64,000 bases of DNA from Perlucidibaca sp. (GTDB lineage Bacteria; Pseudomonadota; Gammaproteobacteria; Pseudomonadales; Moraxellaceae): assembly GCA_023265995.1 (NCBI GenBank), contig JAHFSA010000003.1:124001-188000 (forward strand), in the 5' to 3' direction. Of the stretch, positions 1-64,000 are shown piece by piece. The position numbers and the translations under genes were made by a program. Position 1 is the stretch's first letter, and every line of letters begins with the position of its first letter. The notes under the pieces are model-generated. The model did no database searches and was not told the origin of the DNA. It worked only from the letters and a program-made list of their open reading frames with translations.

Positions 1-663
1 TGGCAGGGCGCGGTCTGGCTCATGCCGCTGGGTGCCTTCGCTGGTGCCGGTCTGGCCTTGCTCACGGTGCTGGCGCTGGCGCGGCGCTATCAGCTCCAGG
101 CCGAATCGCTGCTGCTGGTTGGCATAGCCCTCAACGCCTTGCTGGCGGCGGCCACCCAGCTGCTGCTCTTCCTCAGTCCCGACGAGACCCTGCGTGCCGG
201 CAGCTTCTGGCTCATGGGCAGCTTCGCCTATGCCGAGTGGCACTGGCTGCTGCCATCACTGCTGCTGCTGACGCTGGCGCTGATCTGGGGCTGGCGGCGT
301 GCGCCGGCATTCGATCTCTGGCTGCTCGGCGAGCGCGAGGCCGGCTACCTCGGCCTGCCGGTCGCGCGTTTCCGCCGCCAGGTCATCTGGGCCAGTGCCG
401 CGCTGGTGGCGGCCGCGGTTTCCCAGGCCGGCAGCGTGGCCTTCATCGGACTCATGGCCCCTCATATCGCCAGTCGCTGGGTCGGTTGCCATCATGCCCG
501 CCTGGTGCCGGCCTCGGCGCTGATCGGCGGTCTGCTCGCGGTCTTTGCCGACACCCTGGCGCGCACGCTGCTGGCGCCGCTGGAACTGCCGGTGGGCATC
601 ATGACAGCCCTGCTCGGCGCGCCGTTCTTCCTGGCCGTGCTGCATCTGAGGTGGCAGCGATGA
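1..663 (+). CDS. FecCD-family ABC transporter permease, 5'-partial
   Basis: Inner-membrane permease subunit of a type II ABC importer of the BtuC/FecD/HmuU family. The frame is open from base 1, so the N-terminus lies outside the window. The visible part is strongly hydrophobic with about six membrane segments. The stretch SQAGSVAFIGLMAPHIAS is the family hallmark that precedes the last helices, and EAGYLGLPV matches the loop that contacts the ATPase. The stop overlaps the start of the ATPase gene (ATGA), so the two are translationally coupled. The substrate is either cobalamin or haem/siderophore; the sequence does not decide, and no binding protein or receptor gene is in view. Confidence 0.85.
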   Translation, partial: WQGAVWLMPLGAFAGAGLALLTVLALARRYQLQAESLLLVGIALNALLAAATQLLLFLSPDETLRAGSFWLMGSFAYAEWHWLLPSLLLLTLALIWGWRRAPAFDLWLLGEREAGYLGLPVARFRRQVIWASAALVAAAVSQAGSVAFIGLMAPHIASRWVGCHHARLVPASALIGGLLAVFADTLARTLLAPLELPVGIMTALLGAPFFLAVLHLRWQR

Positions 664-1442
664 TGCAGATCGCTTCCCAGCCGCTGCTGGCGGCCTCCGG
701 ACAAGCCTTGCTGAGCTTGCCCGAGCTTGAGCTGCGTGGTGGACAGTGCTGGGCGTTGCTCGGGCCCAATGGCTCCGGCAAGAGCACCTTCCTGCGCTTC
801 TGTGCCGGCCGCGAGGCCGGTCAGGCAGTGGCCGGGCGGCGCTGGCAGGGACAGCCGCTGCCGCTCTGGAGCGATGCCGGCTGGGCACGCACGCGCAGCT
901 TCCTGCCGCAGCAGCATCACCTCACGGCCGCCTTGTCGGTGCAGGCGCTGGTGCGCATGGCGGCCTACCCCTGGGGCGGCGGCCACGGCCGTCTCGAGCA
1001 GGAGCTGGCGGCGGTGGTGGCGACCTGGGATCTGCAGCATCTGCTGACGCGGCGCTGGCACGAGCTTTCCGGGGGCGAGCAGCAGCGCGTGCAGCTGGCG
1101 CGCAGCGCCTTGCAGCTGGCCCTGGCCGAACCTGGCCAGGCGCGTCTCTGGCTGCTCGACGAGCCGCTGGCCGCGCTCGACTGGCCGCATCAGCAAGCCG
1201 CGCTGTCGGCTTGCCGGCAGGCCGCCGATGACGGAGCCCTGGTCATTGCCAGCGTGCATGACATGAATGCCGCGCTGGCCATGGCGACGCATGTGCTGGT
1301 GCTGGGGCAGGGCAGGGTGCTGATGCACGGGGAACTGGAGCGGGAGCAGGTGCGCGAGGCACTGGAGGCGGCATTCTCGGCCCGCCTGGGCTGGGCCAGC
1401 CATCCGCAGGATGGCCGGCCCTGGCTGGTGCCGCTGCGCTGA
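660..1442 (+). CDS. ABC transporter ATP-binding protein (BtuD/HmuV type)
   Basis: Cytoplasmic ATPase partner of the preceding permease, 260 residues. Walker A GPNGSGKST lies near residues 35-43, the ABC signature LSGGEQQRVQLAR near 136-148, Walker B WLLDEPLAALD near 165, and a switch His in ASVHDMN. The start is the ATG that overlaps the permease stop; a second ATG follows immediately and could also be used. The motif GQPLPLW resembles both BtuD and HmuV, so cobalamin and haem import are both possible. The next gene is convergent and unrelated. Confidence 0.85.
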   Translation: MMQIASQPLLAASGQALLSLPELELRGGQCWALLGPNGSGKSTFLRFCAGREAGQAVAGRRWQGQPLPLWSDAGWARTRSFLPQQHHLTAALSVQALVRMAAYPWGGGHGRLEQELAAVVATWDLQHLLTRRWHELSGGEQQRVQLARSALQLALAEPGQARLWLLDEPLAALDWPHQQAALSACRQAADDGALVIASVHDMNAALAMATHVLVLGQGRVLMHGELEREQVREALEAAFSARLGWASHPQDGRPWLVPLR

Positions 1443-1497
1443 GGCGAGCGGCACCAGCAGTCGCCGCCGACAGGCGTCGGCGGCATTGCGGCAGGGC

Positions 1498-2373
1498 TTA
1501 CAGGGCGGTGACGACGCCGGACACGTGCGGCTTGCCCTTGCGCGCGTCATTGACGCCGAAGCGGAAGCCGTCGGCAGTCGGTTCGGAGCTGAACGCGACC
1601 TTGGCCGGCAGCAGCACCGGCAGCTTGAACTGCACATCGACACTGTAGGCGGCCGGCAGACGGCTTTCGATGGCGGCCAGGCAGGCGGCCTTGGTCCACA
1701 TGCCATGCGCGATGGCCTGCGGGAAGCCGAGCAGCTTGGCGGTGGCGGCATAGAGATGGATGGGGTTGCGGTCGCCGGAGACGGCACCGTAGCGGCGACC
1801 GATGTCGGCCGGCACGGTCCAGTAGGCGCTGGCGGCCGGCTTCTCGCTGGCAGCGGGCTTGGCGGCAGCAGCCGGCTTGGCGGGCTTGTCACCGGCAGCC
1901 TTCTTCTCCACCGGCTGGCGGCGCAGATAGGTGGTGTAGTCGACCCAGACCTTCTCGTTGCCGACATAGGCTTCGCTGATCAGATCGAAGGTGATGCCCT
2001 TGTCATGCGGCTGCAGGTTGCTGACGCGGGTGCGGAAATTCACGGTTTCCGAGCTCTTCACCGGACGCAGCTGGTCGATGCGGTTGCGCACATGCACCAG
2101 GCCCATGAGGGCGAACGGGAAGCTGGCATCGGTCATCAGCACCATCTGCAGCGGGAAGGTGAGGATGTGCAGATAGGTCGACGGCACGGTGTCACGCAGG
2201 GCGAAGCCGCAGACACGGTTGTAGTCGGCGAGATGGGCGCGGTCGATCTGGTGGCCGTTGAGCACGATCTCCAGATCCGGCAGGTTGCCGCCCTTGCGGC
2301 CGAAGCCGCCGAGCACGGCCTTGGCGTAGAGGCCGAGGGCGTTGGGCAGGGAATTCAATTCACGAACGGTCAT
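1498..2373 (-). CDS. MaoC-like (R)-specific enoyl-CoA hydratase
   Basis: Double hot-dog hydratase of 291 residues, predicted to hydrate 2-enoyl-CoA to (R)-3-hydroxyacyl-CoA. The hydratase-2 motif GDRNPIHLY at about residues 200-208 gives the catalytic Asp201 and His206 pair. An Ala/Lys/Pro-rich linker occupies roughly 155-183 between the two halves. I chose the ATG at 2373, preceded by GAGGAAACG, over a TTG five codons upstream. It lies downstream of the FabG-like gene on the same strand, with the thiolase divergent; mycobacteria show the same order (htdX, fabG4, fadA2). The role is therefore fatty-acyl chain modification or PHA precursor supply, which is inference from context. Confidence 0.85.
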   Translation of the reverse strand: MTVRELNSLPNALGLYAKAVLGGFGRKGGNLPDLEIVLNGHQIDRAHLADYNRVCGFALRDTVPSTYLHILTFPLQMVLMTDASFPFALMGLVHVRNRIDQLRPVKSSETVNFRTRVSNLQPHDKGITFDLISEAYVGNEKVWVDYTTYLRRQPVEKKAAGDKPAKPAAAAKPAASEKPAASAYWTVPADIGRRYGAVSGDRNPIHLYAATAKLLGFPQAIAHGMWTKAACLAAIESRLPAAYSVDVQFKLPVLLPAKVAFSSEPTADGFRFGVNDARKGKPHVSGVVTAL

Positions 2374-2449
2374 TTTTCGTTTCCTCAAGCAAAAACGGCG
2401 ACCCCTGCCGGTGCAGACAGGGGGCGCCGATTGTTTCAGCGGTACGGGA

Positions 2450-3856
2450 TCAGGCGCCGATCAGGCTCTGGCCGCAGACACGCACGATGTTGTTGTTGAC
2501 GGCGTTCGAGGCCGGGCTGGCGTACCAGGCGATGGTCTCGGCGACGTCGACCGGCAGACCGCCCTGCGACATGGAGTTCATGCGGCGGCCGGCTTCGCGG
2601 ATGGCGAACGGGATGGCGGCGGTCATCTGGGTTTCGATGAAGCCCGGCGCCACGGCGTTGATGGTGATGCCCTTCGGCAGCAGGGTGGCGACCGAGCTGT
2701 TGACCAGGCCGATGACGCCGGCCTTGGACACGGCGTAGTTGGTCTGACCCATGTTGCCGGCGATGCCCGAGATCGAGGACACGCAGATCACGCGGCCGTT
2801 GGCGCGGATCGCGTCCTGGGCCAGCAGCTCGTCGTTGATGCGCTCTTCCGAGGACAGGTTGATGTTGATCACCATGTTCCAGAGCTGATCCTTCATGTTG
2901 GCCAGCGTCTTGTCGCGGGTCACACCAGCGTTGTGCACGATGATGTCGAGGCCGCCGTGGGCGTTCTTGACGTGGGCAGCGATGCGGCCCGGAGCTTCGG
3001 CCGAGGTGATGTCCAGGGCCAGCACGGAGCCGCCGATTTCACCGGCAACCTTGTTCAGATCGGCTTCCTGCTGCGGCACGTCGAGGCAGATGACGTGGGC
3101 GCCGTCACGGGCCAGGGTCTGGGCAATGGCTTCACCGATGCCGCGCGAGGCGCCGGTCACCAGAGCGACCTTGCCTGCCAGCGGCTTGGTCCAGTCCGGG
3201 GTTTCGCCGGCGATGCCGGTGTTGCTGACGCGCACGACCTGGCCGGAAACATAGGCCGACTTCGGCGAGATGAAGAAGCGCAGGCTCGATTCGAGACCGG
3301 CATCGGCACCCGGGGCCACGTAGATGACCTGGGCGGTGCTGCCCTTCTTTGCTTCCTTGCCGATGGCACGGGTGAAGCCTTCGAGGGCGCGCTGGGCGGT
3401 GGCGTGCTTGGCGTTGTCGAGCAGCTCCGGCGTGCGGCCGATGACGATGATGCGGGCCGAGCTGGAGATCTTGCGGATGACTGGGCTGAAGAAGCTGTGC
3501 AGGGCGATCAGCTGTTCCGAGCTGGTGATGCCGGAGGCATCGAACACCAGGGCCTTGAACTTCTGGCTGTCTTCGGCGCTCGGGGCATAGGCCTGGGTGG
3601 CCAGGCCGGCGGCGGCAGCGGCACCGTGCACGGCGCTGTCGAAGTTGGCATAGGTGTCGGCCTGGATGTTGGCCAGCACCTGGGCGATGGTGGTGGTCAG
3701 GTCGCTGCCGCTTGCGGCACCGAGCAGGACAGCACCCTTGACCACCGGCTCGCCGGCGACGAAACGATCCAGCGGCAGCGGAGCCGGCAGGCCGAGGTTC
3801 TTGGCCAGCATCTGGCCGAGAGAGGAGTTCACGAAGTCGAGATAGCGGTCGCTCAT
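2450..3856 (-). CDS. 3-oxoacyl-ACP/CoA reductase, long two-domain FabG (FabG4-like)
   Basis: NAD(P)-dependent 3-ketoacyl reductase of 468 residues, almost twice the length of ordinary FabG. The first 220 residues form a degenerate, flavodoxin-like Rossmann half. The C-terminal half is a complete short-chain dehydrogenase with VTGASRGIG at about 233-241, NNAG-like HNAGVT, and the Ser-Tyr-Lys triad in CVSSISG...NYAVSK. This architecture is that of mycobacterial FabG4 (HMwFabG). The chosen ATG at 3856 follows AAGGAT; the frame remains open further upstream but without family similarity. It is probably co-transcribed with the MaoC gene 76 bases downstream. Confidence 0.88.
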   Translation of the reverse strand: MSDRYLDFVNSSLGQMLAKNLGLPAPLPLDRFVAGEPVVKGAVLLGAASGSDLTTTIAQVLANIQADTYANFDSAVHGAAAAAGLATQAYAPSAEDSQKFKALVFDASGITSSEQLIALHSFFSPVIRKISSSARIIVIGRTPELLDNAKHATAQRALEGFTRAIGKEAKKGSTAQVIYVAPGADAGLESSLRFFISPKSAYVSGQVVRVSNTGIAGETPDWTKPLAGKVALVTGASRGIGEAIAQTLARDGAHVICLDVPQQEADLNKVAGEIGGSVLALDITSAEAPGRIAAHVKNAHGGLDIIVHNAGVTRDKTLANMKDQLWNMVININLSSEERINDELLAQDAIRANGRVICVSSISGIAGNMGQTNYAVSKAGVIGLVNSSVATLLPKGITINAVAPGFIETQMTAAIPFAIREAGRRMNSMSQGGLPVDVAETIAWYASPASNAVNNNIVRVCGQSLIGA

Positions 3857-4160
3857 GGTGCAGATCCTTGTCTGGTTGTCCGGGGACAGGTGTTCGGAGG
3901 TCGCGCGCGTGGCGCGCAGCCGGTTCAATAATGTGCGGAGCCTAGTCAATTCGGCGTCTGTTGGCGAGTCCTGCGGCATCAATCCGATGGACAGATGGTG
4001 CTGACTCTGCATGCACAAGTCGCTAACATGCCGCCAACGCAGCCTAACAAACCCCTGCCGCCTGTGCGTTTGCCGCAGATGAGCGGGGTCGCTGCTTTTC
4101 GGCCAATGTCTTGTCACACGGTTGTGCTAGCGTGACAGGGTGTCCAATCAGGAGTCTTTT
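3857..4160. other. Divergent intergenic region between the fabG-like gene and the thiolase
   Basis: This 304-base gap separates two divergent lipid-metabolism genes and must hold both promoters. I see no convincing sigma70 -35/-10 pair. The only clear element is the inverted repeat listed separately at 4112-4137. A long open frame continuing upstream of fabG through part of this gap is not supported as coding. Confidence 0.6.
4112..4137. promoter_or_regulatory. Inverted repeat, candidate operator of the lipid module
   Basis: TGTCACAC and GCGTGACA are 7-of-8 complementary arms separated by 10 bases. The repeat ends 23 bases before the thiolase ATG, a typical place for a TetR- or GntR-type repressor site. 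The binding protein is not encoded nearby, so the identification is inference from symmetry and position only. Confidence 0.35.
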
Positions 4161-5438
4161 ATGACCACGCTTCGTCGCGTCGCTATCGTCGGCGCCAACC
4201 GCATCCCCTTCGCCCGTTCCAACAGCGTCTACGCCACCGCATCCAACCAGGACATGCTGACTGCCGCCCTGGACGGTCTCGTCGAACGCTGCAACCTCAA
4301 GGGCAAGCGCATCGGTGAAGTGGTCGCTGGTGCCGTGCTCAAGCACAGCCGCGACTTCAACCTGACCCGTGAGTCCGTGCTCAGCACCAGCCTCGATCCG
4401 CAAACCACCGCCTATGACATTCAGCAGGCCTGCGGCACCGGCCTCGAAGCCGCCATTCTGGTTGCCAACAAGATCGCCGTCGGCCAGATCGAATCCGGCA
4501 TTGCCGGTGGCGTCGACACCACCTCCGATGCGCCGATCGGCCTCAGCGACGGCATCCGCAGCCTGCTGCTCGAAGTCAATCGTGGCAAGACCACCGGCGA
4601 CAAGCTGAAGACCCTCGCCAAGCTGCGTCCGCGCCACCTCGGCCTGGAAATTCCGCGCAACGGCGAGCCGCGCACCGGCCTGGCCATGGGTGACCATGCC
4701 GCCATCACCGCCGCCGAATGGCAGATCCCGCGCGCCGAGCAGGACCAGCTGGCTGTCTCCAGCCACCACAAGCTGGCCGCCGCCTACGAGCGTGGTTTCT
4801 TCAACGACCTGATCACCCCGTACCTGGGCCTGAAGCGCGACCAGAACCTGCGCGCCGATTCCAACATCGAGAAGCTGGCTACCCTCAAGCCCTGCTTCGG
4901 TAACAAGGAAACCGGCACCATGACGGCCGGCAACTCGACGCCGCTGACCGATGGCGCCTCCGTGGTGCTGCTGGCTTCGGAAGACTGGGCCAAGGCCAAC
5001 GGCCTGCCGATCCTGGCCTACTTCATCGATGGTGAAGTGGCTTCGGTCGACTTCGTGCACAAGAAGGAAGGTCTGCTCATGGCTCCGGCCTACGCCGTGC
5101 CGCGCATGCTGGCCCGTCGTGGTCTGACCCTGCAGGATTTCGACTACTACGAAATCCACGAAGCCTTCGCTTCGCAGGTGCTGTCGACCCTGAAGGCCTG
5201 GGAAGATCCCAAGTTCTGCAAGGAGCGTCTGGGTCTCGATGCTCCGCTCGGCAAGATCGATCGCAGCAAGCTCAACGTCAACGGTTCCTCGCTGGCTGCC
5301 GGCCACCCGTTCGCCGCCACCGGCGGTCGCATCATCGGCACCCTGGCCAAGATCCTCAATGAAAAGGGTTCGGGCCGCGGCCTGATCTCGATCTGCGCCG
5401 CTGGCGGTCAGGGCGTGGTCGCCATCATCGAGAAGTAA
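4161..5438 (+). CDS. Acetyl-CoA C-acyltransferase (thiolase, FadI/FadA2-like)
   Basis: Thiolase of 425 residues that cleaves or forms 3-ketoacyl-CoA. The acyl-accepting cysteine is Cys91 in QQACGTGLEAA. EIHEAF and GHPFAATGGR supply the two catalytic-region histidines, and SICAAGGQG near the C-terminus contains the second cysteine. A GTG codon opens the frame 21 bases upstream, but the ATG at 4161 is preceded by CAGGAG and fits the family start. It is divergent from the FabG/MaoC pair, and together they can supply thiolase, reductase and hydratase steps. A strong terminator follows. Confidence 0.92.
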   Translation: MTTLRRVAIVGANRIPFARSNSVYATASNQDMLTAALDGLVERCNLKGKRIGEVVAGAVLKHSRDFNLTRESVLSTSLDPQTTAYDIQQACGTGLEAAILVANKIAVGQIESGIAGGVDTTSDAPIGLSDGIRSLLLEVNRGKTTGDKLKTLAKLRPRHLGLEIPRNGEPRTGLAMGDHAAITAAEWQIPRAEQDQLAVSSHHKLAAAYERGFFNDLITPYLGLKRDQNLRADSNIEKLATLKPCFGNKETGTMTAGNSTPLTDGASVVLLASEDWAKANGLPILAYFIDGEVASVDFVHKKEGLLMAPAYAVPRMLARRGLTLQDFDYYEIHEAFASQVLSTLKAWEDPKFCKERLGLDAPLGKIDRSKLNVNGSSLAAGHPFAATGGRIIGTLAKILNEKGSGRGLISICAAGGQGVVAIIEK

Positions 5439-5482
5439 GCTGGCGTTGGTCGCAGCCCTCGCGGGTTGCGCCCGACACCGAC

Positions 5483-5512
5483 AAAAAAGCCCGGACTTGT
5501 CCGGGCTTTTTT
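5483..5512. terminator. Rho-independent terminator, bidirectional
   Basis: AAAAAAGCCCGGA, a CTTG loop and TCCGGGCTTTTTT form a perfect stem flanked by A and T tracts. It lies between the convergent thiolase and FKBP genes and can serve both. Confidence 0.92.
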
Positions 5513-5557
5513 GTTTCCGCTGCGGCTGCCGCGAGAGCGGCAGGGCAGGCGGATGCC

Positions 5558-6259
5558 TTACTTGATGCCGAGCAGCTCGACTTCAAAGATCAGGGTTTCG
5601 TTGGGGCCGATCTTGGGCGGAGAACCGTGTTCGCCGTAGGCCAGAGCGCCCGGAATGTAGAGCTTGTACTTGCTGCCCACGGTCATCAGCTGCACACCCT
5701 CGGTCCAGCCCGGAATGACCTGGTTGAGCGGGAAGCTGATCGGCTGGCCGCGGTCATAGGAGCTGTCGAAGGTCTCGCCGTTGATCAGCGTGCCCTTGTA
5801 GTGCACGGTGACGACGTCGGTGGCCTTGGGGTGGGCGCCGTTGCCTTCCTTGAGCACTTCGTACTGGAGGCCGCTGGCCGTGGTCGTGACGCCGGCCTTC
5901 TTGCCGTTGTCGGCGAGGAACTTGCTGCCGGTGGCGTTGGCGCCGGAGGCCTTGGCTTCCATTTCCTTCATCTTCTTGGCGCGCAGGGTCTGCACGGCGG
6001 CCATCTTGATCTTTTCCAGCTCGGCATCGCTGAAGGCCAGCTTGTCCTTCTTCTGCACATCGGCCAGACCCTGCTGCATGGCCTTGAGGTCGATGTCGTC
6101 GCGGATGCCTTCCAGCGAGCGACCGATATCCACGCCCAGCGCGTAGCTGAACTTCTGCATTTCGGTGTCGAGCTTGGGCTTCTTGTCGAACGGGTTGTTG
6201 CAGGCGGTGATCAGGCCGATGGCGGATGCCAGCACGGCCAGTCGAAGCATGTGCTTCAT
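5558..6259 (-). CDS. FKBP-type peptidyl-prolyl isomerase lipoprotein
   Basis: Periplasmic proline isomerase and folding chaperone of the FkpA/Mip/FklB type, 233 residues. The N-terminus is a signal peptide with lipobox LITAC, Cys20 being the lipidation site. Residues of about 25-110 are the helical dimerisation region, rich in Lys and Glu. The FKBP domain follows, with VTVHYKGTLINGETFDSS, GWTEGVQLM and an IPGALAYGE-type stretch. The ATG at 6259 is preceded by AAGGAAG; a longer upstream frame lacks a ribosome site and family similarity. The gene is convergent with the thiolase and shares its terminator. Confidence 0.92.
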   Translation of the reverse strand: MKHMLRLAVLASAIGLITACNNPFDKKPKLDTEMQKFSYALGVDIGRSLEGIRDDIDLKAMQQGLADVQKKDKLAFSDAELEKIKMAAVQTLRAKKMKEMEAKASGANATGSKFLADNGKKAGVTTTASGLQYEVLKEGNGAHPKATDVVTVHYKGTLINGETFDSSYDRGQPISFPLNQVIPGWTEGVQLMTVGSKYKLYIPGALAYGEHGSPPKIGPNETLIFEVELLGIK

Positions 6260-6302
6260 GGTTTCTTCCTTCTGGTGATGAATCGGTGAGTAGTGATGAC
6301 GC

Positions 6303-7169
6303 TCATTCCTGCAGGCGGCGGAGCAGGCTGGAGGTATCCCAGCGACCGCCACCCATGGCTTGAACATCCTTGTAGAAGTTGTTGATCTGGCTGGTTATTT
6401 CCAGGTCGATTCCCATGTTGTCCGCTTCCGCGAGAACAATGTCCAGATCCTTGCGCATCCAGTCGACGGCAAAGCCGTGATCGTACTCGCCGGCGTTCAT
6501 GGTGCGATGACGGTTGAGCAGTTGCCAGGACGAGCCGGCGCCATTGCCGACCAGTGACATGACCTGTTCGACGTCGAGGCCGGCCTGCGCGGCGAAGTGC
6601 ATGCCCTCGGCCAGTCCCTGGATGACGCCAGCCACGCAGATCTGGTTGACCATCTTGGCGAGCTGGCCGTGGCCGACCGGACCGAGATGGGCCTGGGCCT
6701 TGGCATAGGCGGCCAGCACCGGTTGCGCCCGCGCGATGTCGGCAGCGCTGCCGCCGCAGAAGATGCTGAGCTGGCCATTGATGGCGCCTTGCTGGCCGCC
6801 GGATACCGGGGCATCGACATAGCCCGTGCCCTGCGTCGCCAGTTGTTCGGCGAGCTGGCGCGAGAGTTTGGCCGAGACGGTCGAGTGATCGATCAGCAGG
6901 CTGCCCGGACGCAGGCCTTCGATCAGGCCGCCACGGCCGAGCACGACCTCTTCCAGATCGCTGTCGCGGCCGACACAGGTGAGCACGATGTCGGCATTGG
7001 CAGCGGCGCCGGCGAGGCTGCCGGCGGGTGTGCCGCCATGCTCGCGGCACCAGGCCTCGGCCTTGGCCGGTGTGCGGTTCCAGACGCTGACCTGATGGCC
7101 GGCGCGGAGGAGGTGGCCAGCCATGGGATAGCCCATGACGCCGAGTCCGATGAAGGCAAGTTTCTGCAT
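6303..7169 (-). CDS. NAD(P)-dependent 3-hydroxyisobutyrate/2-hydroxy-3-oxopropionate dehydrogenase family protein
   Basis: Beta-hydroxyacid dehydrogenase of 288 residues. The N-terminal Rossmann motif FIGLGVMGYPMAGHL binds the dinucleotide. DAPVSGGQQGA is the substrate-binding signature, and the catalytic Lys sits in GHGQLAKMVNQ. The start at 7169 matches the usual N-terminus MQKLAFIGLG. Substrates in this family include 3-hydroxyisobutyrate, tartronate semialdehyde and succinic semialdehyde; the sequence alone does not separate them. It lies just upstream of the FKBP gene on the same strand and divergent from bfd. Confidence 0.88.
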   Translation of the reverse strand: MQKLAFIGLGVMGYPMAGHLLRAGHQVSVWNRTPAKAEAWCREHGGTPAGSLAGAAANADIVLTCVGRDSDLEEVVLGRGGLIEGLRPGSLLIDHSTVSAKLSRQLAEQLATQGTGYVDAPVSGGQQGAINGQLSIFCGGSAADIARAQPVLAAYAKAQAHLGPVGHGQLAKMVNQICVAGVIQGLAEGMHFAAQAGLDVEQVMSLVGNGAGSSWQLLNRHRTMNAGEYDHGFAVDWMRKDLDIVLAEADNMGIDLEITSQINNFYKDVQAMGGGRWDTSSLLRRLQE

Positions 7170-7269
7170 GTGGTGCGCTCTGCGAAATTCCGACGGCAGC
7201 TGGATGGCTGCAAGAGTAGCGACATTTGTTGCCGGCACAAAGGCTGTTGCGCAGAAAGCGAGCACTTAC

Positions 7270-7299
7270 TTGCAAATGCGAATCCATCGCATTTATACT
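7270..7299 (+). promoter_or_regulatory. Predicted sigma70 promoter of bfd
   Basis: TTGCAA at 7270-7275 and TATACT at 7294-7299 are spaced 18 bases apart and end 69 bases before the bfd ATG. The candidate Fur site lies inside the spacer, where bound repressor would block polymerase. Confidence 0.55.
7274..7294. promoter_or_regulatory. Candidate Fur box upstream of bfd
   Basis: AAATGCGA and TCGCATTT are perfect 8-base arms around a 5-base centre, giving a 21-bp operator. TGCGAAT...TCGCA agrees with the form Fur boxes commonly take in high-GC gammaproteobacteria. The position between -35 and -10 of the bfd promoter and the known iron repression of bfd genes support the call; Fur binding itself is inferred. 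Confidence 0.65.
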
Positions 7300-7368
7300 G
7301 CCGGTGCCGAAGCGACGGTTTTCTGGCCAAAAGGCCTGTGCCAGTCCGTTTCGCGGGGAGACAGCGGT

Positions 7369-7587
7369 ATGTATGTTTGTCTGTGCCACGCAGTGACTGA
7401 ACGCAAGATCCGCGAGGCGGCGCGCAATGGCGTGTCCGATTTCGAGGAGCTTCAGGCTGCCACCGGAGTCGCCACCTGCTGTGGCGCCTGCCGCGAATAT
7501 GCCGAGGAAACCTGGCAGGAAGCGCTGGCCGCCGACGCGCTCTCCCGTCTCGACAGTGCCGCCCAGATCTGGTCGCCTGTCATCTGA
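7369..7587 (+). CDS. bfd: Bacterioferritin-associated ferredoxin
   Basis: A 72-residue [2Fe-2S] protein that docks on bacterioferritin and passes electrons to its haem so that stored iron is reduced and released. The four cluster ligands are Cys4, Cys6, Cys38 and Cys41, in the family arrangement CxC then CxxC; Cys37 is an extra cysteine beside them. The ATG at 7369 gives the standard N-terminus MYVCLC. The bfr gene follows after 81 bases. The promoter carries a Fur-box-like palindrome, which fits induction during iron starvation. Confidence 0.95.
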   Translation: MYVCLCHAVTERKIREAARNGVSDFEELQAATGVATCCGACREYAEETWQEALAADALSRLDSAAQIWSPVI

Positions 7588-7668
7588 GCAGTTCCCTGTC
7601 TCCCTGCCGTGTCATGGCGGGGAGGGCGTGCTATAAACGGATGACATCGACATCCGCAGGAGCGCGCC

Positions 7669-8145
7669 ATGAAAGGCGACAAGACCGTCATCTCCTTTCT
7701 CAATCAGCAGCTCAAGAACGAGCTCACCGCCATCAACCAGTACTTCCTGCATGCCCGTATCTACCGGCACTGGGGTCTGGATCGTCTGGCCAAGAAGGAA
7801 TACGACGAGTCCATCGGCGAAATGAAGCATGCCGACAAGCTCATTGACCGCATCCTCATGCTCGACGGCCTGCCCAATCTGCAGGACCTGCACAAGCTGC
7901 TCATCGGCGAGACCGTGCCGGAAATGCTGGCCGCCGACCTCAAGCTCGAGCAGGGCGCCCAGGTCACCGTGAAGGATGGCATCACGGCTGCCGAGACCGC
8001 GCGTGACTATGTCAGCCGCGACCTGCTGCTGCTCATTCTGGAAGAGACCGAAGAGCACATCGACTGGCTGGAAACCCAGCTCGACCTGATCGAGAAGATG
8101 GGTCTGCAGAACTACCTGCAAAGCCAGGCCTACAGCGAAGAATGA
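7669..8145 (+). CDS. bfr: Bacterioferritin
   Basis: Iron-storage 24-mer subunit of 158 residues, the same length as E. coli Bfr. The haem ligand Met52 is present. Ferroxidase ligands Glu18, Glu51, His54, Glu94 and His130 are present, but position 127, a bridging Glu in E. coli and Pseudomonas BfrB, is Thr here (EETEEHIDW). The lost ligand could weaken ferroxidase activity or mark the subunit of a mixed Bfr shell. The ribosome site is CAGGAG. The next gene begins at the stop codon (ATGA overlap). Confidence 0.95.
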
Positions 8146-9035
8146 TGCCCGCCGTGCCGCTGCGGCGCATCGTGCTCTCCGACGGCATTCCGCTGGCGGT
8201 CGACATTCACGACTCGCCCGCGGCGACGGCGCCGACCCTGGTGCTGGTGCACGGTTACCCTGACAACCAGTCGGTCTGGCGCGACATGCTGCCGTTCCTG
8301 ACACCGCATTTCCGTGTCGTCACCTACGATGTCCGTGGCGCCGGCGACTCCGGTCGCGGTGACCGGCTGGCGACCTATCGGCTGCCGGCGCTGGCCGCCG
8401 ACCTGCGTGCCGTCATCGATGCCGTCAGCCCCGATCAGCCGGTGCATCTGGCCGGCCACGACTGGGGCTCCATCCAGTCCTGGGAGGCGGTGACCTGCCC
8501 GAGCTTCCGTGGCCGCATCGCCTCCTTCACCTCGGCCTCCGGGCCCTGTCTCGATCATGCCGCGCACTGGCTGCGCCATGCCCTGCGTCAGCAGGGCGAG
8601 GAGCGCGAGCTGGCGTTGCAGCAGCTCAAGGCGTCCTGGTACATCCAGTTCTTCCATCTGCCGTGGTTGCCGCCACTGGCCTGGCGCTGGCTCTTCGGTC
8701 CGCGCTGGCGTGCCATACGCCAGCGCCTCGATGGCCTGGATGCGCCGATCAGCGACTCGCAGACGCGCGACGGCATGGACGGCATTGCCCTCTATCGCGC
8801 CAACTTCATCGAGCGTCTGCTGTTCCCGCGTCAGCGCTATGCCAACTGTCCCGTGCACCTTTTGGTGGCAGGCGATGATTTCTGCGTCACACCGGGGCTG
8901 TTCCTGCACCAGCAGGACTGGGTGCCGCAGCTCACGCGCTTCGATCTGGAGACAGGGCACTGGCTGCCGCTGGCGCAGCCGCAGGTGTTCGCGCGCGAGA
9001 TCTGCCGGCATGCCCTGGGCGAGGTCGCGGCCTGA
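8142..9035 (+). CDS. Alpha/beta hydrolase, epoxide hydrolase/haloalkane dehalogenase-like
   Basis: Cytoplasmic hydrolase of about 297 residues. [10 protein letters not shown] provides the oxyanion region. GHDWGS carries an Asp nucleophile, as in epoxide hydrolases and haloalkane dehalogenases rather than serine esterases. TGHWLP contains the catalytic His. The ATG overlaps the bfr stop, with a second ATG immediately after, so the gene is probably translated from the bfr transcript. No functional link with iron storage is apparent, and the substrate is unknown. Confidence 0.82.
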
Positions 9036-9095
9036 GGCCGGATGGGGCGGGGAGGCCGCTTGCGGATACTGTCGGAAGAGGCTGCAGCAGAAACG

Positions 9096-9123
9096 AAAAA
9101 GGCCGCTCGAGAGCGGCCTTTTT
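9096..9123. terminator. Bidirectional Rho-independent terminator
   Basis: AAAAAGGCCGCTC followed by GAGCGGCCTTTTT, with only a two-base centre, forms a GC-rich stem with A and T tracts on both sides. It separates the convergent hydrolase and gltA genes. Confidence 0.9.
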
Positions 9124-9142
9124 CATGGTCAGACGCTGAAGA

Positions 9143-10420
<1,278 letters not shown>

Positions 10421-10563
10421 CACGGTCTCCTGAAGAGGGTTCAGCGCTCAGAGGGGCTGCCGTGCCATCAAGCGAGGTCCGGGGCGCGCAATGAAGAATC
10501 CCGAGGATCTTCAGGCTCCGGAGAAAGGTGGCGAACAGGCGGCCCAATGCTGGAAGCGCGGGT

Positions 10564-10591
10564 AGCTTAAATCACAAGCCAGAATTGTCAA
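10564..10591 (-). promoter_or_regulatory. Predicted promoter of gltA
   Basis: On the minus strand a perfect TTGACA (10586-10591) is followed after 16 bases by TAAGCT (10564-10569), a weak -10. This leaves a leader of about 135 bases before the gltA ATG. Confidence 0.45.
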
Positions 10592-10677
10592 TGAATGCAC
10601 TGAAACTCACGCAGCACATCCGACCTAAGTACAAGCAAGAGACATGCCTTGATGGCAGATTTGGGTGCTTTTGCGGT

Positions 10678-10706
10678 TTGTATTACGGATTGTGGGGGCT
10701 TATACT
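10678..10706 (+). promoter_or_regulatory. Predicted sigma70 promoter of the sdh-suc operon
   Basis: TTGTAT at 10678-10683 and TATACT at 10701-10706 are separated by exactly 17 bases. The start point would fall about 70 bases before the first sdhC start codon. Confidence 0.6.
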
Positions 10707-10785
10707 TTCGCGGCAATCTCGATGGCTGCGGGTTTTCACTGGTTTAGTCCATGAAAATCAATAGCTTGATGAGGTTTTCTCCCCT

Positions 10786-11214
10786 ATGCCACGCCCCTTG
10801 GGCCAGACCAACAGGACGCTCTCTGTGAAAAGCAACAGACCTGTCAATCTCTCGCTGGCGACTGTCATTGAAGTCAATTTGAAGTCACCGGTAGCCATTG
10901 CCTCCATTTTGCACCGCCTGTCCGGCGTGCTGCTCTTCTTCGTCGTGCCGGGCCTGCTCGCCTTGCTGAACTGCTCGCTGGCCTCGCCGGAGAGCTTCGC
11001 CGACGTGCAGACGATGCTCAGCGGCACCGTCGCCAAGCTGGTGCTGTTCGTGGCACTGGCCGGCCTGGTCTTCCACTTCCTCGCCGGTGTGAAGCACCTG
11101 GTCATGGACTGGGGCATTGCCGAAACGCTGGAAGGCGGTCGCGCCTTCGCCACGGCAACCCTGCTGGCTTCCGCAGCCGCCATCGCGGCAACCTTTGTGT
11201 GGGTGGTGCTCTGA
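10786..11214 (+). CDS. sdhC: Succinate dehydrogenase cytochrome b556 subunit
   Basis: Membrane anchor of complex II that binds haem b and forms part of the quinone site. SNRPVNLSL and SPVAIASILHRLSGV are the conserved N-terminal and first-helix motifs, and HFLAGVKHLVMDWG contains the haem-ligand His. Three membrane helices are visible. The frame allows an ATG at 10786 (142 residues) or a GTG at 10825, preceded by AGGA and giving the family-typical VKSNRPVNL; the GTG is quite possible. The stop overlaps the sdhD start region (TGATG). Confidence 0.93.
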   Translation: MPRPLGQTNRTLSVKSNRPVNLSLATVIEVNLKSPVAIASILHRLSGVLLFFVVPGLLALLNCSLASPESFADVQTMLSGTVAKLVLFVALAGLVFHFLAGVKHLVMDWGIAETLEGGRAFATATLLASAAAIAATFVWVVL

Positions 11215-11579
11215 TGAAAAGCGCAACGAGTTTTTCCCGTTCGGGCCTGTCCGACTGGCTGATCCAGCGCGTCAGCGCTGTCATCCTGGCGGTGTACACG
11301 GTGGTGGTGTTCGGTTTCGTCGTCGGCCATTCGAGCCTAGACTACGTGACCTGGCATGACTTCATGACCCAGACCTGCATGCGCATCTTCACCCTGCTGG
11401 CGCTGCTGTCCTTCGTCGGTCACGCCTGGATCGGCATGTGGACGGTCACCACGGACTACCTGACCTCGCGTCAGATGGGTCCGAAGGCGGACGTGCTGCG
11501 TCTGCTCGCACAGATCGCGATGGGCATTGCCCTGTTCGTGGTCATCGTCTGGGGCATTCAGATCATTTGGGGCAATTGA
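11214..11579 (+). CDS. sdhD: Succinate dehydrogenase membrane anchor subunit
   Basis: Second membrane anchor of complex II, 121 residues with three hydrophobic helices. SGLSDWLIQRVSAVIL and the HAWIGMWTVTTDY stretch with the conserved His and Tyr match SdhD. The ATG at 11214 overlaps the sdhC stop by one base, so the two are translationally coupled, and sdhA starts 3 bases after the stop. Confidence 0.93.
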   Translation: MKSATSFSRSGLSDWLIQRVSAVILAVYTVVVFGFVVGHSSLDYVTWHDFMTQTCMRIFTLLALLSFVGHAWIGMWTVTTDYLTSRQMGPKADVLRLLAQIAMGIALFVVIVWGIQIIWGN

Positions 11580-11582
11580 ATC

Positions 11583-13355
11583 ATGTCGAAAATGCGTACC
11601 GTCAATTTTGACGCCGTCATCGTCGGCGGCGGCGGCGCCGGCATGCGCGCCTCGCTGCAGCTCGCTCAGTCCGGTTTCAAGACCGCGCTGATCTCCAAGG
11701 TTTTCCCGACCCGTTCGCACACGGTGTCGGCCCAGGGCGGCATCACCTGCGCCATCGCCTCGTCCGATCCGAACGACGACTGGCGCTGGCACATGTATGA
11801 CACCGTCAAGGGCGCCGACTTCATCGGCGACCAGGACTCCATCGAGTACATGTGCTCGGTCGGTCCGCAGGTGGTGTTCGAGCTCGAGCACATGGGTCTG
11901 CCGTTCTCGCGTACCGAAGAAGGCCGCATCTACCAGCGTCCGTTCGGCGGCCAGTCGAAGAACTACGGCGAGGGCGGTCAGGCTGCCCGTACCTGTGCCG
12001 CTGCCGACCGTACCGGTCACGCGCTGCTGCACACCCTGTATCAGCAGAACCTGAAGAACAACACCAAGTTCTACATCGAGTGGCTGGCCCTGGATCTGGT
12101 GCGCAACCAGGCCGGCGCCGTCTGCGGCGTCATCGCCATGGACATCGCCACCGGCGAGACCGTGTTCTTCAAGTCCAAGGCCACGGTGTTCGCCACCGGC
12201 GGCGCCGGTCGCATCTACTCGTCGACCACCAACGCCCACATCAACACCGGTGACGGCGTCGGCATGGCGGCTCGCGCCGGCATTCCGCTGCAGGACATGG
12301 AAATGTGGCAGTTCCACCCGACCGGCATCGCCGGCGCTGGTGTGCTGGTCACCGAAGGCTGCCGCGGTGAGGGCGGCTACCTGCTCAACAAGGATGGCGA
12401 GCGCTTCATGGAGCGCTATGCCCCGAACGCCAAGGACCTCGCTTCGCGTGACGTCGTGGCGCGTTCGATGGCGACCGAAATCCGCGAAGGCCGTGGCGCC
12501 GGTCCGGATGGCGAGTACGTCTACCTGAAGCTCGATCACCTCGGCAAGGACGTGCTGCACAGCCGTCTGCCGGGCATCTGCGAACTGGCCCAGACCTTCG
12601 CGCATGTCGATCCGGTCAAGGAACCGATCCCGGTCATCCCGACCTGCCATTACATGATGGGCGGCATCCCGACCAACGTTCACGGTCAGGCCCTGTCGGT
12701 CGATGCCAACGGCAAGGACCACATCATCGAAGGCCTCTACGCCGTCGGTGAAATCGCCTGCGTGTCCGTGCACGGCGCCAACCGTCTCGGCGGCAACTCG
12801 CTGCTCGACCTCGTGGTGTTCGGTCGTGCCGCCGGTCTGCACATCGAAGACGCACTGCGTCAGGGCATCGAACAGCGCGAGCCGTCGGAGTCCGACGTCG
12901 AGAAGGCACAGGCCCGCATGGCGCGCTGGGACAGCTCGGTCAGCGGCGAAGCCATTCCGGCCCTGCGCAAGGAACTGCAGAAGACGATGCAGGGTGCCTT
13001 CGGCATCTTCCGTCGCGGCGAAGACATGGACAAGGGTGTGGTCGACGTGGCCGCCCTGCGCGATCGCATCGGCAAGGCCCACCTGGGTGACAAGTCGGGC
13101 GCCTTCAACACCGCCCGTGTCGAAGCCCTGGAACTCGACAACCTGCTCGAAGTCGCCGAAGCCACCGCGCTGTCCGCCCAGATTCGTACCGAATCGCGTG
13201 GCGCCCACAGCCGTGAAGACTATCCGGATCGTGACGACGAGAACTGGCTGGCCCATTCGCTCTACAACACCGAGAGCAAGCAGGTCAGCAAGCGCGCCGT
13301 CAACTTCGCGCCGAAGCAGGTCAAGGCTTTCCAGCCCAAGGCCCGTACTTACTAA
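11583..13355 (+). CDS. sdhA: Succinate dehydrogenase flavoprotein subunit
   Basis: Catalytic subunit of complex II that oxidises succinate to fumarate with covalently bound FAD. The 590-residue length is standard. [13 protein letters not shown] binds the dinucleotide, [10 protein letters not shown] carries the FAD-linking His, and HPTGIAGAG plus RGEGGYLLN line the active site. [13 protein letters not shown] and [18 protein letters not shown] are further signatures. It sits third in sdhCDAB. Confidence 0.98.
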
Positions 13356-13367
13356 TTGGGGTGCAAC

Positions 13368-14075
13368 ATGCTTAAAGTCAGCATCTATCGCTACAACCCG
13401 GATACGGACCGCGAGCCGTACATGCAGGAATACCAGATCGACACCCAGGGCCGTGATCTCATGGTTCTCGATGTGCTCAACCTGGTGAAGGAACAGGATG
13501 ACGGTCTGGCTTATCGTCGCTCCTGCCGTGAAGGCGTCTGCGGTTCCGACGGCGTCAACATGAACGGCAAGAACGGCCTGGCCTGCATCGTGCCGGTGTC
13601 GCAGGCGACCAAGGGTGGCAACCACCTGATCGTCAAGCCGCTGCCGGGCCTGCCCGTGGTGCGTGACCTGGTCGTCGACATGACCATGTTCTACAACCAG
13701 TACGAGAAGGTTCAGCCTTACGTCATCAACGACACGCCGGCGCCGGCCATCGAGCGTCTGCAGTCGCCGGAAGATCGTGAAAAGCTGGATGGTCTGTACG
13801 AGTGCATCCTGTGCGCATGCTGCACCACGAGCTGCCCGTCGTTCTGGTGGAACCCGGAAAAGTTCCTGGGTCCGTCGGCGCTGCTGCAGGCCTGGCGTTT
13901 CCTGGCTGACAGCCGCGATACCGCCACCGCCGAGCGTCTGGCCAAGCTGGACGACCCGTTCAGCCTGTTCCGTTGCCGCGGCATCATGAACTGCGTGAGC
14001 TCGTGCCCGAAGGGTCTCAACCCGACGCGCGCCATTGGCCACATCCGCAACATGCTGCTGACCCAGGGCTCCTGA
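13368..14075 (+). CDS. sdhB: Succinate dehydrogenase iron-sulfur subunit
   Basis: Carries electrons from FAD to quinone through three iron-sulfur clusters. The 235 residues contain the [2Fe-2S] motif SCREGVCGSDG with a following Cys, ECILCACCTTSCP for the [4Fe-4S] cluster and CRGIMNCVSSCPKGLNP for the [3Fe-4S] cluster. I chose the ATG at 13368, since the TTG 12 bases upstream gives no family match. It closes the sdh operon and a terminator follows. Confidence 0.97.
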   Translation: MLKVSIYRYNPDTDREPYMQEYQIDTQGRDLMVLDVLNLVKEQDDGLAYRRSCREGVCGSDGVNMNGKNGLACIVPVSQATKGGNHLIVKPLPGLPVVRDLVVDMTMFYNQYEKVQPYVINDTPAPAIERLQSPEDREKLDGLYECILCACCTTSCPSFWWNPEKFLGPSALLQAWRFLADSRDTATAERLAKLDDPFSLFRCRGIMNCVSSCPKGLNPTRAIGHIRNMLLTQGS

Positions 14076-14157
14076 TCCCGCTGTGCCCGGACGCGCTTGT
14101 CGCGTCCGTGAGCACGGGGCAGGGTGGTCGTGCACGCCACGACCATGGTCCTGAAAA

Positions 14158-14191
14158 GAAACCCGGCCGGGGTGACCCTGCCGGGTTTTTT
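14158..14191 (+). terminator. Terminator after sdhB
   Basis: AACCCGGC and GCCGGGTT arms enclose a 12-base loop with internal pairing, followed by a run of T. It would end or attenuate the sdh transcript before sucA. Confidence 0.8.
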
Positions 14192-14545
14192 CATGCTCGC
14201 CTCCGGGCCTGGCGCCCGAGTTTTGCCTGCCGTCGGAATTTTCTCTGCGTGCCACTTTGGTAGTGGTTCCGCGTCTGTGGCATTCGCGCTAGTATCGGGC
14301 AGTCCAGGAGGGCACTGTCGTTATTGGCGGGCTCTCGTGCACAGACTCTTCCGGTTGGCGCGCTTCTTGCTCCTGAGCTGCGGTCTCGGCTTGACCGGAC
14401 GGTGGATGCACCAGTTTTTGCCTCAACGGTGAAGGGGTGTGGGTCGTGGTGCCTCAAAAAGGTGCCGCGGTAATGTCTGAGAGTGTGCGGCGGCCGGGTG
14501 GCCGGGCCAAAAGCGCCATCCGCAGCTCTGTTTGGGATAACAACT
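14192..14545. other. sdhB-sucA intergenic region
   Basis: About 350 bases between the sdh terminator and sucA. It should hold the sucA promoter. TAGTAT near 14290 could be a -10 box but has no good partner. Short frames here have no ribosome site or recognisable product. The last bases, GGGATAACAACT, provide the sucA ribosome site. Confidence 0.5.
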
Positions 14546-17389
14546 ATGCAAGACGGCCAAATGCTGCGGCAGTGGAGTACATCGCAACTCTCCGCTGAAA
14601 ATGCAGCGTATGTCGAAGAACTGTACGAACAATACCTGGTGGCGCCGCACACGATTCCTGAAGACTGGCGCACCTATTTCGAGAAGCTTCCCCGCGTCGC
14701 AGGCATCAGCCAGGACACTCCGCACAAGGGTGTGCGTGAGCAGTTCCTTCTTCTCGCCAAGAATTCCAGTCGTGCCCAGCCCATGCCGGTCGGACGCGTC
14801 AGCACCGAGCACGAACGTCGCCAGGTCGCCGTTCTCCAGCTGATCGCCGGTTATCGCAACCGCGGCCACCAGCGCGCCAGGCTCGACCCGCTCGGCCTCA
14901 TGCCGAGACCCCAGGTCCCCGATCTCGACCTCGCCACGCACGGCCTTTCACTGGCCGACCTCGATACCGTGTTCAATACCGGCAACCTTGCTCTCGGCAA
15001 GGAAGAGTGCACGCTGCGTGAAATGGTCGACGCCATGGATGCCATCTACTGCGGCAGCATCGGCATCGAGTACATGCATATCGTCGACACCACCGAGAAG
15101 CGCTGGATCCAGCAGCGTCTCGAAGGCATGCGCGGCAACCCGAATTTCGCTCCCGAGACCCGTCGTCATCTGCTCTCCGAGCTGACCGCCGCCGAAGGTC
15201 TGGAAAAGTACCTCGGCACCAAGTATGCCGGCGCCAAGCGCTTCGGCCTTGAAGGCGGCGAGTCGCTGATTCCCATGCTGGCCGAGTTCATCCAGCGCTC
15301 CGGCTCCTACGGCACCAAGGAAGTCGTGATCGGCATGGCCCATCGCGGCCGTCTCAACGTGCTGGTCAACATCCTCGGCAAGAACCCGGCCGATCTGTTC
15401 GACGAGTTCGAAGGCAAGTCCGTCACCCAGAAGGGCTCGGGCGACGTCAAGTATCACCAGGGCTATTCCTCGAACCTGATGACGCCGGGCGGCGAAGTCC
15501 ATCTCGCCATGGCCTTCAACCCGTCACATCTGGAAATCGTGTCTCCGGTGGTCGAGGGCTCCGTGCGCGCCCGTCAGGACCGTCGTGGCGACACCACCGG
15601 CCAGCTCGTGCTGCCGATCAGCATTCATGGCGACGCCGCCTTCGCAGGTCAGGGCGTGGTCATGGAAACCTTCCAGATGTCGCAGACCCGTGGCTACCGC
15701 ACGGGCGGCACCATTCACATCGTGGTCAACAACCAGGTCGGTTTCACCACCAGCCGCATTGATGACGCGCGTTCGACCGAATACTGCACCGGCGTTGCCA
15801 AGATGGTGCAGCCGCCGATCTTCCACGTGAACGGCGATGATCCCGAAGCCGTGCTGTTCGTGACCCAGATGGCCATTGATTTCCGCATGGAATTCAAGAA
15901 GGACGTGGTCATCGACATGTACTGCTACCGTCGTCGTGGTCACAACGAGGCCGACGAGCCGTCGGCCACGCAGCCGGTCATGTACCAGGTCATCAACAAC
16001 CTGCCGACCACGCGCGCGCTCTATGCCGATCGCCTGCAGAAGGCTGGCGTGATCGCCGCCGGTGATGCCGATGTCCTGGTCAATGCCTATCGCCAGGAGC
16101 TCGACTCCGGCGTGCATGTGGTCAAGAAGCTGGTGCGCGAGCCGAACAAGTCGCTGTTCGTGGACTGGACTCCCTACCTCAACCACGCCGTCGTCGACGA
16201 GTGGGACACCGGTGTGCCCATGGCCACGCTGAACGAGCTCGGCAAGCGTCTCGGCACGCTGCCGGAAGGCTTCGTCGTGCAGCGCCAGGTGTCGAAGGTG
16301 CTGGAAGACCGTCAGCGCATGTGGTCGGGCAACCTCGAACTGAACTGGGGTGCCGCCGAGGTCATGGCCTATGCCACGCTGCTGGCCGATGACAAGACCC
16401 TGATCCGCATCACCGGTCAGGACGTCGGTCGCGGCACCTTCTCGCATCGCCATGCCATTCTGTACAACCAGAAGGACAACCAGCCGTTCGCGCCGCTGCA
16501 GAACATCGGCACGCAGCCGCGCCGTTTCGAGATGTACGACTCGCTGCTGTCGGAAGAGGCTGTGCTGGCTTTCGAGTACGGCTATGCCACCACCAACCCG
16601 GCCTCGCTGATCATCTGGGAAGCCCAGTTCGGCGACTTCGCCAACGGCGCCCAGGTGGTGATCGACCAGTTCATCTCCAGCGGCGAGACCAAGTGGGAGC
16701 GTCTGTGCGGCCTCACCATGCTGCTGCCGCACGGCTTCGAAGGGCAGGGCCCGGAGCATTCCTCCGCGCGTCTGGAGCGCTTCCTGCAGCTGTGCGCCGA
16801 GCACAACATGCAGGTCTGCACGCCGTCGACCCCGGCGCAGATCTTCCATCTGCTGCGTCGTCAGGCCGTGCGTCCGCTGCGCAAGCCGCTCATCATCATG
16901 TCGCCGAAGAGCCTGCTGCGTCACAAGCTGGCGGTGTCGCCGCTGGAAGCGCTGGTCAACGGCCACTTCCAGACCGTGATCCCGGAGATCGACGCCATCG
17001 ATCCGGCCGGCGTCAAGCGCGTGGTCATCTGCGGTGGCAAGGTCTATTACGATCTGCTGGACAAGCGTCGCGAACTGAACATGGTCGATACCGCCCTGGT
17101 GCGTGTCGAACAGCTCTATCCGTTCCCGGACAAGAAGCTGATCGAAGCGCTGGCAGCCTATCCGAATGCCGTCGAGGTGTTCTGGTGCCAGGAAGAGCCC
17201 ATGAACCAGGGCGCCTGGTACAGCACCCGTCACAATCTGGAGCGTGTCATGCGCCAGTGGAAGCCGGAACTGACCATCGGGTATGCCGGTCGACCCTCTT
17301 CGGCGGCGCCTGCTTGCGGCTCCGTCTATTTGCATGCGAAAGAACAGGCGGCCCTGGTCGCTTATGCCCTCGGCGTGCCCAGCGCCTGA
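14546..17389 (+). CDS. sucA: 2-oxoglutarate dehydrogenase E1 component
   Basis: Thiamine-diphosphate decarboxylase of the oxoglutarate dehydrogenase complex, 947 residues, near the usual 930-950. The N-terminus resembles the E2-docking segment (WSTSQLSAENAAYVEELYEQ). GMAHRGRLNVLVN, AFNPSHLEIV and GDAAFAGQGVVMET are cofactor and active-site stretches, and RRRGHNEADEP is also conserved. The ATG at 14546 was preferred over an upstream ATG in the same frame because it gives the family N-terminus. sucB follows after 27 bases. Confidence 0.97.
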   Translation: MQDGQMLRQWSTSQLSAENAAYVEELYEQYLVAPHTIPEDWRTYFEKLPRVAGISQDTPHKGVREQFLLLAKNSSRAQPMPVGRVSTEHERRQVAVLQLIAGYRNRGHQRARLDPLGLMPRPQVPDLDLATHGLSLADLDTVFNTGNLALGKEECTLREMVDAMDAIYCGSIGIEYMHIVDTTEKRWIQQRLEGMRGNPNFAPETRRHLLSELTAAEGLEKYLGTKYAGAKRFGLEGGESLIPMLAEFIQRSGSYGTKEVVIGMAHRGRLNVLVNILGKNPADLFDEFEGKSVTQKGSGDVKYHQGYSSNLMTPGGEVHLAMAFNPSHLEIVSPVVEGSVRARQDRRGDTTGQLVLPISIHGDAAFAGQGVVMETFQMSQTRGYRTGGTIHIVVNNQVGFTTSRIDDARSTEYCTGVAKMVQPPIFHVNGDDPEAVLFVTQMAIDFRMEFKKDVVIDMYCYRRRGHNEADEPSATQPVMYQVINNLPTTRALYADRLQKAGVIAAGDADVLVNAYRQELDSGVHVVKKLVREPNKSLFVDWTPYLNHAVVDEWDTGVPMATLNELGKRLGTLPEGFVVQRQVSKVLEDRQRMWSGNLELNWGAAEVMAYATLLADDKTLIRITGQDVGRGTFSHRHAILYNQKDNQPFAPLQNIGTQPRRFEMYDSLLSEEAVLAFEYGYATTNPASLIIWEAQFGDFANGAQVVIDQFISSGETKWERLCGLTMLLPHGFEGQGPEHSSARLERFLQLCAEHNMQVCTPSTPAQIFHLLRRQAVRPLRKPLIIMSPKSLLRHKLAVSPLEALVNGHFQTVIPEIDAIDPAGVKRVVICGGKVYYDLLDKRRELNMVDTALVRVEQLYPFPDKKLIEALAAYPNAVEVFWCQEEPMNQGAWYSTRHNLERVMRQWKPELTIGYAGRPSSAAPACGSVYLHAKEQAALVAYALGVPSA

Positions 17390-17416
17390 ACTGCCTAGCA
17401 GAAGGAACAGAAGAAA

Positions 17417-18619
17417 ATGAGTCTGGAAATCAAAGCCCCGGTATTCCCCGAATCCGTTGCCGACGGCACCGTGGCCACCTGGCACAAGAAGCCGGGCGAG
17501 GCCGTGTCGCGTGACGAACTGATCGTCGACATCGAAACCGACAAGGTCGTGCTCGAAGTCGTGGCTCCGGCCGATGGCGTCATCAGCCAGGTGCTGAAGA
17601 ACGAAGGCGACACCGTGCTGTCGCAGGAAGTTCTGGCCATCTTCACCGAAGGCTCGGCTGCCGCTGCCGCCGCGGCTCCTGCCGCCGCCCCGGCCCCGGC
17701 CCCGGCTCCGACCGCTGCTGCTGCCGCGCCGGCAGCCGCCGGTCCCGCTGCCCGCAAGGCTGCCGCCGAAGCCGGTGTCGATCTCGCCGCCGTCGCCGGC
17801 AGCGGTGCCGGTGGTCGTGTCACCAAGGCCGATGTCCAGGCTGTCGCCTCGGCTCCGGCCCCGTCGGCCACGGCTCCGGCCGCAGTGGCCGCACCGGTGC
17901 TGTCGCTGGCTGTCGGCGAGCGCGTCGAGAAGCGCGTGCCCATGACCCGCCTGCGTGCCAAGGTTGCCGAGCGTCTGCTCGAAGCCAAGCAGTCCACCGC
18001 CATGCTGACCACGTTCAACGAAGTCAACATGAAGCCGGTCATGGAGCTGCGCAAGCAGTACGTGGAGAAGTTCGAGAAGGTGCACGGCGTCAAGCTGGGC
18101 TTCATGTCCTTCTTCATCAAGGCCGCTGTCGAGGCGCTCAAGCGCTTCCCGGCCGTGAATGCCTCCATCGACGGCAACGACATCGTCTATCACGGCTACA
18201 GCGACATCGGCGTTGCCGTGTCGTCCGACCGCGGTCTCGTGGTGCCGGTGATGCGCAGCGTCGAGCACATGAGCATTGCCGAAATGGAAAAGGGCGTCAT
18301 GGAGTTCGGCAAGAAGGCCCGTGACGGCAAGCTTTCCATCGATGACATGACTGGTGGTACCTTCACCATCTCCAACGGCGGTGTCTTCGGTTCGCTGCTG
18401 TCGACCCCGATCCTGAACCCGCCGCAGACCGCCATCCTCGGCATGCACAAGATCCAGGACCGTCCGATGGCCGTGAACGGTCAGGTCGTGATCCTGCCGA
18501 TGATGTATCTGGCGCTGTCCTATGACCACCGCCTCATCGATGGCAAGGAAGCCGTGAGCTTCCTGGTCGCGATCAAGGAACTGGTCGAGGACCCGGCCCG
18601 CCTGCTGCTGGAAATCTAA
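17417..18619 (+). CDS. sucB: Dihydrolipoyl succinyltransferase, E2 of oxoglutarate dehydrogenase
   Basis: Core enzyme of the oxoglutarate dehydrogenase complex that transfers succinyl to CoA. A single N-terminal lipoyl domain carries Lys43 in [12 protein letters not shown]. An Ala/Pro-rich mobile linker covers about residues 75-110, followed by the peripheral-subunit-binding domain ([12 protein letters not shown]). The C-terminal acyltransferase domain ends with [13 protein letters not shown], whose His is catalytic. Length 400 is standard. A good ribosome site, AAGGAACAGAAG, precedes the ATG. Confidence 0.97.
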
Positions 18620-18633
18620 AGAGAGCTTTGTAA

Positions 18634-20067
<1,434 letters not shown>

Positions 20068-20075
20068 AACTGATT

Positions 20076-20094
20076 GGGGGCCTTGAAGGCCCCC
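20076..20094 (+). terminator. Stem-loop between lpd and sucC, possible attenuator
   Basis: GGGGGCCTT and AAGGCCCCC form a tight stem 8 bases after the lpd stop, followed by a weak T-rich stretch (GGTTCATTTT). Partial termination would lower sucCD expression relative to sucAB; this is inferred. Confidence 0.5.
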
Positions 20095-20190
20095 GGTTCA
20101 TTTTCCGCCGTCTGACCCTCGGGTCGATGCCGGTTTAGAGAGCCAGGGGGAGATCCCCTCCGGCGCAACACAACGAGTGGTGATCACACG

Positions 20191-21354
<1,164 letters not shown>

Positions 21355-21356
21355 AC

Positions 21357-22235
<879 letters not shown>

Positions 22236-22255
22236 TTCCTGCTGTAGTTCGGTGA

Positions 22256-22291
22256 CATGAAAAAGCCCGCCTAGTGCGGGCTTTTTCATGG
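22256..22291. terminator. Terminator of the sdh-suc cluster
   Basis: CATGAAAAAAGCCCGC, a CTAGT loop, then GCGGGCTTTTTCATG. The near-perfect arms include flanking CATG, the same design as the terminator at 26644-26680. Confidence 0.92.
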
Positions 22292-22306
22292 GCGCGGGGT
22301 AGGAGA

Positions 22307-22412
22307 GTGTGGGAGGGGGTGCTTTGGAAAACCCGCCGTGAACCCGTCCCTGGGGGCTCGGGCTCGGCATCCCTGCCTCGCACGGTTTTCCAAAGCACCC
22401 CCTCCCACACTT
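22307..22412. repeat. Long perfect inverted repeat, possible interspersed element
   Basis: Bases 22307-22334 and 22385-22412 are perfect 28-base reverse complements around a 50-base spacer. The arms begin AGTGTGGGAGGGGG and end with GGAAAACC. The spacer itself starts CGCCGTGAACCCGTCC and contains smaller complementary words. No coding is seen. The element follows the sucD terminator directly and precedes an accessory region. It resembles in design the hairpin-forming interspersed repeats of gammaproteobacterial genomes, which is recall rather than a search result. Confidence 0.7.
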
Positions 22413-22526
22413 TCCTCCCGATCCATGAGCTGTTTGTCTGAAAACGCGCTGCAATAGTGACGACTCCGAGGGGCAGGGCATAAGCTCGTGTGTCAAAGCG
22501 TATTGCGCAGCTCTCAGGAGATCGCC

Positions 22527-23339
22527 ATGGCCGACGCCGATAAAGTCTTTGCGGGTGCGATACCACAGATCTACGAAAGGTATCTGGTGCCTCTGCTCTT
22601 CGAGCCGTATGCCGCAGACCTGATAAACCGGCTGCGCTCGCGCAACCTTTCCCGCGTGCTCGAAGTCGCTGCCGGCACGGGCGTCGTGACGCGCGCCCTG
22701 GCGTCCGCGCTCGATGCCGGTGTCAGCATCGTGGCCACGGACCTGAATCAGGCCATGCTGGATCAGGCCGCTCTGGTCGGGACCTCGCGCGAGGTCGAGT
22801 GGCGCCAGGCGGATGCCATGCAGCTGCCTTTTCCCGATGAGTCGTTTGACGCCGTGATCTGCCAGTTCGGTGCCATGTTCTTTCCCGACAAGCCCAGGGC
22901 CTTTGCCGAGGCCCGCCGCGTGCTGCGTCCCGGGGGTGTCTTCATTTTCAATGTCTGGGACCGCATTGAAGACAATGAGTTCGCGGATACCGTGACGACG
23001 GCATTGGCGTCCGTCTTTCCCGATGACCCTCCACTTTTTCTGGTCCGTATCCCTTCGGGTTACCACGACCGCGCGGTTATAGCTGAGGACCTGGTGAAGG
23101 GCGGGTTTGCCCGACCGGCCGAGATGGCGACCGTGGCCGTGCGCAGCAGGGCGGAATCGGCGCGCGTGGTGGCAGTGGCGTACTGCCAGGGAACGCCGCT
23201 CCGGAATGAAATCGAGGCACGTGATGCGGGACGGCTCGAAGCAGCCACCGACATGGCGACGGCGGCACTCGTCCAGCGCTTCGGGTCAGGGGTGGTGGAC
23301 GGCAAGATACAGGCGCATGTCATTGTGATCGAGCGCTGA
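22527..23339 (+). CDS. Class I SAM-dependent methyltransferase
   Basis: Cytoplasmic methyltransferase of 270 residues with a Methyltransf_11 core. VLEVAAGTGVVTRAL is the SAM-binding motif I, IVATDLNQAML motif II, FPDESFDAVICQFGAMFF motif IV and EARRVLRPGGVFIF motif V. The upstream frame extends 13 codons, but the ATG at 22527 follows CAGGAG. The substrate cannot be told. It stands alone between the inverted repeat and the low-GC gene trio. Confidence 0.85.
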   Translation: MADADKVFAGAIPQIYERYLVPLLFEPYAADLINRLRSRNLSRVLEVAAGTGVVTRALASALDAGVSIVATDLNQAMLDQAALVGTSREVEWRQADAMQLPFPDESFDAVICQFGAMFFPDKPRAFAEARRVLRPGGVFIFNVWDRIEDNEFADTVTTALASVFPDDPPLFLVRIPSGYHDRAVIAEDLVKGGFARPAEMATVAVRSRAESARVVAVAYCQGTPLRNEIEARDAGRLEAATDMATAALVQRFGSGVVDGKIQAHVIVIER

Positions 23340-23378
23340 CGGAAGGGGTGGGTGCTTCGGTCGCTAGGGCGAGGAGGG

Positions 23379-23456
23379 ACCTAAGTGCATGATCGCTTTC
23401 AGCTAGAAGCAGAGATGTGCAACTGACTGCTATCGCCATTGCTTCATAATTTAGGT
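23379..23456 (-). repeat. Inverted-repeat-bounded site after the HNH gene, possible attC relic
   Basis: On the minus strand ACCTAAA overlaps the end of the HNH gene and CTTAGGT lies 78 bases further on; six bases of each end (ACCTAA/TTAGGT) are perfectly complementary. Spacing and consensus approach the RYYYAAC...GTTRRRY ends of integron attC sites, but the interior pairs only weakly (AGCAG/CTGCT). Confidence 0.3.
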
Positions 23457-24064
23457 GCATCGTAGCCTACGGATTTCTTCCACTCTTCTTTTTCCAAGCT
23501 CGCCTCCGTGCTGTATTCGTGCGGAGATGCATCGGCGAAGAATGCGAATTCTGGTATTGAAAGCGGCCTTTTGAATACCATTTGAAAGCCGCGTGCAGTC
23601 CACTGATCGATTTGCACGTCGGGTCCTTCTGCTACACCACGGGGAAACAGATACAGGGTTGGTGTGCAGCGCATTGGCCAGTCAAAAATTACGATTACTC
23701 TGTCTGGTAACTTGATTACGTGAGACGAGCGTTCTGTAGCGATGTATTCACCGAGCGATTCTGGCCCAAGCACCGAACTTGTGGCGATGACGCTGTATAG
23801 CCTATCTCGATATTTTTTCAGTTCATAGGGCTGGTAGTTCTTGTGCTGTCTCGTGGTGGAGTCGTATAGAGAGTGGTGCTCAAAACATAGCCATGCAAGA
23901 TTGTCGAGGGTGTTGTGGGAGCGATTTCGATTAATGTGGGCAATTTGGCCGATGCGCTCATCAAAATTCCCTTTCAGCCCGTAACAAAGGCAACACCGAC
24001 GACGACTTCGAATAAGGACTTCCCTTTGAATATCTTTCGGCACTAAGGGGCGGTCGTTTGTCAT
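23444..24064 (-). CDS. HNH-type endonuclease domain protein
   Basis: A 206-residue protein with an N-terminal zinc-HNH fold: CCLC near residues 24-27, QIAHI near 40, Asn residues in NRNRSHNTLDNL, and LCFEHHSLYD. The remaining 110 residues match nothing I know. Its base composition is clearly AT-richer than the flanking chromosome. It is third in a same-strand trio behind the cyclase-like gene, 66 bases away. GTTAGGC, an attC-like core, lies 30 bases before the ATG. Likely roles are restriction or defence nuclease, inferred from fold and context. Confidence 0.75.
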   Translation of the reverse strand: MTNDRPLVPKDIQREVLIRSRRRCCLCYGLKGNFDERIGQIAHINRNRSHNTLDNLAWLCFEHHSLYDSTTRQHKNYQPYELKKYRDRLYSVIATSSVLGPESLGEYIATERSSHVIKLPDRVIVIFDWPMRCTPTLYLFPRGVAEGPDVQIDQWTARGFQMVFKRPLSIPEFAFFADASPHEYSTEASLEKEEWKKSVGYDAPKL

Positions 24065-24094
24065 TTATATCTATCCTTCTCAGGTGCGAAAATC

Positions 24095-24113
24095 GCCTAA
24101 CGTAAATTTAGGC
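24095..24113 (-). repeat. Small inverted repeat GCCTAA/TTAGGC between cassette-like genes
   Basis: GCCTAA and TTAGGC flank a 7-base centre. Read on the minus strand it gives GTTAGGC, an exact match to the attC core GTTRRRY, 30 bases before the HNH start codon. A complete attC of normal length cannot be drawn here because the matching GCCTAAA is only 12 bases away. Confidence 0.35.
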
Positions 24114-24130
24114 GGGCTGTGCAACTAGAG

Positions 24131-24853
24131 TCAGGCTCTGCCATGACGACTGAGCATCGTATTAATGAATTCAACAGTGTTCCTGTACTTGGCTAGTACT
24201 TCACTCGGTAGTTGTTGAGCTAGGCCAAATCTATGCTCAAACAGCTGATAGAATTGAGCGAAAGACAACGGTGGAAGGATTTTGAAGTTGTGCGCTATTA
24301 CAGCGGGCCAGTTAATTACATGGCAGATTTTTGTTTCCTCCTTTAATGGCAACTGCCAAGGGACAACAACCTTACTAATTCCGCTGGTCATATTCAGCTC
24401 AGAGGCTATTTTTTGCACGGTGCTAGACAGCGTAATTCCCAGCCATTGGGCTGATTCACCCACTTTATAGGCATCAACAAGTGCTGGCCCAGCATACATA
24501 GATTTTTCTAAATTGAAGTAAAACGTCCCCAAGGAAATTCCAGCGCGTATCGGAACGCACTTGTACAGCGCTAGTTGAAAAATTTCGGTAACGAGCACGA
24601 TGAGACAGCGCAAATCGGTGTCGGAATTACCTTTTGTGAACAGCAATATAGTGTCCGAGAAAGTAACTGACGATATTGCGTCAGAAACAGCTATGCGCTC
24701 CTTCGTGTCAAGAAACTCAAGCTCCAATCCATTAGTTTTATCTCTGACTGCAACCAAGTCAGACAAGAGCTCCCACGCGGCATCGGCATCGCGCTCAACG
24801 ATTGATGACATTCCAAGGATGTCGAGATGGGCAACAAACCGTATGTTATGCAT
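24131..24853 (-). CDS. Class III nucleotidyl cyclase-like protein
   Basis: A 240-residue soluble protein. FVAHLDILGM near residue 6, FSDTILLF near 63, IRAGISLG near 95 and GPALVDAYKVGE near 117 follow the order of a class III cyclase catalytic domain, with two candidate metal-binding Asp. The usual Asn/Arg pair of the transition-state site is replaced (VDAYK), so activity is uncertain. Stand-alone cyclases of this general type include the PycC enzymes of Pycsar defence, but no TM or TIR effector is adjacent. The ATG at 24853 replaces a spurious upstream extension. GC is low. Confidence 0.6.
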   Translation of the reverse strand: MHNIRFVAHLDILGMSSIVERDADAAWELLSDLVAVRDKTNGLELEFLDTKERIAVSDAISSVTFSDTILLFTKGNSDTDLRCLIVLVTEIFQLALYKCVPIRAGISLGTFYFNLEKSMYAGPALVDAYKVGESAQWLGITLSSTVQKIASELNMTSGISKVVVPWQLPLKEETKICHVINWPAVIAHNFKILPPLSFAQFYQLFEHRFGLAQQLPSEVLAKYRNTVEFINTMLSRHGRA

Positions 24854-24870
24854 GCTGAAGAGTAGCCTGG

Positions 24871-24942
24871 CTCTCACCGGCTGCCCTGCCGGAGCGGCGA
24901 AGCCGCGGAGGCAGGGCCGTCCAGTGCCGCGTGTTGTTAGAC
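24871..24942 (-). repeat. attC-like recombination site between the HEPN-like and cyclase-like genes
   Basis: The 72-base element begins on the minus strand with GTCTAAC, a perfect RYYYAAC, seven bases after the HEPN gene stop. It ends with GTGAGAG, pairing at 5 of 7 positions with the other end. Between them CACTGG pairs with CCGGTG, GCCCTGCC with GGCAGGGC and GCGGC with GCCGC around a TTC loop, leaving a symmetrical TCC internal bulge. Size, ends and bulged hairpin match integron attC design. No integrase gene is in the window. Confidence 0.5.
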
Positions 24943-24948
24943 CAACAG

Positions 24949-25497
24949 CTAGCGAATGCGTCCATGTGGTACACCTAGCGCAGCAGCGATGACCTTGAAG
25001 CACTGCTCGTCGAGTCGCTGAATGCGACCGAACTCGTGGAGATACTCGGCGTCCCGATATAGCCGCATGGTCATCATGGTTGGGTTCGCCTGATCCGGAA
25101 CGGGCTTGAGTCCTAGAGTGTTTGCAATCTCCTGTTCGACCTTTGCTCCACGCGCCGGTCGATATAATAGGTAGTCGCGACCGATTGAGACATGGCAGTG
25201 GGCGATGGCATTCCGCAAATGGTAGATGGCCTTGAGATCGTCCCGATCGTTATCTGACATGAGATCTCGAAACTGCTTCTCGAATTCCTGACGGACTGGC
25301 CCAAAGTCCTTACTCCAGTACTCAGCCCTGAGGGTCACCACGTGCTGAGGGACTTTCGCAGGCATAGCCGCAAATGGACCAATCCACTCCGGGTGGAGTC
25401 TGAAAATCAGCAGATCTGCCATTTGTCCTTGCAGCCAAAGGCAATACATGAAGAACTCGCCGGCGCGGGCGATGTTGAGGTCCGCTCTTTGAGTCAA
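24949..25497 (-). CDS. HEPN-like protein of unknown function
   Basis: About 182 residues if started at TTG 25497, which follows GAGAG; the first in-frame ATG at 25449 would give 166. The stretch HLRNAIAHCHV contains an RNxxxH motif, the catalytic signature of HEPN ribonucleases, within an otherwise helical, charged sequence. The N-terminal WLQGQMADLLIFRL helix also fits the fold. It heads the minus-strand trio and is immediately followed by the attC-like hairpin. HEPN proteins are common in toxin-antitoxin and phage-defence systems; a role here is inferred. Confidence 0.6.
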   Translation of the reverse strand: MTQRADLNIARAGEFFMYCLWLQGQMADLLIFRLHPEWIGPFAAMPAKVPQHVVTLRAEYWSKDFGPVRQEFEKQFRDLMSDNDRDDLKAIYHLRNAIAHCHVSIGRDYLLYRPARGAKVEQEIANTLGLKPVPDQANPTMMTMRLYRDAEYLHEFGRIQRLDEQCFKVIAAALGVPHGRIR

Positions 25498-25829
25498 CGC
25501 AAAGCTCTCATGGTGGTTTCACGCTTGAATTAAGTCGTGTCGCAAATGGTGTTGACGTTGGCTGCATGATAATTTTTGCATGCTGTAATAAGACGAAGAA
25601 AGGGGAGATGCACCCCCCTCCGGAAAGTACCGTAAATTCTCCAGCCTTGAGCATGCCAGCGCACCAACAATCACGCAATCGGCTCCTAGGCGGCACTGCA
25701 TCTGTCAGCTTTGGCTTGTTAGCAGCCCCCAAGTTCTGCTTTTCCTCTTCCCCCGACATCCCCATGGGGCTACGGCCGCCCGGCACCTGGCTTATAGTCG
25801 GAGCCTGGTATCAGCACAGCGAGACAGAC
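25498..25829. other. AT-richer gap at the edge of the accessory trio
   Basis: About 330 bases without a supported gene. Read on the minus strand, 25515-25537 (CGACTTAATTCAAGCGTGAAACC) resembles the 3' half of an attC site and ends 17 bases before the HEPN-like start. TATAGT at 25793 could be a -10 for the thioesterase. An open frame from 25566 is only the upstream extension of the thioesterase frame and is not supported as coding. Confidence 0.4.
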
Positions 25830-26204
25830 ATGAAGGTCGCGGGAACTATCGAATTCGAGATCATCGAGCAGGCGGTGGACAAGGTGGTGGGGCGCATGCC
25901 GGTTCAGGAGGGCATCCTCAATCCCTATGGCACCGCGCACGCCGGCGCCACGTTGTGGTTCGCCGATGTCTGCGCGACCGTGCTGGCGCTCGGGGCGGCG
26001 GATGCCGAAAAGGGTCAGAGCGGCTTCCCGCTGGCCATCAACCTCAATGCCAATCTGCTCGGCAACCAGCGTGAGGGCAGTTTTCTCGCCACTTCCGTGT
26101 TTGTGAAAAAGGGCAGGCGCCTGAGCGTGGTGCGCACCACGGTCATCGGTGATGACGGCCGCATCATCGCCGACGTCACCACCAGCCACGTGCCGGCGGC
26201 CTGA
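25830..26204 (+). CDS. PaaI-family hot-dog thioesterase
   Basis: Acyl-CoA thioesterase of 124 residues. NPYGTAHAGATLWFAD corresponds to the active-site loop and helix of the PaaI/DUF4442 group, with Asn, His and Asp at catalytic positions. AINLNANLLGNQREGSF and RRLSVVRTTVIGDDGRIIADVTTSH form the beta-sheet. I chose the ATG at 25830, which gives the compact domain; the frame is open far upstream but in AT-rich, family-unrelated sequence. The substrate is unknown. Confidence 0.82.
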   Translation: MKVAGTIEFEIIEQAVDKVVGRMPVQEGILNPYGTAHAGATLWFADVCATVLALGAADAEKGQSGFPLAINLNANLLGNQREGSFLATSVFVKKGRRLSVVRTTVIGDDGRIIADVTTSHVPAA

Positions 26205-26316
26205 GGCGGCGGGGTCAACTCAATCCGGGGCGCCGCGTTGAGACTTTCTGTAGCCGTGCTCGATGCCACCGTGCGAGTGCGGCTACGTGAATGTTTCTTT
26301 CCTGGAGGAATTCCGA

Positions 26317-26631
26317 ATGTCCCGTTCGATCCTGATGTTGATGAGCATCGCGCTCACAGCTGTTCCGACTGTGACCCTCGCTGCTGAAGCGTTGCAGAGC
26401 CATGGAGGCATTCATTTGGGTGTGCCCGCTGCCGGTGTCAGCGTGGAAGGTGGTGCCGCTGCCGGCTCCGATTCGACTGGCGCCAGTGTTGGCGGTGGTG
26501 TGGGCGTGAGCGCCGGCCAGACTTCGGCGGGTGTCGATGCCAGTGCTTCCGCGCAGGCCCAGACGACCCAGGCCGAGCCGGAGAAGAAGGAATCCGGCGG
26601 TGGAATCCTGGGCTGGCTGTTCGGTAACTGA
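26317..26631 (+). CDS. Small secreted Gly/Ala-rich protein
   Basis: A 104-residue protein with a clear signal peptide (MSRSILMLMSIALTAVPTVTLAAEA). The mature part is low-complexity, rich in Gly, Ala, Ser and Val, then a charged EPEKKESGGG stretch and the hydrophobic end GILGWLFGN. The ribosome site CTGGAGGAA is strong, which supports expression. No family is recognised; the sequence suggests a periplasmic or surface-exposed disordered protein. A bidirectional terminator follows within 13 bases. Confidence 0.7.
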   Translation: MSRSILMLMSIALTAVPTVTLAAEALQSHGGIHLGVPAAGVSVEGGAAAGSDSTGASVGGGVGVSAGQTSAGVDASASAQAQTTQAEPEKKESGGGILGWLFGN

Positions 26632-26643
26632 AGCCAGGCCAGC

Positions 26644-26680
26644 GCATGAAAAAGCCCGCCTTGCGCGGGCTTTTTCATGC
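26644..26680. terminator. Bidirectional terminator
   Basis: GCATGAAAAAGCCCGC and GCGGGCTTTTTCATGC are perfect 16-base arms around CTTGC, almost identical to the terminator after sucD. Confidence 0.93.
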
Positions 26681-26761
26681 CTGTCCGGCGGTGGGCGGAT
26701 TGTCTGCTTGGCAGCGCGGCATTCCTTCACCATAGTGCAGGAAATTTTCGAGCGTCCGGTC

Positions 26762-27757
26762 ATGAAGCGTGTGTCGTATGTCGTCCTCTCTGTCCTGCTG
26801 CTGCTGACCCTGGTGTCGTGCATAGGGATCTTGCAGTCGGAGCAGAGCGGCCCGGTCGGCAAGTTCGTCACTGTCGATGGTGTCAGGCTGCATTACGTGA
26901 TGGCAGGCGAGGGCCCGGGGCCGGCCATCGTGCTGGTGCATGGCGCCAGCTCCAACCTGCGTGAATTCACCAGCAGCATTCTGCCGGTGCTGGCGAAGTC
27001 GCATCGTGTCATCGCTTTTGACAGGCCGGGCTATGGCTACAGCGAGCGCCCGGATGAGCCGGAGTGGCTGAATCCGTCCAGGGTGGCGACGCTGCTGCTC
27101 GATGCCGCCGACGCGCTGGGCGTGCACAAGCCGGTGCTGGTCGGGCACTCCTGGGCCGGCTCGGTGGTGATGTCGGCCATGGTCGACATGCCGCAGCGCA
27201 TTGCCGGCGGCGTGCTCATCAGCGGTGTCGCCGGGCACTGGGCCGGGCCGCTGCACTGGACCTACAGCCTGGGCAAGGTGCCGGGGCTCAACGAACTTTT
27301 TGCCTGGACTCTGGTGCAGCCTCTGGGGCGCTTCATGCTGGCCGACGGTCTCTCCGAGGTATTCGCGCCCGATGCGGTGCCTGCCGGTCAGGTCGAGCGC
27401 AGCGGCCTGGCGCTGGCCTTGCGTCCGCGCAGCTACCTGATCAATGTGCGCGACATGAACATGCTCAGTGAATACATGCAGACGCTCAGCCCGCATTACA
27501 ACGAGATCCGCCTGCCGCTGCTCATCATTCATGGCGAGTCGGACACCCTGGTGCCGTTCTGGAATCATGGCCGCCGTCTGCTGCCGGTGATTCCGCAGGC
27601 CCAGGTACTGCTGCTGCCGAACACCGGCCATGCCCCGCACCATACGCGGACGGCGCTGGTCAGCGACGCCATCCATCGCTTCGCCCTCGGCGAGGTGCGG
27701 CCGCCGCTGCCGCAACCGTGGCCGATACGGCCGACCCTGCCTGCGCGCCAGCCATGA
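26762..27757 (+). CDS. Alpha/beta hydrolase, membrane- or lipid-anchored
   Basis: Hydrolase of 331 residues. The N-terminus is hydrophobic with a possible lipobox (LTLVSC). VLVHGASSNLREF gives the oxyanion loop, VGHSWAGSVVM carries the serine nucleophile, GESDTLVP the acid and NTGHAPHH the catalytic His. It is therefore a serine esterase or lipase-type enzyme facing the periplasm; the substrate is unknown. The stop overlaps the ATG of the next gene (ATGA), so the two are probably coupled. Confidence 0.82.
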   Translation: MKRVSYVVLSVLLLLTLVSCIGILQSEQSGPVGKFVTVDGVRLHYVMAGEGPGPAIVLVHGASSNLREFTSSILPVLAKSHRVIAFDRPGYGYSERPDEPEWLNPSRVATLLLDAADALGVHKPVLVGHSWAGSVVMSAMVDMPQRIAGGVLISGVAGHWAGPLHWTYSLGKVPGLNELFAWTLVQPLGRFMLADGLSEVFAPDAVPAGQVERSGLALALRPRSYLINVRDMNMLSEYMQTLSPHYNEIRLPLLIIHGESDTLVPFWNHGRRLLPVIPQAQVLLLPNTGHAPHHTRTALVSDAIHRFALGEVRPPLPQPWPIRPTLPARQP

Positions 27758-28911
27758 CCACGTTGCGCCGCATCGACAGCCTGGACACCATTGCCGCCGC
27801 CGACTGGGATGCCTTGCTGCCGCCCGATCAGCCCTTTCTCGCGCATGCCTTTCTTTCGGCCCTGGAGCAGACGGGTTGTGTTGGCGCGGGTACCGGCTGG
27901 CTGTCGGCGCATGCCGTGTGGCAGCGCCCTGACGGTACGCTGGCCGCGGCCATGCCCGGCTGGCTGAAGCAGCATTCGCGTGGCGAGTACGTGTTCGATC
28001 AGGACTGGGCCGAGGCCTCGCTGCGCGCGGGTTTGCCGTACTACCCGAAATGGCTGTCGGCGGTGCCGTTCAGCCCGGTCACGGGGCCGCGCGTGCTCGG
28101 TGCGGAAGAGGATGCGCGCGCGCTGCTGGCGGCTTTGCCCGTGCATGCCGACTGGCATGGGGTGGCCGGGCTGCACGTCAATTTCACCAATGCCGGCAAC
28201 GACAGCCTGTTCGCTGCCGACCCGCGCTGGCTGCATCGCCACGATTGCCAGTTCCGCTGGCAGCAGCGCGGCTACGCGCACTTTGACGACTTTCTCGCGC
28301 AGCTCACCGCCGACCGGCGCAAGAAAATCCGGCAGGAGCGCAAGCGGCTGGCGGCGGCCGGTCTGGACTATGTCTGGCGCCAGGGTGGTGACTGCGATGC
28401 CGCCCTGCGGGCAGGGATCTACGCTTGCTATGCCAACACCTACCATGTGCGCGGGCAGCATCCGTATCTGACGTCGGCGTTTTTCGATCGCATCTTCCAG
28501 ACCATGCCGGATGTGGTGCGGGTGCTCTGCGTCGAGCGTGCCGGCGAGCTGATCGCCATGGCGCTCTTCCTCGCCGGCAGCGAGACCCTGTACGGGCGCT
28601 ACTGGGGGGCGCTGGAGGATGTGCCTCTGCTGCACTTCGAGGCCTGTCTGTATCAGGGCATAGAGCACGCCATTGCCGGCGGCTTCCGCTATTTCGATGC
28701 CGGTGCCCAGGGCGAGCACAAGCTGATCCGCGGCTTCGAGCCGGTGCTCACCAGCTCCTGGCATCTGCTGCGCCATCGTGGCCTGCATGCCGCCGTGGAG
28801 GATTTCCTGCAGCGTGAGCGAGCCGGTGTGGCTGGCTATCTGCAAGCGGCCGGCACAGCCTGTCCGCTAAAGGCCGGATCGCCCGGGCAGCATGAAAAAA
28901 GCCCGCACTAG
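27754..28911 (+). CDS. GNAT-like N-acetyltransferase, COG3146 family
   Basis: A 385-residue protein of the COG3146 (DUF482) group, which has a GNAT fold related to FemAB peptidoglycan ligases. Recognisable stretches are YYPKWLSAVPFSPVTGPR, LTADRRKKIRQERK, CYANTYHVRGQHPYL, LYGRYWGA and FDAGAQGEHKLIRGF. The ATG overlaps the stop of the hydrolase gene. The last codons and the stop lie inside the following terminator hairpin, which is unusual but harmless if transcription ends after it. The acceptor substrate is not known. Confidence 0.85.
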   Translation: MTTLRRIDSLDTIAAADWDALLPPDQPFLAHAFLSALEQTGCVGAGTGWLSAHAVWQRPDGTLAAAMPGWLKQHSRGEYVFDQDWAEASLRAGLPYYPKWLSAVPFSPVTGPRVLGAEEDARALLAALPVHADWHGVAGLHVNFTNAGNDSLFAADPRWLHRHDCQFRWQQRGYAHFDDFLAQLTADRRKKIRQERKRLAAAGLDYVWRQGGDCDAALRAGIYACYANTYHVRGQHPYLTSAFFDRIFQTMPDVVRVLCVERAGELIAMALFLAGSETLYGRYWGALEDVPLLHFEACLYQGIEHAIAGGFRYFDAGAQGEHKLIRGFEPVLTSSWHLLRHRGLHAAVEDFLQRERAGVAGYLQAAGTACPLKAGSPGQHEKSPH

Positions 28912-28923
28912 GCGGGCTTTTTC
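28891..28923. terminator. Bidirectional terminator overlapping the end of the acetyltransferase gene
   Basis: GCCCGC and GCGGGC around ACTAG, with flanking A6 and T5. The stop codon TAG is the loop. It serves the convergent slyD gene as well. Confidence 0.9.
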
Positions 28924-28946
28924 GCGGAACCGGAAGCCGGCTCTGC

Positions 28947-29429
28947 TTAGTGGTGGTGACCACCGGTGCCGTGCACGTGACCGTGCTCCAGCTCTTCAGC
29001 CGAGGCCGCGCGCACTTCCTTGACGGTGACGTCGAAGTGCAGGGTCTGGCCGGCCAGCGGGTGGTTGCCGTCAACGGTGACTTCGTCGCCTTCGACGGCG
29101 GTCACGGTGATGACCTGCATGCCCTGACCGGTCTGGGCATGGAACTGCATGCCGACTTCGATCTGGTCGACGCCGGAGAAGAGGTGCTTCGGCACCACTT
29201 CGATCAGGCTTTCGTTGAGTTCGCCGTAGCCTTCGGCCGGCTCGATGCTGACCTTCAGGCTGTCGCCGACAACCTTGCCGACCAGTGCCTTTTCCAGGCC
29301 CGGAATGATGTTGTGGTGGCCGTGCAGGTAGGCCAGCGGTTCGCCACCGGCGGAGCTGTCGATGACATCGCCCTCGTCGTTGGTCAGGGTGTAGTCGATC
29401 AGGGCAACGCTGTCTTGGGCGATTTGCAT
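28947..29429 (-). CDS. slyD: FKBP-type peptidyl-prolyl isomerase SlyD
   Basis: Cytoplasmic isomerase, chaperone and metal carrier, 160 residues. The order is an FKBP half (VALIDYTLTNDEGDVID), an inserted IF chaperone domain after GGEPLAYLHGHHNIIPGLEKAL, and the second FKBP half. The C-terminus is His-rich (HGHVHGTGGHHH) and can bind nickel or zinc. The ATG at 29429 gives the canonical MQIAQDSVALIDY. SlyD contributes to NiFe-hydrogenase maturation in some bacteria; nothing here shows that role. Confidence 0.93.
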   Translation of the reverse strand: MQIAQDSVALIDYTLTNDEGDVIDSSAGGEPLAYLHGHHNIIPGLEKALVGKVVGDSLKVSIEPAEGYGELNESLIEVVPKHLFSGVDQIEVGMQFHAQTGQGMQVITVTAVEGDEVTVDGNHPLAGQTLHFDVTVKEVRAASAEELEHGHVHGTGGHHH

Positions 29430-29511
29430 GTCAGAAACCTTCAAAAAGGGTGGGTGGCGGTGAGCCGGACGGGAATATTAGCTGATCCGGCGCAGCTTCA
29501 TAAATAGGTGC

Positions 29512-31434
29512 TCAGAAATAGCGCAGCCAGGCCAGGCTGAATGTGCTCAGGGCCTGATCGCGCCATTCACGCCGGAATTCCAGACGCAGCGCCTGCTCGG
29601 GCAGACCGGGCAGCGGCATCTGCAGGCCGCTGCGCAGCTCGTGGCCCCAACCGGCATCCGGCCAGCGGTACAGGCTGCGCGTCTCGAGCAGCCAACGTGC
29701 GCCGCCCGGAGCCGCGCCCGACAGCAGGCTGATCGGTCCGGTGCAGCCGAGGCGGGCACCGCTGCCGATCTCCCAGCCCTTGTCTAGGCCGTGGCTGCCG
29801 CGCACGTCGCTGTGCGACTGGGCATGGCAGATGGCCTGGCCGGCAGGCACGGCAATGCCGCCGCCGCCCTCGAACACCGCCATGCCGTGATGACGGTCAT
29901 CGCCGGGACGATCGCCGAGGGCCTGGTCGACACCGAGACGCACCGACCACGACAGCGGCTGGCGCAGGGCGTTGGCCGGCGCCAGAGAGTCGATGGCGAC
30001 CACGCTGGCATCCTCTATGCCGAGGCCGGACTCGCTGACGCGCAGCGTGCCGCTGAGGAAGTCGATACGGGCGCCTTCGCGATAGCCGGCGCTGGCATCC
30101 AGCCAGTCGTGATAGGCCGGGCGGAAGTGCAGGGTGGCGTAGTTCTCGTCATCGCGGCCGAAGCCGAGGCCGATACGGCGCGTACCGTGACCGTTGGCGG
30201 GATCGACGGCCGGGCGCACGGGCTCGACGCGCTGATCAGGCACCGGCACCTGGCTGCGCAGGGTCAGCAGCCGGCGCAGGCGCGGCGGCGCCGTTTCACG
30301 CGAGACCTCGCGTGCGACATAGCGGCTGTAGAGGTCATCGTAGGCGGTTTCCAGCGCCTGGCCCTGCTGCGTCGGTGTCAGCGTGGCCAGCAGCGGACTG
30401 TCCGGGTCGTCCATGAGTGCCAGCGCGGTGCGGTTGGTGGCGTGGTCGTTGCGTGCCAGATCGGTCTGCTGGCGGGTGCCGCTGGCGGCGCGCCAGGTCA
30501 CGCGCTTGAGCAGGCCGGGCTGGGCGAGCACGGCGCGCAGGGTATCGGTGGGGATGGCATCGACCGGGAACTTGTCCTGCAGGCGCAGGCCGGGACGCGC
30601 CATCTCGATCAGGCCGAGCAGCTCGTAGGAACAGTTGCGCGAGAGGAAGTAGTAGGGCGCGGTGACCTCGCGCCACTCCCACTGGGTGAGCACGATGCGG
30701 TCGACCTCGGCCTGCTTGAGGTTGAGCTCGTACTCCCAGAGGTCACGGCTTTCCCAGTCGTTGTATTCCTTGACCTTCTCGTAATAGGGCAGCAGCGAGA
30801 AGGCGCCGGGATAGCCGCCGGTCAGGCCCTTGACGGCGAATTCCAGGCCGTTGCTGGTATTGGTCTGCGCCGAGTAGTTGATGGCGTAGGCGAGCAGGCG
30901 GGTGTCGTCGCTCTGCGTATGGGCATCCAGGCGCAGCAGGGTGTGGCCGAACATGGATGACGGGTTGTTCAGGTAGTCGCTGGCGAAGACCAGGGTGATC
31001 TGGGCGGTGTCCAGTGCCTGTAGCCAGGTCTGCAGGGCCGGGCAGTCGGCCTTGGGCCAGCCGGCGGCGACTGCTGGCAGCTGTTCCGCGAGCCAGCGCC
31101 GGCGGGCCGGAAAGCGGCAGGCCGGCTGTTCGTCGGGCTTGCCGGTCGGCACGGCGGCGAAGGCGGCGAGTTCGGCGCCGAGTTCGGCGGCGGCATCGTG
31201 GCTACCGTGGGCGGTGAGGAAGAAACCGGGCTTGCTGACGGCACTGGCGTAATGGCCGTCATCCGGCGTCGGGTCGCGCAGCAGGCGTTGCCAGTACGGG
31301 TTGGCGGCCAGCGAGACGAGGTCGCTGCCGTTGTCGGCGCGGGCGGCGGGCTGGATCAGGATGGCGGACAGCAGGGCCAGGCAGAGCGCCGGCAGCGGGA
31401 TATTGCGGATCATGCTCACGCGGGACGGCCCCAT
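29512..31434 (-). CDS. DUF4105 (Lnb N-terminal periplasmic domain) protein
   Basis: A 640-residue exported protein with an N-terminal signal sequence (LPALCLALLSAILIQPAARA). The central DUF4105 domain shows FASDYLNNPSSMFGHTLLRLD, GYPGAFSLLPYYEKVKEYNDWESRDLWEYEL and FLSRNCSYELLGLIE, whose His and Cys resemble a papain-like/NlpC-type arrangement. The C-terminal 250 residues look like outer-membrane beta strands. An alternative ATG at 31413 gives a tidier signal peptide. Its function in bacteria is not established, though an envelope or lipid role is likely. Confidence 0.85.
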   Translation of the reverse strand: MGPSRVSMIRNIPLPALCLALLSAILIQPAARADNGSDLVSLAANPYWQRLLRDPTPDDGHYASAVSKPGFFLTAHGSHDAAAELGAELAAFAAVPTGKPDEQPACRFPARRRWLAEQLPAVAAGWPKADCPALQTWLQALDTAQITLVFASDYLNNPSSMFGHTLLRLDAHTQSDDTRLLAYAINYSAQTNTSNGLEFAVKGLTGGYPGAFSLLPYYEKVKEYNDWESRDLWEYELNLKQAEVDRIVLTQWEWREVTAPYYFLSRNCSYELLGLIEMARPGLRLQDKFPVDAIPTDTLRAVLAQPGLLKRVTWRAASGTRQQTDLARNDHATNRTALALMDDPDSPLLATLTPTQQGQALETAYDDLYSRYVAREVSRETAPPRLRRLLTLRSQVPVPDQRVEPVRPAVDPANGHGTRRIGLGFGRDDENYATLHFRPAYHDWLDASAGYREGARIDFLSGTLRVSESGLGIEDASVVAIDSLAPANALRQPLSWSVRLGVDQALGDRPGDDRHHGMAVFEGGGGIAVPAGQAICHAQSHSDVRGSHGLDKGWEIGSGARLGCTGPISLLSGAAPGGARWLLETRSLYRWPDAGWGHELRSGLQMPLPGLPEQALRLEFRREWRDQALSTFSLAWLRYF

Positions 31435-31474
31435 CGGCAGATTTCCGTACGAGTCGGGGGAGGCAGAAAAGAAA

Positions 31475-31496
31475 GAGCCCTGCCTGGGCAGGGCTC
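31475..31496 (-). terminator. Terminator of the DUF3015 gene
   Basis: GAGCCCTGCC and GGCAGGGCTC form a perfect 10-base stem. On the minus strand it is followed by TTTCTTTTC. Confidence 0.82.
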
Positions 31497-31518
31497 CGTC
31501 CGGGTCCGGCGAGCCGGA

Positions 31519-31998
31519 TCAGGCCTTGACGTAACCAGCGAGCTGGGCGTCCTGGGCCATGACGGCATTGAGTGCGTCGAGCACCTGGCCGGCGGTTTCG
31601 TTCTGCGGCGCGAAGATCGTGCCGAAGTTGTCGCGCGCGGCCTGGAAGAAGGCCGGCTTGTCGGTCTGCGGAACGCCCATGAGATCAGCGAGCACGTTCA
31701 GGCTTTCGCCCTGGCCGACGGACATGTCGCGCGCCAGTTTTTCGATGTTGGAGCCGGTGTACATGGTCAGGCGGACACGGGAGGTGATGGCGCCGTTCTG
31801 CTGGCAACCCAGGGTGCCGGTGGAGATACCGAACGTCTGGTTGCCCAGGGTGCCGTTGGTGGTGGCGGCGAGAACCTTGGGCACTACGCCGGATTGGCCG
31901 GCCCAGAGGATGGTGCCGGCGCCGCAGCCGACATCGGGATCCGCGAAAGCGACAGCACTCATGCCGGACAGCAGCACAACAGCCAGAATCTTCTTCAT
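31519..31998 (-). CDS. DUF3015 domain periplasmic protein
   Basis: A 159-residue exported protein. The signal peptide is MKKILAVVLLSGMSAVAFA. The mature protein begins DPDVGCGAGTILWAGQSG and contains SGTSTGT-like GISTGTLGCQQN with paired cysteines, the DUF3015 pattern. The start at 31998 has a ribosome site, GAGGGTCAC. The family has no assigned function. The gene is divergent from htpG and has its own terminator. Confidence 0.85.
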   Translation of the reverse strand: MKKILAVVLLSGMSAVAFADPDVGCGAGTILWAGQSGVVPKVLAATTNGTLGNQTFGISTGTLGCQQNGAITSRVRLTMYTGSNIEKLARDMSVGQGESLNVLADLMGVPQTDKPAFFQAARDNFGTIFAPQNETAGQVLDALNAVMAQDAQLAGYVKA

Positions 31999-32118
31999 GA
32001 TGTGACCCTCTTGTTATAGATCGCCCCCTGTCCGCGAAGGCCAGGGATGGACCGAGTGTAGACGCTTTCCATCGCTACGGAACCCATCGGTCGCTCATTT
32101 TGGCGACGAATGGCAGGC

Positions 32119-32146
32119 CTTGAGTTTTCGCCTGCCGTCTCCATAT
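32119..32146 (+). promoter_or_regulatory. Candidate sigma32 (heat-shock) promoter of htpG
   Basis: CTTGAG (32119-32124), a 14-base spacer and CTCCATAT (32139-32146) match the sigma32 consensus CTTGAA-N13/15-CCCCATNT at all but two positions. It ends 53 bases before the htpG ATG, and htpG is a known sigma32 target in enterics. Confidence 0.65.
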
Positions 32147-32199
32147 CACTGTCAGGCCACTATGCCGTTTCAACTCGCCATTTCCGAAGGTGATCACCC

Positions 32200-34116
32200 A
32201 TGAGCACGACACAAGAAAATTCTCCTCAGCGCGAAACCATGGGCTTCCAGGCCGAGGTCTCCAAGCTGCTGCATCTGATGATCCATTCGCTCTACAGCAA
32301 CCCCGAGATCTTCCTGCGCGAGCTGGTGTCCAATGCCTCCGACGCCGCCGACAAGCTGCGCTTCGAGGCACTGTCGCAGCCCGAGCTGCTGGCCGACGAC
32401 CCCGAGCTCGGCATCTGGCTGGATGTCGACAGCGACGCCGGCACCATCACCCTGCGTGACAACGGCATCGGCATGAGCCGCGACGAGGTCGTGCACAACC
32501 TCGGCACCATCGCCCGCTCCGGCACCGCCGAGTTCCTCGGCAGCCTCAGCGGCGACGAGAAGAAGGATAGCCAGCTCATCGGCCAGTTCGGCGTCGGCTT
32601 CTATTCCGCCTTCGTCGTCGCTGACCGTGTCACGCTGGAAAGCCGCCGCGCCGGGCTGAGCGCCGGCGAGGGTGTGCGCTGGGAGTCGGAAGGCACCGGC
32701 GAATTCACCGTCGAGGCCGCCGAGCTGGCGCAGCGCGGCACCCGCATCACCCTGCATCTGCGCGACAGCGCCCGCGAGTTCGCCGACGCCTGGCGCCTGC
32801 GCGGCATCATCAACAAGTACGCCGAGCACATCGCGCTGCCGGTGCACCTGCGCCAGCCGGCGGAAGACAAGGAGGGCGCTGCCGAGGCCGGTGCCTACGA
32901 GGTCATCAACCAGGCCAGGGCGCTCTGGACCTGCCCGCGCAGCGAGATCAAGGATGACGAGTACCAGGCCTTCTACAAGCACATCGCCCACGACTTCGAG
33001 GATGCGCTGAGCTGGAGCCACAACAAGGTCGAGGGCAAGCTCGAATACACCTCGCTGCTCTATGTGCCGGGACGCGCGCCGTTCGACCTCTATCAGCGCG
33101 ATGGCGTGCGCGGCCTCAAGCTCTATGTGCAGCGCGTGTTCATCCGCGATGACGCCGAGCAGTTCCTGCCGCTCTACCTGCGCTTCATCAAGGGCGTGGT
33201 CGACTCCAACGACCTGCCGCTGAATGTCTCGCGCGAGCTGCTGCAGTCGTCCGAGATCATCGACAGCATGAAGTCGGCGCTGACCCGGCGCAGCCTCGAC
33301 ATGCTCGCCAAGCTGGCGGATGACGGCGAGGCCTATGCGAAGTTCTGGGCCGCCTTCGGCCAGGTGCTGAAGGAAGGTGTGGGCGAGGACTTTGCCAACA
33401 AGGACAAGGTGGCCAAACTGCTGCGCTTCGCCTCCAGCAGCCACGGCGAGGGTGCCGCCACGGTGGCGCTGGCCGATTATGTGGCGCGCTTCAGGGAAGG
33501 CCAGGACACCATCTATTACCTGACCGCCGACAACTACACCACGGCGCGCCAGAGCCCTCATCTGGAGATCTTCCGCAAGAAGGGCGTCGAGGTGCTGCTG
33601 CTCACCGACCGCATCGACGAGTGGATGATGAGCCATCTCACCGAGTTCGACGGCAGGAAGCTGCAGCACATCGGCAAGGGTGAGGTCGATCTCGCGAAAA
33701 TCGCGGTCGCCGAGGGCGAGAGTGCCGAGCCAGAGCTCAGCGAGGCGCAGTCGCAGCAGGCCGAGACCGTGGTCGCGCGTCTGCAGCAGGTGCTCGGCGA
33801 GCGCGTGAAGTCGGTGCGCATCACCAACCGCCTCAGCGAGTCGCCGACCTGCCTGGTGCTGGATGCCTTCGATCCCGGCTTCCAGATGCGTCAGCTCATG
33901 GAGGCGGCCGGCCAGAAGCTGCCGGAGGTAAAGCCGATACTCGAGATCAATCCGACGCACCGTCTGATCGACCGTCTCGCCAGCGAAAGCGACGAGGCCC
34001 GCTTCGCCGATCTTGCACAGGTTTTGCTCGATCAGGCCGCGCTGGCCGAGGGAGCCCAGCTGGAGGATCCGGCGGCTTATGTGCAGCGCGTGCAGCGACT
34101 GTTGCAGGGTCTTTGA
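32200..34116 (+). CDS. htpG: Molecular chaperone HtpG (Hsp90)
   Basis: Cytoplasmic ATP-dependent Hsp90, 638 residues, standard bacterial length. The N-terminal ATPase domain shows [31 protein letters not shown], and [15 protein letters not shown]. The middle domain contains [10 protein letters not shown] and [11 protein letters not shown]. The C-terminal dimerisation domain ends at [11 protein letters not shown] sigma32-like promoter lies upstream. gpsA follows on the same strand but has its own promoter. Confidence 0.98.
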
Positions 34117-34178
34117 GCAATCGCGCCGGCGGGCCTGAAAACCCGCGGCGAGCAAGCCGGATCGTCCGACAGAATTCC

Positions 34179-34206
34179 TTGGCGCAGGGCAGGTGGCCGG
34201 TATAAT
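34179..34206 (+). promoter_or_regulatory. Predicted sigma70 promoter of gpsA
   Basis: TTGGCG at 34179-34184 and a perfect TATAAT at 34201-34206 are spaced 16 bases apart, 62 bases before the gpsA ATG. Confidence 0.6.
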
Positions 34207-34268
34207 CCGGTCACCTGTTTCCGGTTTCCCGGTGCTTTTTCCCGGCAGCGTCATCCAAGGAACTTCAC

Positions 34269-35297
34269 ATGCCTCAATTCAAGGTCGCGGTACTCGGTGG
34301 CGGCAGCTTCGGTACCGTGATTGCCAATCTCGCGGCCAGCAACGGTCATGCCACCACTCTCTGGTTGCGTGATCCGCAGCAGCTCGCCGACATGCGCGAG
34401 AGCCACGAGAACACCCGTTACCTGCCCGGTTTCGCCCTCAGCCCCGACCTGCAGTTCAGCGATGATCTGCTGGCCACGGTCGCCGCCGCCGATCTGATCT
34501 TCGTCTCCATTCCGAGCAAGGCCTTCCGCTCCGTGGTCAAGGCTGCCAAGCCGGCCTTCCGCCCCGAGCAGATGCTGGTCAGCACCACCAAGGGCATCGA
34601 GAAGGACAGCTTCGCGCTGATGAGCGAGATCCTGCACGAGGAGTCCGGGCTGGAGCGCATCGGCGTCATCAGCGGTCCCAACCTGGCCAAGGAAATCATG
34701 GCGCGCCAGCTCGCCGGCACCGTCATCGCCAGTCATGACGAAGACCTGCGCGATACTGTCCATGCCGTGCTGTCGTCGCCGTTCTTCCGCGTCTTCTCCA
34801 ACACCGATGTCTATGGCGTCGAACTCAGCGGCGCGCTCAAGAACATCTACGCCGTCGCCTCCGGCATGGCCGCTGCCCACAAGCTCGGCGAGAACGCCCG
34901 CGCCATGCTGCTGACCCGCTCGCTGGCGGAAATGAGCCGCTTCGCCGTGCATCTCGGCGCCAACCCGCTGACCTTCCTCGGCCTGGCCGGGGTAGGCGAC
35001 CTCATCGCCACCTGTTCATCCACGCTCAGCCGCAACTTCCAGGTCGGTCTCGCCATAGGCCAGGGCCAGACCCTGGAGGAGATCGTCGAGGAGCTGGAGC
35101 AGACAGCGGAAGGCATCAACACCATCCAGATGGTCAAGCACAAGGCCGACGAACTGGGCATACGCATGCCGCTGGTGAGCGGGCTTTATGAGATCATATT
35201 CAATGGCCGCAGCCTTTATGACGTGGTGCTGGCCATGATGCTGTCGAGCCAGAGCAGCGACGTCGAGTTTGTATTGCCCAAGCCGGGCGAGGACTGA
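34269..35297 (+). CDS. gpsA: Glycerol-3-phosphate dehydrogenase [NAD(P)+]
   Basis: Reduces dihydroxyacetone phosphate to sn-glycerol 3-phosphate for phospholipid synthesis. The 342 residues begin with the dinucleotide motif VLGGGSFGTVIANLAASNGH. STTKGIEKD, GPNLAKEIM and the catalytic Lys in GALKNIYAVASG are diagnostic. AGVGDLIATCSS is a C-terminal signature. The sixA gene starts one base after the stop, an order conserved in Acinetobacter-type genomes. Confidence 0.96.
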   Translation: MPQFKVAVLGGGSFGTVIANLAASNGHATTLWLRDPQQLADMRESHENTRYLPGFALSPDLQFSDDLLATVAAADLIFVSIPSKAFRSVVKAAKPAFRPEQMLVSTTKGIEKDSFALMSEILHEESGLERIGVISGPNLAKEIMARQLAGTVIASHDEDLRDTVHAVLSSPFFRVFSNTDVYGVELSGALKNIYAVASGMAAAHKLGENARAMLLTRSLAEMSRFAVHLGANPLTFLGLAGVGDLIATCSSTLSRNFQVGLAIGQGQTLEEIVEELEQTAEGINTIQMVKHKADELGIRMPLVSGLYEIIFNGRSLYDVVLAMMLSSQSSDVEFVLPKPGED

Positions 35298-35298
35298 C

Positions 35299-35817
35299 AT
35301 GCGCCTTTATCTGCTGCGTCATGCCGAAGCCGAAGCCGAGGCCCGCGAGGATGACCTGCGCGAGCTGACCGAGCTTGGCTGGGCACAGGCGCAGGCAGCG
35401 GCGGACTGGCTCTGCCAGCAGGTCAGCGGTCCCACGCGCCTGATCGCCAGCCCGCTCTGCCGCGCCCGCCAGACCGCGCGCGTGGTGCAGCAGACGCTGG
35501 GCCTGAAGGAAGTGGACATTCTCGAGGTGCTGTCGCCGGAGGGCGATCCGCTGCGCGCCGAACAGGCCATTTCGCTGATCATGCGCGAAAGCGTGGAAGA
35601 GCTGATCGTGGTCAGCCACATGCCGCTGATCGCGTCCTTGCAGAGCTGGCTGGAAGAGGGCCTGCTGACCACCGGCGAGCCGTTCTCGCTGGCCGAGATC
35701 CGGGTGATGGAAGCGGGTGTCTTCGCTCCTGGCCTGGGTGTGCGCTGCGGCGGCTTCGCGCCGGAAGAAACCAACAAGGCACTGGCCGACCTGCGGGCAC
35801 TGATCTCGCGGCTGTGA
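35299..35817 (+). CDS. sixA: Phosphohistidine phosphatase SixA
   Basis: Histidine-phosphatase of 172 residues. The catalytic RH motif is LLRHAEAE near residue 7, the second active-site His is in VVSHMPLI, and SPLCRARQTARVV is the conserved middle stretch. In E. coli SixA removes phosphate from histidine phosphotransfer proteins, including the nitrogen PTS protein NPr. The ATG at 35299 follows the gpsA stop directly, so the genes form one transcript. Confidence 0.9.
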   Translation: MRLYLLRHAEAEAEAREDDLRELTELGWAQAQAAADWLCQQVSGPTRLIASPLCRARQTARVVQQTLGLKEVDILEVLSPEGDPLRAEQAISLIMRESVEELIVVSHMPLIASLQSWLEEGLLTTGEPFSLAEIRVMEAGVFAPGLGVRCGGFAPEETNKALADLRALISRL

Positions 35818-35861
35818 CGTACGGCTGTAACTTGCTGTTGTAGCTGGCGGCGGCCTGCCGC

Positions 35862-36089
35862 TCAGTTCGAGGGCAGGTTGCTGGTGACGAAGCGGCGCAG
35901 GTTGATACCGCCAATGCTGCAGATGTTGGCCTGAATGCCGCGGTGCTCGAATTCCCGCTTCAGCTCCTGAATCAGGATGCGCTCGACCTCACCCTCGACA
36001 TCCGTCACCAGCTTGCCCAGCATGGCCGACAGCGAACCTCTGTGTTCGCGCACCAGCTCGTCCAGGTTGGTGATTTCAATCGTGATCAT
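35862..36089 (-). CDS. Small conserved-looking protein of unknown function
   Basis: A 75-residue acidic protein without signal peptide or membrane segment. MITIEITNLDELVREHRG begins with a short beta strand followed by amphipathic helices, and a late CSIGGINLRRFVTSN segment. A clear ribosome site (GGGAGCC) precedes the ATG. No family is recognised. It is convergent with sixA and divergent from the next small membrane protein. Confidence 0.6.
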   Translation of the reverse strand: MITIEITNLDELVREHRGSLSAMLGKLVTDVEGEVERILIQELKREFEHRGIQANICSIGGINLRRFVTSNLPSN

Positions 36090-36198
36090 GTCCGGCTCCC
36101 TTGGCGTCGCGGCATATTACCCAGCGCCATCACGGCTTGTATAGCCGGGCTTCCGCGCTACAATCGCGTCGTTTTCACGTCCTTCGAGTATTAAGAAC

Positions 36199-36492
36199 AT
36201 GCTGATTCTGCAGATGCTGGGTACCGCCATCCTGTCGAGCATCCTGACCCTGGCCATTCTGCGCTGGTGGCTGCGTCGCCAGGGCGCGCCGCTGTGGGAG
36301 CAGCAGATCGATGCGCTGCACGAGTCGATCGCGCGCACGGTGGAAGTGCGCGTCAAGCGCGCGGTCATCGAGAGCCTGTCGGAGACCCGTCAGGATGAAG
36401 AGCTGCGTGATACCACCTGGAAGGCCGCGCGTTCGGGCGGCGAGCTGCTCAACGAAGGCCTGCAGAATCTGCTCGGCCGCAAGCGCAAGTAA
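36199..36492 (+). CDS. Small membrane-anchored protein of unknown function
   Basis: A 97-residue protein with one N-terminal membrane helix (MLILQMLGTAILSSILTLAIL) followed by RWWLRR, which fixes the rest in the cytoplasm. The soluble part is helical and highly charged and ends in GRKRK. Reading is uninterrupted with normal codon use. No named family is recognised. The next gene is convergent and encodes an SCP2-like protein. Confidence 0.65.
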   Translation: MLILQMLGTAILSSILTLAILRWWLRRQGAPLWEQQIDALHESIARTVEVRVKRAVIESLSETRQDEELRDTTWKAARSGGELLNEGLQNLLGRKRK

Positions 36493-36527
36493 GAAAGAGG
36501 GAAGGGTGACGCCGGGCCCGATGCGGC

Positions 36528-37301
36528 TCAGCGTCGCCAGAAGCGGCTGGCCACCAGTGCCAGTCCCAGCCCCAGGCTGACCAGTCGCTGGCCGTCGAAC
36601 CAGGCCAGTCGTTCCGCCAGGTTCGCGCCCGGCAGCAAGGCCAGCAACAGCGCGGCCATGATCACCACCACCATGCCCATGTCCCAGCGCCTTTGCTGCT
36701 GCCAGGCCTGCTGCTGCTCGCGCCAGGTCTCCTGCTGCTGATCCAGGCTCTTGCGCAGGGCGCGGATCTCCTGCAGCGCCTCGCGCATCATGCCCGGCAT
36801 GGGCATGAGGTCGGATATCCAGCTCGGGTCGCTGCGGCGGATCTTCTGCCACAGTTCGGGCACGTTCAGATGCTGACGCAGCCAGCGCTGTGCCGATGTG
36901 CGCAGATTGAAGCCGTTGAGCAGGTCGGTCAGCCAGGCCACTTCGCTGCTGTCGCCCCAGATGCGGATGTTGCCGTTCTCGTCCAGCGCATGGCGGCCGG
37001 TCAGTGTCGACAGCAGGGTCAGCATGGGGCCGGTGACACGCACCTTGGCCGGGCCCGGCGTATCGCCGGAGAGCTCGATGCCTTCGCTGGTGAAATGCAT
37101 GTAGCACATCATGTGCGGGTTGACGGTCTTGATGCGCACGATCAGGCCGTTGTGCTCGCGCACCTGCTGGCGGGTCTCGGGATCGAGGTCGATGAAACTG
37201 TTGAGCAGGCTTTCGAGCATGCCCAGCCAGAGCTCCTGGGCCAGCGTGACAGGCTTGTGCGGGTGCTCCCGATCTTCTTCGAATTGTTCTTCTGACATCA
37301 T
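36528..37301 (-). CDS. SCP2/UbiJ-like domain protein with C-terminal membrane helix
   Basis: A 257-residue protein. Residues of about 20-140 resemble an SCP2 sterol-carrier domain (GLIVRIKTVNPHMMCYMHFTSEGIEL, AKVRVTGPMLTLLSTL). A Gln-rich helix (QQQETWREQQQAWQQQRR) leads to a membrane segment VVVIMAALLLALLPG near residue 215 and a second hydrophobic stretch at the end. Two adjacent ATG codons are possible starts. UbiJ-type proteins bind quinone precursors, but this protein is membrane-tailed and its ligand is unknown. Confidence 0.65.
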   Translation of the reverse strand: MMSEEQFEEDREHPHKPVTLAQELWLGMLESLLNSFIDLDPETRQQVREHNGLIVRIKTVNPHMMCYMHFTSEGIELSGDTPGPAKVRVTGPMLTLLSTLTGRHALDENGNIRIWGDSSEVAWLTDLLNGFNLRTSAQRWLRQHLNVPELWQKIRRSDPSWISDLMPMPGMMREALQEIRALRKSLDQQQETWREQQQAWQQQRRWDMGMVVVIMAALLLALLPGANLAERLAWFDGQRLVSLGLGLALVASRFWRR

Positions 37302-37468
37302 CGAAACGCCCTGCCTGGAGTCTCGCCCATGAAGCGGCGGAACACGGAATGGGCCATTCTAGCGTGCTGCCGAACTTCTACAATGGCCTTTCTGTGTATA
37401 CTCCGACGGGCTGTCTTGAGCGGCTTTTTCCCCTGTTTTACCCGTTATCTCGCCTTGCCGGATCAACC

Positions 37469-38710
37469 ATGGCATTGAACGACGTGCTGCTGGGCATCTA
37501 CCAGCGTCCGGACTTCTGGTCCTTCATCGCCATTCCCTTCGTGGCGGCCTTCGTCGGCTGGCTGACCAACTGGGTCGCCATCGAGATGACCTTCCGGCCG
37601 CTCGAATTCACCGGCATCCGGCTCGGCAGCCTCAGGCTCGGCTGGCAGGGCATCATTCCCGCCAAGGCCGGCAAGATGGCCGGCATCGTGGTCGACAACT
37701 CCCTGTCCCGGCTGGCGCCGCTGTCGGAAATGTTCCGGCAGATGGAGCCGGAGAAGATCGCCGAGCACATCACCCGCACCATCAACGCCGACATGGAAGA
37801 CTATGTCGACGAGATCATGAGCGAGCGCAACGAGGTGCTCTGGGAAAACGTGCCCATCATGGTCAAGAAGCGCGTCTATGCCCGGGCGCGCCGCCAGATC
37901 CCCGACATCATGGACAACATCGTCGACGACATGGCCGCCAACATCGAGGAGCTGGTCGATCTACGCGAGATGGTGGTGGGCATGATGCAGCGCAACACCA
38001 GGCTGCTGGTCTACATCTTCAAGCAAGTCGGCCATGCCGAGCTGTCCTTCGTGGTGCGCTCGGGGGCGTACCTGGGCTTTCTCTTCGGCCTCGTGCAAAT
38101 GGCCGTCTACTATTTACATCCGGAAAACTGGGTCATGCCGGTGTTCGGCTTCCTGGTCGGCTATGTCACCAACTGGCTGGCGCTGAACATCATCTTCCGG
38201 CCCGTCGAGCCGATCTGGATCGGCCCCTACTGCATCCACGGCCTGTTCATGCGCCGCAAGGACGAGGTCGCCGACCAGTTCTCCGCGGTCAGCACCCTGG
38301 AAATCGTCAACCTGCGCAATGTCATGGCGGAAGTGCTGACCGGCCCGCGTTCCTATCGCACCAAGGCCATCATCAAGCGCCACATGCGCCCGTTGCTGGA
38401 GTCCAGCGTGGTGCGCACGGCCATCCAGCTGACCATGGGCGCGGAAGGCTATGCCAGCCTCAAGAGCCGGGTGGCCGAGCGCGCCGTCACCATGTCGCTG
38501 GGTTCGGTGTCCGATCCTCGCTTCAGTCGCGAGCGCTCGGGTATCATTCGGGAGATTTTCCGCAAGCGCATGATGGAAATGAGCAACGCCGAGTTTCAGG
38601 AGCTGCTGCGTCCGGCCTTCAAGGAGGACGAGTGGGTGCTGATCCTGCTCGGCGCGGTGCTGGGCGGCATCGCCGGCGGCGTTCAGCTGCTCGCCATGCT
38701 GTCGTTTTGA
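37469..38710 (+). CDS. DUF445 family membrane protein
   Basis: A 413-residue inner-membrane protein. FVGWLTNWVAIEMTFRPLEF at the start and GYVTNWLALNIIFRPVEP in the middle are paired copies of the DUF445 signature. Hydrophobic segments flank these, and a helical soluble domain lies between. The C-terminus is LLGAVLGGIAGGVQLLAML. I chose the ATG at 37469 because it begins the conserved region; 40 extra upstream codons are open but not family-like. No function is established for the family. Confidence 0.85.
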   Translation: MALNDVLLGIYQRPDFWSFIAIPFVAAFVGWLTNWVAIEMTFRPLEFTGIRLGSLRLGWQGIIPAKAGKMAGIVVDNSLSRLAPLSEMFRQMEPEKIAEHITRTINADMEDYVDEIMSERNEVLWENVPIMVKKRVYARARRQIPDIMDNIVDDMAANIEELVDLREMVVGMMQRNTRLLVYIFKQVGHAELSFVVRSGAYLGFLFGLVQMAVYYLHPENWVMPVFGFLVGYVTNWLALNIIFRPVEPIWIGPYCIHGLFMRRKDEVADQFSAVSTLEIVNLRNVMAEVLTGPRSYRTKAIIKRHMRPLLESSVVRTAIQLTMGAEGYASLKSRVAERAVTMSLGSVSDPRFSRERSGIIREIFRKRMMEMSNAEFQELLRPAFKEDEWVLILLGAVLGGIAGGVQLLAMLSF

Positions 38711-38750
38711 GCGCACCCCTAGTCGAGCGTCCATTGTTGAGAGAAGTACC

Positions 38751-39146
38751 ATGACCGATACATCCAGCAGCAATCCTCGCGGCCGCCTGAAAATTGCGCC
38801 GGCCAAGGATCTGCGCAAGTACACCCAGCAGATCTGGCTGGCCGGCCTGGGCGCCTTTTCGCGTGCCGAGGAAGAGGGCGGCAAGCTCTTCGACAATCTG
38901 GTGAAGATTGGCGAGGAACTGGAGCACAAGACCGATACCACGGCGCACGATCTCAAGGACAAGGTCATCGAGAAGGCCTCGGACACGCGCGAGAAGGTCG
39001 AGCGCGCCATCGACGATCGCCTGTCGAGCACGCTGACCCGTCTCGGCATTCCCAGCCAGCGCGATTTCGAAGCGCTGAGCGAGCGCATGGACAACCTCAC
39101 GCGCGTCATCGAGCAGCTGGTGCAGCAGCTGGAGCGCAACCGCTGA
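38751..39146 (+). CDS. Phasin-family polyhydroxyalkanoate granule protein
   Basis: A 131-residue amphipathic, helical protein of the PhaI/PhaF phasin type. The family stretch is KYTQQIWLAGLGAFSRAEEEGGKLFDNLVKIGEELE, here near residues 24-60. The rest is a coiled coil of Lys, Glu and Leu heptads ending in VIEQLVQQLERNR. Phasins coat PHA granules. The hydratase, reductase and thiolase genes at 1498-5438 could supply precursors, but no PHA synthase is in the window. Ribosome site GAGAGAAG. Confidence 0.85.
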   Translation: MTDTSSSNPRGRLKIAPAKDLRKYTQQIWLAGLGAFSRAEEEGGKLFDNLVKIGEELEHKTDTTAHDLKDKVIEKASDTREKVERAIDDRLSSTLTRLGIPSQRDFEALSERMDNLTRVIEQLVQQLERNR

Positions 39147-39186
39147 GCACGGCGCCGGGGCGACACAAATTCGCTCCATTTCCGTG

Positions 39187-39215
39187 TTGACAGGTCCCGG
39201 GCGCGTCTCTAGAAT
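39187..39215 (+). promoter_or_regulatory. Promoter of tRNA-Gly
   Basis: A perfect TTGACA (39187-39192), 17-base spacer and TAGAAT (39210-39215), 67 bases before the tRNA. Confidence 0.75.
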
Positions 39216-39282
39216 TCGCGCCCACAACGTTGCTGTGACTGTTGCAGCTGCCCTGGCAGCTTCTGATGGAAACAGACATCGT

Positions 39283-39358
39283 GCGGGTGTAGCTCAGTTG
39301 GTAGAGCGCGACCTTGCCAAGGTCGAGGTCACGAGTTCGAGCCTCGTTACCCGCTCCA
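39283..39358 (+). tRNA. tRNA-Gly(GCC)
   Basis: A complete 76-base cloverleaf with encoded CCA. The acceptor GCGGGTG pairs with TACCCGC, the anticodon loop TTGCCAA gives GCC, and GTTCGAG is the T loop. U73 is the normal discriminator for glycine. A terminator follows after six bases. Confidence 0.97.
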
Positions 39359-39364
39359 GATCCG

Positions 39365-39398
39365 AAAACCCCCGGTGCCTTGCGGCCCGGGGGTTTTT
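39365..39398 (+). terminator. Terminator after tRNA-Gly
   Basis: AACCCCCGG and CCGGGGGTT arms around an 11-base loop, then a T run. Confidence 0.9.
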
Positions 39399-39485
39399 CA
39401 TTTCCGGGCCATGCTTGTTCGAGGCGTGCTTGTCCGGGGCATGCTCGCCGCGTCGGCGCGGGCAAGGCCGCAGGAGGCTCCCGAC

Positions 39486-39893
39486 ATGTGCAGCGGCGTA
39501 GAGCATGAGGGCCAGATGCATCTCTGGAAGGATGCCGAGGTGCGGCTGCCGGTGCTGATGCGTGACGGCTCGACGACCTGGGTCCGCTGGGGCGAGCGCC
39601 ATGGCGTGCCGAGCCCGTTCTTCCAGGGCCCCTGCGCCAGGCTGGAGTCCGTGCGCGAGGGCAAGTGGCGGCGTTTCCAGCCGCGCGCGGTCAGGATTCC
39701 CGTCGAGCGCTACATGGAGCGCGACCAGAAGTCCAAGCCGTACTGGGTCAGGCTGGAGGCGGGGCAGTATCTGCAAGGGCTGATCGCGACCTGGGGCGAC
39801 GAGCAGCGCGTCTACGTGGTGACGGTCGAGGCGCCGGCGGAGTATCGGCATGTCCAGGAGCGCTGGCCGCGTGTGGTCAGCGAGCCTGTCTGA
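39486..39893 (+). CDS. Miniature SRAP-like protein (SOS response-associated peptidase/HMCES-related)
   Basis: A 135-residue protein beginning Met-Cys, as SRAP proteins need Cys2 at the processed N-terminus. TWVRWGERHG aligns by eye with the family RWGLVP stretch, ARLESVREGKWRRF with NARxET, IPVERYMERDQKSKPYWV with the IPADGFYEW...QPYYI block and Glu. The usual HDRMP active-site His region is reduced to VQERWP. Length is about 60% of YedK. SRAP proteins bind abasic sites in single-stranded DNA through Cys2. The family call is a motif reading, not a search result. Confidence 0.55.
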   Translation: MCSGVEHEGQMHLWKDAEVRLPVLMRDGSTTWVRWGERHGVPSPFFQGPCARLESVREGKWRRFQPRAVRIPVERYMERDQKSKPYWVRLEAGQYLQGLIATWGDEQRVYVVTVEAPAEYRHVQERWPRVVSEPV

Positions 39894-40024
39894 GGTGCCG
39901 CGCCGGGGCCCGCAAGCATCGAGTTTTTGCCCGTGACGGCCGCGCCGGCCTTGTTTGTTGACCGGGCTGACCGCTACCATTGCCAGCTTGATTATTCTTG
40001 TTCGCAGCAGCTGTGGAGAGCCGC

Positions 40025-40900
40025 ATGATCATTGGCAGCCTGGTGGCACTCGTCACTCCCATGAACCCCGATGGCTCGGTGGACTGGGATGCTCTCAAGC
40101 GCCTGGTCGAATGGCATGTCGCTGAAGGCACCCACGGCATCGTCGCGGTCGGCACCACCGGCGAATCCGCCACGCTCGACGTCGACGAGCACCTGGATGT
40201 CGTGCGCACGGTGATCGAAGTCGCCGCCGGCCGCCTCGCCGTCATCGCCGGCACCGGTGCCAACTCCACGCGTGAAGCCATCGAGCTGACCGCCGCCGCC
40301 GCGCGCCTCGGCGCCGACGCCGCGCTGCTGGTCACCCCGTATTACAACAAGCCGACCCAGGAAGGCCTGTACCAGCATTACAAGGCCGTCGCCGAAGCTG
40401 TCGACCTGCCGCAGATCCTCTACAACGTGCCCGGCCGCACCGGCGTCGACATGCAGAACGCCACGGTCGCGCGCCTGGCCGGCACGCCGAACATCGTCGG
40501 CATCAAGGATGCCACCGGCAACCTCGAACGCGGCGCCGAACTGATCAAGCTGGTCGGCGACCGCATGGCCGTCTATTCCGGCGATGACGCCACCGCCATC
40601 GAGCTCATCCTGCTCGGCGGCAAGGGCAACATCTCGGTCACCGCCAACGTCGCGCCCGGCGTCATGGCCGAAGCCTGCGAAGCCGCCCTGGCCGGCAATG
40701 CCGAACGTGCCCGCGAGCTCACCGGCCGCGTCGCCGAGCTGCATCAGGTCCTGTTCATCGAATCCAATCCGATCCCGGTCAAGTGGGCATTGGCGGAAAT
40801 GGGCCGCATGGGTCTGGGCACTCGTCTGCCGCTGACCGTGCTGTCGCAAGAAGCTCAACCGCGCGTTCGCGCGGCCCTGCAATCCAGTGGAGTACTCTGA
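40025..40900 (+). CDS. dapA: 4-hydroxy-tetrahydrodipicolinate synthase
   Basis: Condenses pyruvate with aspartate semialdehyde in lysine and peptidoglycan synthesis. The 291 residues include [12 protein letters not shown] for pyruvate, [12 protein letters not shown] with the Tyr of the proton relay, and the Schiff-base Lys in [11 protein letters not shown]. The ATG at 40025 matches the family N-terminus [13 protein letters not shown]. bamC begins in the stop codon and purC follows, a conserved gammaproteobacterial order. Confidence 0.97.
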
Positions 40901-41475
40901 TGCGTCGTCTGCTTCTGGTGGCCATGGCCGCCACGCTGTTGCCGGCCTGCAGTCATTTCTTCCGTGATCGCAGCCTCGATTACGTGAATGCCGAATCCAC
41001 GCCGCCGCTGAACATCCCCGAGTCGGTCAGCACCCGCCCGATCAAGCCGCTGTACCCGATCCCGCCGGCCAACCCGGACGCCAGGCCCATCGTCAAGGCT
41101 CCGGCCGCGCCGTATCCGCCGGCCATGGAAGAGGTCAAGGTGGCCGAGCTGCCACCGCTGCCCAACCTGCCTGGCCGTTCGCCGGTCAAGCTCGGCACCG
41201 ACGGCAACGGCGTGCCGGAGCTGCGTGTCATCGGCCCGCGCGAGCGCGTCTGGGACGAGCTCGGCCGCGCCCTCAAGAATGCCGATGTCACCATCGATGA
41301 CCGCAACCAGTCCCTGGGTCTGGTCGAGATCAGCATCGCGCAGCAGAAATACCAGGTGCGCATGGTTCGCGCCACCGAGGCCTTCGTGATCAGCGTGCAG
41401 CGCAATGACGAAACCCTGGCCCCGGTCAATCTCGCGCGCAACCTGCTGGGTACCCTGCAGGCCCGCTGGCCCTGA
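40900..41475 (+). CDS. bamC: Outer-membrane assembly lipoprotein BamC
   Basis: Accessory lipoprotein of the BAM complex, 191 residues. The signal peptide ends with lipobox LLPAC (Cys17). The Pro-rich low-complexity segment up to residue 95 corresponds to the region that wraps BamD. One helix-grip domain follows (ELRVIGPRERVWDELGRALKNADVTIDDRNQSLGLVEI). It is shorter than the E. coli protein (344 residues), which has two such domains. The call relies strongly on its position between dapA and purC. Confidence 0.85.
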   Translation: MRRLLLVAMAATLLPACSHFFRDRSLDYVNAESTPPLNIPESVSTRPIKPLYPIPPANPDARPIVKAPAAPYPPAMEEVKVAELPPLPNLPGRSPVKLGTDGNGVPELRVIGPRERVWDELGRALKNADVTIDDRNQSLGLVEISIAQQKYQVRMVRATEAFVISVQRNDETLAPVNLARNLLGTLQARWP

Positions 41476-41502
41476 TAGCTAAAAGTTCTGGAGCAGATTT
41501 CC

Positions 41503-42216
41503 ATGGAAAAGCGTGACCTGCTGTACACCGGCAAGGCCAAGTCCGTCTATGCCACCGATGATGCCGACCGCGTCGTCATCCTCTATCGCAACGACACCTC
41601 CGCCTTCGACGGCAAGAAGGTCGAGCAGCTCGATCGCAAGGGCATGGTGAACAACAAGTTCAATGCCTTCATCATGGACAAGCTGGCTGCCGCCGGCATT
41701 GCCACGCATCACGAGAAGCTGCTGTCGCCGACCGAGTCGCTGGTCAAGCGTCTGGAGATGATTCCGGTCGAGTGCGTGGTGCGCAACTTCGCCGCCGGCA
41801 GCCTGGTGCGTCGCCTCGGCGTGGAGGAGGGCATTGCCCTCAATCCGCCGACCTTCGAGCTCTTCCTCAAGAACGACGCGCTCGGCGATCCCATGATCAA
41901 CGAGGCGCACGCCATCTCCTTTGGCTGGGCCACCGCCGAGCAGCTGGCCGAGATGCAGCAGCAGACGCTGAAGATCAACGAGATCCTGTCCGAGCTCTTC
42001 CTCGCCGGCGGCATGCTGCTGGTCGACTTCAAGCTCGAGTTCGGCCTGTTCAAGGGCAAGGTCACCCTGGGCGACGAATTCTCGCCGGACGGCTGCCGCC
42101 TGTGGGATCGCGAAACCCGCAAGAAGCTCGACAAGGATCGTTTCCGTCAGGGCCTTGGCGGTGTCGTCGAAGCTTACGAGGAAGTGGCCCAGCGCCTGGG
42201 CGTCAACCTCGACTGA
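41503..42216 (+). CDS. purC: Phosphoribosylaminoimidazole-succinocarboxamide synthase
   Basis: SAICAR synthetase of purine biosynthesis, 237 residues. [44 protein letters not shown] and the signature [14 protein letters not shown] are all present. The start follows GGAGCAGATTTCC. It completes dapA-bamC-purC and is followed by tRNA-Ser. Confidence 0.97.
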
Positions 42217-42293
42217 GGGCCCTGCGGGCCGGCCTGAAAACCGGCCCGCTGCCATGCGCCTGTCTGCTTTTTGCGCGGACGCACGCACGGTAC

Positions 42294-42321
42294 TTGAGTT
42301 TCATCGTTGCATCCGTTACAT
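42294..42321 (+). promoter_or_regulatory. Possible promoter of tRNA-Ser
   Basis: TTGAGT at 42294-42299 and TTACAT at 42316-42321 with a 16-base spacer, 12 bases before the tRNA. The -10 is weak and the distance short, so this is tentative. Confidence 0.4.
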
Positions 42322-42333
42322 TGCGCCGCCTTC

Positions 42334-42424
42334 GGAGAAGTGGCAGAGCGGTTGAATGCACCAGACTCGAAATCTGGCATACGGCTAGCCCGTATCGAGG
42401 GTTCGAATCCCTCCTTCTCCTCCA
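42334..42424 (+). tRNA. tRNA-Ser(CGA)
   Basis: A 91-base tRNA with a long variable arm (CATACGGCTAGCCCGTATCG). The acceptor GGAGAAG pairs with CTTCTCC, and the anticodon loop CTCGAAA gives CGA. The discriminator is U73, whereas bacterial serine tRNAs normally have G73. CCA is encoded. Confidence 0.95.
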
Positions 42425-42427
42425 AAC

Positions 42428-42468
42428 GCAAATAAAAAGCCCCGCCTAGTGCGGGGCTTTTTATTTGC
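42428..42468. terminator. Terminator after tRNA-Ser
   Basis: GCAAATAAAAAGCCCCGC and GCGGGGCTTTTTATTTGC are perfect 18-base arms around CTAGT. Confidence 0.93.
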
Positions 42469-42473
42469 ATTTT

Positions 42474-42609
42474 CAGGTGCAGGGCGGGTGGACGAACCCT
42501 CTGGTTCGACAACACGGCGCAGCCGTGTTGAACGCTGCCCATCGGGCAGCGGCCCCGAAGGGGTGAGGCCGCTTGCGGCCGAATAATCCCTCCTCACCAG
42601 AAGCACCTG
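42474..42609. repeat. Run of five adjacent hairpins inside an outer inverted repeat
   Basis: CAGGTGC (42474-42480) and GCACCTG (42603-42609) enclose five stem-loops in a row: CGAACC/GGTTCG (42493-42508), CAACACGGC/GCCGTGTTG (42510-42530), CGCTGCCC/GGGCAGCG (42533-42551), CCCC/GGGG (42553-42563) and GGCCGC/GCGGCC (42567-42580). Gaps between successive stems are one to three bases. It lies between the tRNA-Ser terminator and the end of the antiporter gene, and no coding fits. Confidence 0.6.
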
Positions 42610-42624
42610 CGCGCTTTCCCTCGC

Positions 42625-43713
42625 TCAGACCCCCAGTGCGGCCAGCATGAGGAAGGTGCTGAACAGCACGAAATGCGTCATGCCTTCTATGACGTTGGTC
42701 TCGCCATCATTCAGGTTGATGGACGCTGCCAGCAGGGTCAGCAGCACCATGGCCGTCTGCACCGGCGTCAATGCCATTTCTATCGGCTGGCCCTGCAGCA
42801 GGGCTATGCCTTCAATGATGGGCACAGTCAGGATGACCGTGGACAGCGACGCGCCCAGCGCGATGTTGACCACCGACTGCATGCGGTTGTTCAGCGCCGC
42901 CCGCACCGCCGTGACGATCTCGGGGCTGGCGGAGAGCAGGGCCACCAGCATGGCCGCGACCATGGCAGGCACGCCGGTGCCGGCCAGACCCGCATCGAGC
43001 ATCTTGGCCATGACCTCGGCGAGGAGGCCGATCAGCACGAGACCGGAGACCAGCAGCACGACATGTCGTGTCACCGGAATCGGCGCGCCATCGTGGCCTT
43101 CTTCATGGCTGTCGTGGGCGGGGCCGTAGGCGTAGCTGAAGAAGTAGCTGTGCCGGGTGGTCTGCATGTGCAGGAACATGGCGTAGAGCACGACCATGAT
43201 GGCCACGGTGAAAATCGAATAGAGCTGCCAGCGGCCGTGCGGAATGAACTCCGGGATGATCATGGAAACGCCGACGGCGGTGAGGATCATCACCACATAG
43301 CTGTTGCCCGAGTCGACGTTGTAGGCCTGCTCGCCATGCTTGAGGCCGCCGAGGATCGCGGCCAGGCCGAGTATGCCGTTCATGTCGAGCATGATCGCCG
43401 AGTAGATGGTGTCGCGGGCGAGGGCGGGTGAGCTGGTATGCGCCAGCATCATGACCAGGATGACGACCTCGACCAGCACGGCGCTGATGGTCAGCAACAT
43501 GGTGCCGTAGGGCTCGCCGAAGCGTATGGCGAGCAGCTCGGCATGGTGAGCCACGCGCAGCGAAGTCAGCAGGATGGCGCCGATCAGCACGCCGGCCGCG
43601 AGCAGGGAGACGGCCTGGCCGGCGGCCAGCAGGCTGTGTTCCAGAGGGTAGGCGCAGGCCGCGACCAGCGCCCCCAGCAAGAGGAATTTCTCTTCCTTCA
43701 GCACTGATCTCAT
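42625..43713 (-). CDS. CaCA-family Ca2+/H+ (cation/proton) antiporter, ChaA-like
   Basis: An inner-membrane antiporter of 362 residues with about eleven helices in two homologous halves. HHAELLAIRFGEPYGTMLLTISAVLVEV is the first alpha repeat and the family GEP(Y/L)G motif. ALLSASPEIVTAVRAALNNRMQSVVNIALGASLSTV is the second. An acidic, His-rich cytoplasmic loop (HDSHEEGHDG) separates them. ChaA homologues export calcium, sodium or potassium in exchange for protons; the ion is not determined here. Confidence 0.88.
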   Translation of the reverse strand: MRSVLKEEKFLLLGALVAACAYPLEHSLLAAGQAVSLLAAGVLIGAILLTSLRVAHHAELLAIRFGEPYGTMLLTISAVLVEVVILVMMLAHTSSPALARDTIYSAIMLDMNGILGLAAILGGLKHGEQAYNVDSGNSYVVMILTAVGVSMIIPEFIPHGRWQLYSIFTVAIMVVLYAMFLHMQTTRHSYFFSYAYGPAHDSHEEGHDGAPIPVTRHVVLLVSGLVLIGLLAEVMAKMLDAGLAGTGVPAMVAAMLVALLSASPEIVTAVRAALNNRMQSVVNIALGASLSTVILTVPIIEGIALLQGQPIEMALTPVQTAMVLLTLLAASINLNDGETNVIEGMTHFVLFSTFLMLAALGV

Positions 43714-43731
43714 GCCTGGCCCGGCCGGCCG

Positions 43732-43974
43732 TTAGTGCTTGACGGTAGCGGCATCGAGTGTGGCGCTGAGGTATTCGTAGAGGCCGGACAGATGCACCTT
43801 GCCGCCCTGCCTCAGGCTGCGCGGGCTGCCAAGGATGGCGCGACGCACGGTCAGCGGATCGATGACTCCTGGCGCCTTGTGCCACTCCCGAAGCCATTGC
43901 CGGGCAGCGAATTGCACCTCGTGCAGATCAAGCAGCGAGATGACGCCTTTCATTTCGTGATGACGAGCTTGCAT
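43732..43974 (-). CDS. Small protein of unknown function
   Basis: An 80-residue soluble protein starting MQARHHEMKGVISLLDLHEV. No signal peptide or membrane helix is visible, and the mix of helix and charged residues does not match a family I know. The ATG at 43974 is preceded by GAAGG; a frame start 12 codons upstream lacks one. It precedes the antiporter gene on the same strand by 18 bases and could share its transcript. Confidence 0.55.
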   Translation of the reverse strand: MQARHHEMKGVISLLDLHEVQFAARQWLREWHKAPGVIDPLTVRRAILGSPRSLRQGGKVHLSGLYEYLSATLDAATVKH

Positions 43975-44051
43975 GGCGATTACCTTCTGTGGCGCCAGAC
44001 TGAGGCCCAAGCATGCGCCTCATGTCCCGGTCTGTCCTTGACGTTCGTCAG

Positions 44052-45182
44052 TTACTGGTTGAACACGTCGCTGCCCAGACTCTGCAGATCCCTGGCAGCG
44101 GCAAAGCCGAGGTGGTTGAGGCCGAACAGATCCTCGACGCTGCGCAGCAGGGAGTAGTGGTTGTAGGGCGTGTCGCTGACCGTGCCGGGCTTGATGAACG
44201 GCGACAGCAGCACGGCGCCGGTGCGGCCGCCACCGGGGCCGCTGATGCCGGGCAGGGGCGAGTTCGGGCCGGCGGTCTCGTTGCAGCAGGCCGAGGAGTC
44301 GGTCTGCGGCGAGTCCGACTCGTCGAAGGTGATGACCAGCAGGCCGTCCTGGCGGAATGCCGGCGAGTTCACGATCTTCGGCACCAGCGTCTGCAGGAAC
44401 TTGTCGGCGGCCACCAGACCACCGGTATCGCCGTTGGCGCAGGCGCTGTCATGGGCATCGTTGCACAGGTTCGGGGTGATGAAGGTGAAGTTCGCTGTGC
44501 TGGCCACGCTGGCGAGGTCGGCATCGAGCTGGTTCAGATTGACCACATGGCGCGCGCAGTTGCTGGCGTCATCGATGATGCTGTGAAAATACACGAACGG
44601 GTTGTGGCGGGCGGCATAGCCGTCGGTGGCGCTGGCGCTCTGGGTCTTGTCCTGGCTGTTGAGGGCAGGGTGGGCGCAGGCCGTGGCGCCATCACGGGCA
44701 AGATCGTTGCCCATGTCTTCCATGTAGCCCTTCCAGCTCAGGTGCGCGCTTTCCAGCTGGCCGGCCAGGGTGCTGACCGAGGCGGGATAGACACAGCCGG
44801 TGCCTGTGGCCTGGCCATTGCCATCGAGTCCGGGCAGGCCCAGCCAGTCCGAGAAGATCTGGCAGTCGGCCTGGGTCTGCGGGTTGGGCGCCTGGCCGCT
44901 GATCATGGCGATGTAGTTGCCGAGGCTGTTGTGGGCTATGCCGTAGTAGTTGCGCAGCAGGGCGCCCTGCGCGGTCAGCGTGCGCGCCAGATAGGGTGCC
45001 TGGGTCGCGCTGCCGAAGGTGACGTCATAGCCCTTGTTCTCCAGCACGACCACGAAGACATGGCCGGGTTTGGCCGTCGTGTTCGTGTTGCCGGAGCCGG
45101 ATGTCGTGCCGCCGCCACCGCTGCCGCAGGCGGCCAGCAGCAGGCTGGCGATGGTCAGGAAAACGGATGTCATGAAGCGCAT
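44052..45182 (-). CDS. Phosphoesterase-family acid phosphatase, lipoprotein
   Basis: A 376-residue PF04185 phosphoesterase (phospholipase C/AcpA superfamily). The signal peptide ends in lipobox LLLAAC, followed by a flexible Gly/Ser/Thr segment. HVFVVVLENKGYD supplies metal-binding Glu and Asn, AMISGQAPNPQTQADC the nucleophile region, and ITFDESDSPQ and SPFIKPGTVSDTPYNHYSLLRSVED the second metal site. It follows the related phospholipase gene by 26 bases on the same strand, so the two form an operon for acquiring phosphate from organic sources (inference). Confidence 0.85.
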   Translation of the reverse strand: MRFMTSVFLTIASLLLAACGSGGGGTTSGSGNTNTTAKPGHVFVVVLENKGYDVTFGSATQAPYLARTLTAQGALLRNYYGIAHNSLGNYIAMISGQAPNPQTQADCQIFSDWLGLPGLDGNGQATGTGCVYPASVSTLAGQLESAHLSWKGYMEDMGNDLARDGATACAHPALNSQDKTQSASATDGYAARHNPFVYFHSIIDDASNCARHVVNLNQLDADLASVASTANFTFITPNLCNDAHDSACANGDTGGLVAADKFLQTLVPKIVNSPAFRQDGLLVITFDESDSPQTDSSACCNETAGPNSPLPGISGPGGGRTGAVLLSPFIKPGTVSDTPYNHYSLLRSVEDLFGLNHLGFAAARDLQSLGSDVFNQ

Positions 45183-45208
45183 GGTGTGCTGGTCTCTCTT
45201 GCCTGACG

Positions 45209-46597
45209 TCAAAGTATCGGAAAGCCGAGCTGCGCGGCCAGAGCGGCTACCTGCTCGATGCCCGGAATGCCGGTGCTGGTCAGCGTGCCCTGGCAGATGC
45301 TGCCGAACGGGCCGGTCGGCACATTGAAGGCGGGCGCGCTGACGTTCGGTGCGGACGTGAAGTCCAGGGCATAGGCCAGGTTGTTGGTCGCGGGGTCGCC
45401 GCCACGCACGCCGAGCGGGTCGAGGCCGAAGCGCCAGGCCAGGAACTTGTGGATGGAGCTGGGGTCGAAGGCCCAGTGGCTGACATGCTTGCGTCGGGCG
45501 CGCGGCCCGATCAGCACCAGCGGCACGCGGAAGCCGAGCAGGCCGTCGTTGCCCAGCGTCTGTTCGGCTGCCGAGACGGGACGCTTGTAAGTCGGCACAT
45601 GATCGTAGAAGCCGCCCCATTCGTCATAGGTCACGATCAGCAGCGTGCGCTCCCAGTTCGGGCTCTGCCGGACCGCGTTGTAGATCTGGTCGAGGAAGGC
45701 CTGGCCGTTGCGGATGTCCGAGTTCGGATGGTCATCGCCGGAAATGCCCTGCGGGTTCTCGCCAAGGAAGCGCGGATCGACGAAGGAGAAGGCCGGCAGA
45801 TTGCCCGCGGCGGCATCCGTCAGGAAGGAGGCATAGGGCGCGGAAATGCTCATATGCCTCTGACCGTAGAGCGCGGTGAAGGGCACGTCGCTGAAATAGT
45901 ATTTGGCGCTGACGCCCTTGGCGCCGAAGCGGTCGAAAATGGTCGGCAGCTGCGAGATGTCGTAGCTGTTGGCCAGGCGGTCGGTCTCGCCGGAGAGCAT
46001 GTAGAAGCGGTTCGGATAGGTCTCGGCCAGAATGCCGCAATGGTAGTTGTCGCCTATGGTCCAGTTCTTGGCGCAACCGGCGAAGAAGGGCAGGTCAGCC
46101 TCGCCGTAGTAGCCGACGGGGAACAGGTCGCCCTCGGTCTGGTTGGTCGCCGGTGTCTGCAACCAGCCATCCATGCGGCCGTTGTTGAACTGTGTGCGTC
46201 CGCCCTTGTAGCTGTGATCGGGGTCGGCCTTGCCGCAGGCCTGGTAGCCATAGCCCGGCGTGGTCGCCAGCGGGAAGGTGTCGCGCGTCTTGCCGAAGGC
46301 ATCGCGGTACTTCAGGCCGGCCTGAATGCCGTTGGCGCCAGGCACCCATCCCAGGTAGTGATCGAAGGAGCGGTTCTCCATGACCACCAGCACGACATGA
46401 TCGATGCCGCTGTCGCCCGGCGCCGGCAGCACGGGCGGATTGGCGCCGCCCTGAGCATTGGTGGCGGGTCTGTCGGCAGCGTTGTCCGCGTCCGACGACG
46501 CGCCGCAGGCACCCAGGCTGGCAGTGGCGGCCACGGCCAGGCCGGTCTGCAGCAGGCGCCGGCGGGTCAGGGGAAGACGGGTGATGTCATGGGTCAT
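45209..46597 (-). CDS. Tat-exported phospholipase C-type phosphoesterase
   Basis: A 462-residue PF04185 enzyme. LTRRRLLQTGLAVAA is a twin-arginine signal followed by ACG, so it may also be lipidated. VVLVVMENRSFDHYLGWVPG is the family N-terminal active-site motif. YCGILAETYPNRFY-like HCGILAETYPNRFYMLSG, FVDPRFLG and VTYDEWGGFYDHVP carry metal ligands and the conserved Glu/Asp/His. The C-terminal extension of Pseudomonas PlcH/PlcN is absent. A PHO-box-like direct repeat lies about 90 bases upstream. Confidence 0.87.
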   Translation of the reverse strand: MTHDITRLPLTRRRLLQTGLAVAATASLGACGASSDADNAADRPATNAQGGANPPVLPAPGDSGIDHVVLVVMENRSFDHYLGWVPGANGIQAGLKYRDAFGKTRDTFPLATTPGYGYQACGKADPDHSYKGGRTQFNNGRMDGWLQTPATNQTEGDLFPVGYYGEADLPFFAGCAKNWTIGDNYHCGILAETYPNRFYMLSGETDRLANSYDISQLPTIFDRFGAKGVSAKYYFSDVPFTALYGQRHMSISAPYASFLTDAAAGNLPAFSFVDPRFLGENPQGISGDDHPNSDIRNGQAFLDQIYNAVRQSPNWERTLLIVTYDEWGGFYDHVPTYKRPVSAAEQTLGNDGLLGFRVPLVLIGPRARRKHVSHWAFDPSSIHKFLAWRFGLDPLGVRGGDPATNNLAYALDFTSAPNVSAPAFNVPTGPFGSICQGTLTSTGIPGIEQVAALAAQLGFPIL

Positions 46598-46670
46598 GGC
46601 GGGCTTCAATGGCGGGTGACTGGGGCTGACGGTGAGGGCAAAACTGTCCTGCACGATCGTTCAGCTTCGT

Positions 46671-46704
46671 ATTGTCGTTGTCAATAGTGACTGATTGGTG
46701 ACCG
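46671..46704 (-). promoter_or_regulatory. Candidate PHO box and -10 upstream of the phospholipase operon
   Basis: On the minus strand CGGTCAC, CAAT, CAGTCAC (46704-46687) are two 7-base direct repeats with a 4-base spacer, the spacing of a PhoB site (CTGTCAT repeats). Ten bases later GACAAT (46676-46671) can act as -10, as in PhoB-activated promoters. PhoB control would suit the phosphatase and phospholipase genes. Confidence 0.5.
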
Positions 46705-46847
46705 ATTTGTTGCAGTCCTGGCCCCGGCTTCATGCATGTCGGGCATGCATCCGTCGGCTGGCCTGACCGTCAAGGCGCAGGCCGATGCGGCCACCGGGAG
46801 ACAGGCGTATGGTGTGCAGAGGAGCTGTCTGCCGGGCGAGGGCTGTC

Positions 46848-47669
46848 ATGAAAAGCATCATGAAAATCCGCATGAACATCATCAAAAGCGTCACCAACCA
46901 TATCGGCATGCTGGTGTTGCTGGCCGGCGCTGGTGCAGCCACGGCCGGCAGTCTGAGCGGCACGGCCAGCTATCGCGAACGCGTCATGCTGCCGGACAAT
47001 GCCGTGTTCGAGGCCGAACTGCAGGATGTCTCGCTCGCCGATGCGCCGGCTCTGCCGCTGGCGCGGGCACGCATCGTCCCGGCCGGCGCACCGCCGTTCC
47101 GCTTTACCCTCAAGTACGACGATGCCGATATCCGTGCCCGGCACAGCTATAACGTGCGCGCCGTGGTTCGCGTCGGCGAGCGCCTGCTGTTCGTCAGCGA
47201 CCGCATGCATCCGGTGCTCGACGGCGGCACGGATGCGCTGAACATTCCCCTCATTCGCGTCGATGTCCATCGCCTGGCCGAGCCGGAGGCCATGGTTGAA
47301 GCCGACGCGCCGCTGCGCAATACCTACTGGAAACTGGCCGGCTTGAAGGGCAGGCCGGTGGGCGAGCAGAGGGGTGGATTGTCGGGCAAGGGCGGTCGTG
47401 AGGCGCATCTGGTCTTCGCCGCCGATGCCGACCGTGTTTCGGGCAGCGGCGGCTGCAACCGCTTGACCGGTGTTTTCCGTGTCGATGGCGACAAGCTGCG
47501 TTTCGGTCAGATCGCCGGCACCCTCATGGCCTGCATGGACGGCATGGTGCAGGAGCAGGCCCTGCTCGGCGTCCTGCCCACAGTGGCCAGCTACCGACTG
47601 CGTGGCCCCCGGCTCGAGCTGCTCAATGACAGTGGCGTGGTCGCGGCCAGTTTCGTGGCGGTGCGCTGA
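46848..47669 (+). CDS. YbaY-META fusion, secreted
   Basis: A 273-residue exported protein with two domains. After the signal region, SLSGTASYRERVMLPDNAVFEAELQDVSLADAP starts a YbaY (PF09619) domain, continuing to about residue 145. NTYWKLAGLKGRPV and SGSGGCNRLTGVF...FGQIAGTLMACMDGMVQEQALLGVL are a complete META (HslJ) domain. Such fusions occur in proteobacterial envelope proteins of uncertain role in stress resistance. The ATG at 46848 follows GAGGG; the signal sequence has an unusually long, Met/Ile-rich N-region. Confidence 0.85.
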   Translation: MKSIMKIRMNIIKSVTNHIGMLVLLAGAGAATAGSLSGTASYRERVMLPDNAVFEAELQDVSLADAPALPLARARIVPAGAPPFRFTLKYDDADIRARHSYNVRAVVRVGERLLFVSDRMHPVLDGGTDALNIPLIRVDVHRLAEPEAMVEADAPLRNTYWKLAGLKGRPVGEQRGGLSGKGGREAHLVFAADADRVSGSGGCNRLTGVFRVDGDKLRFGQIAGTLMACMDGMVQEQALLGVLPTVASYRLRGPRLELLNDSGVVAASFVAVR

Positions 47670-47689
47670 GGCGGCCAGCAGGACTGCTT

Positions 47690-48670
47690 ATGCAGACAAC
47701 ATACTGTCGGTACGACGCGGCGGGCCGACGCAGCAGCAAGACTGTAGGCAGCACCGGTACCGGCTATGTCTATGACGGCCTCAACATGGTGCAGGAGTTG
47801 AGCGGTGCAGCGGTCAACAACAGTACGCCGGCCAACATCCGGGCCAGCTATCTGGCGGGCCTGGGGCTGGATGAAACCATCGCACGTTATACGCCCAGCA
47901 CCATGGAAGTGATGATCACCGATGCCCTGGGCAGCACGTTGGCGCTACGTGATGGCAGTGGTGCCAGCACCCTGGCGAGTTACAGCTACGGACCTTACGG
48001 CGCAACCAGCCAGACTGGCGCCAGTGGCAATCCGATGCAGTACACGGGGCGCGAGAATGATGGGTTCGGGGTGTACTACTACCGGAACAGGTATTACAGC
48101 CAGGGGCTGAGCCGGTTTATCAGTGAGGATAAAGTTGGCTTATATGGCGGAGTTAATTTTTACTCTTATGTCAATGGCGATCCTATTTCAAGAGTCGATC
48201 CTACGGGTAGTTTCGGATTGCTTGGTGCTGGGATTGGTGCTGTTACAGGTGCGTCGGCGGGCTATATTTCTGGTGGTGTGCCAGGAGCAATAGTCGGTGG
48301 TGTTGTCGGGGGACTGACGGGTGTTGTAGCGCCGTGGTTGTCCGCAGAGGTCGCTACATTTGTTGGTGGTGGAGCATCTGGAATGTTTGCAGCCACAGCA
48401 ACCGCTATTACAATTGGTGCTGGAGCAGGTGCTGTTTCAACGATTGCAGGTAATGCTTTGGCAGGTAAATGTGATTTGGCTGATGGTCTGGCTTTTGGGT
48501 TGGCTTTAGGGGCTATGGCACCATTGATGAGTGGCGAAGCATTTATAATTGGTGCGGGCGGTGACATTGCAGTTGGGAGTGGTATGGCTAACGGTTTTTC
48601 CGTGGCGACTGGAGTGGTGTCTACCGTTGGGGCGGCTATGGATCCAAATGCCATTAATGGATTTAAGTGA
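47690..48670 (+). CDS. Orphan Rhs tip: C-terminal core fragment plus glycine-zipper variable domain
   Basis: A 326-residue fragment of an Rhs/YD-repeat protein lacking the large N-terminal shell. CRYDAAGRRSSKTV, YTGRENDGFGVYYYRNRYYSQGLSRFISED and GGVNFYSYVNGDPISRVDPTG are the Rhs core end. The variable part after DPTG is hydrophobic and full of GxxxG motifs (GAGIGAVTGASAGYISGG) with no nuclease motif and ends NAINGFK. GC falls sharply near 48120, as expected for an exchanged tip. It starts 20 bases after the YbaY-META stop and is followed by a membrane protein placed like an immunity gene. Confidence 0.8.
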   Translation: MQTTYCRYDAAGRRSSKTVGSTGTGYVYDGLNMVQELSGAAVNNSTPANIRASYLAGLGLDETIARYTPSTMEVMITDALGSTLALRDGSGASTLASYSYGPYGATSQTGASGNPMQYTGRENDGFGVYYYRNRYYSQGLSRFISEDKVGLYGGVNFYSYVNGDPISRVDPTGSFGLLGAGIGAVTGASAGYISGGVPGAIVGGVVGGLTGVVAPWLSAEVATFVGGGASGMFAATATAITIGAGAGAVSTIAGNALAGKCDLADGLAFGLALGAMAPLMSGEAFIIGAGGDIAVGSGMANGFSVATGVVSTVGAAMDPNAINGFK

Positions 48671-48677
48671 GGCGGTT

Positions 48678-49205
48678 ATGGTCCGTAATAATGAGTCTCG
48701 AGACTATTCTGTGGCTGTATTTTCATATAAGGGAAATTGGATTGTTTTTGTCTGGATTTTTGCATTAATTGCCGTTATTTCTTATGTTGGGTATGTGTGG
48801 GTAAAAAGAGATTTTTTTGGCGGATCTATTTTCTTTATGGTGTCAGTATTTTTTGTTGTGGCCATTGGGTTGATATTGTTGCTTGGTAGGTCGGATGTTG
48901 TGGTTGATGATGTTGGTGTTTCTCGGAGTGTATGTGGGATTTTATGGCAAAAAATAAAATGGTCTGAAATTGATTGTATGGTTTCATTTCCAGTCTACAT
49001 GAATCCTGATGGGCTGAGAGCATTTAGAGTGACTCCGGTTTCTGGTAGTGGATTTTTGTTTCTTGGTAGAATTGTATTTACTAGCGATATTGTTGGAATT
49101 TCTGATCTTATTGGAATTTTAAACGATCGTGCTATAAAGTATGGAATTGAAGTTAAGATAAAAAACGGCCCATCTGATAATTTTATAGTTTCTAAGCGTT
49201 TTTGA
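48678..49205 (+). CDS. Two-helix membrane protein, candidate immunity protein of the Rhs tip
   Basis: A 175-residue, AT-rich gene starting 8 bases after the Rhs stop, with ribosome site GTGAGG inside that overlap. Two membrane helices (IVFVWIFALIAVISYVGYVWV and SIFFMVSVFFVVAIGLILLLG) are followed by a soluble domain, SDVVVDDVGVSRSV...KIKWSEIDCMV, resembling a bacterial PH-like fold. No named family is certain. Position and size are those of immunity genes, and membrane immunity proteins generally guard against pore-forming toxins; the role is inferred. Confidence 0.6.
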   Translation: MVRNNESRDYSVAVFSYKGNWIVFVWIFALIAVISYVGYVWVKRDFFGGSIFFMVSVFFVVAIGLILLLGRSDVVVDDVGVSRSVCGILWQKIKWSEIDCMVSFPVYMNPDGLRAFRVTPVSGSGFLFLGRIVFTSDIVGISDLIGILNDRAIKYGIEVKIKNGPSDNFIVSKRF

Positions 49206-49836
49206 TGATTAATTTTTTGAGATTATTTTTTTATATACTCTGTTGCTTTTTTTTCAGCATCTGGGGCGTATGGGGTAGATTATTTGTTGGTCACTGGTGC
49301 GCGAAATTCGTGCTCTGGAGCTGGGCTTGTAGGCATTGGTTGCATATTATTTTTTGACCAGAATTTTAGTGTTGATAGGGAAGTTAGCTGCTCTAGCTGC
49401 CACCAACCAGAAAAATATTTCAGTGATGGCTTGGCTGTATCAAAAGGAGTTCACGGCCTGCAAGGCACACGCAATGCGCCGAGCCTCCTGGGCGTGGCCT
49501 CCAATACCTCTCAGTTTTGGGACGGTAGAAGGCTGACACTGGAGGATCAGGCACTGGATCCTTTGCTTAACCCTCGTGAGCAGGGCATGCCGAGTGCAGA
49601 GGCTGTGCTGGAGGTGATTCGCCGGGATCCGGTTTATGTGGCGGCTTTTCGCAAAGCGTTTAATCGGCAGCGGCCTGAAGATATTCGCATCGAGGATGTG
49701 ACGGCTGCCATTGCAGCTTTTGAACGAACATTAGTGGTGACGGACTCGGCTTTCGATGGCTATGCCGCAGGCAACAAGGAAGCACTTTCGGTCAGCGCCA
49801 GACGTGGCCTGGAGATCTTCCAAGGCCACGTCTGGC
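49205..49836 (+). pseudogene. Truncated, frameshifted di-haem cytochrome c peroxidase (MauG/CcpA family)
   Basis: Remnant of a periplasmic di-haem peroxidase. A signal peptide starts in one frame (MINFLRLFFYILCCFFF) and shifts at an eight-T run near 49247-49254 into another (SASGAYGVDYLLVTG). A short stretch near 49311 reads better in a third frame (EIRALELG). Then LFFDQNFSVDREVSCSSCHQPEKYFSDG carries the first haem motif, and NAPSLLGVASN...QFWDGRRLTLEDQALDPL and AAFERTLVVTDSAFDGYAAG follow. It stops at RGLEIF; the second haem domain is absent. The break coincides with a palindrome. Confidence 0.8.
49797..49836. repeat. 40-bp near-perfect palindrome at the peroxidase breakpoint
   Basis: GCCAGACGTGGCCT and AGGCCACGTCTGGC are perfect 14-base arms around GGAGATCTTCCA, itself almost symmetrical. 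The left arm is peroxidase coding sequence and the right arm is its inverted copy. The SRPBCC gene ends 17 bases later. Confidence 0.85.
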
Positions 49837-49853
49837 AGATATTTTCTCCCGTC

Positions 49854-50387
49854 TCAGCTCTCGCTCAGGTGCTTGAGCTTGTCCAGCCCGGTCTCGAAGT
49901 CCTTGCCGACCAGGGCGTCAGGGCTGAAGAAGACCTGCATGACCTTGGCGATGTAAGGGTTGGGGCCGGTCATGCGCCAGGTCACGCGGGTGCCGCCGGC
50001 TTCCGGGGCGAGGATGAACTCGGCTTCGTTGCGGGCCTCGAACGGGCGCAGGAAGCGCAGATCAATGACGATGTGCGCGGGCGGCTGCGAGGCGGTGATG
50101 GTCATGCTGCCGGCGCCGACCTTGCTGTTGCCATCCCAGGCATAGACGGCGCCATGGCCGCTGGCGTTGCCGCTGTAGTGGCGCTTGAGGTCAGGGTCCA
50201 GGCCTTCCCAGGGTGACCAGGCCTGCCACTGGTGCAGGTCATTGATGAGCGGGAATATCTTCTCCGCTGGCGCCTGCACGACCAGCGAGCGTTCTATGCG
50301 AAAGCTGTCCGGCTTGGTGGTGGCATAAAGCAGGATGGCCGTGGTCAGCACGACCAGAACCAGCAATATCTTGCGCAGAATGGACAT
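49854..50387 (-). CDS. SRPBCC-family polyketide cyclase/dehydrase-like protein
   Basis: A 177-residue protein with an N-terminal membrane helix (ILRKILLVLVVLTTAILLYA) and a START/SRPBCC ligand-binding fold: FRIERSLVVQAPAEKIFPLINDLHQWQAWSPWE is the typical first strand-helix-strand, and GGTRVTWRMTG the later sheet. The ATG at 50387 follows GGGAGC. The ligand is unknown. It ends beside the peroxidase palindrome, so the junction of the transferred segment lies just beyond its stop. Confidence 0.85.
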   Translation of the reverse strand: MSILRKILLVLVVLTTAILLYATTKPDSFRIERSLVVQAPAEKIFPLINDLHQWQAWSPWEGLDPDLKRHYSGNASGHGAVYAWDGNSKVGAGSMTITASQPPAHIVIDLRFLRPFEARNEAEFILAPEAGGTRVTWRMTGPNPYIAKVMQVFFSPDALVGKDFETGLDKLKHLSES

Positions 50388-50489
50388 GGCGGGATGCTCC
50401 CCGTGACTGGCCTGCATCCAGACTGACACCGCGTGCCGGCAACCGCCAGTACTTCCTGACGATTGCCGTACTGGCAGGCGGGCCGAGGC

Positions 50490-51248
50490 TCAGGGTGTCA
50501 GCACGGCAAAGCCGGCCTTGGCGAACACGGCCCTGGCTGCCGGAGCCTGAAGGTAGCGATAGAAGTCGCGGGCTTCCGCCGAGGCCCTGGGCAGCAGCGC
50601 GAAGGGGTAGACGATGGCGTCGTGACTGTCGGCCGGAAAGCGCCCGGCGATCATGACCTTGTCGCTGGCGGCGGCATCGGTGGCATAGACCACGCCGAGC
50701 GGGCATTCGCCACGCTGCACGAAGGCCAGCGCCGTGCGCACATCCTCGGTGCCGACCACGCGCTTTTCCAGACTGCTCCACCAGCCCAGCGACTGCAGCG
50801 CCTGCTTGCCGTAGATGCCGGCCGGCACATGCTCGGGGTCGCCCATGCAGAGACGACCGCTGAAGTCGGGGGCAGGGCCTTTGACCATGCGCACGGTGCG
50901 TGCCTGCTCCAGCGGCGCGATCAGCACCAGGCTGTTGCCGAGCAGCTCCTTGCGCGAGCTCTTGTCGATGAGCTGGCGTGTCTGCAGATAGTCCATCCAC
51001 TGCTTGTCGGCAGAGGCATAGAGGTCGGCCGGGGCGCCGGCCTCGATCTGCCGGGCGAGGGTGGATGACGAGGCGAAGGAGGGCTTGATGTGGCTGGCGG
51101 GGTGCTCGCTCTCGTAGTTCGTGGCGATGGTCTTGATGACATCGGTCAGGCTGGCGGCCGCGTAAACGGTGATGTCGGCGGCCTGTGCCGCCGGCGCCAG
51201 CAGCATGCAGCAAAGCAGTGCCAATGTGTGTCGTGTGTTTGTGGGCAT
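50490..51248 (-). CDS. modA: Molybdate ABC transporter substrate-binding protein
   Basis: Periplasmic oxyanion-binding protein of 252 residues. The signal peptide ends at PAAQA. ITVYAAASLTDVI is the oxyanion-binding N-terminal motif, FASSSTLARQIEAGAPADLYASAD the second, and MGDPEHVPAGIYGKQAL the third, as in ModA. No modB or modC gene is adjacent, so the permease and ATPase must lie elsewhere. Tungstate binding is also possible. Confidence 0.9.
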   Translation of the reverse strand: MPTNTRHTLALLCCMLLAPAAQAADITVYAAASLTDVIKTIATNYESEHPASHIKPSFASSSTLARQIEAGAPADLYASADKQWMDYLQTRQLIDKSSRKELLGNSLVLIAPLEQARTVRMVKGPAPDFSGRLCMGDPEHVPAGIYGKQALQSLGWWSSLEKRVVGTEDVRTALAFVQRGECPLGVVYATDAAASDKVMIAGRFPADSHDAIVYPFALLPRASAEARDFYRYLQAPAARAVFAKAGFAVLTP

Positions 51249-51311
51249 GGTCTGGTCGCTGCTATCGATATGTACGAAGGAATATAGCGAAATTGTGTGC
51301 GGGCGAAAATG

Positions 51312-51336
51312 AAAAACGCGCCCGGAGGCGCGTTTT
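51312..51336. terminator. Terminator after the glycine-zipper gene
   Basis: AAAACGCGCC and GGCGCGTTTT around CGGA. It lies 16 bases beyond the minus-strand stop at 51353. Confidence 0.85.
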
Positions 51337-51352
51337 CTGTTCGTGTCGAAGG

Positions 51353-51862
51353 TCAGTCCCAGCGACGGTCGTGATCGCGGTCATCGCGACGCCAGCCACG
51401 GTCGTCATCATCACGGTCGTGATGGCGCCAGTGGTGGCGGTGACCGCGCCAGCCGTTGTCGTCATCGTAGTAGCGCACCATGACCGGGCGCGGCTGGTAG
51501 TACACCGGCTGACGCACCGGGTAATAGGCCGGGGTGACGTAGACCGGCTGCTGGTAGACCACCGGGCGGTAGCGCACCGGCTCGGCATAGCGGTATTCCG
51601 GTTCGTCGTAGCGGGCTTCGCGATAGCGGTCGTCGCGGTCACGATCGCCACGACGGTCGGTGGCGATGGCGGTACCGGCAACGGCACCAATGGCGCCGCC
51701 GACCATGGCGCCGGAGCGGCCGTCGACCTGATGGCCTACAGCGGCGCCGACACCGGCACCAATGACGGCACCGAGGACGGCATCACCGCCGCCGGCCTGA
51801 ACGCCAGTGCTGATGCCGAGGGCGAGCACACCAGCAGCAAGGCCGAATCCTGATTTCCACAT
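51353..51862 (-). CDS. Glycine-zipper 2TM envelope protein with Tyr/Arg/Asp-rich tail
   Basis: A 169-residue exported protein. After a signal peptide ending GVQAGGG comes a glycine-zipper pair ([21 protein letters not shown] and [16 protein letters not shown]). From residue 68 the sequence is low-complexity, first Arg/Asp, then repeated Tyr-Pro-Val words, then His/Arg/Asp to the end. Similar proteins are known from outer membranes (17-kDa antigen type). The charged tail suggests surface binding or biofilm association, but no function is proven. It is divergent from gltX. Confidence 0.8.
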
Positions 51863-52010
51863 GATGTTCTCCTCATCATCAGTTCATACCCTATTCAATG
51901 ATTGCTGCCGACTTTGGTTGACAGGGCCTGGCCGGCATAAAAATTCGACGGCAGGAAATGCCGTTTTTTCATATACTTGCCGCCATCGTTTTACCAGCCA
52001 GAAATCGCTC

Positions 52011-53528
52011 ATGACCGCTCTGACCAAACCCGTCCGCACGCGCGTGGCACCGTCGCCCACCGGCGACCCCCATGTCGGCACCGCCTACATCGCCCTGTTC
52101 AACCTCTGCTATGCCCGTCAGCACGGCGGCCAGTTCATCCTGCGCATCGAGGACACCGACCAGGTGCGCTCGACGCCGGAGTCGGAGCAGCAGATCCTGG
52201 CCTCGCTGAAGTGGCTGGGTCTGAACTGGGACGAGGGCCCCGATGTCGGCGGCCCGCACGCGCCGTATCGCCAGAGCGAACGCAGCGACATCTACAAGCA
52301 GCACGCGAATGTGCTGCTGGAGAAGGGCCATGCCTTCCATTGCTTCTGCACCAGCGAGCGTCTCGACAAGCTGCGCGAGGAGCAGATGGAGAACAAGGCG
52401 GCGCTGGGCTATGACGGCCACTGCATGGGCCTGGGCGCGGCCGAGGTGCAGCAGCGCCTGGCCGCCGGCGAGCACGCGGTGATCCGCATGAAGGTGCCGC
52501 GCGAGGGCACTTGCGAGGTCAATGATCTGCTGCGCGGCACCATCGCCATCGACTGGAAGGAAGTCGACATGCAGGTGCTGATGAAGGCCGACGGCCTGCC
52601 GACCTATCACCTCGCCAATGTCGTCGATGACCATCTCATGGAAATCACCCACGTGCTGCGTGGCGAGGAGTGGATCAGCTCGGCGCCCAAGCACAAGCTG
52701 CTCTACGAATACTTCGGCTGGGACATGCCGCAGCTCTGCCACATGCCGCTGCTGCGCAACCCGGACAAGTCCAAGCTGAGCAAGCGCAAGAACCCGACCT
52801 CGATCACCTATTACGAGCGCATGGGCTATCTGCCCGAGGCGCTGCTCAACTATCTCGGTCGCATGGGCTGGTCCATGCCGGACGAGCGCGAGCAGTTCAG
52901 CCTGGCCGAGATGATCGCTGACTTCGATGTTTCGCGTGTGTCGCTGGGCGGGCCCATCTTCGATGTCGAGAAGCTCGGCTGGCTCAACGGCCAGTGGCTG
53001 AAGAGCCTGTCGCCGGAGCAGTTCGTGGCCGCCTTCCAGCGCTGGATCACGCCGGAATACATGGCGCGTGTCGCCAGCCAGATCCAGACCCGCGTGCAGA
53101 CGCTGTCGGAAGCGGTGGACAAGGCCGGCTTCTTCTTCGCCGGCAAGGTCGCGCTGAGCGCGGACAGCTTCGCCCACAAGAACCTGTCGGCCGAGCAGAT
53201 CAAGGGCCTGCTGCAACTCGCGCTGTGGGAGCTGGAAGCGCTGCGGCACTGGGACCACGCGCATATCAGCGAGCTGCTGCAGCGTCTCAGCGGTGCGCTC
53301 GGCATCAAGCTGCGCGATTTCATGGCGCCGTTCTTCGTCAGCATGGCCGGTTCGCCGTCGGCGCCGCCGGTCATGGAGGCCATGGCCATCATGGGCCCGG
53401 ACATGACGCGCGCGCGTCTGCGCGAGGCCCTGACCGTGCTCGGCGGTGTTTCCAAGAAGGAGGGCAAGGAGCTGGAAAAGCAGCTGGCTGCCTTCCGTCG
53501 GGGCGAGTCGCTGGTGGCGGTAGAATAA
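52011..53528 (+). CDS. gltX: Glutamyl-tRNA synthetase
   Basis: Class I aminoacyl-tRNA synthetase of 505 residues. The HIGH-type motif is [11 protein letters not shown] near residue 16, and KMSKS appears as KLSKRK near residue 257. [16 protein letters not shown] and [15 protein letters not shown] are conserved, and [10 protein letters not shown] lies in the zinc-finger region. The ATG at 52011 gives the usual N-terminus. Length and motifs indicate the discriminating GluRS. tRNA-Glu is encoded at 61146. Confidence 0.97.
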
Positions 53529-53548
53529 GGCGGCGGGGCGGTCCGGCC

Positions 53549-53950
53549 TCAGATCATCCGTATTTCATCCAGCAGCTCAGGGTGCTTGTCGAGCAGCCTG
53601 AGCAGTTTCACGAGAGCGACGGGTGGTCTGATCTTGCCGTTCTCGTAGCGGGAAAAGGCGTTGACTCCGCCGCCAAAGATGGCGGCCGCTTCACGCTGGT
53701 CAAGCTTGAGCTTTCGGCGCACGTCGCTGATGAAGGTGGGGTCCACCAGCGTGGCGTTCACCTGCTTCGTGAAGGCCTGAATGTCGCGCATCACGCGCTC
53801 TGATTCGGTCAAATCCAGAATCGATTCGCCACAGGCCGGACAGTAGTCGCCGGTGACCGCCGCGATGAGCGTGGTTTCTCCCTTGTAGGCATGGTGCAGG
53901 TCGCGAGTGTCGCGTACCAGTTCGGCGGCTCCGCAGACGGGGCATTTCAT
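53549..53950 (-). CDS. mqsA: MqsA-type antitoxin
   Basis: Antitoxin and DNA-binding autorepressor of 133 residues. The N-terminal zinc domain has Cys3, Cys6, Cys37 and Cys40, the same positions as E. coli MqsA. The C-terminal HTH-Xre domain is KLKLDQREAAAIFGGGVNAFSRYENGKIRPP. The ATG at 53950 follows AAGGAG; a GTG two codons earlier is less likely. It is second in the operon, two bases after mqsR, the usual toxin-first order. Confidence 0.93.
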   Translation of the reverse strand: MKCPVCGAAELVRDTRDLHHAYKGETTLIAAVTGDYCPACGESILDLTESERVMRDIQAFTKQVNATLVDPTFISDVRRKLKLDQREAAAIFGGGVNAFSRYENGKIRPPVALVKLLRLLDKHPELLDEIRMI

Positions 53951-53952
53951 GT

Positions 53953-54249
53953 TCACAGCTCCTTGAAGGAGACGATCAGCACATCATCAATGACTGTCAG
54001 CTTGAGGTAGATGTGGCCTGCCGAGGTTCGTGCACGGTAAACATCCTGCCAGATTGCATGATCGGCGTAGGTGGTCATGCTTTTGTGGAAGTCCCTTGGC
54101 GAGAGCGCCATGACCACAGCCAGCATGTCTGGCAAATCCAGCCCCAGAGCACTGGCGCCAGTACGCGCCGCATGAGTGGTGCGCACTTTGCCAGCCGCAA
54201 TCAGCGCCTTGATGACAGGAAGCGCGCAGTGGGGTATTCGCTTTTCCAT
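53953..54249 (-). CDS. mqsR: MqsR-type mRNA interferase toxin
   Basis: RelE-fold ribonuclease of 98 residues, exactly the E. coli MqsR length, which cleaves mRNA at GCU/GCA. DFHKSMTTYADHAIWQDVYRAR, IYLKLTVIDDVLIVSFKEL and the start MEKRIPHC are nearly those of E. coli. Lys56, Gln68, Tyr81 and Lys96, the residues linked to catalysis, are conserved. No canonical AACCT...AGGTT operator was found upstream. Confidence 0.94.
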   Translation of the reverse strand: MEKRIPHCALPVIKALIAAGKVRTTHAARTGASALGLDLPDMLAVVMALSPRDFHKSMTTYADHAIWQDVYRARTSAGHIYLKLTVIDDVLIVSFKEL

Positions 54250-54464
54250 GCTATAGCGAGTCTGTTTTGTTGGCAAGTTGGTTATTTCGTACTGCCAGAT
54301 GCGGGTGTTGTCGTGCAGGTGAGAGCTGATTTTTCAGGTATAGCCATGGCCAGTGTGGTTTCGCCAGTCACTGGTCTGGTATGCATGCTCGCGTTCAGGA
54401 GCGATCATGGATTGGTGGTATGGTTTTCTGCATGACATGTCATGCCCAGGCCGGAGCCGGACTC

Positions 54465-54887
54465 ATGCATACCTCGGAATCACGCACCTTCAGTGTCACC
54501 ATCCAGCGCTGTCCGCATCAGGTCTACGACTTCCTGACCGATCCCCACAACCTGCCGAAATGGGCCACGGGTCTGGGCGGCAGCATCCGCGAGGGTGATC
54601 CCGCGCAGGGCGGAGGCTGGCTGGCCGACACGCCGGGTGGCACCATCGTCATCCATTTCTCGCCGGTCAATGATTTCGGCGTGCTCGATCATGTCGTCAC
54701 GCTGACCTCGGGCGTCAGCATCTTCGTGCCCATGCGCGTCATCATCAACGGCAGCGGCAGCGAAGTGCTGCTGACGCTGTTCCGTCAGCCGGACATGAGC
54801 GAGGAGCGCTACGACGACGATGCCGAGTGGGTCATCCGCGACCTGACGGCGCTGAAGACCCTGCTCGAAGCCGAGACCGAGGTCTGA
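54465..54887 (+). CDS. SRPBCC-fold protein
   Basis: A 140-residue protein with a START-like fold. FSVTIQRCPHQVYDFLTDPHNLPKWATGLGGSI opens the domain, and FGVLDHVVTLTSGVSIFVPMRVI and EVLLTLFRQPDM form the sheet. The ATG at 54465 is preceded by GGAG; upstream ATGs in frame add a Cys-rich extension without homology. The ligand and role are unknown. It lies divergent from mqsRA and convergent with the solute-binding protein. Confidence 0.75.
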   Translation: MHTSESRTFSVTIQRCPHQVYDFLTDPHNLPKWATGLGGSIREGDPAQGGGWLADTPGGTIVIHFSPVNDFGVLDHVVTLTSGVSIFVPMRVIINGSGSEVLLTLFRQPDMSEERYDDDAEWVIRDLTALKTLLEAETEV

Positions 54888-54890
54888 GCC

Positions 54891-56015
54891 TTACTCGTCG
54901 TTGAGCGAGCACTCGTAGTTGGTCGGCTCGTGCTTGCAGCGCACCTTCTTCAACATGGACATCATGCGCGGGTCGTAATAGCCCTCGCGCGTCATCTGCA
55001 GGCGGGCTTCACGCATCATGCGGAAGTACTTTTCACGGTCGGCCGGCGCCAGCTTCATCCAGTACTTGGCCTCGATGGTCTTGTCGATGCGGCTGATCAT
55101 CTGGAAGCCGACATCCATGTAGCCGAGCACGAACTCGCGGATCTTGCTCATGCGCTCGTCGAGATCGGGCACTTCCTTGAGGAACTTGGAGCGGTGGAAG
55201 ACGATGCTGCCGGTCATCATGGCCAGCGGCAGGTCGAAGATGGCGCCCTTGTCACCCATGCCGCGATAAAGCTCGAGCGGGCGGAAGGCCAGTGCCGGCG
55301 CGGCGATGATGTCGACCTGGCCGTTGTTGAACTTGCCGCCGAAGCTGGTGATGTCGGAGGGCACCGGCTGGGCGCCGATCTGCTGCACCATCTTGGCCTG
55401 CATCTTGTCCCATTCCAGCACCGCGATCTTCTTGCCGGCAGCCTTCTCGATGGAGTTGATCTGGCGGTCGCGCACCATCACGAAGACGGCGCCGAGCGGG
55501 ATCAGGCCGCCGACCTGGTAGTCGCCGCTGATCAGCTGCGCGCTCAGCCTGGGATTGGTGTGCAGGACGCGCAGTGCCGTCTTCATCTGGTCGTAATTGA
55601 CCAGGTTGCCGATGGCGTCGAAGCTGCCGGCGAAGGTATTGAACTGGCGCGCGCGCATGGTGGTGACGGCGACGGCATCGCACTGGCCGGCCTTGAAGTC
55701 GTCGGTGGCGACACGCTCGTCGGTATAGCTCTTCACGGTGAGGTCGACATTCCAGCGCTTGGCCTCGAGCATGATGTCCTTGGCGTACTGGTTGATCGGG
55801 CCGCCGGCGCCGATCGGGTCGTAGATGCAGGCCTTGATGCGCAGTGTCTTTTCCAGCGGCTTCATGCCGGTGGCCTGGGTGATGTCGCCCGAGGTCGGCA
55901 GCTTGACGCTGATGCCCTGATAGCTGGCTTCGGCGGCCTGTGCGCCGGAGGCGGCCAGGGTCAGCGTGAGTGCGGCAAGCCCGGCGCGAGCGCGGGCAGA
56001 GGATATCTTGAGCAT
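54891..56015 (-). CDS. Putative solute-binding protein, DUF6091 family
   Basis: A 374-residue exported protein. The signal peptide ends at SGAQAAEA. The mature part resembles TRAP-type or periplasmic solute binders (ACIYDPIGAGGPINQYAKDIMLEAKRW, QCDAVAVTTMRARQFNTFAGSFDAIGN, VLEWDKMQAKMVQQIG) and ends with two cysteines (CKHEPTNYEC). It fits the DUF6091 group found in Moraxellaceae and relatives. No TRAP permease genes are adjacent, so partner and substrate are unknown. The ATG at 56015 follows AAGAAGG. Confidence 0.78.
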   Translation of the reverse strand: MLKISSARARAGLAALTLTLAASGAQAAEASYQGISVKLPTSGDITQATGMKPLEKTLRIKACIYDPIGAGGPINQYAKDIMLEAKRWNVDLTVKSYTDERVATDDFKAGQCDAVAVTTMRARQFNTFAGSFDAIGNLVNYDQMKTALRVLHTNPRLSAQLISGDYQVGGLIPLGAVFVMVRDRQINSIEKAAGKKIAVLEWDKMQAKMVQQIGAQPVPSDITSFGGKFNNGQVDIIAAPALAFRPLELYRGMGDKGAIFDLPLAMMTGSIVFHRSKFLKEVPDLDERMSKIREFVLGYMDVGFQMISRIDKTIEAKYWMKLAPADREKYFRMMREARLQMTREGYYDPRMMSMLKKVRCKHEPTNYECSLNDE

Positions 56016-56167
56016 GTCGGCAGCCTTCTTGTTGTCATCGGGGCCGGTTGCCACGGGTGGCGACCGACTGGTCAGATGGCATCTTGGCACGGCTTGTCGC
56101 ACCGCCCATGGCCGAAGTGCCGTGACTTTCCGGCACCCCCGCCAACATGTCTGCCGGGGCTGGCGCC

Positions 56168-57862
56168 TCAGCCGGCGAGGCGGCGGCTCTCTGTCTGGCG
56201 CTCGTGCAGACGGCCAACGGCGGACATGACCGCCTGCAGCGCCGCTGCCGTGGTGTCCTCGGCCAGCGCCACGGCCTCGCCGCTGTCATCGCCGGCACGG
56301 ACGCGGACACAGGCCATGGCGCGGGCGCCGGTGCCGTCGCCGAGCGAGAACTCGTCGAAGCCCTCGACCTCCAGCACCAGCCCGGTCTGCTGCTGCAGCG
56401 CCGCGATCACGGCGCCGACGGCACCGCTGCCTTCACCACGCAAGGCCAGCGCCGCGCCGCTGGCGCTGGTCATGGTGATGCCGGCGCGCACGATCTCGCC
56501 TGCGCGCGCCAGTTCATAGCCCTGCAGTTGCCAGCCCACCGGTGTCGCCACGTAGTGCTGCTGGAAGAGGGCGTGGATGCGCGCGGCATCGACCTCGCCG
56601 CCGTCCTGCTCGGCGGCTCGCTGCACCACGCGCGAGAAGCCGATCTGCAGCCAGCGCGGCAGGGTGATGCCGAACTGCTGTTCGAGCACATGCAGCACGC
56701 CGCCCTTGCCGGACTGCGAGTTGATGCGCACCACCTCTTCATAGCGGCGACCGAGATCGCGCGGATCTATGGGCAGATAGGCGACATCCCAGGGCTGCTC
56801 CGGCGACGGCTGCCCGGCCTGGTTGGCCAGGCACTTGCGGATGGCATCCTGGTGGCTGCCGGAGAAGGCGGTGAACACCAGCTCGCCGGCATAGGCGTGA
56901 CGCGGGTGTGTCCTGATTTCGGTGACCGCCTCGACGACCTCGATGATCTCGCGCATGTCGGAGAAGTCGAGGCGCGGATCGACGCCCTGGCTGTACAGGT
57001 TCATGGCCATGGTGACGAGGTCCATGTTGCCGGTGCGCTCGCCGTTGCCGAGCAGGGTGCCTTCGATGCGATCGGCGCCGGCCATGACGCCGAGTTCGGC
57101 GGCGGCGACACCGCAGCCACGGTCATTGTGCGTGTGCAGCGACACGGTGACGTGCTCGCGCTGCGCCATGTGCTCGATCATCCACTCCACGCTGTCGGCG
57201 AAGACATTGGGCGTGCTGACCTCGACCGTGGCCGGCAGGTTGATGATCACCGGTCGGCCGTGCTGCGGCTGCCAGACCTCGATGACGGCATTGACGACTT
57301 CGGCGGCGACCTCCAGCTCGGTGCCGGTGAAGCTCTCCGGCGAATACTGGAAGCTCCACTCGGTCTCGGGCTGACGCGCGGCATGTTCGGCGACGCAGCG
57401 CGCACCGTTGACGGCAATTGTCTTCACTCCCTCGACATCGGTGCGGAACACCTGCTCGCGCTGGGTCCGCGAGGTCGAGTTGTAGACATGCACGATGGCG
57501 CGCTTCACACCCCTGAGCGACTCGTAGGTGCGGGCGATGAGTTCCGGGCGGGCCTGGGTGAGGACCTGGATGGTGACATCGTCGGGAATCTGGTTTTGCT
57601 CGATGAGCTGGCGCACGAAGTCGAAATCGGGCTGCGATGCGGCCGGGAAGCCGACCTCGATCTCCTTGCAGCCTATCTTCACCAGCAGCTCGAACAGGCG
57701 CGTCTTCTGCGCCACCGACATGGGCTTGACCAGGGCCTGGTTGCCATCGCGCAGGTCAACGGCACACCAGCGCGGAGCCTGGGTGATGACCTGATCCGGC
57801 CAGCGTCGCTGCGGGCGCTGGATGGCTGGGGCTGGGCGGTACTTGCGGTGGTCGAAAGCCAT
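56168..57862 (-). CDS. leuA: 2-isopropylmalate synthase (type 2)
   Basis: First committed enzyme of leucine synthesis, joining acetyl-CoA to 2-oxoisovalerate. The 564 residues are typical of the longer form. CAVDLRDGNQALVKPM is the catalytic barrel start with metal-ligand Asp, HTHNDRGCGVAAAELGVMAGADRIEG carries two metal-binding His. The C-terminal 130 residues form the leucine-sensing regulatory domain. The ATG follows AAGGAGCACGAC. It is divergent from an Lrp-family regulator that may control it. Confidence 0.96.
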   Translation of the reverse strand: MAFDHRKYRPAPAIQRPQRRWPDQVITQAPRWCAVDLRDGNQALVKPMSVAQKTRLFELLVKIGCKEIEVGFPAASQPDFDFVRQLIEQNQIPDDVTIQVLTQARPELIARTYESLRGVKRAIVHVYNSTSRTQREQVFRTDVEGVKTIAVNGARCVAEHAARQPETEWSFQYSPESFTGTELEVAAEVVNAVIEVWQPQHGRPVIINLPATVEVSTPNVFADSVEWMIEHMAQREHVTVSLHTHNDRGCGVAAAELGVMAGADRIEGTLLGNGERTGNMDLVTMAMNLYSQGVDPRLDFSDMREIIEVVEAVTEIRTHPRHAYAGELVFTAFSGSHQDAIRKCLANQAGQPSPEQPWDVAYLPIDPRDLGRRYEEVVRINSQSGKGGVLHVLEQQFGITLPRWLQIGFSRVVQRAAEQDGGEVDAARIHALFQQHYVATPVGWQLQGYELARAGEIVRAGITMTSASGAALALRGEGSGAVGAVIAALQQQTGLVLEVEGFDEFSLGDGTGARAMACVRVRAGDDSGEAVALAEDTTAAALQAVMSAVGRLHERQTESRRLAG

Positions 57863-57882
57863 GTCGTGCTCCTTTATGCAAA

Positions 57883-57901
57883 ACGGGCCATGCAGGCCCG
57901 T
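57883..57901 (-). promoter_or_regulatory. Stem-loop in the leuA leader
   Basis: ACGGGCC and GGCCCGT around TGCAT, followed on the minus strand by TTTTGC and then the leuA ribosome site. It could attenuate transcription or mask initiation. No leucine-rich leader peptide was found, so classical leu attenuation is not supported. Confidence 0.35.
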
Positions 57902-58135
57902 CGGGGTTGCCCTTGCGGGCGTTTGCTCCGGCGTGGCGCGGATAGCGTCGGTGCCGTCGTCCGGGGTAGGGACGTTGCGGGCTGACGGCAGTGGCGGGCG
58001 GGTGGCCCTGGCTGCTCAGCTCACGAAACACAGTCTAGGCGGCAGGCTGCGCAATGGGCTTGCGAAGATCAGGTGTTTTTCGGATTTTTTGGTGATATGT
58101 TGCTCGTTAATTTGTTTTTACAGTGAGTTATTGCC

Positions 58136-58621
58136 ATGAAGTCGCAGGCCGTGCAGATGGATCGCTACGATCGCCACATTCTCGCCGCTTTGCAGCAGGA
58201 TGGCGGCCTCTCCAACCTGCAGCTGGCCGAGCGCGTCGGCCTGTCGCCCTCGCCATGTTCGCGCCGGGTGCAGAAGCTGGAGGAGGCCGGCATCATCCGT
58301 GGCCGCGCCACGCTGCTCGACAGCAAGGCCCTGGGTCTGGGCCTGACCGTGATGATCCAGATCAGCATGGATCGCCACACGCCCGAGCGCTTCGAGAACT
58401 TCGAGGCCACCGTGCGCAGCTTCGAGGAGGTGCAGCAGTGCTATCTCATCACCGGGCAGAGCGCCGACTACCTGCTCAAGGTCGTGGTGCCTGACATGGA
58501 CCGCTACCAGGCTTTCCTGCTCGACAAGATCACGCGCATCGAAGGCGTCAGCGGTGTACATTCGAGCTTCGTTATGCGCAAGGTGGTGGATTCGACGGCA
58601 CTGCCGCTGGGGTATCTCTGA
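58136..58621 (+). CDS. Lrp/AsnC-family transcriptional regulator
   Basis: A 161-residue regulator. The N-terminal winged HTH is DRYDRHILAALQQDGGLSNLQLAERVGLSPSPCSRRVQKLEEAGII. The C-terminal RAM domain (VMIQISMDRHTPERFENFEATVRSFEEVQQCYLITGQSADYLLKVVV) binds amino acids and mediates oligomerisation. Divergence from leuA suggests control of that promoter, as Lrp does for ilv/leu genes in enterics; this is inference. The stop overlaps the next ATG. Confidence 0.92.
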   Translation: MKSQAVQMDRYDRHILAALQQDGGLSNLQLAERVGLSPSPCSRRVQKLEEAGIIRGRATLLDSKALGLGLTVMIQISMDRHTPERFENFEATVRSFEEVQQCYLITGQSADYLLKVVVPDMDRYQAFLLDKITRIEGVSGVHSSFVMRKVVDSTALPLGYL

Positions 58622-59376
58622 TGGCCATCATCCTCGTGCCGCTGCCGGCCACCGACTTCGATCCCACCGAGGTCGCCGTGCCTTGGCGCATCCTCTCCGC
58701 CGCCGGTCACCAGCTGCGCTTCACCACGCCGGATGGCCGGCCCGTGAGCGCCGATCCGCGCATGGTCACCGGCGAGGGCCTGGGCCTGCTGGCGTCCGTG
58801 CTGCGCGCCGACGGCAACGGCCGTGCCGCTTATGCCGAACTCATCGCCAGCGAGGCGTTCCGACAACCGCTGGCCTGGGCGCAGATCGCTCCGGATGACT
58901 TCGATGCCATGCTGCTGCCGGGCGGTCATGCCCAGGGCATGCGTCCGTATCTGGAGTCGGCGCAGTTGCAGGCGCTGGTTGCCGACAGCTTCCGCCGCGA
59001 CAAGCCGGTGGCGGCCATCTGCCACGGCGTGCTGCTGGCGGCGCGCAGCACCGGCGCGGATGGCCGCTCCGTGCTGCACGGACGCAAGACCACGGCGCTG
59101 ACCGCGCAGATGGAGCTGAGCGCCTGGAACCTGACGCGGCTGTGGCTGGGCGATTACTACCGGACCTATCCGATCACCGTCGAGGATGAAGTGGGCGCGC
59201 TGCTGGCGCAGCCGTCGGATTTCCTGCGCGGGCCGACCAGCCTGCGCCGCGATGGTCCGACCACTTTGCAGCGGGGCTTTGTCGTGCGCGACGGCAACTA
59301 TCTGTCGGCGCGCTGGCCGGGCGATGCCCATCGCCTCGGTCACGAGCTGGCGGCGCTGCTGGCCGGGCCTCGCTGA
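58621..59376 (+). CDS. DJ-1/PfpI-family (type 1 glutamine amidotransferase-like) protein
   Basis: A 251-residue protein with a class I amidotransferase-like fold. DFDAMLLPGGHAQGMRPYLES and the nucleophile elbow VAAICHGVLLAARS with Cys near residue 139 are the family marks. Proteins of this size include chaperone/glyoxalase Hsp31-like and PfpI-like members. The ATG overlaps the regulator stop (TGATG), so both are on one transcript, with a flavodoxin-like gene downstream. Confidence 0.82.
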   Translation: MAIILVPLPATDFDPTEVAVPWRILSAAGHQLRFTTPDGRPVSADPRMVTGEGLGLLASVLRADGNGRAAYAELIASEAFRQPLAWAQIAPDDFDAMLLPGGHAQGMRPYLESAQLQALVADSFRRDKPVAAICHGVLLAARSTGADGRSVLHGRKTTALTAQMELSAWNLTRLWLGDYYRTYPITVEDEVGALLAQPSDFLRGPTSLRRDGPTTLQRGFVVRDGNYLSARWPGDAHRLGHELAALLAGPR

Positions 59377-59418
59377 GCGCACTGTGCAGGACAGGTCAGC
59401 CGGTATGGAGAGGGTGTG

Positions 59419-59886
59419 ATGACCGGGAAGCAGTTGCTGGTGGTCGCCCATGCGCCGTCGCCCAACACCCAGGCGCTGGTCGATGCCGTGTTGCGTGGCG
59501 CCGGCCATCCCGACATTGCCGGCGTCAGCGTGCGCCATGTGCCGCCGCTGCAGGCCACCGCCGAGGATGTGCTCGCCGCCGATGCCATCATTCTCGGCAC
59601 CACCGAGAACCTGGGCTACATGAGTGGTGCGCTCAAGGACTTCTTTGACCGGGTTTACTACCGCGTGCTAGAAGAAAGGCAGGGTCTGCCCTGTGCCCTC
59701 TATGTGCGTGCCGGGCATGACGGCACCGGAACCCGGCGCGCCGTGGAGACCATCGTCACCGGCCTGCGCTGGACCTGGGTGCAGGATCCGCTGGTGCTGC
59801 GCGGCGACTGGCAGGAGGCCTTCCTGGCCCAGGCCGAGGAGCTGGGCATGGCCATGGCGGCAGGTCTCGAGGCGGGCATCTTCTAG
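59419..59886 (+). CDS. Flavodoxin/NADPH-dependent FMN reductase family protein
   Basis: A 155-residue flavodoxin-fold protein. LLVVAHAPSPNTQALVDAVLRGA is the phosphate-binding loop for FMN, and IILGTTENLGYMSGALKDFFDRVYY contains the second FMN loop and the dimer helix typical of NAD(P)H:FMN reductases. The ATG at 59419 follows GGAGAGGG; a GTG one codon earlier is possible. It probably shares a transcript with the PfpI-like gene and may act in redox or stress protection. Confidence 0.8.
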   Translation: MTGKQLLVVAHAPSPNTQALVDAVLRGAGHPDIAGVSVRHVPPLQATAEDVLAADAIILGTTENLGYMSGALKDFFDRVYYRVLEERQGLPCALYVRAGHDGTGTRRAVETIVTGLRWTWVQDPLVLRGDWQEAFLAQAEELGMAMAAGLEAGIF

Positions 59887-59941
59887 CTTCCGGCTCCGGC
59901 ACGGCAGCTTTCCGCAGGCGCGCTGACAAGGAGCATCGACG

Positions 59942-61018
59942 ATGGCCTGGCAAGTGGCGATCAATGGTTACGGCCGCATAGGCCGCAATATTCTCCGCGC
60001 CTTCTACGAGTCCAACATTCCCCATGACGAGCTGCGCATTGTCGCCATCAACGATCTCGGCGATCTTGCCAGCCATGCTCACCTGACCCAGTACGACACC
60101 GCCCACGGCCGCTTCCAGGCTGCCGTCGAGCGGCTGTCCGAGCCACATGGCGATGGCGTCGCCGATTACCTGCTGATCAATGGCGACCACATCCGCGTGC
60201 TCGCCGAGCGTGACCCGGTGCGTCTGCCCTGGCGCGCACTCGGCGTGGATCTGGTGTTCGAGTGCACCGGGCATCATGCCGATGCCGACAAGGCCGGCGT
60301 GCATCTCGATGCCGGCGCGCATCGCGTGCTGATTTCGGCGCCGGCCGGCGAGGGCGTGAGGACGGTGGTCTACGGCGTCAATCACGACAGACTGCTGGCC
60401 AGCGATCGCATCGTCTCCAATGCCTCCTGCACGACCAACTGCCTGGCGCCGCTGGTGCAGCCGCTGCACGAGGCCTTCGGCGTCGAGCAGGGCCTGATGG
60501 TGACCATCCATTCCGTCACCAATGACCAGGTGCTGACCGATGTCTATCAGGGTGACCTGCGGCGGGCGAGGGCGGCCACGCATTCCATGATCCCCACCCG
60601 CACCGGCGCGGCCCAGGCCATAGGCCAGGTCATTCCGGAGCTGGCCGGTCGTCTCGACGGCTATGCCATGCGCGTGCCCACGCTCAATGTCTCGCTGGTC
60701 GATCTGACGCTGACCTTGTCGTCGGCCACCACCGTGGCGGAGGTCAACCAGGTTCTGCGCCAGGCCGCCCTGCGTTCCGCCGGCGGCATCATGAAGGTCT
60801 GCGATGTGCCGCTGGTCTCCATCGACTTCAATCACGACCCGGCCTCCTGCATCGTCGACACCACACTGACGAAAGTGATCGGCAACACCGTGAAAGTCTG
60901 TGCCTGGTACGACAATGAGTGGGGTTTTGCTCACCGAATGCTCGATGTCGCCAGAGCCTGGCGCAATAGCTGCGAATTTTCGCGGACAAGTGTTGACAGC
61001 CCATGGGGGCCTAAATAA
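59942..61018 (+). CDS. gapA: Glyceraldehyde-3-phosphate dehydrogenase
   Basis: NAD-dependent glycolytic/gluconeogenic enzyme, 358 residues. [17 protein letters not shown] binds [16 protein letters not shown] carries the catalytic Cys, [37 protein letters not shown] is the conserved block with the catalytic His, and [14 protein letters not shown] closes the core. HSVTNDQ and the Arg-rich loop are closer to GAPDH than to erythrose-4-phosphate dehydrogenase. The C-terminal 15 residues extend past the family end over the tRNA promoter. Confidence 0.9.
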
Positions 61019-61021
61019 ACT
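60993..61021 (+). promoter_or_regulatory. Promoter of the tRNA-Ala/tRNA-Glu operon
   Basis: A perfect TTGACA (60993-60998), 17-base spacer and TAAACT (61016-61021). The -35 and spacer lie inside the 3' end of gapA, whose stop codon is part of the -10. Confidence 0.75.
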
Positions 61022-61064
61022 GCGCGCCTCGAACGACGACACACCCAGCGGCGTTCGGTACTGT

Positions 61065-61140
<76 letters not shown>

Positions 61141-61145
61141 CGTTT

Positions 61146-61220
61146 GGCCCCATCGTCTAGCGGTTAGGACATCGCCCTTTCACGGCGGTAACCCGGGTTC
61201 GATTCCCGGTGGGGTCACCA
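61146..61220 (+). tRNA. tRNA-Glu(TTC)
   Basis: A 75-base cloverleaf five bases after tRNA-Ala. GGCCCCA pairs with TGGGGTC, with one G-U pair. The anticodon loop CTTTCAC gives TTC, and ACCA ends the gene. Confidence 0.97.
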
Positions 61221-61224
61221 TACA

Positions 61225-61259
61225 GCAAAGGCCTGGTCAGAAATGACCGGGCCTTTTGC
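61225..61259 (+). terminator. Terminator of the tRNA operon
   Basis: GCAAAGGCCTGGTCA, a GAAA tetraloop and TGACCGGGCCTTTTGC with one bulge, followed by a short T run. Confidence 0.85.
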
Positions 61260-61346
61260 TTTTCTGCGCTTGGAGTAAGCTGGTAGCCAGCGACATTGCC
61301 TTTGCATCATCCGTTCATCAAACGATCGATCACGAGGAACCTGTCC

Positions 61347-61577
61347 ATGGATACTTCAAGCCACACCCTCGAAGCCCTTTTCGCCCAGCTCGGACTCGAC
61401 GACAGTCCCGAAGCCATCGCCGGCTTCGTGCGCCGCAACGCGCTGACCTCGGACGTGCTTCTGCATCGCGGCGAATTCTGGACTCCGGCACAGGCGCAAT
61501 TCATTCGTGATGCCATGCGTGAGGATTCGGACTGGGCCGAGGCGGTCGATCAGCTCAATACCATGATGCGTGTATGA
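61347..61577 (+). CDS. DUF2789 family protein
   Basis: A 76-residue protein of the DUF2789 family. MDTSSHTLEALFAQLGLDDSPEAIAGFV and FWTPAQAQFIRDAMREDSDWAEAVDQLN match the family start and end nearly word for word. The ATG at 61347 follows CGAGGAAC; an upstream in-frame start lacks this. The family is known from Pseudomonas and Acinetobacter-type genomes and has no established function. It is 36 bases before fumC. Confidence 0.88.
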   Translation: MDTSSHTLEALFAQLGLDDSPEAIAGFVRRNALTSDVLLHRGEFWTPAQAQFIRDAMREDSDWAEAVDQLNTMMRV

Positions 61578-61613
61578 GGCTTCGGGTCCCGTGCCCGGCC
61601 TGAGGAGCTTGTC

Positions 61614-63014
<1,401 letters not shown>

Positions 63015-63090
63015 TGTCCCTCCTTCACTTGCCGGGGCGGCGGGCGAGGGGTAGCGTGACTGACTCCCGCCCACTGTCCGAGCGTCAGTC

Positions 63091-63489
63091 ATGTATCAGG
63101 GTTCCTGTCTCTGCGGAGGCATACAGTACGAGTACCACGGCGAGTTCGACGAGATCGCCATCTGCCATTGCAGCCAGTGCCGCCGTGCCCAGGGCACGCC
63201 TTTCGTCACCAATGCGCCGATTGCCGCCGACCGTTTCGTCATCACGCAGGGCGAGCATCTGCTCAAGTCCTATTTCTCGCAGCCGCTGAAGCGTCGTGTT
63301 TTCTGCGCCGACTGCGGCAGCCCGATCTTCAGTCAGCGTACAGATCACCCCGAGGTGCTGCGTCTGCGTCTGGGCACGGTCAGCGGCGACATCCAGGGCC
63401 GGCCTGGCTATCACATCTACCATGACTCCCGTGCCAACTGGTTCACGCTCAACGACGATCTGCCGCGCCATGCCGCAGGCAAGACCTGA
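63091..63489 (+). CDS. GFA (glutathione-dependent formaldehyde-activating/CENP-V) family protein
   Basis: A 132-residue zinc protein with the Mss4-like fold. The cysteines are in GSCLCGGIQY, CHCSQCRRAQGTPF and FCADCGSPIF, which form the structural and catalytic zinc sites. Length is typical of the family. A link with formaldehyde is doubtful for most members, and no partner gene is adjacent. Confidence 0.88.
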   Translation: MYQGSCLCGGIQYEYHGEFDEIAICHCSQCRRAQGTPFVTNAPIAADRFVITQGEHLLKSYFSQPLKRRVFCADCGSPIFSQRTDHPEVLRLRLGTVSGDIQGRPGYHIYHDSRANWFTLNDDLPRHAAGKT

Positions 63490-63564
63490 GTGTCAGCTCT
63501 TGACCCCGGGCGGCAATCGCCTCAGCCTTTGTGACCTGAGGCCATGCAGATGAGGGCAGGACAG

Positions 63565-64000
63565 ATGACCGTGACGGCAGCGGGCAGGGGTGGCATGACG
63601 CGGGCGGGCATGCTGCTGGCGGGTTTGTGCCTGCTGGCGTCGTCTGCGCAGGCCGCGCTCTGGCCGGGCAGTCTGGCCCCGGACTTCACCCTGACCATGG
63701 CGCTGGCCGGCAAGACCTCGTCGTTCGCGCTCGACAAGGCCCTCAAGCGCGGTCCGGTCGTGCTCTACTTCTATCCGGCGGCGTTCACGCCAGGCTGCAG
63801 CATAGAGGCGCATGAGTTCGCCGAAGCCATTGACCAGTTCAAGGCCGTGGGCGCGACCGTGGTCGGCGCCTCGGGCGATGACCTGGCCACCATCCGGCGC
63901 TTCTCGCGGGCCGGCTGTCAGGGCCGTTTCGGGGTGCTGTCCGATGCCGGCCTCAAGGTGGCGGCGAGCTACGATGCGCTCAACCCCTTTGTCGATCACC
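63565..64000 (+). CDS. Exported peroxiredoxin (Bcp/AhpC-TSA family), 3'-partial
   Basis: The gene runs off the window end. Four in-frame ATGs (63544, 63550, 63565, 63595) are possible; those at 63565 and 63595 have purine-rich sites (AGGAC and AGGGG). The protein has a signal peptide, GMLLAGLCLLASSAQA, then LAPDFTLTMALAGK and YFYPAAFTPGCSIEAHEF, whose Cys is the peroxidatic residue. ASGDDLATIRRF and CQGRFGVLSDAG follow. It therefore reduces peroxides in the periplasm; a second cysteine (AGCQG) may resolve the sulfenic acid. Confidence 0.85.
   Translation, partial: MTVTAAGRGGMTRAGMLLAGLCLLASSAQAALWPGSLAPDFTLTMALAGKTSSFALDKALKRGPVVLYFYPAAFTPGCSIEAHEFAEAIDQFKAVGATVVGASGDDLATIRRFSRAGCQGRFGVLSDAGLKVAASYDALNPFVDH

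Follow-up and report, generated by a model that had tools for sequence, protein, structure and literature searches.

A tRNA-Ser-linked hairpin array of Perlucidibaca sp. belongs to a widespread non-coding family and is probably a small mobile element

The window analysed here is a stretch of 64,000 nucleotides from contig JAHFSA010000003.1 of Perlucidibaca sp. It contains an intact tRNA-Ser gene, which is followed on the same strand by a terminator-like palindrome and a cluster of short hairpins and, in convergent orientation, by a gene of the Na+/Ca2+ exchanger family, the stop codon of which lies 15 bp from the element. The features of the locus are as follows, with positions in the window and the basis of each assignment in brackets.

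42334..42424, + strand: intact tRNA-Ser (anticodon CGA) with encoded CCA (ARAGORN; Rfam RF00005)
42428..42468, + strand: perfect 18-bp palindrome whose stem contains runs of A and T, a likely intrinsic terminator of the tRNA (sequence, fold)
42474..42480, + strand: 5' arm of the outer stem, CAGGTGC, a probable remnant of an inverted tRNA acceptor end (fold; tRNA origin from relatives)
42493..42508, + strand: hairpin A, formed by the inverted T-arm strand CGAACC and the direct T-arm strand GGTTCG (fold; layout shared by relatives)
42503..42509, + strand: left flank of the array, GGTTCGA, T-stem and T-loop up to A58 (reading; TTCGA in 131 of 155 copies, a figure inflated by the search model as set out below)
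42510..42585, + strand: hairpin array of 76 bp, the putative mobile unit (RF02902 and R2 matches)
Parts of the array, + strand: hp1 42510-42530, AA, hp2 42533-42551, hp3 42552-42564, GA, hp4 42567-42580, GAATA
42586..42599, + strand: right flank ATCCCTCCTCACCA, remainder of a tRNA-Ser-like 3' end (reading; tail comparison)
42603..42609, + strand: 3' arm of the outer stem, GCACCTG (sequence, fold)
42625..43713, - strand: convergent neighbour, Na+/Ca2+ exchanger family (PF01699, E 2.6e-21)

The array begins with CAACACGG and ends with GGCCGAATA, and no coding capacity was identified in it. Five hairpins, hairpin A and hp1 to hp4, lie within the outer repeat, and neighbouring hairpins are separated by 0 to 2 bases. 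The original prediction, a series of five hairpins enclosed by an outer stem next to tRNA-Ser, agrees with these coordinates and with the fold; only its spacing of one to three bases has to be corrected. It had also held that the preceding terminator does not account for the cluster, and the palindrome at 42428-42468 with its 18-bp stem is a separate structure; a simple consensus terminator scan listed nothing at this position. In the minimum-energy RNA fold, all five hairpins and the outer stem are formed on both strands, with -76.1 kcal/mol (z -3.87) for the plus strand and -78.7 kcal/mol (z -4.01) for the minus strand, and none of 200 shuffles was as good in either case. With a simple hairpin definition, the cluster at 42474-42609 is the sole chain of five adjacent hairpins in the window. 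The longest chain in 20 block-shuffled windows comprised two hairpins once, three hairpins 17 times, and four hairpins twice, but never five.

The array matches the Rfam family RF02902 (AaHKsRNA22) at 42501-42597 on the plus strand with 42.9 bits, above the curated cut-off of 39.8. Within the order, RF02902 matches were found in 21 of 390 genomes, 13 of them above the cut-off, and in none of 14 control genomes. Two further models were built. Model R1 included the tRNA T-loop flanks and worked mainly as a sequence profile; at E 0.01 it matched 59 of the 369 class genomes. Model R2 is restricted to the array and was built from 19 sequences, excluding the window and the tRNA flanks. At E 0.001, it detects arrays in 86 of the 369 class genomes and in 46 of 398 genomes of a phylum sample. 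The window copy is matched at 42511-42579 with 38.3 bits (E 5.8e-8 genome-wide) and shows the hp1-hp4 pairing, an hp3 similar to CCCCGAAGGGG, and the subsequent GARTM motif, as its 3' end reads GAATA. A second R2 match in the window (33693-33742, 18.3 bits) lies inside a 638-codon open frame and was taken as chance. Thus, by comparison of sequences, the element of the window is a member of a widespread non-coding hairpin-array family.

The phylum sample also contains an array-rich family outside the class (f246), to which 28 of the 46 genomes with R2 matches belong. In the loci read from this family (e.g. G853, G867), several arrays are in tandem and many have no tRNA nearby.

The pairing within the array is conserved among relatives. 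In the R2 alignment, 17 of 26 pairs are changed on both sides, and the covariation score of 0.344 compares with 0.108 when partners are shuffled and with 0.047-0.090 when they are slid; the alignment is poorer in hp4, where 66% of the cells are paired. In an alignment-free comparison, in which arms were swapped between arrays and own arms pair at 1.00 by construction, pairing amounted to 0.715 for hp1, 0.578 for hp2, and 0.495 for hp4. This comparison took in 81 of 91 arrays, as 10 without a 5-bp hp1 at the start were dropped, and the values for hp2 and hp4 are based on 74 of the 81. Covariation and arm swap together indicate that the structure of the array is conserved, and the strong compensatory changes across relatives support that half of the original prediction which considered a structured RNA; the covariation that it had called for was found. 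Its alternative, that the cluster consists of chance GC-rich palindromes, can appeal to a GC content of 72% in the R2 match. As homologs occur in other genomes of the class, their pairs covary, and the chain of five was never reproduced in shuffled windows, this explanation was rejected and its probability is negligible.

Relatives also reveal how the array is linked to tRNA genes. From the loci fetched, 165 matches were obtained, which were merged into 155 distinct copies and do not comprise every R1 match. In the copies that were read, the array usually lies beside a tRNA gene on the same strand and interrupts the T-loop of an incomplete tRNA duplicate, with the arrangement GGTTCGA^[array]^ATCC...CCA. 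The general plan consists of an intact tRNA, a terminator, an inverted stretch from the 3' half of the tRNA, a short linker, GGTTCGA, the array, and ATCC...CCA; in one copy (L043), the terminator is present a second time. When the flanks are joined by eye, they yield an uninterrupted T-arm, which places the array in the T-loop, directly after A58. The flanks of the window copy joined without the array read GGTTCGA^ATCCCTCC, which corresponds to an empty target GA^ATCC, and such an empty site was not seen at the window locus itself. The inverted part is often degenerate: among the 131 copies of the TTCGA type, 35 have an intact complement of the T-loop, 36 have a GAGAA-like word, and 60 have neither. 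The five hairpins predicted as one unit are of two origins. Four are part of the array, and the fifth, together with the outer stem, is derived from the copied inverted tRNA end.

A tRNA gene on the same strand is found within 700 bp in 109 of the 155 copies and at most 100 nt upstream in 65, whereas a tRNA on the opposite strand within 700 bp was found in none of the 155. TTCGA is present at the edge of the array in 131 of 155 copies, a figure that is inflated because R1 contained the T-loop flanks and 18 of the copies come from contigs found by a pattern starting with GTTCGA. With the flank-free model R2, a same-strand tRNA was found within 300 bp in 19 of the best 30 class loci, including the window, and it is located upstream in 18 of these 19 and downstream in one. 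Among the further loci from the phylum search, a tRNA is within 300 bp in 7 of 27. In four loci (L047, L072, L125, L141), the array interrupts a nearly complete tRNA gene, and in two others (L038, L040) it interrupts the apparent D-arm of a 5' half of tRNA-Ser. A fold-back tRNA tail without an array (exact GGATTCGAACC, 3-25 bases, GGTTCGAATCC; a pattern that represents one T-arm type) was found in none of 345 genomes. The orientation of the arrays relative to the tRNA also bears on whether the element might be a 3' untranslated-region structure that protects or ends the mRNA of the convergent exchanger gene. The short distance to the stop codon and the equally good fold of the minus strand would be in accordance with such a role. 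As the orientation of the arrays follows the tRNA and the sequence after the tRNA differs among congeners, this role is very improbable.

The tails of the partial tRNA copies are specific for the adjacent tRNA. For 65 copies, the direct tail scored 13.7 against its own tRNA, 7.3 against other tRNAs, and 5.9 against shuffled sequences, and a weaker effect was found for the inverted tail (7.4, 5.6, and 5.5, respectively). The arrays behave differently. Their identities were compared for 62 of the 155 copies; each combination of genome and tRNA type was represented once, and copies without a tRNA or on named contigs were excluded. Arrays from the same genome at different tRNAs had a mean identity of 0.756 (36 pairs) compared to 0.673 after shuffling of labels, a value that was not reached in any of 2000 shuffles. 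When the tRNA was the same and the genomes differed, the mean identity was slightly raised, at 0.683 compared to 0.672, and 35 of 1000 shuffles were as high. In genome G628, for example, the arrays at tRNA-Arg(CCG) and tRNA-Arg(ACG) are 95% identical. This comparison shows at the level of sequence that array and tail have different histories. Because an array is more similar to those at different tRNAs within its own genome than to those at the same tRNA elsewhere, the array appears to be the moving part; gene conversion or base composition could be a partial cause of the likeness within genomes.

It might also be considered that a tRNA-targeting tyrosine recombinase integrates the entire unit of about 170-190 bp as a cassette, with the tail as att site, as in the tandem repeats of RtT. 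Units of this size ending in all or part of a tRNA tail are present in L016, L038, and L252 as well as in E. coli, and the available part of a comparison of two Paratyphi A strains describes a copy-number difference of one 175-bp unit of rtT RNA (PMC2658671). This mechanism would hardly explain why arrays of one genome are alike at different tRNAs despite different tails, nor why the bare array occurs in sites unrelated to tRNA and in stand-alone tandem, and it is quite unlikely.

Several types of such sites were found. Palindromes of the type CGTCATTCC..GGGA^ATCCAG are interrupted by arrays in six loci (L227-L231, L233). In genome G723, four filled copies were read and 21 empty ones were found by pattern, and in G569 there were two filled and five empty copies; the reading covered four of the eight R2 matches in G723 and three of the eight in G569. 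The exact CGTCATTCC pattern is absent from the array-bearing genomes G714 and G679. Other repeats, which we take to be ERIC-like, are interrupted at a single site, TTTCAGGA^AGGCGGCAAG, in L238, L239, and L243, and 31 empty sites of this kind are present in G968 and 13 in G1071. Filled and empty copies differ in one base just right of the junction, and the exact pattern is absent from genome G1110. Three bare arrays, the middle one shortened, are arranged head to tail in L245. In genome G538, six near-identical arrays (L110-L115) are located in a dispersed repeat with a length of roughly 330 bp; both long terminal inverted repeats, similar to CTAGCCCGGATATTGCACCAAGG, are present in five of these six copies. 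In L041 (1200-1898), an array lies in frame inside an open frame that is presumably hsdS-like, in the linker before MKDSGVDWIGEMPTHW; the Pfam score of this frame for Methylase_S, 21.3 bits, is just below the cut-off of 22. The array of L192 is located beside AAGTGCGGT words, presumably uptake-signal words. In L208 and L246, an array is located in an incomplete copy of the 5' part of a nucleotidyl-transferase gene, and this copy is followed by the intact gene start. Judged by eye, L204 and L199 have an array at the same point of this gene start, and the gene in all four loci is presumably rmlA-like. The copies in tRNA T-loops and in other repeats, together with empty versions in the same genome, support the second half of the original prediction, namely a hairpin-based mobile element at a tRNA locus.

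At the window locus, the tRNA origin of the flanks rests on the relatives because the element's own tail scores are poor to moderate. With a percentile of 0.35, the inverted tail fits its own tRNA no better than other tRNAs, whereas a moderate percentile of 0.80 is reached by the direct tail. The CTCACC tail has a score of 11 with tRNA-Ser(GGA) tails elsewhere and of 9 with the neighbouring tRNA-Ser(CGA), and it also fits a tRNA-like 3' end at C11 of the same genome. From the better fit to tRNA-Ser(GGA), a weak case can be made that the unit may have arrived from another tRNA-Ser. The search for further copies that had been proposed yielded the relatives described above but no second DNA copy in the own genome, where the 152-bp stretch finds only itself and 11 other matches of 14-32 bases with E >= 0.35. 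One further, diverged array is present at G000:C3:48091-48159 (L251, 28.4 bits). This second array is of the GGA-loop type, and there is no tRNA in the 1.2 kb read around it. DNA-similarity searches with the window element gave no match in six congeners and no match at E 1e-3 among plasmids and phages. In five congeners, no element is present in the 330 bases after tRNA-Ser(CGA), and this stretch differs among congeners; one of them (G001, L151) has in the place of the element a sequence that we take to resemble the start of an integrase gene.

The layout of the locus closely resembles that of the RtT RNA. In the rttR region of E. coli (tyrT/tyrV), the same parts follow in the same order, namely tRNA, inverted tail, GGTTCGA, hairpins, and a full tRNA tail. 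Like RtT, the window element is located downstream of a tRNA on the same strand and includes a copy of its tail; this tail is degenerate and nearer to tRNA-Ser(GGA), and the single copy of the window contrasts with the three tandem units of rttR in E. coli K-12. The RtT model (RF00391) matches 42468-42602 with 30.7 bits, below its cut-off of 45, and E. coli rttR itself gives no match with R2. For these two reasons, the window copy belongs to RF02902 and the array superfamily and is RtT-like in layout only. Membership of the E. coli repeats therefore rests on the layout and on three bridging loci (L200, L201, L206), which are matched by R2 and by RF00391 above its cut-off; L206 passes both Rfam cut-offs, RF00391 and RF02902.

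The shared layout raises the question of whether the element is an RtT-type small RNA with a cellular role, transcribed by read-through from the tRNA promoter and released when the tRNA is processed, with hairpins maintained for RNA function and spread by ordinary duplication. Conserved pairing and the location of arrays on the same strand as the tRNA would be expected for such an RNA. In Actinobacillus pleuropneumoniae, RtT RNAs were seen on Northern blots, and one of these RNAs is present across Pasteurellaceae, according to the available part of the report (PMC4986893). The same part describes two of these RNAs as located upstream of tRNA genes, unlike the element of the window, which is downstream. 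Further points against this explanation are the score below the RtT cut-off, the absence of the element in five congeners, and the terminator-like palindrome between tRNA and element. A promoter scan found no promoter, but this has little weight since the scan missed any tRNA promoter as well. Moreover, arrays are also found without a tRNA in ERIC-like and palindromic repeats, in the hsdS-like frame, and in the MITE-like repeat. An RtT-type RNA with ordinary duplication is thus an unlikely, though not a far-fetched, explanation for the window element.

AaHKsRNA22, the family to which the window array is assigned on the same strand, is Aggregatibacter sRNA 22, and the Rfam output mentions neither mobility nor linkage to tRNA. 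Locus L194 reaches 80.5 bits with RF02902 and 49 bits with R2, and no tRNA is present in the 3-kb loci L194 and L192. No paper naming AaHKsRNA22 was found in the open literature searched.

Loops of 3-12 nt containing GGA occur in 26 of 76 hp1, 20 of 78 hp4, and 3 of 73 hp2 hairpins. All 20 arrays with GGA in hp4 also have it in hp1, so that both loops carry the motif in 20 of 81 arrays from 15 genomes (e.g. L065, L066, L074, L143), and we take these paired loops to resemble dual CsrA/RsmA sites. An RNA sponge that binds CsrA/RsmA might be proposed on this basis. The motif is missing from most arrays, the loops of the window copy are GCA, ATC, GAA, and CTTG, and no Rfam hit to RNAs of the CsrB/RsmZ type was obtained, so that this function is scarcely plausible for the window element.

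Among known mobile DNA, Rickettsia palindromic elements and bacterial MITEs are described, in the parts of the sources available, as small, hairpin-forming, and dispersed, and sometimes in frame in genes (PMC2229807, PMC10969869). The array shares the small size, hairpins, dispersal, and an occasional in-frame position. It differs by its four separate hairpins and by its preference for tRNA T-loops and existing palindromes, and by reading it has no terminal inverted repeats and its flanks join without a target-site duplication, including the TA duplication. REPs of the GTAG and CGTC types are described in the accessible part of PMC3733652 as short dispersed palindromes, some of which are nested inside other palindromes. 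In contrast to REPs, which are single palindromes of 20-40 bp, the CGTCATTCC palindrome is here the target and the array the insert; these target palindromes may be CGTC REPs. As judged from titles cited in PMC3696847, Sharp as well as Collins, Leach and a co-author described interruptions within ERIC repeats in 1997. In G968 and G1071, ERIC-like repeats likewise contain family arrays at one site, and the interruptions of 1997 may be identical with this array. The window copy itself is not in such a repeat, as by reading its flanks are tRNA-like and no ERIC consensus surrounds the array.

Taken together, the element is best explained as a 76-bp non-coding mobile hairpin array that occupies the T-loop position in a decayed and folded-back duplicate of the 3' end of a tRNA-Ser, behind an intact tRNA-Ser gene. 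We assign a probability of roughly 0.7 to this interpretation, which draws by sequence comparison on family membership, pairing, tRNA linkage, tRNA-specific tails, uncoupled histories, and empty and filled sites. For the transposition itself, the order of events, the enzyme, and transcription at this locus, the following course can be envisaged. The array would be a small dependent, non-autonomous mobile element that is copied or moved into ...GA^A(TCC)... sites, mostly in the loop or on the 3' side of a hairpin such as a tRNA T-arm, an ERIC-like repeat, or a CGTCATTCC palindrome. At genes that are indispensable for the host, surviving copies would be those in partial duplicates next to the intact gene. 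If the unit of tRNA tail, terminator, inverted tail, and array were duplicated several times, this could lead to the tandem arrays at other tRNA genes. Read-through of the tRNA terminator would produce an RNA that folds into a closed multi-branched structure like the RtT RNA of E. coli. As a candidate enzyme, a single-strand-acting transposase of the IS200/RAYT kind might act in trans, a guess for which the odds are at best clearly unfavourable.

With a degree of belief that stays somewhat short of even, a broader proposal may be made. RtT RNA, AaHKsRNA22, the ERIC-type interruptions, and the T-loop insertions could represent one superfamily of about 50-90 bp by model matches, the members of which would move as folded single strands and home to hairpin loops at GA^A. 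The tRNA T-arms would be a main landing site in the class, and one branch with paired GGA loops might possibly act as a CsrA sponge. No paper joining RtT, AaHKsRNA22, and ERIC interruptions was found in the open literature searched. If the proposal is true, the tandem repeats at the tyrosine tRNA genes of E. coli, an orphan sRNA family, and the interruptions of ERIC repeats would have a common origin, and the arrays would constitute a further class of mobile DNA, one with hairpin loops as its targets. It would further suggest that mobile insertions are among the small RNAs annotated so far, and both the enzyme that moves such elements and the function of their RNA would become testable.
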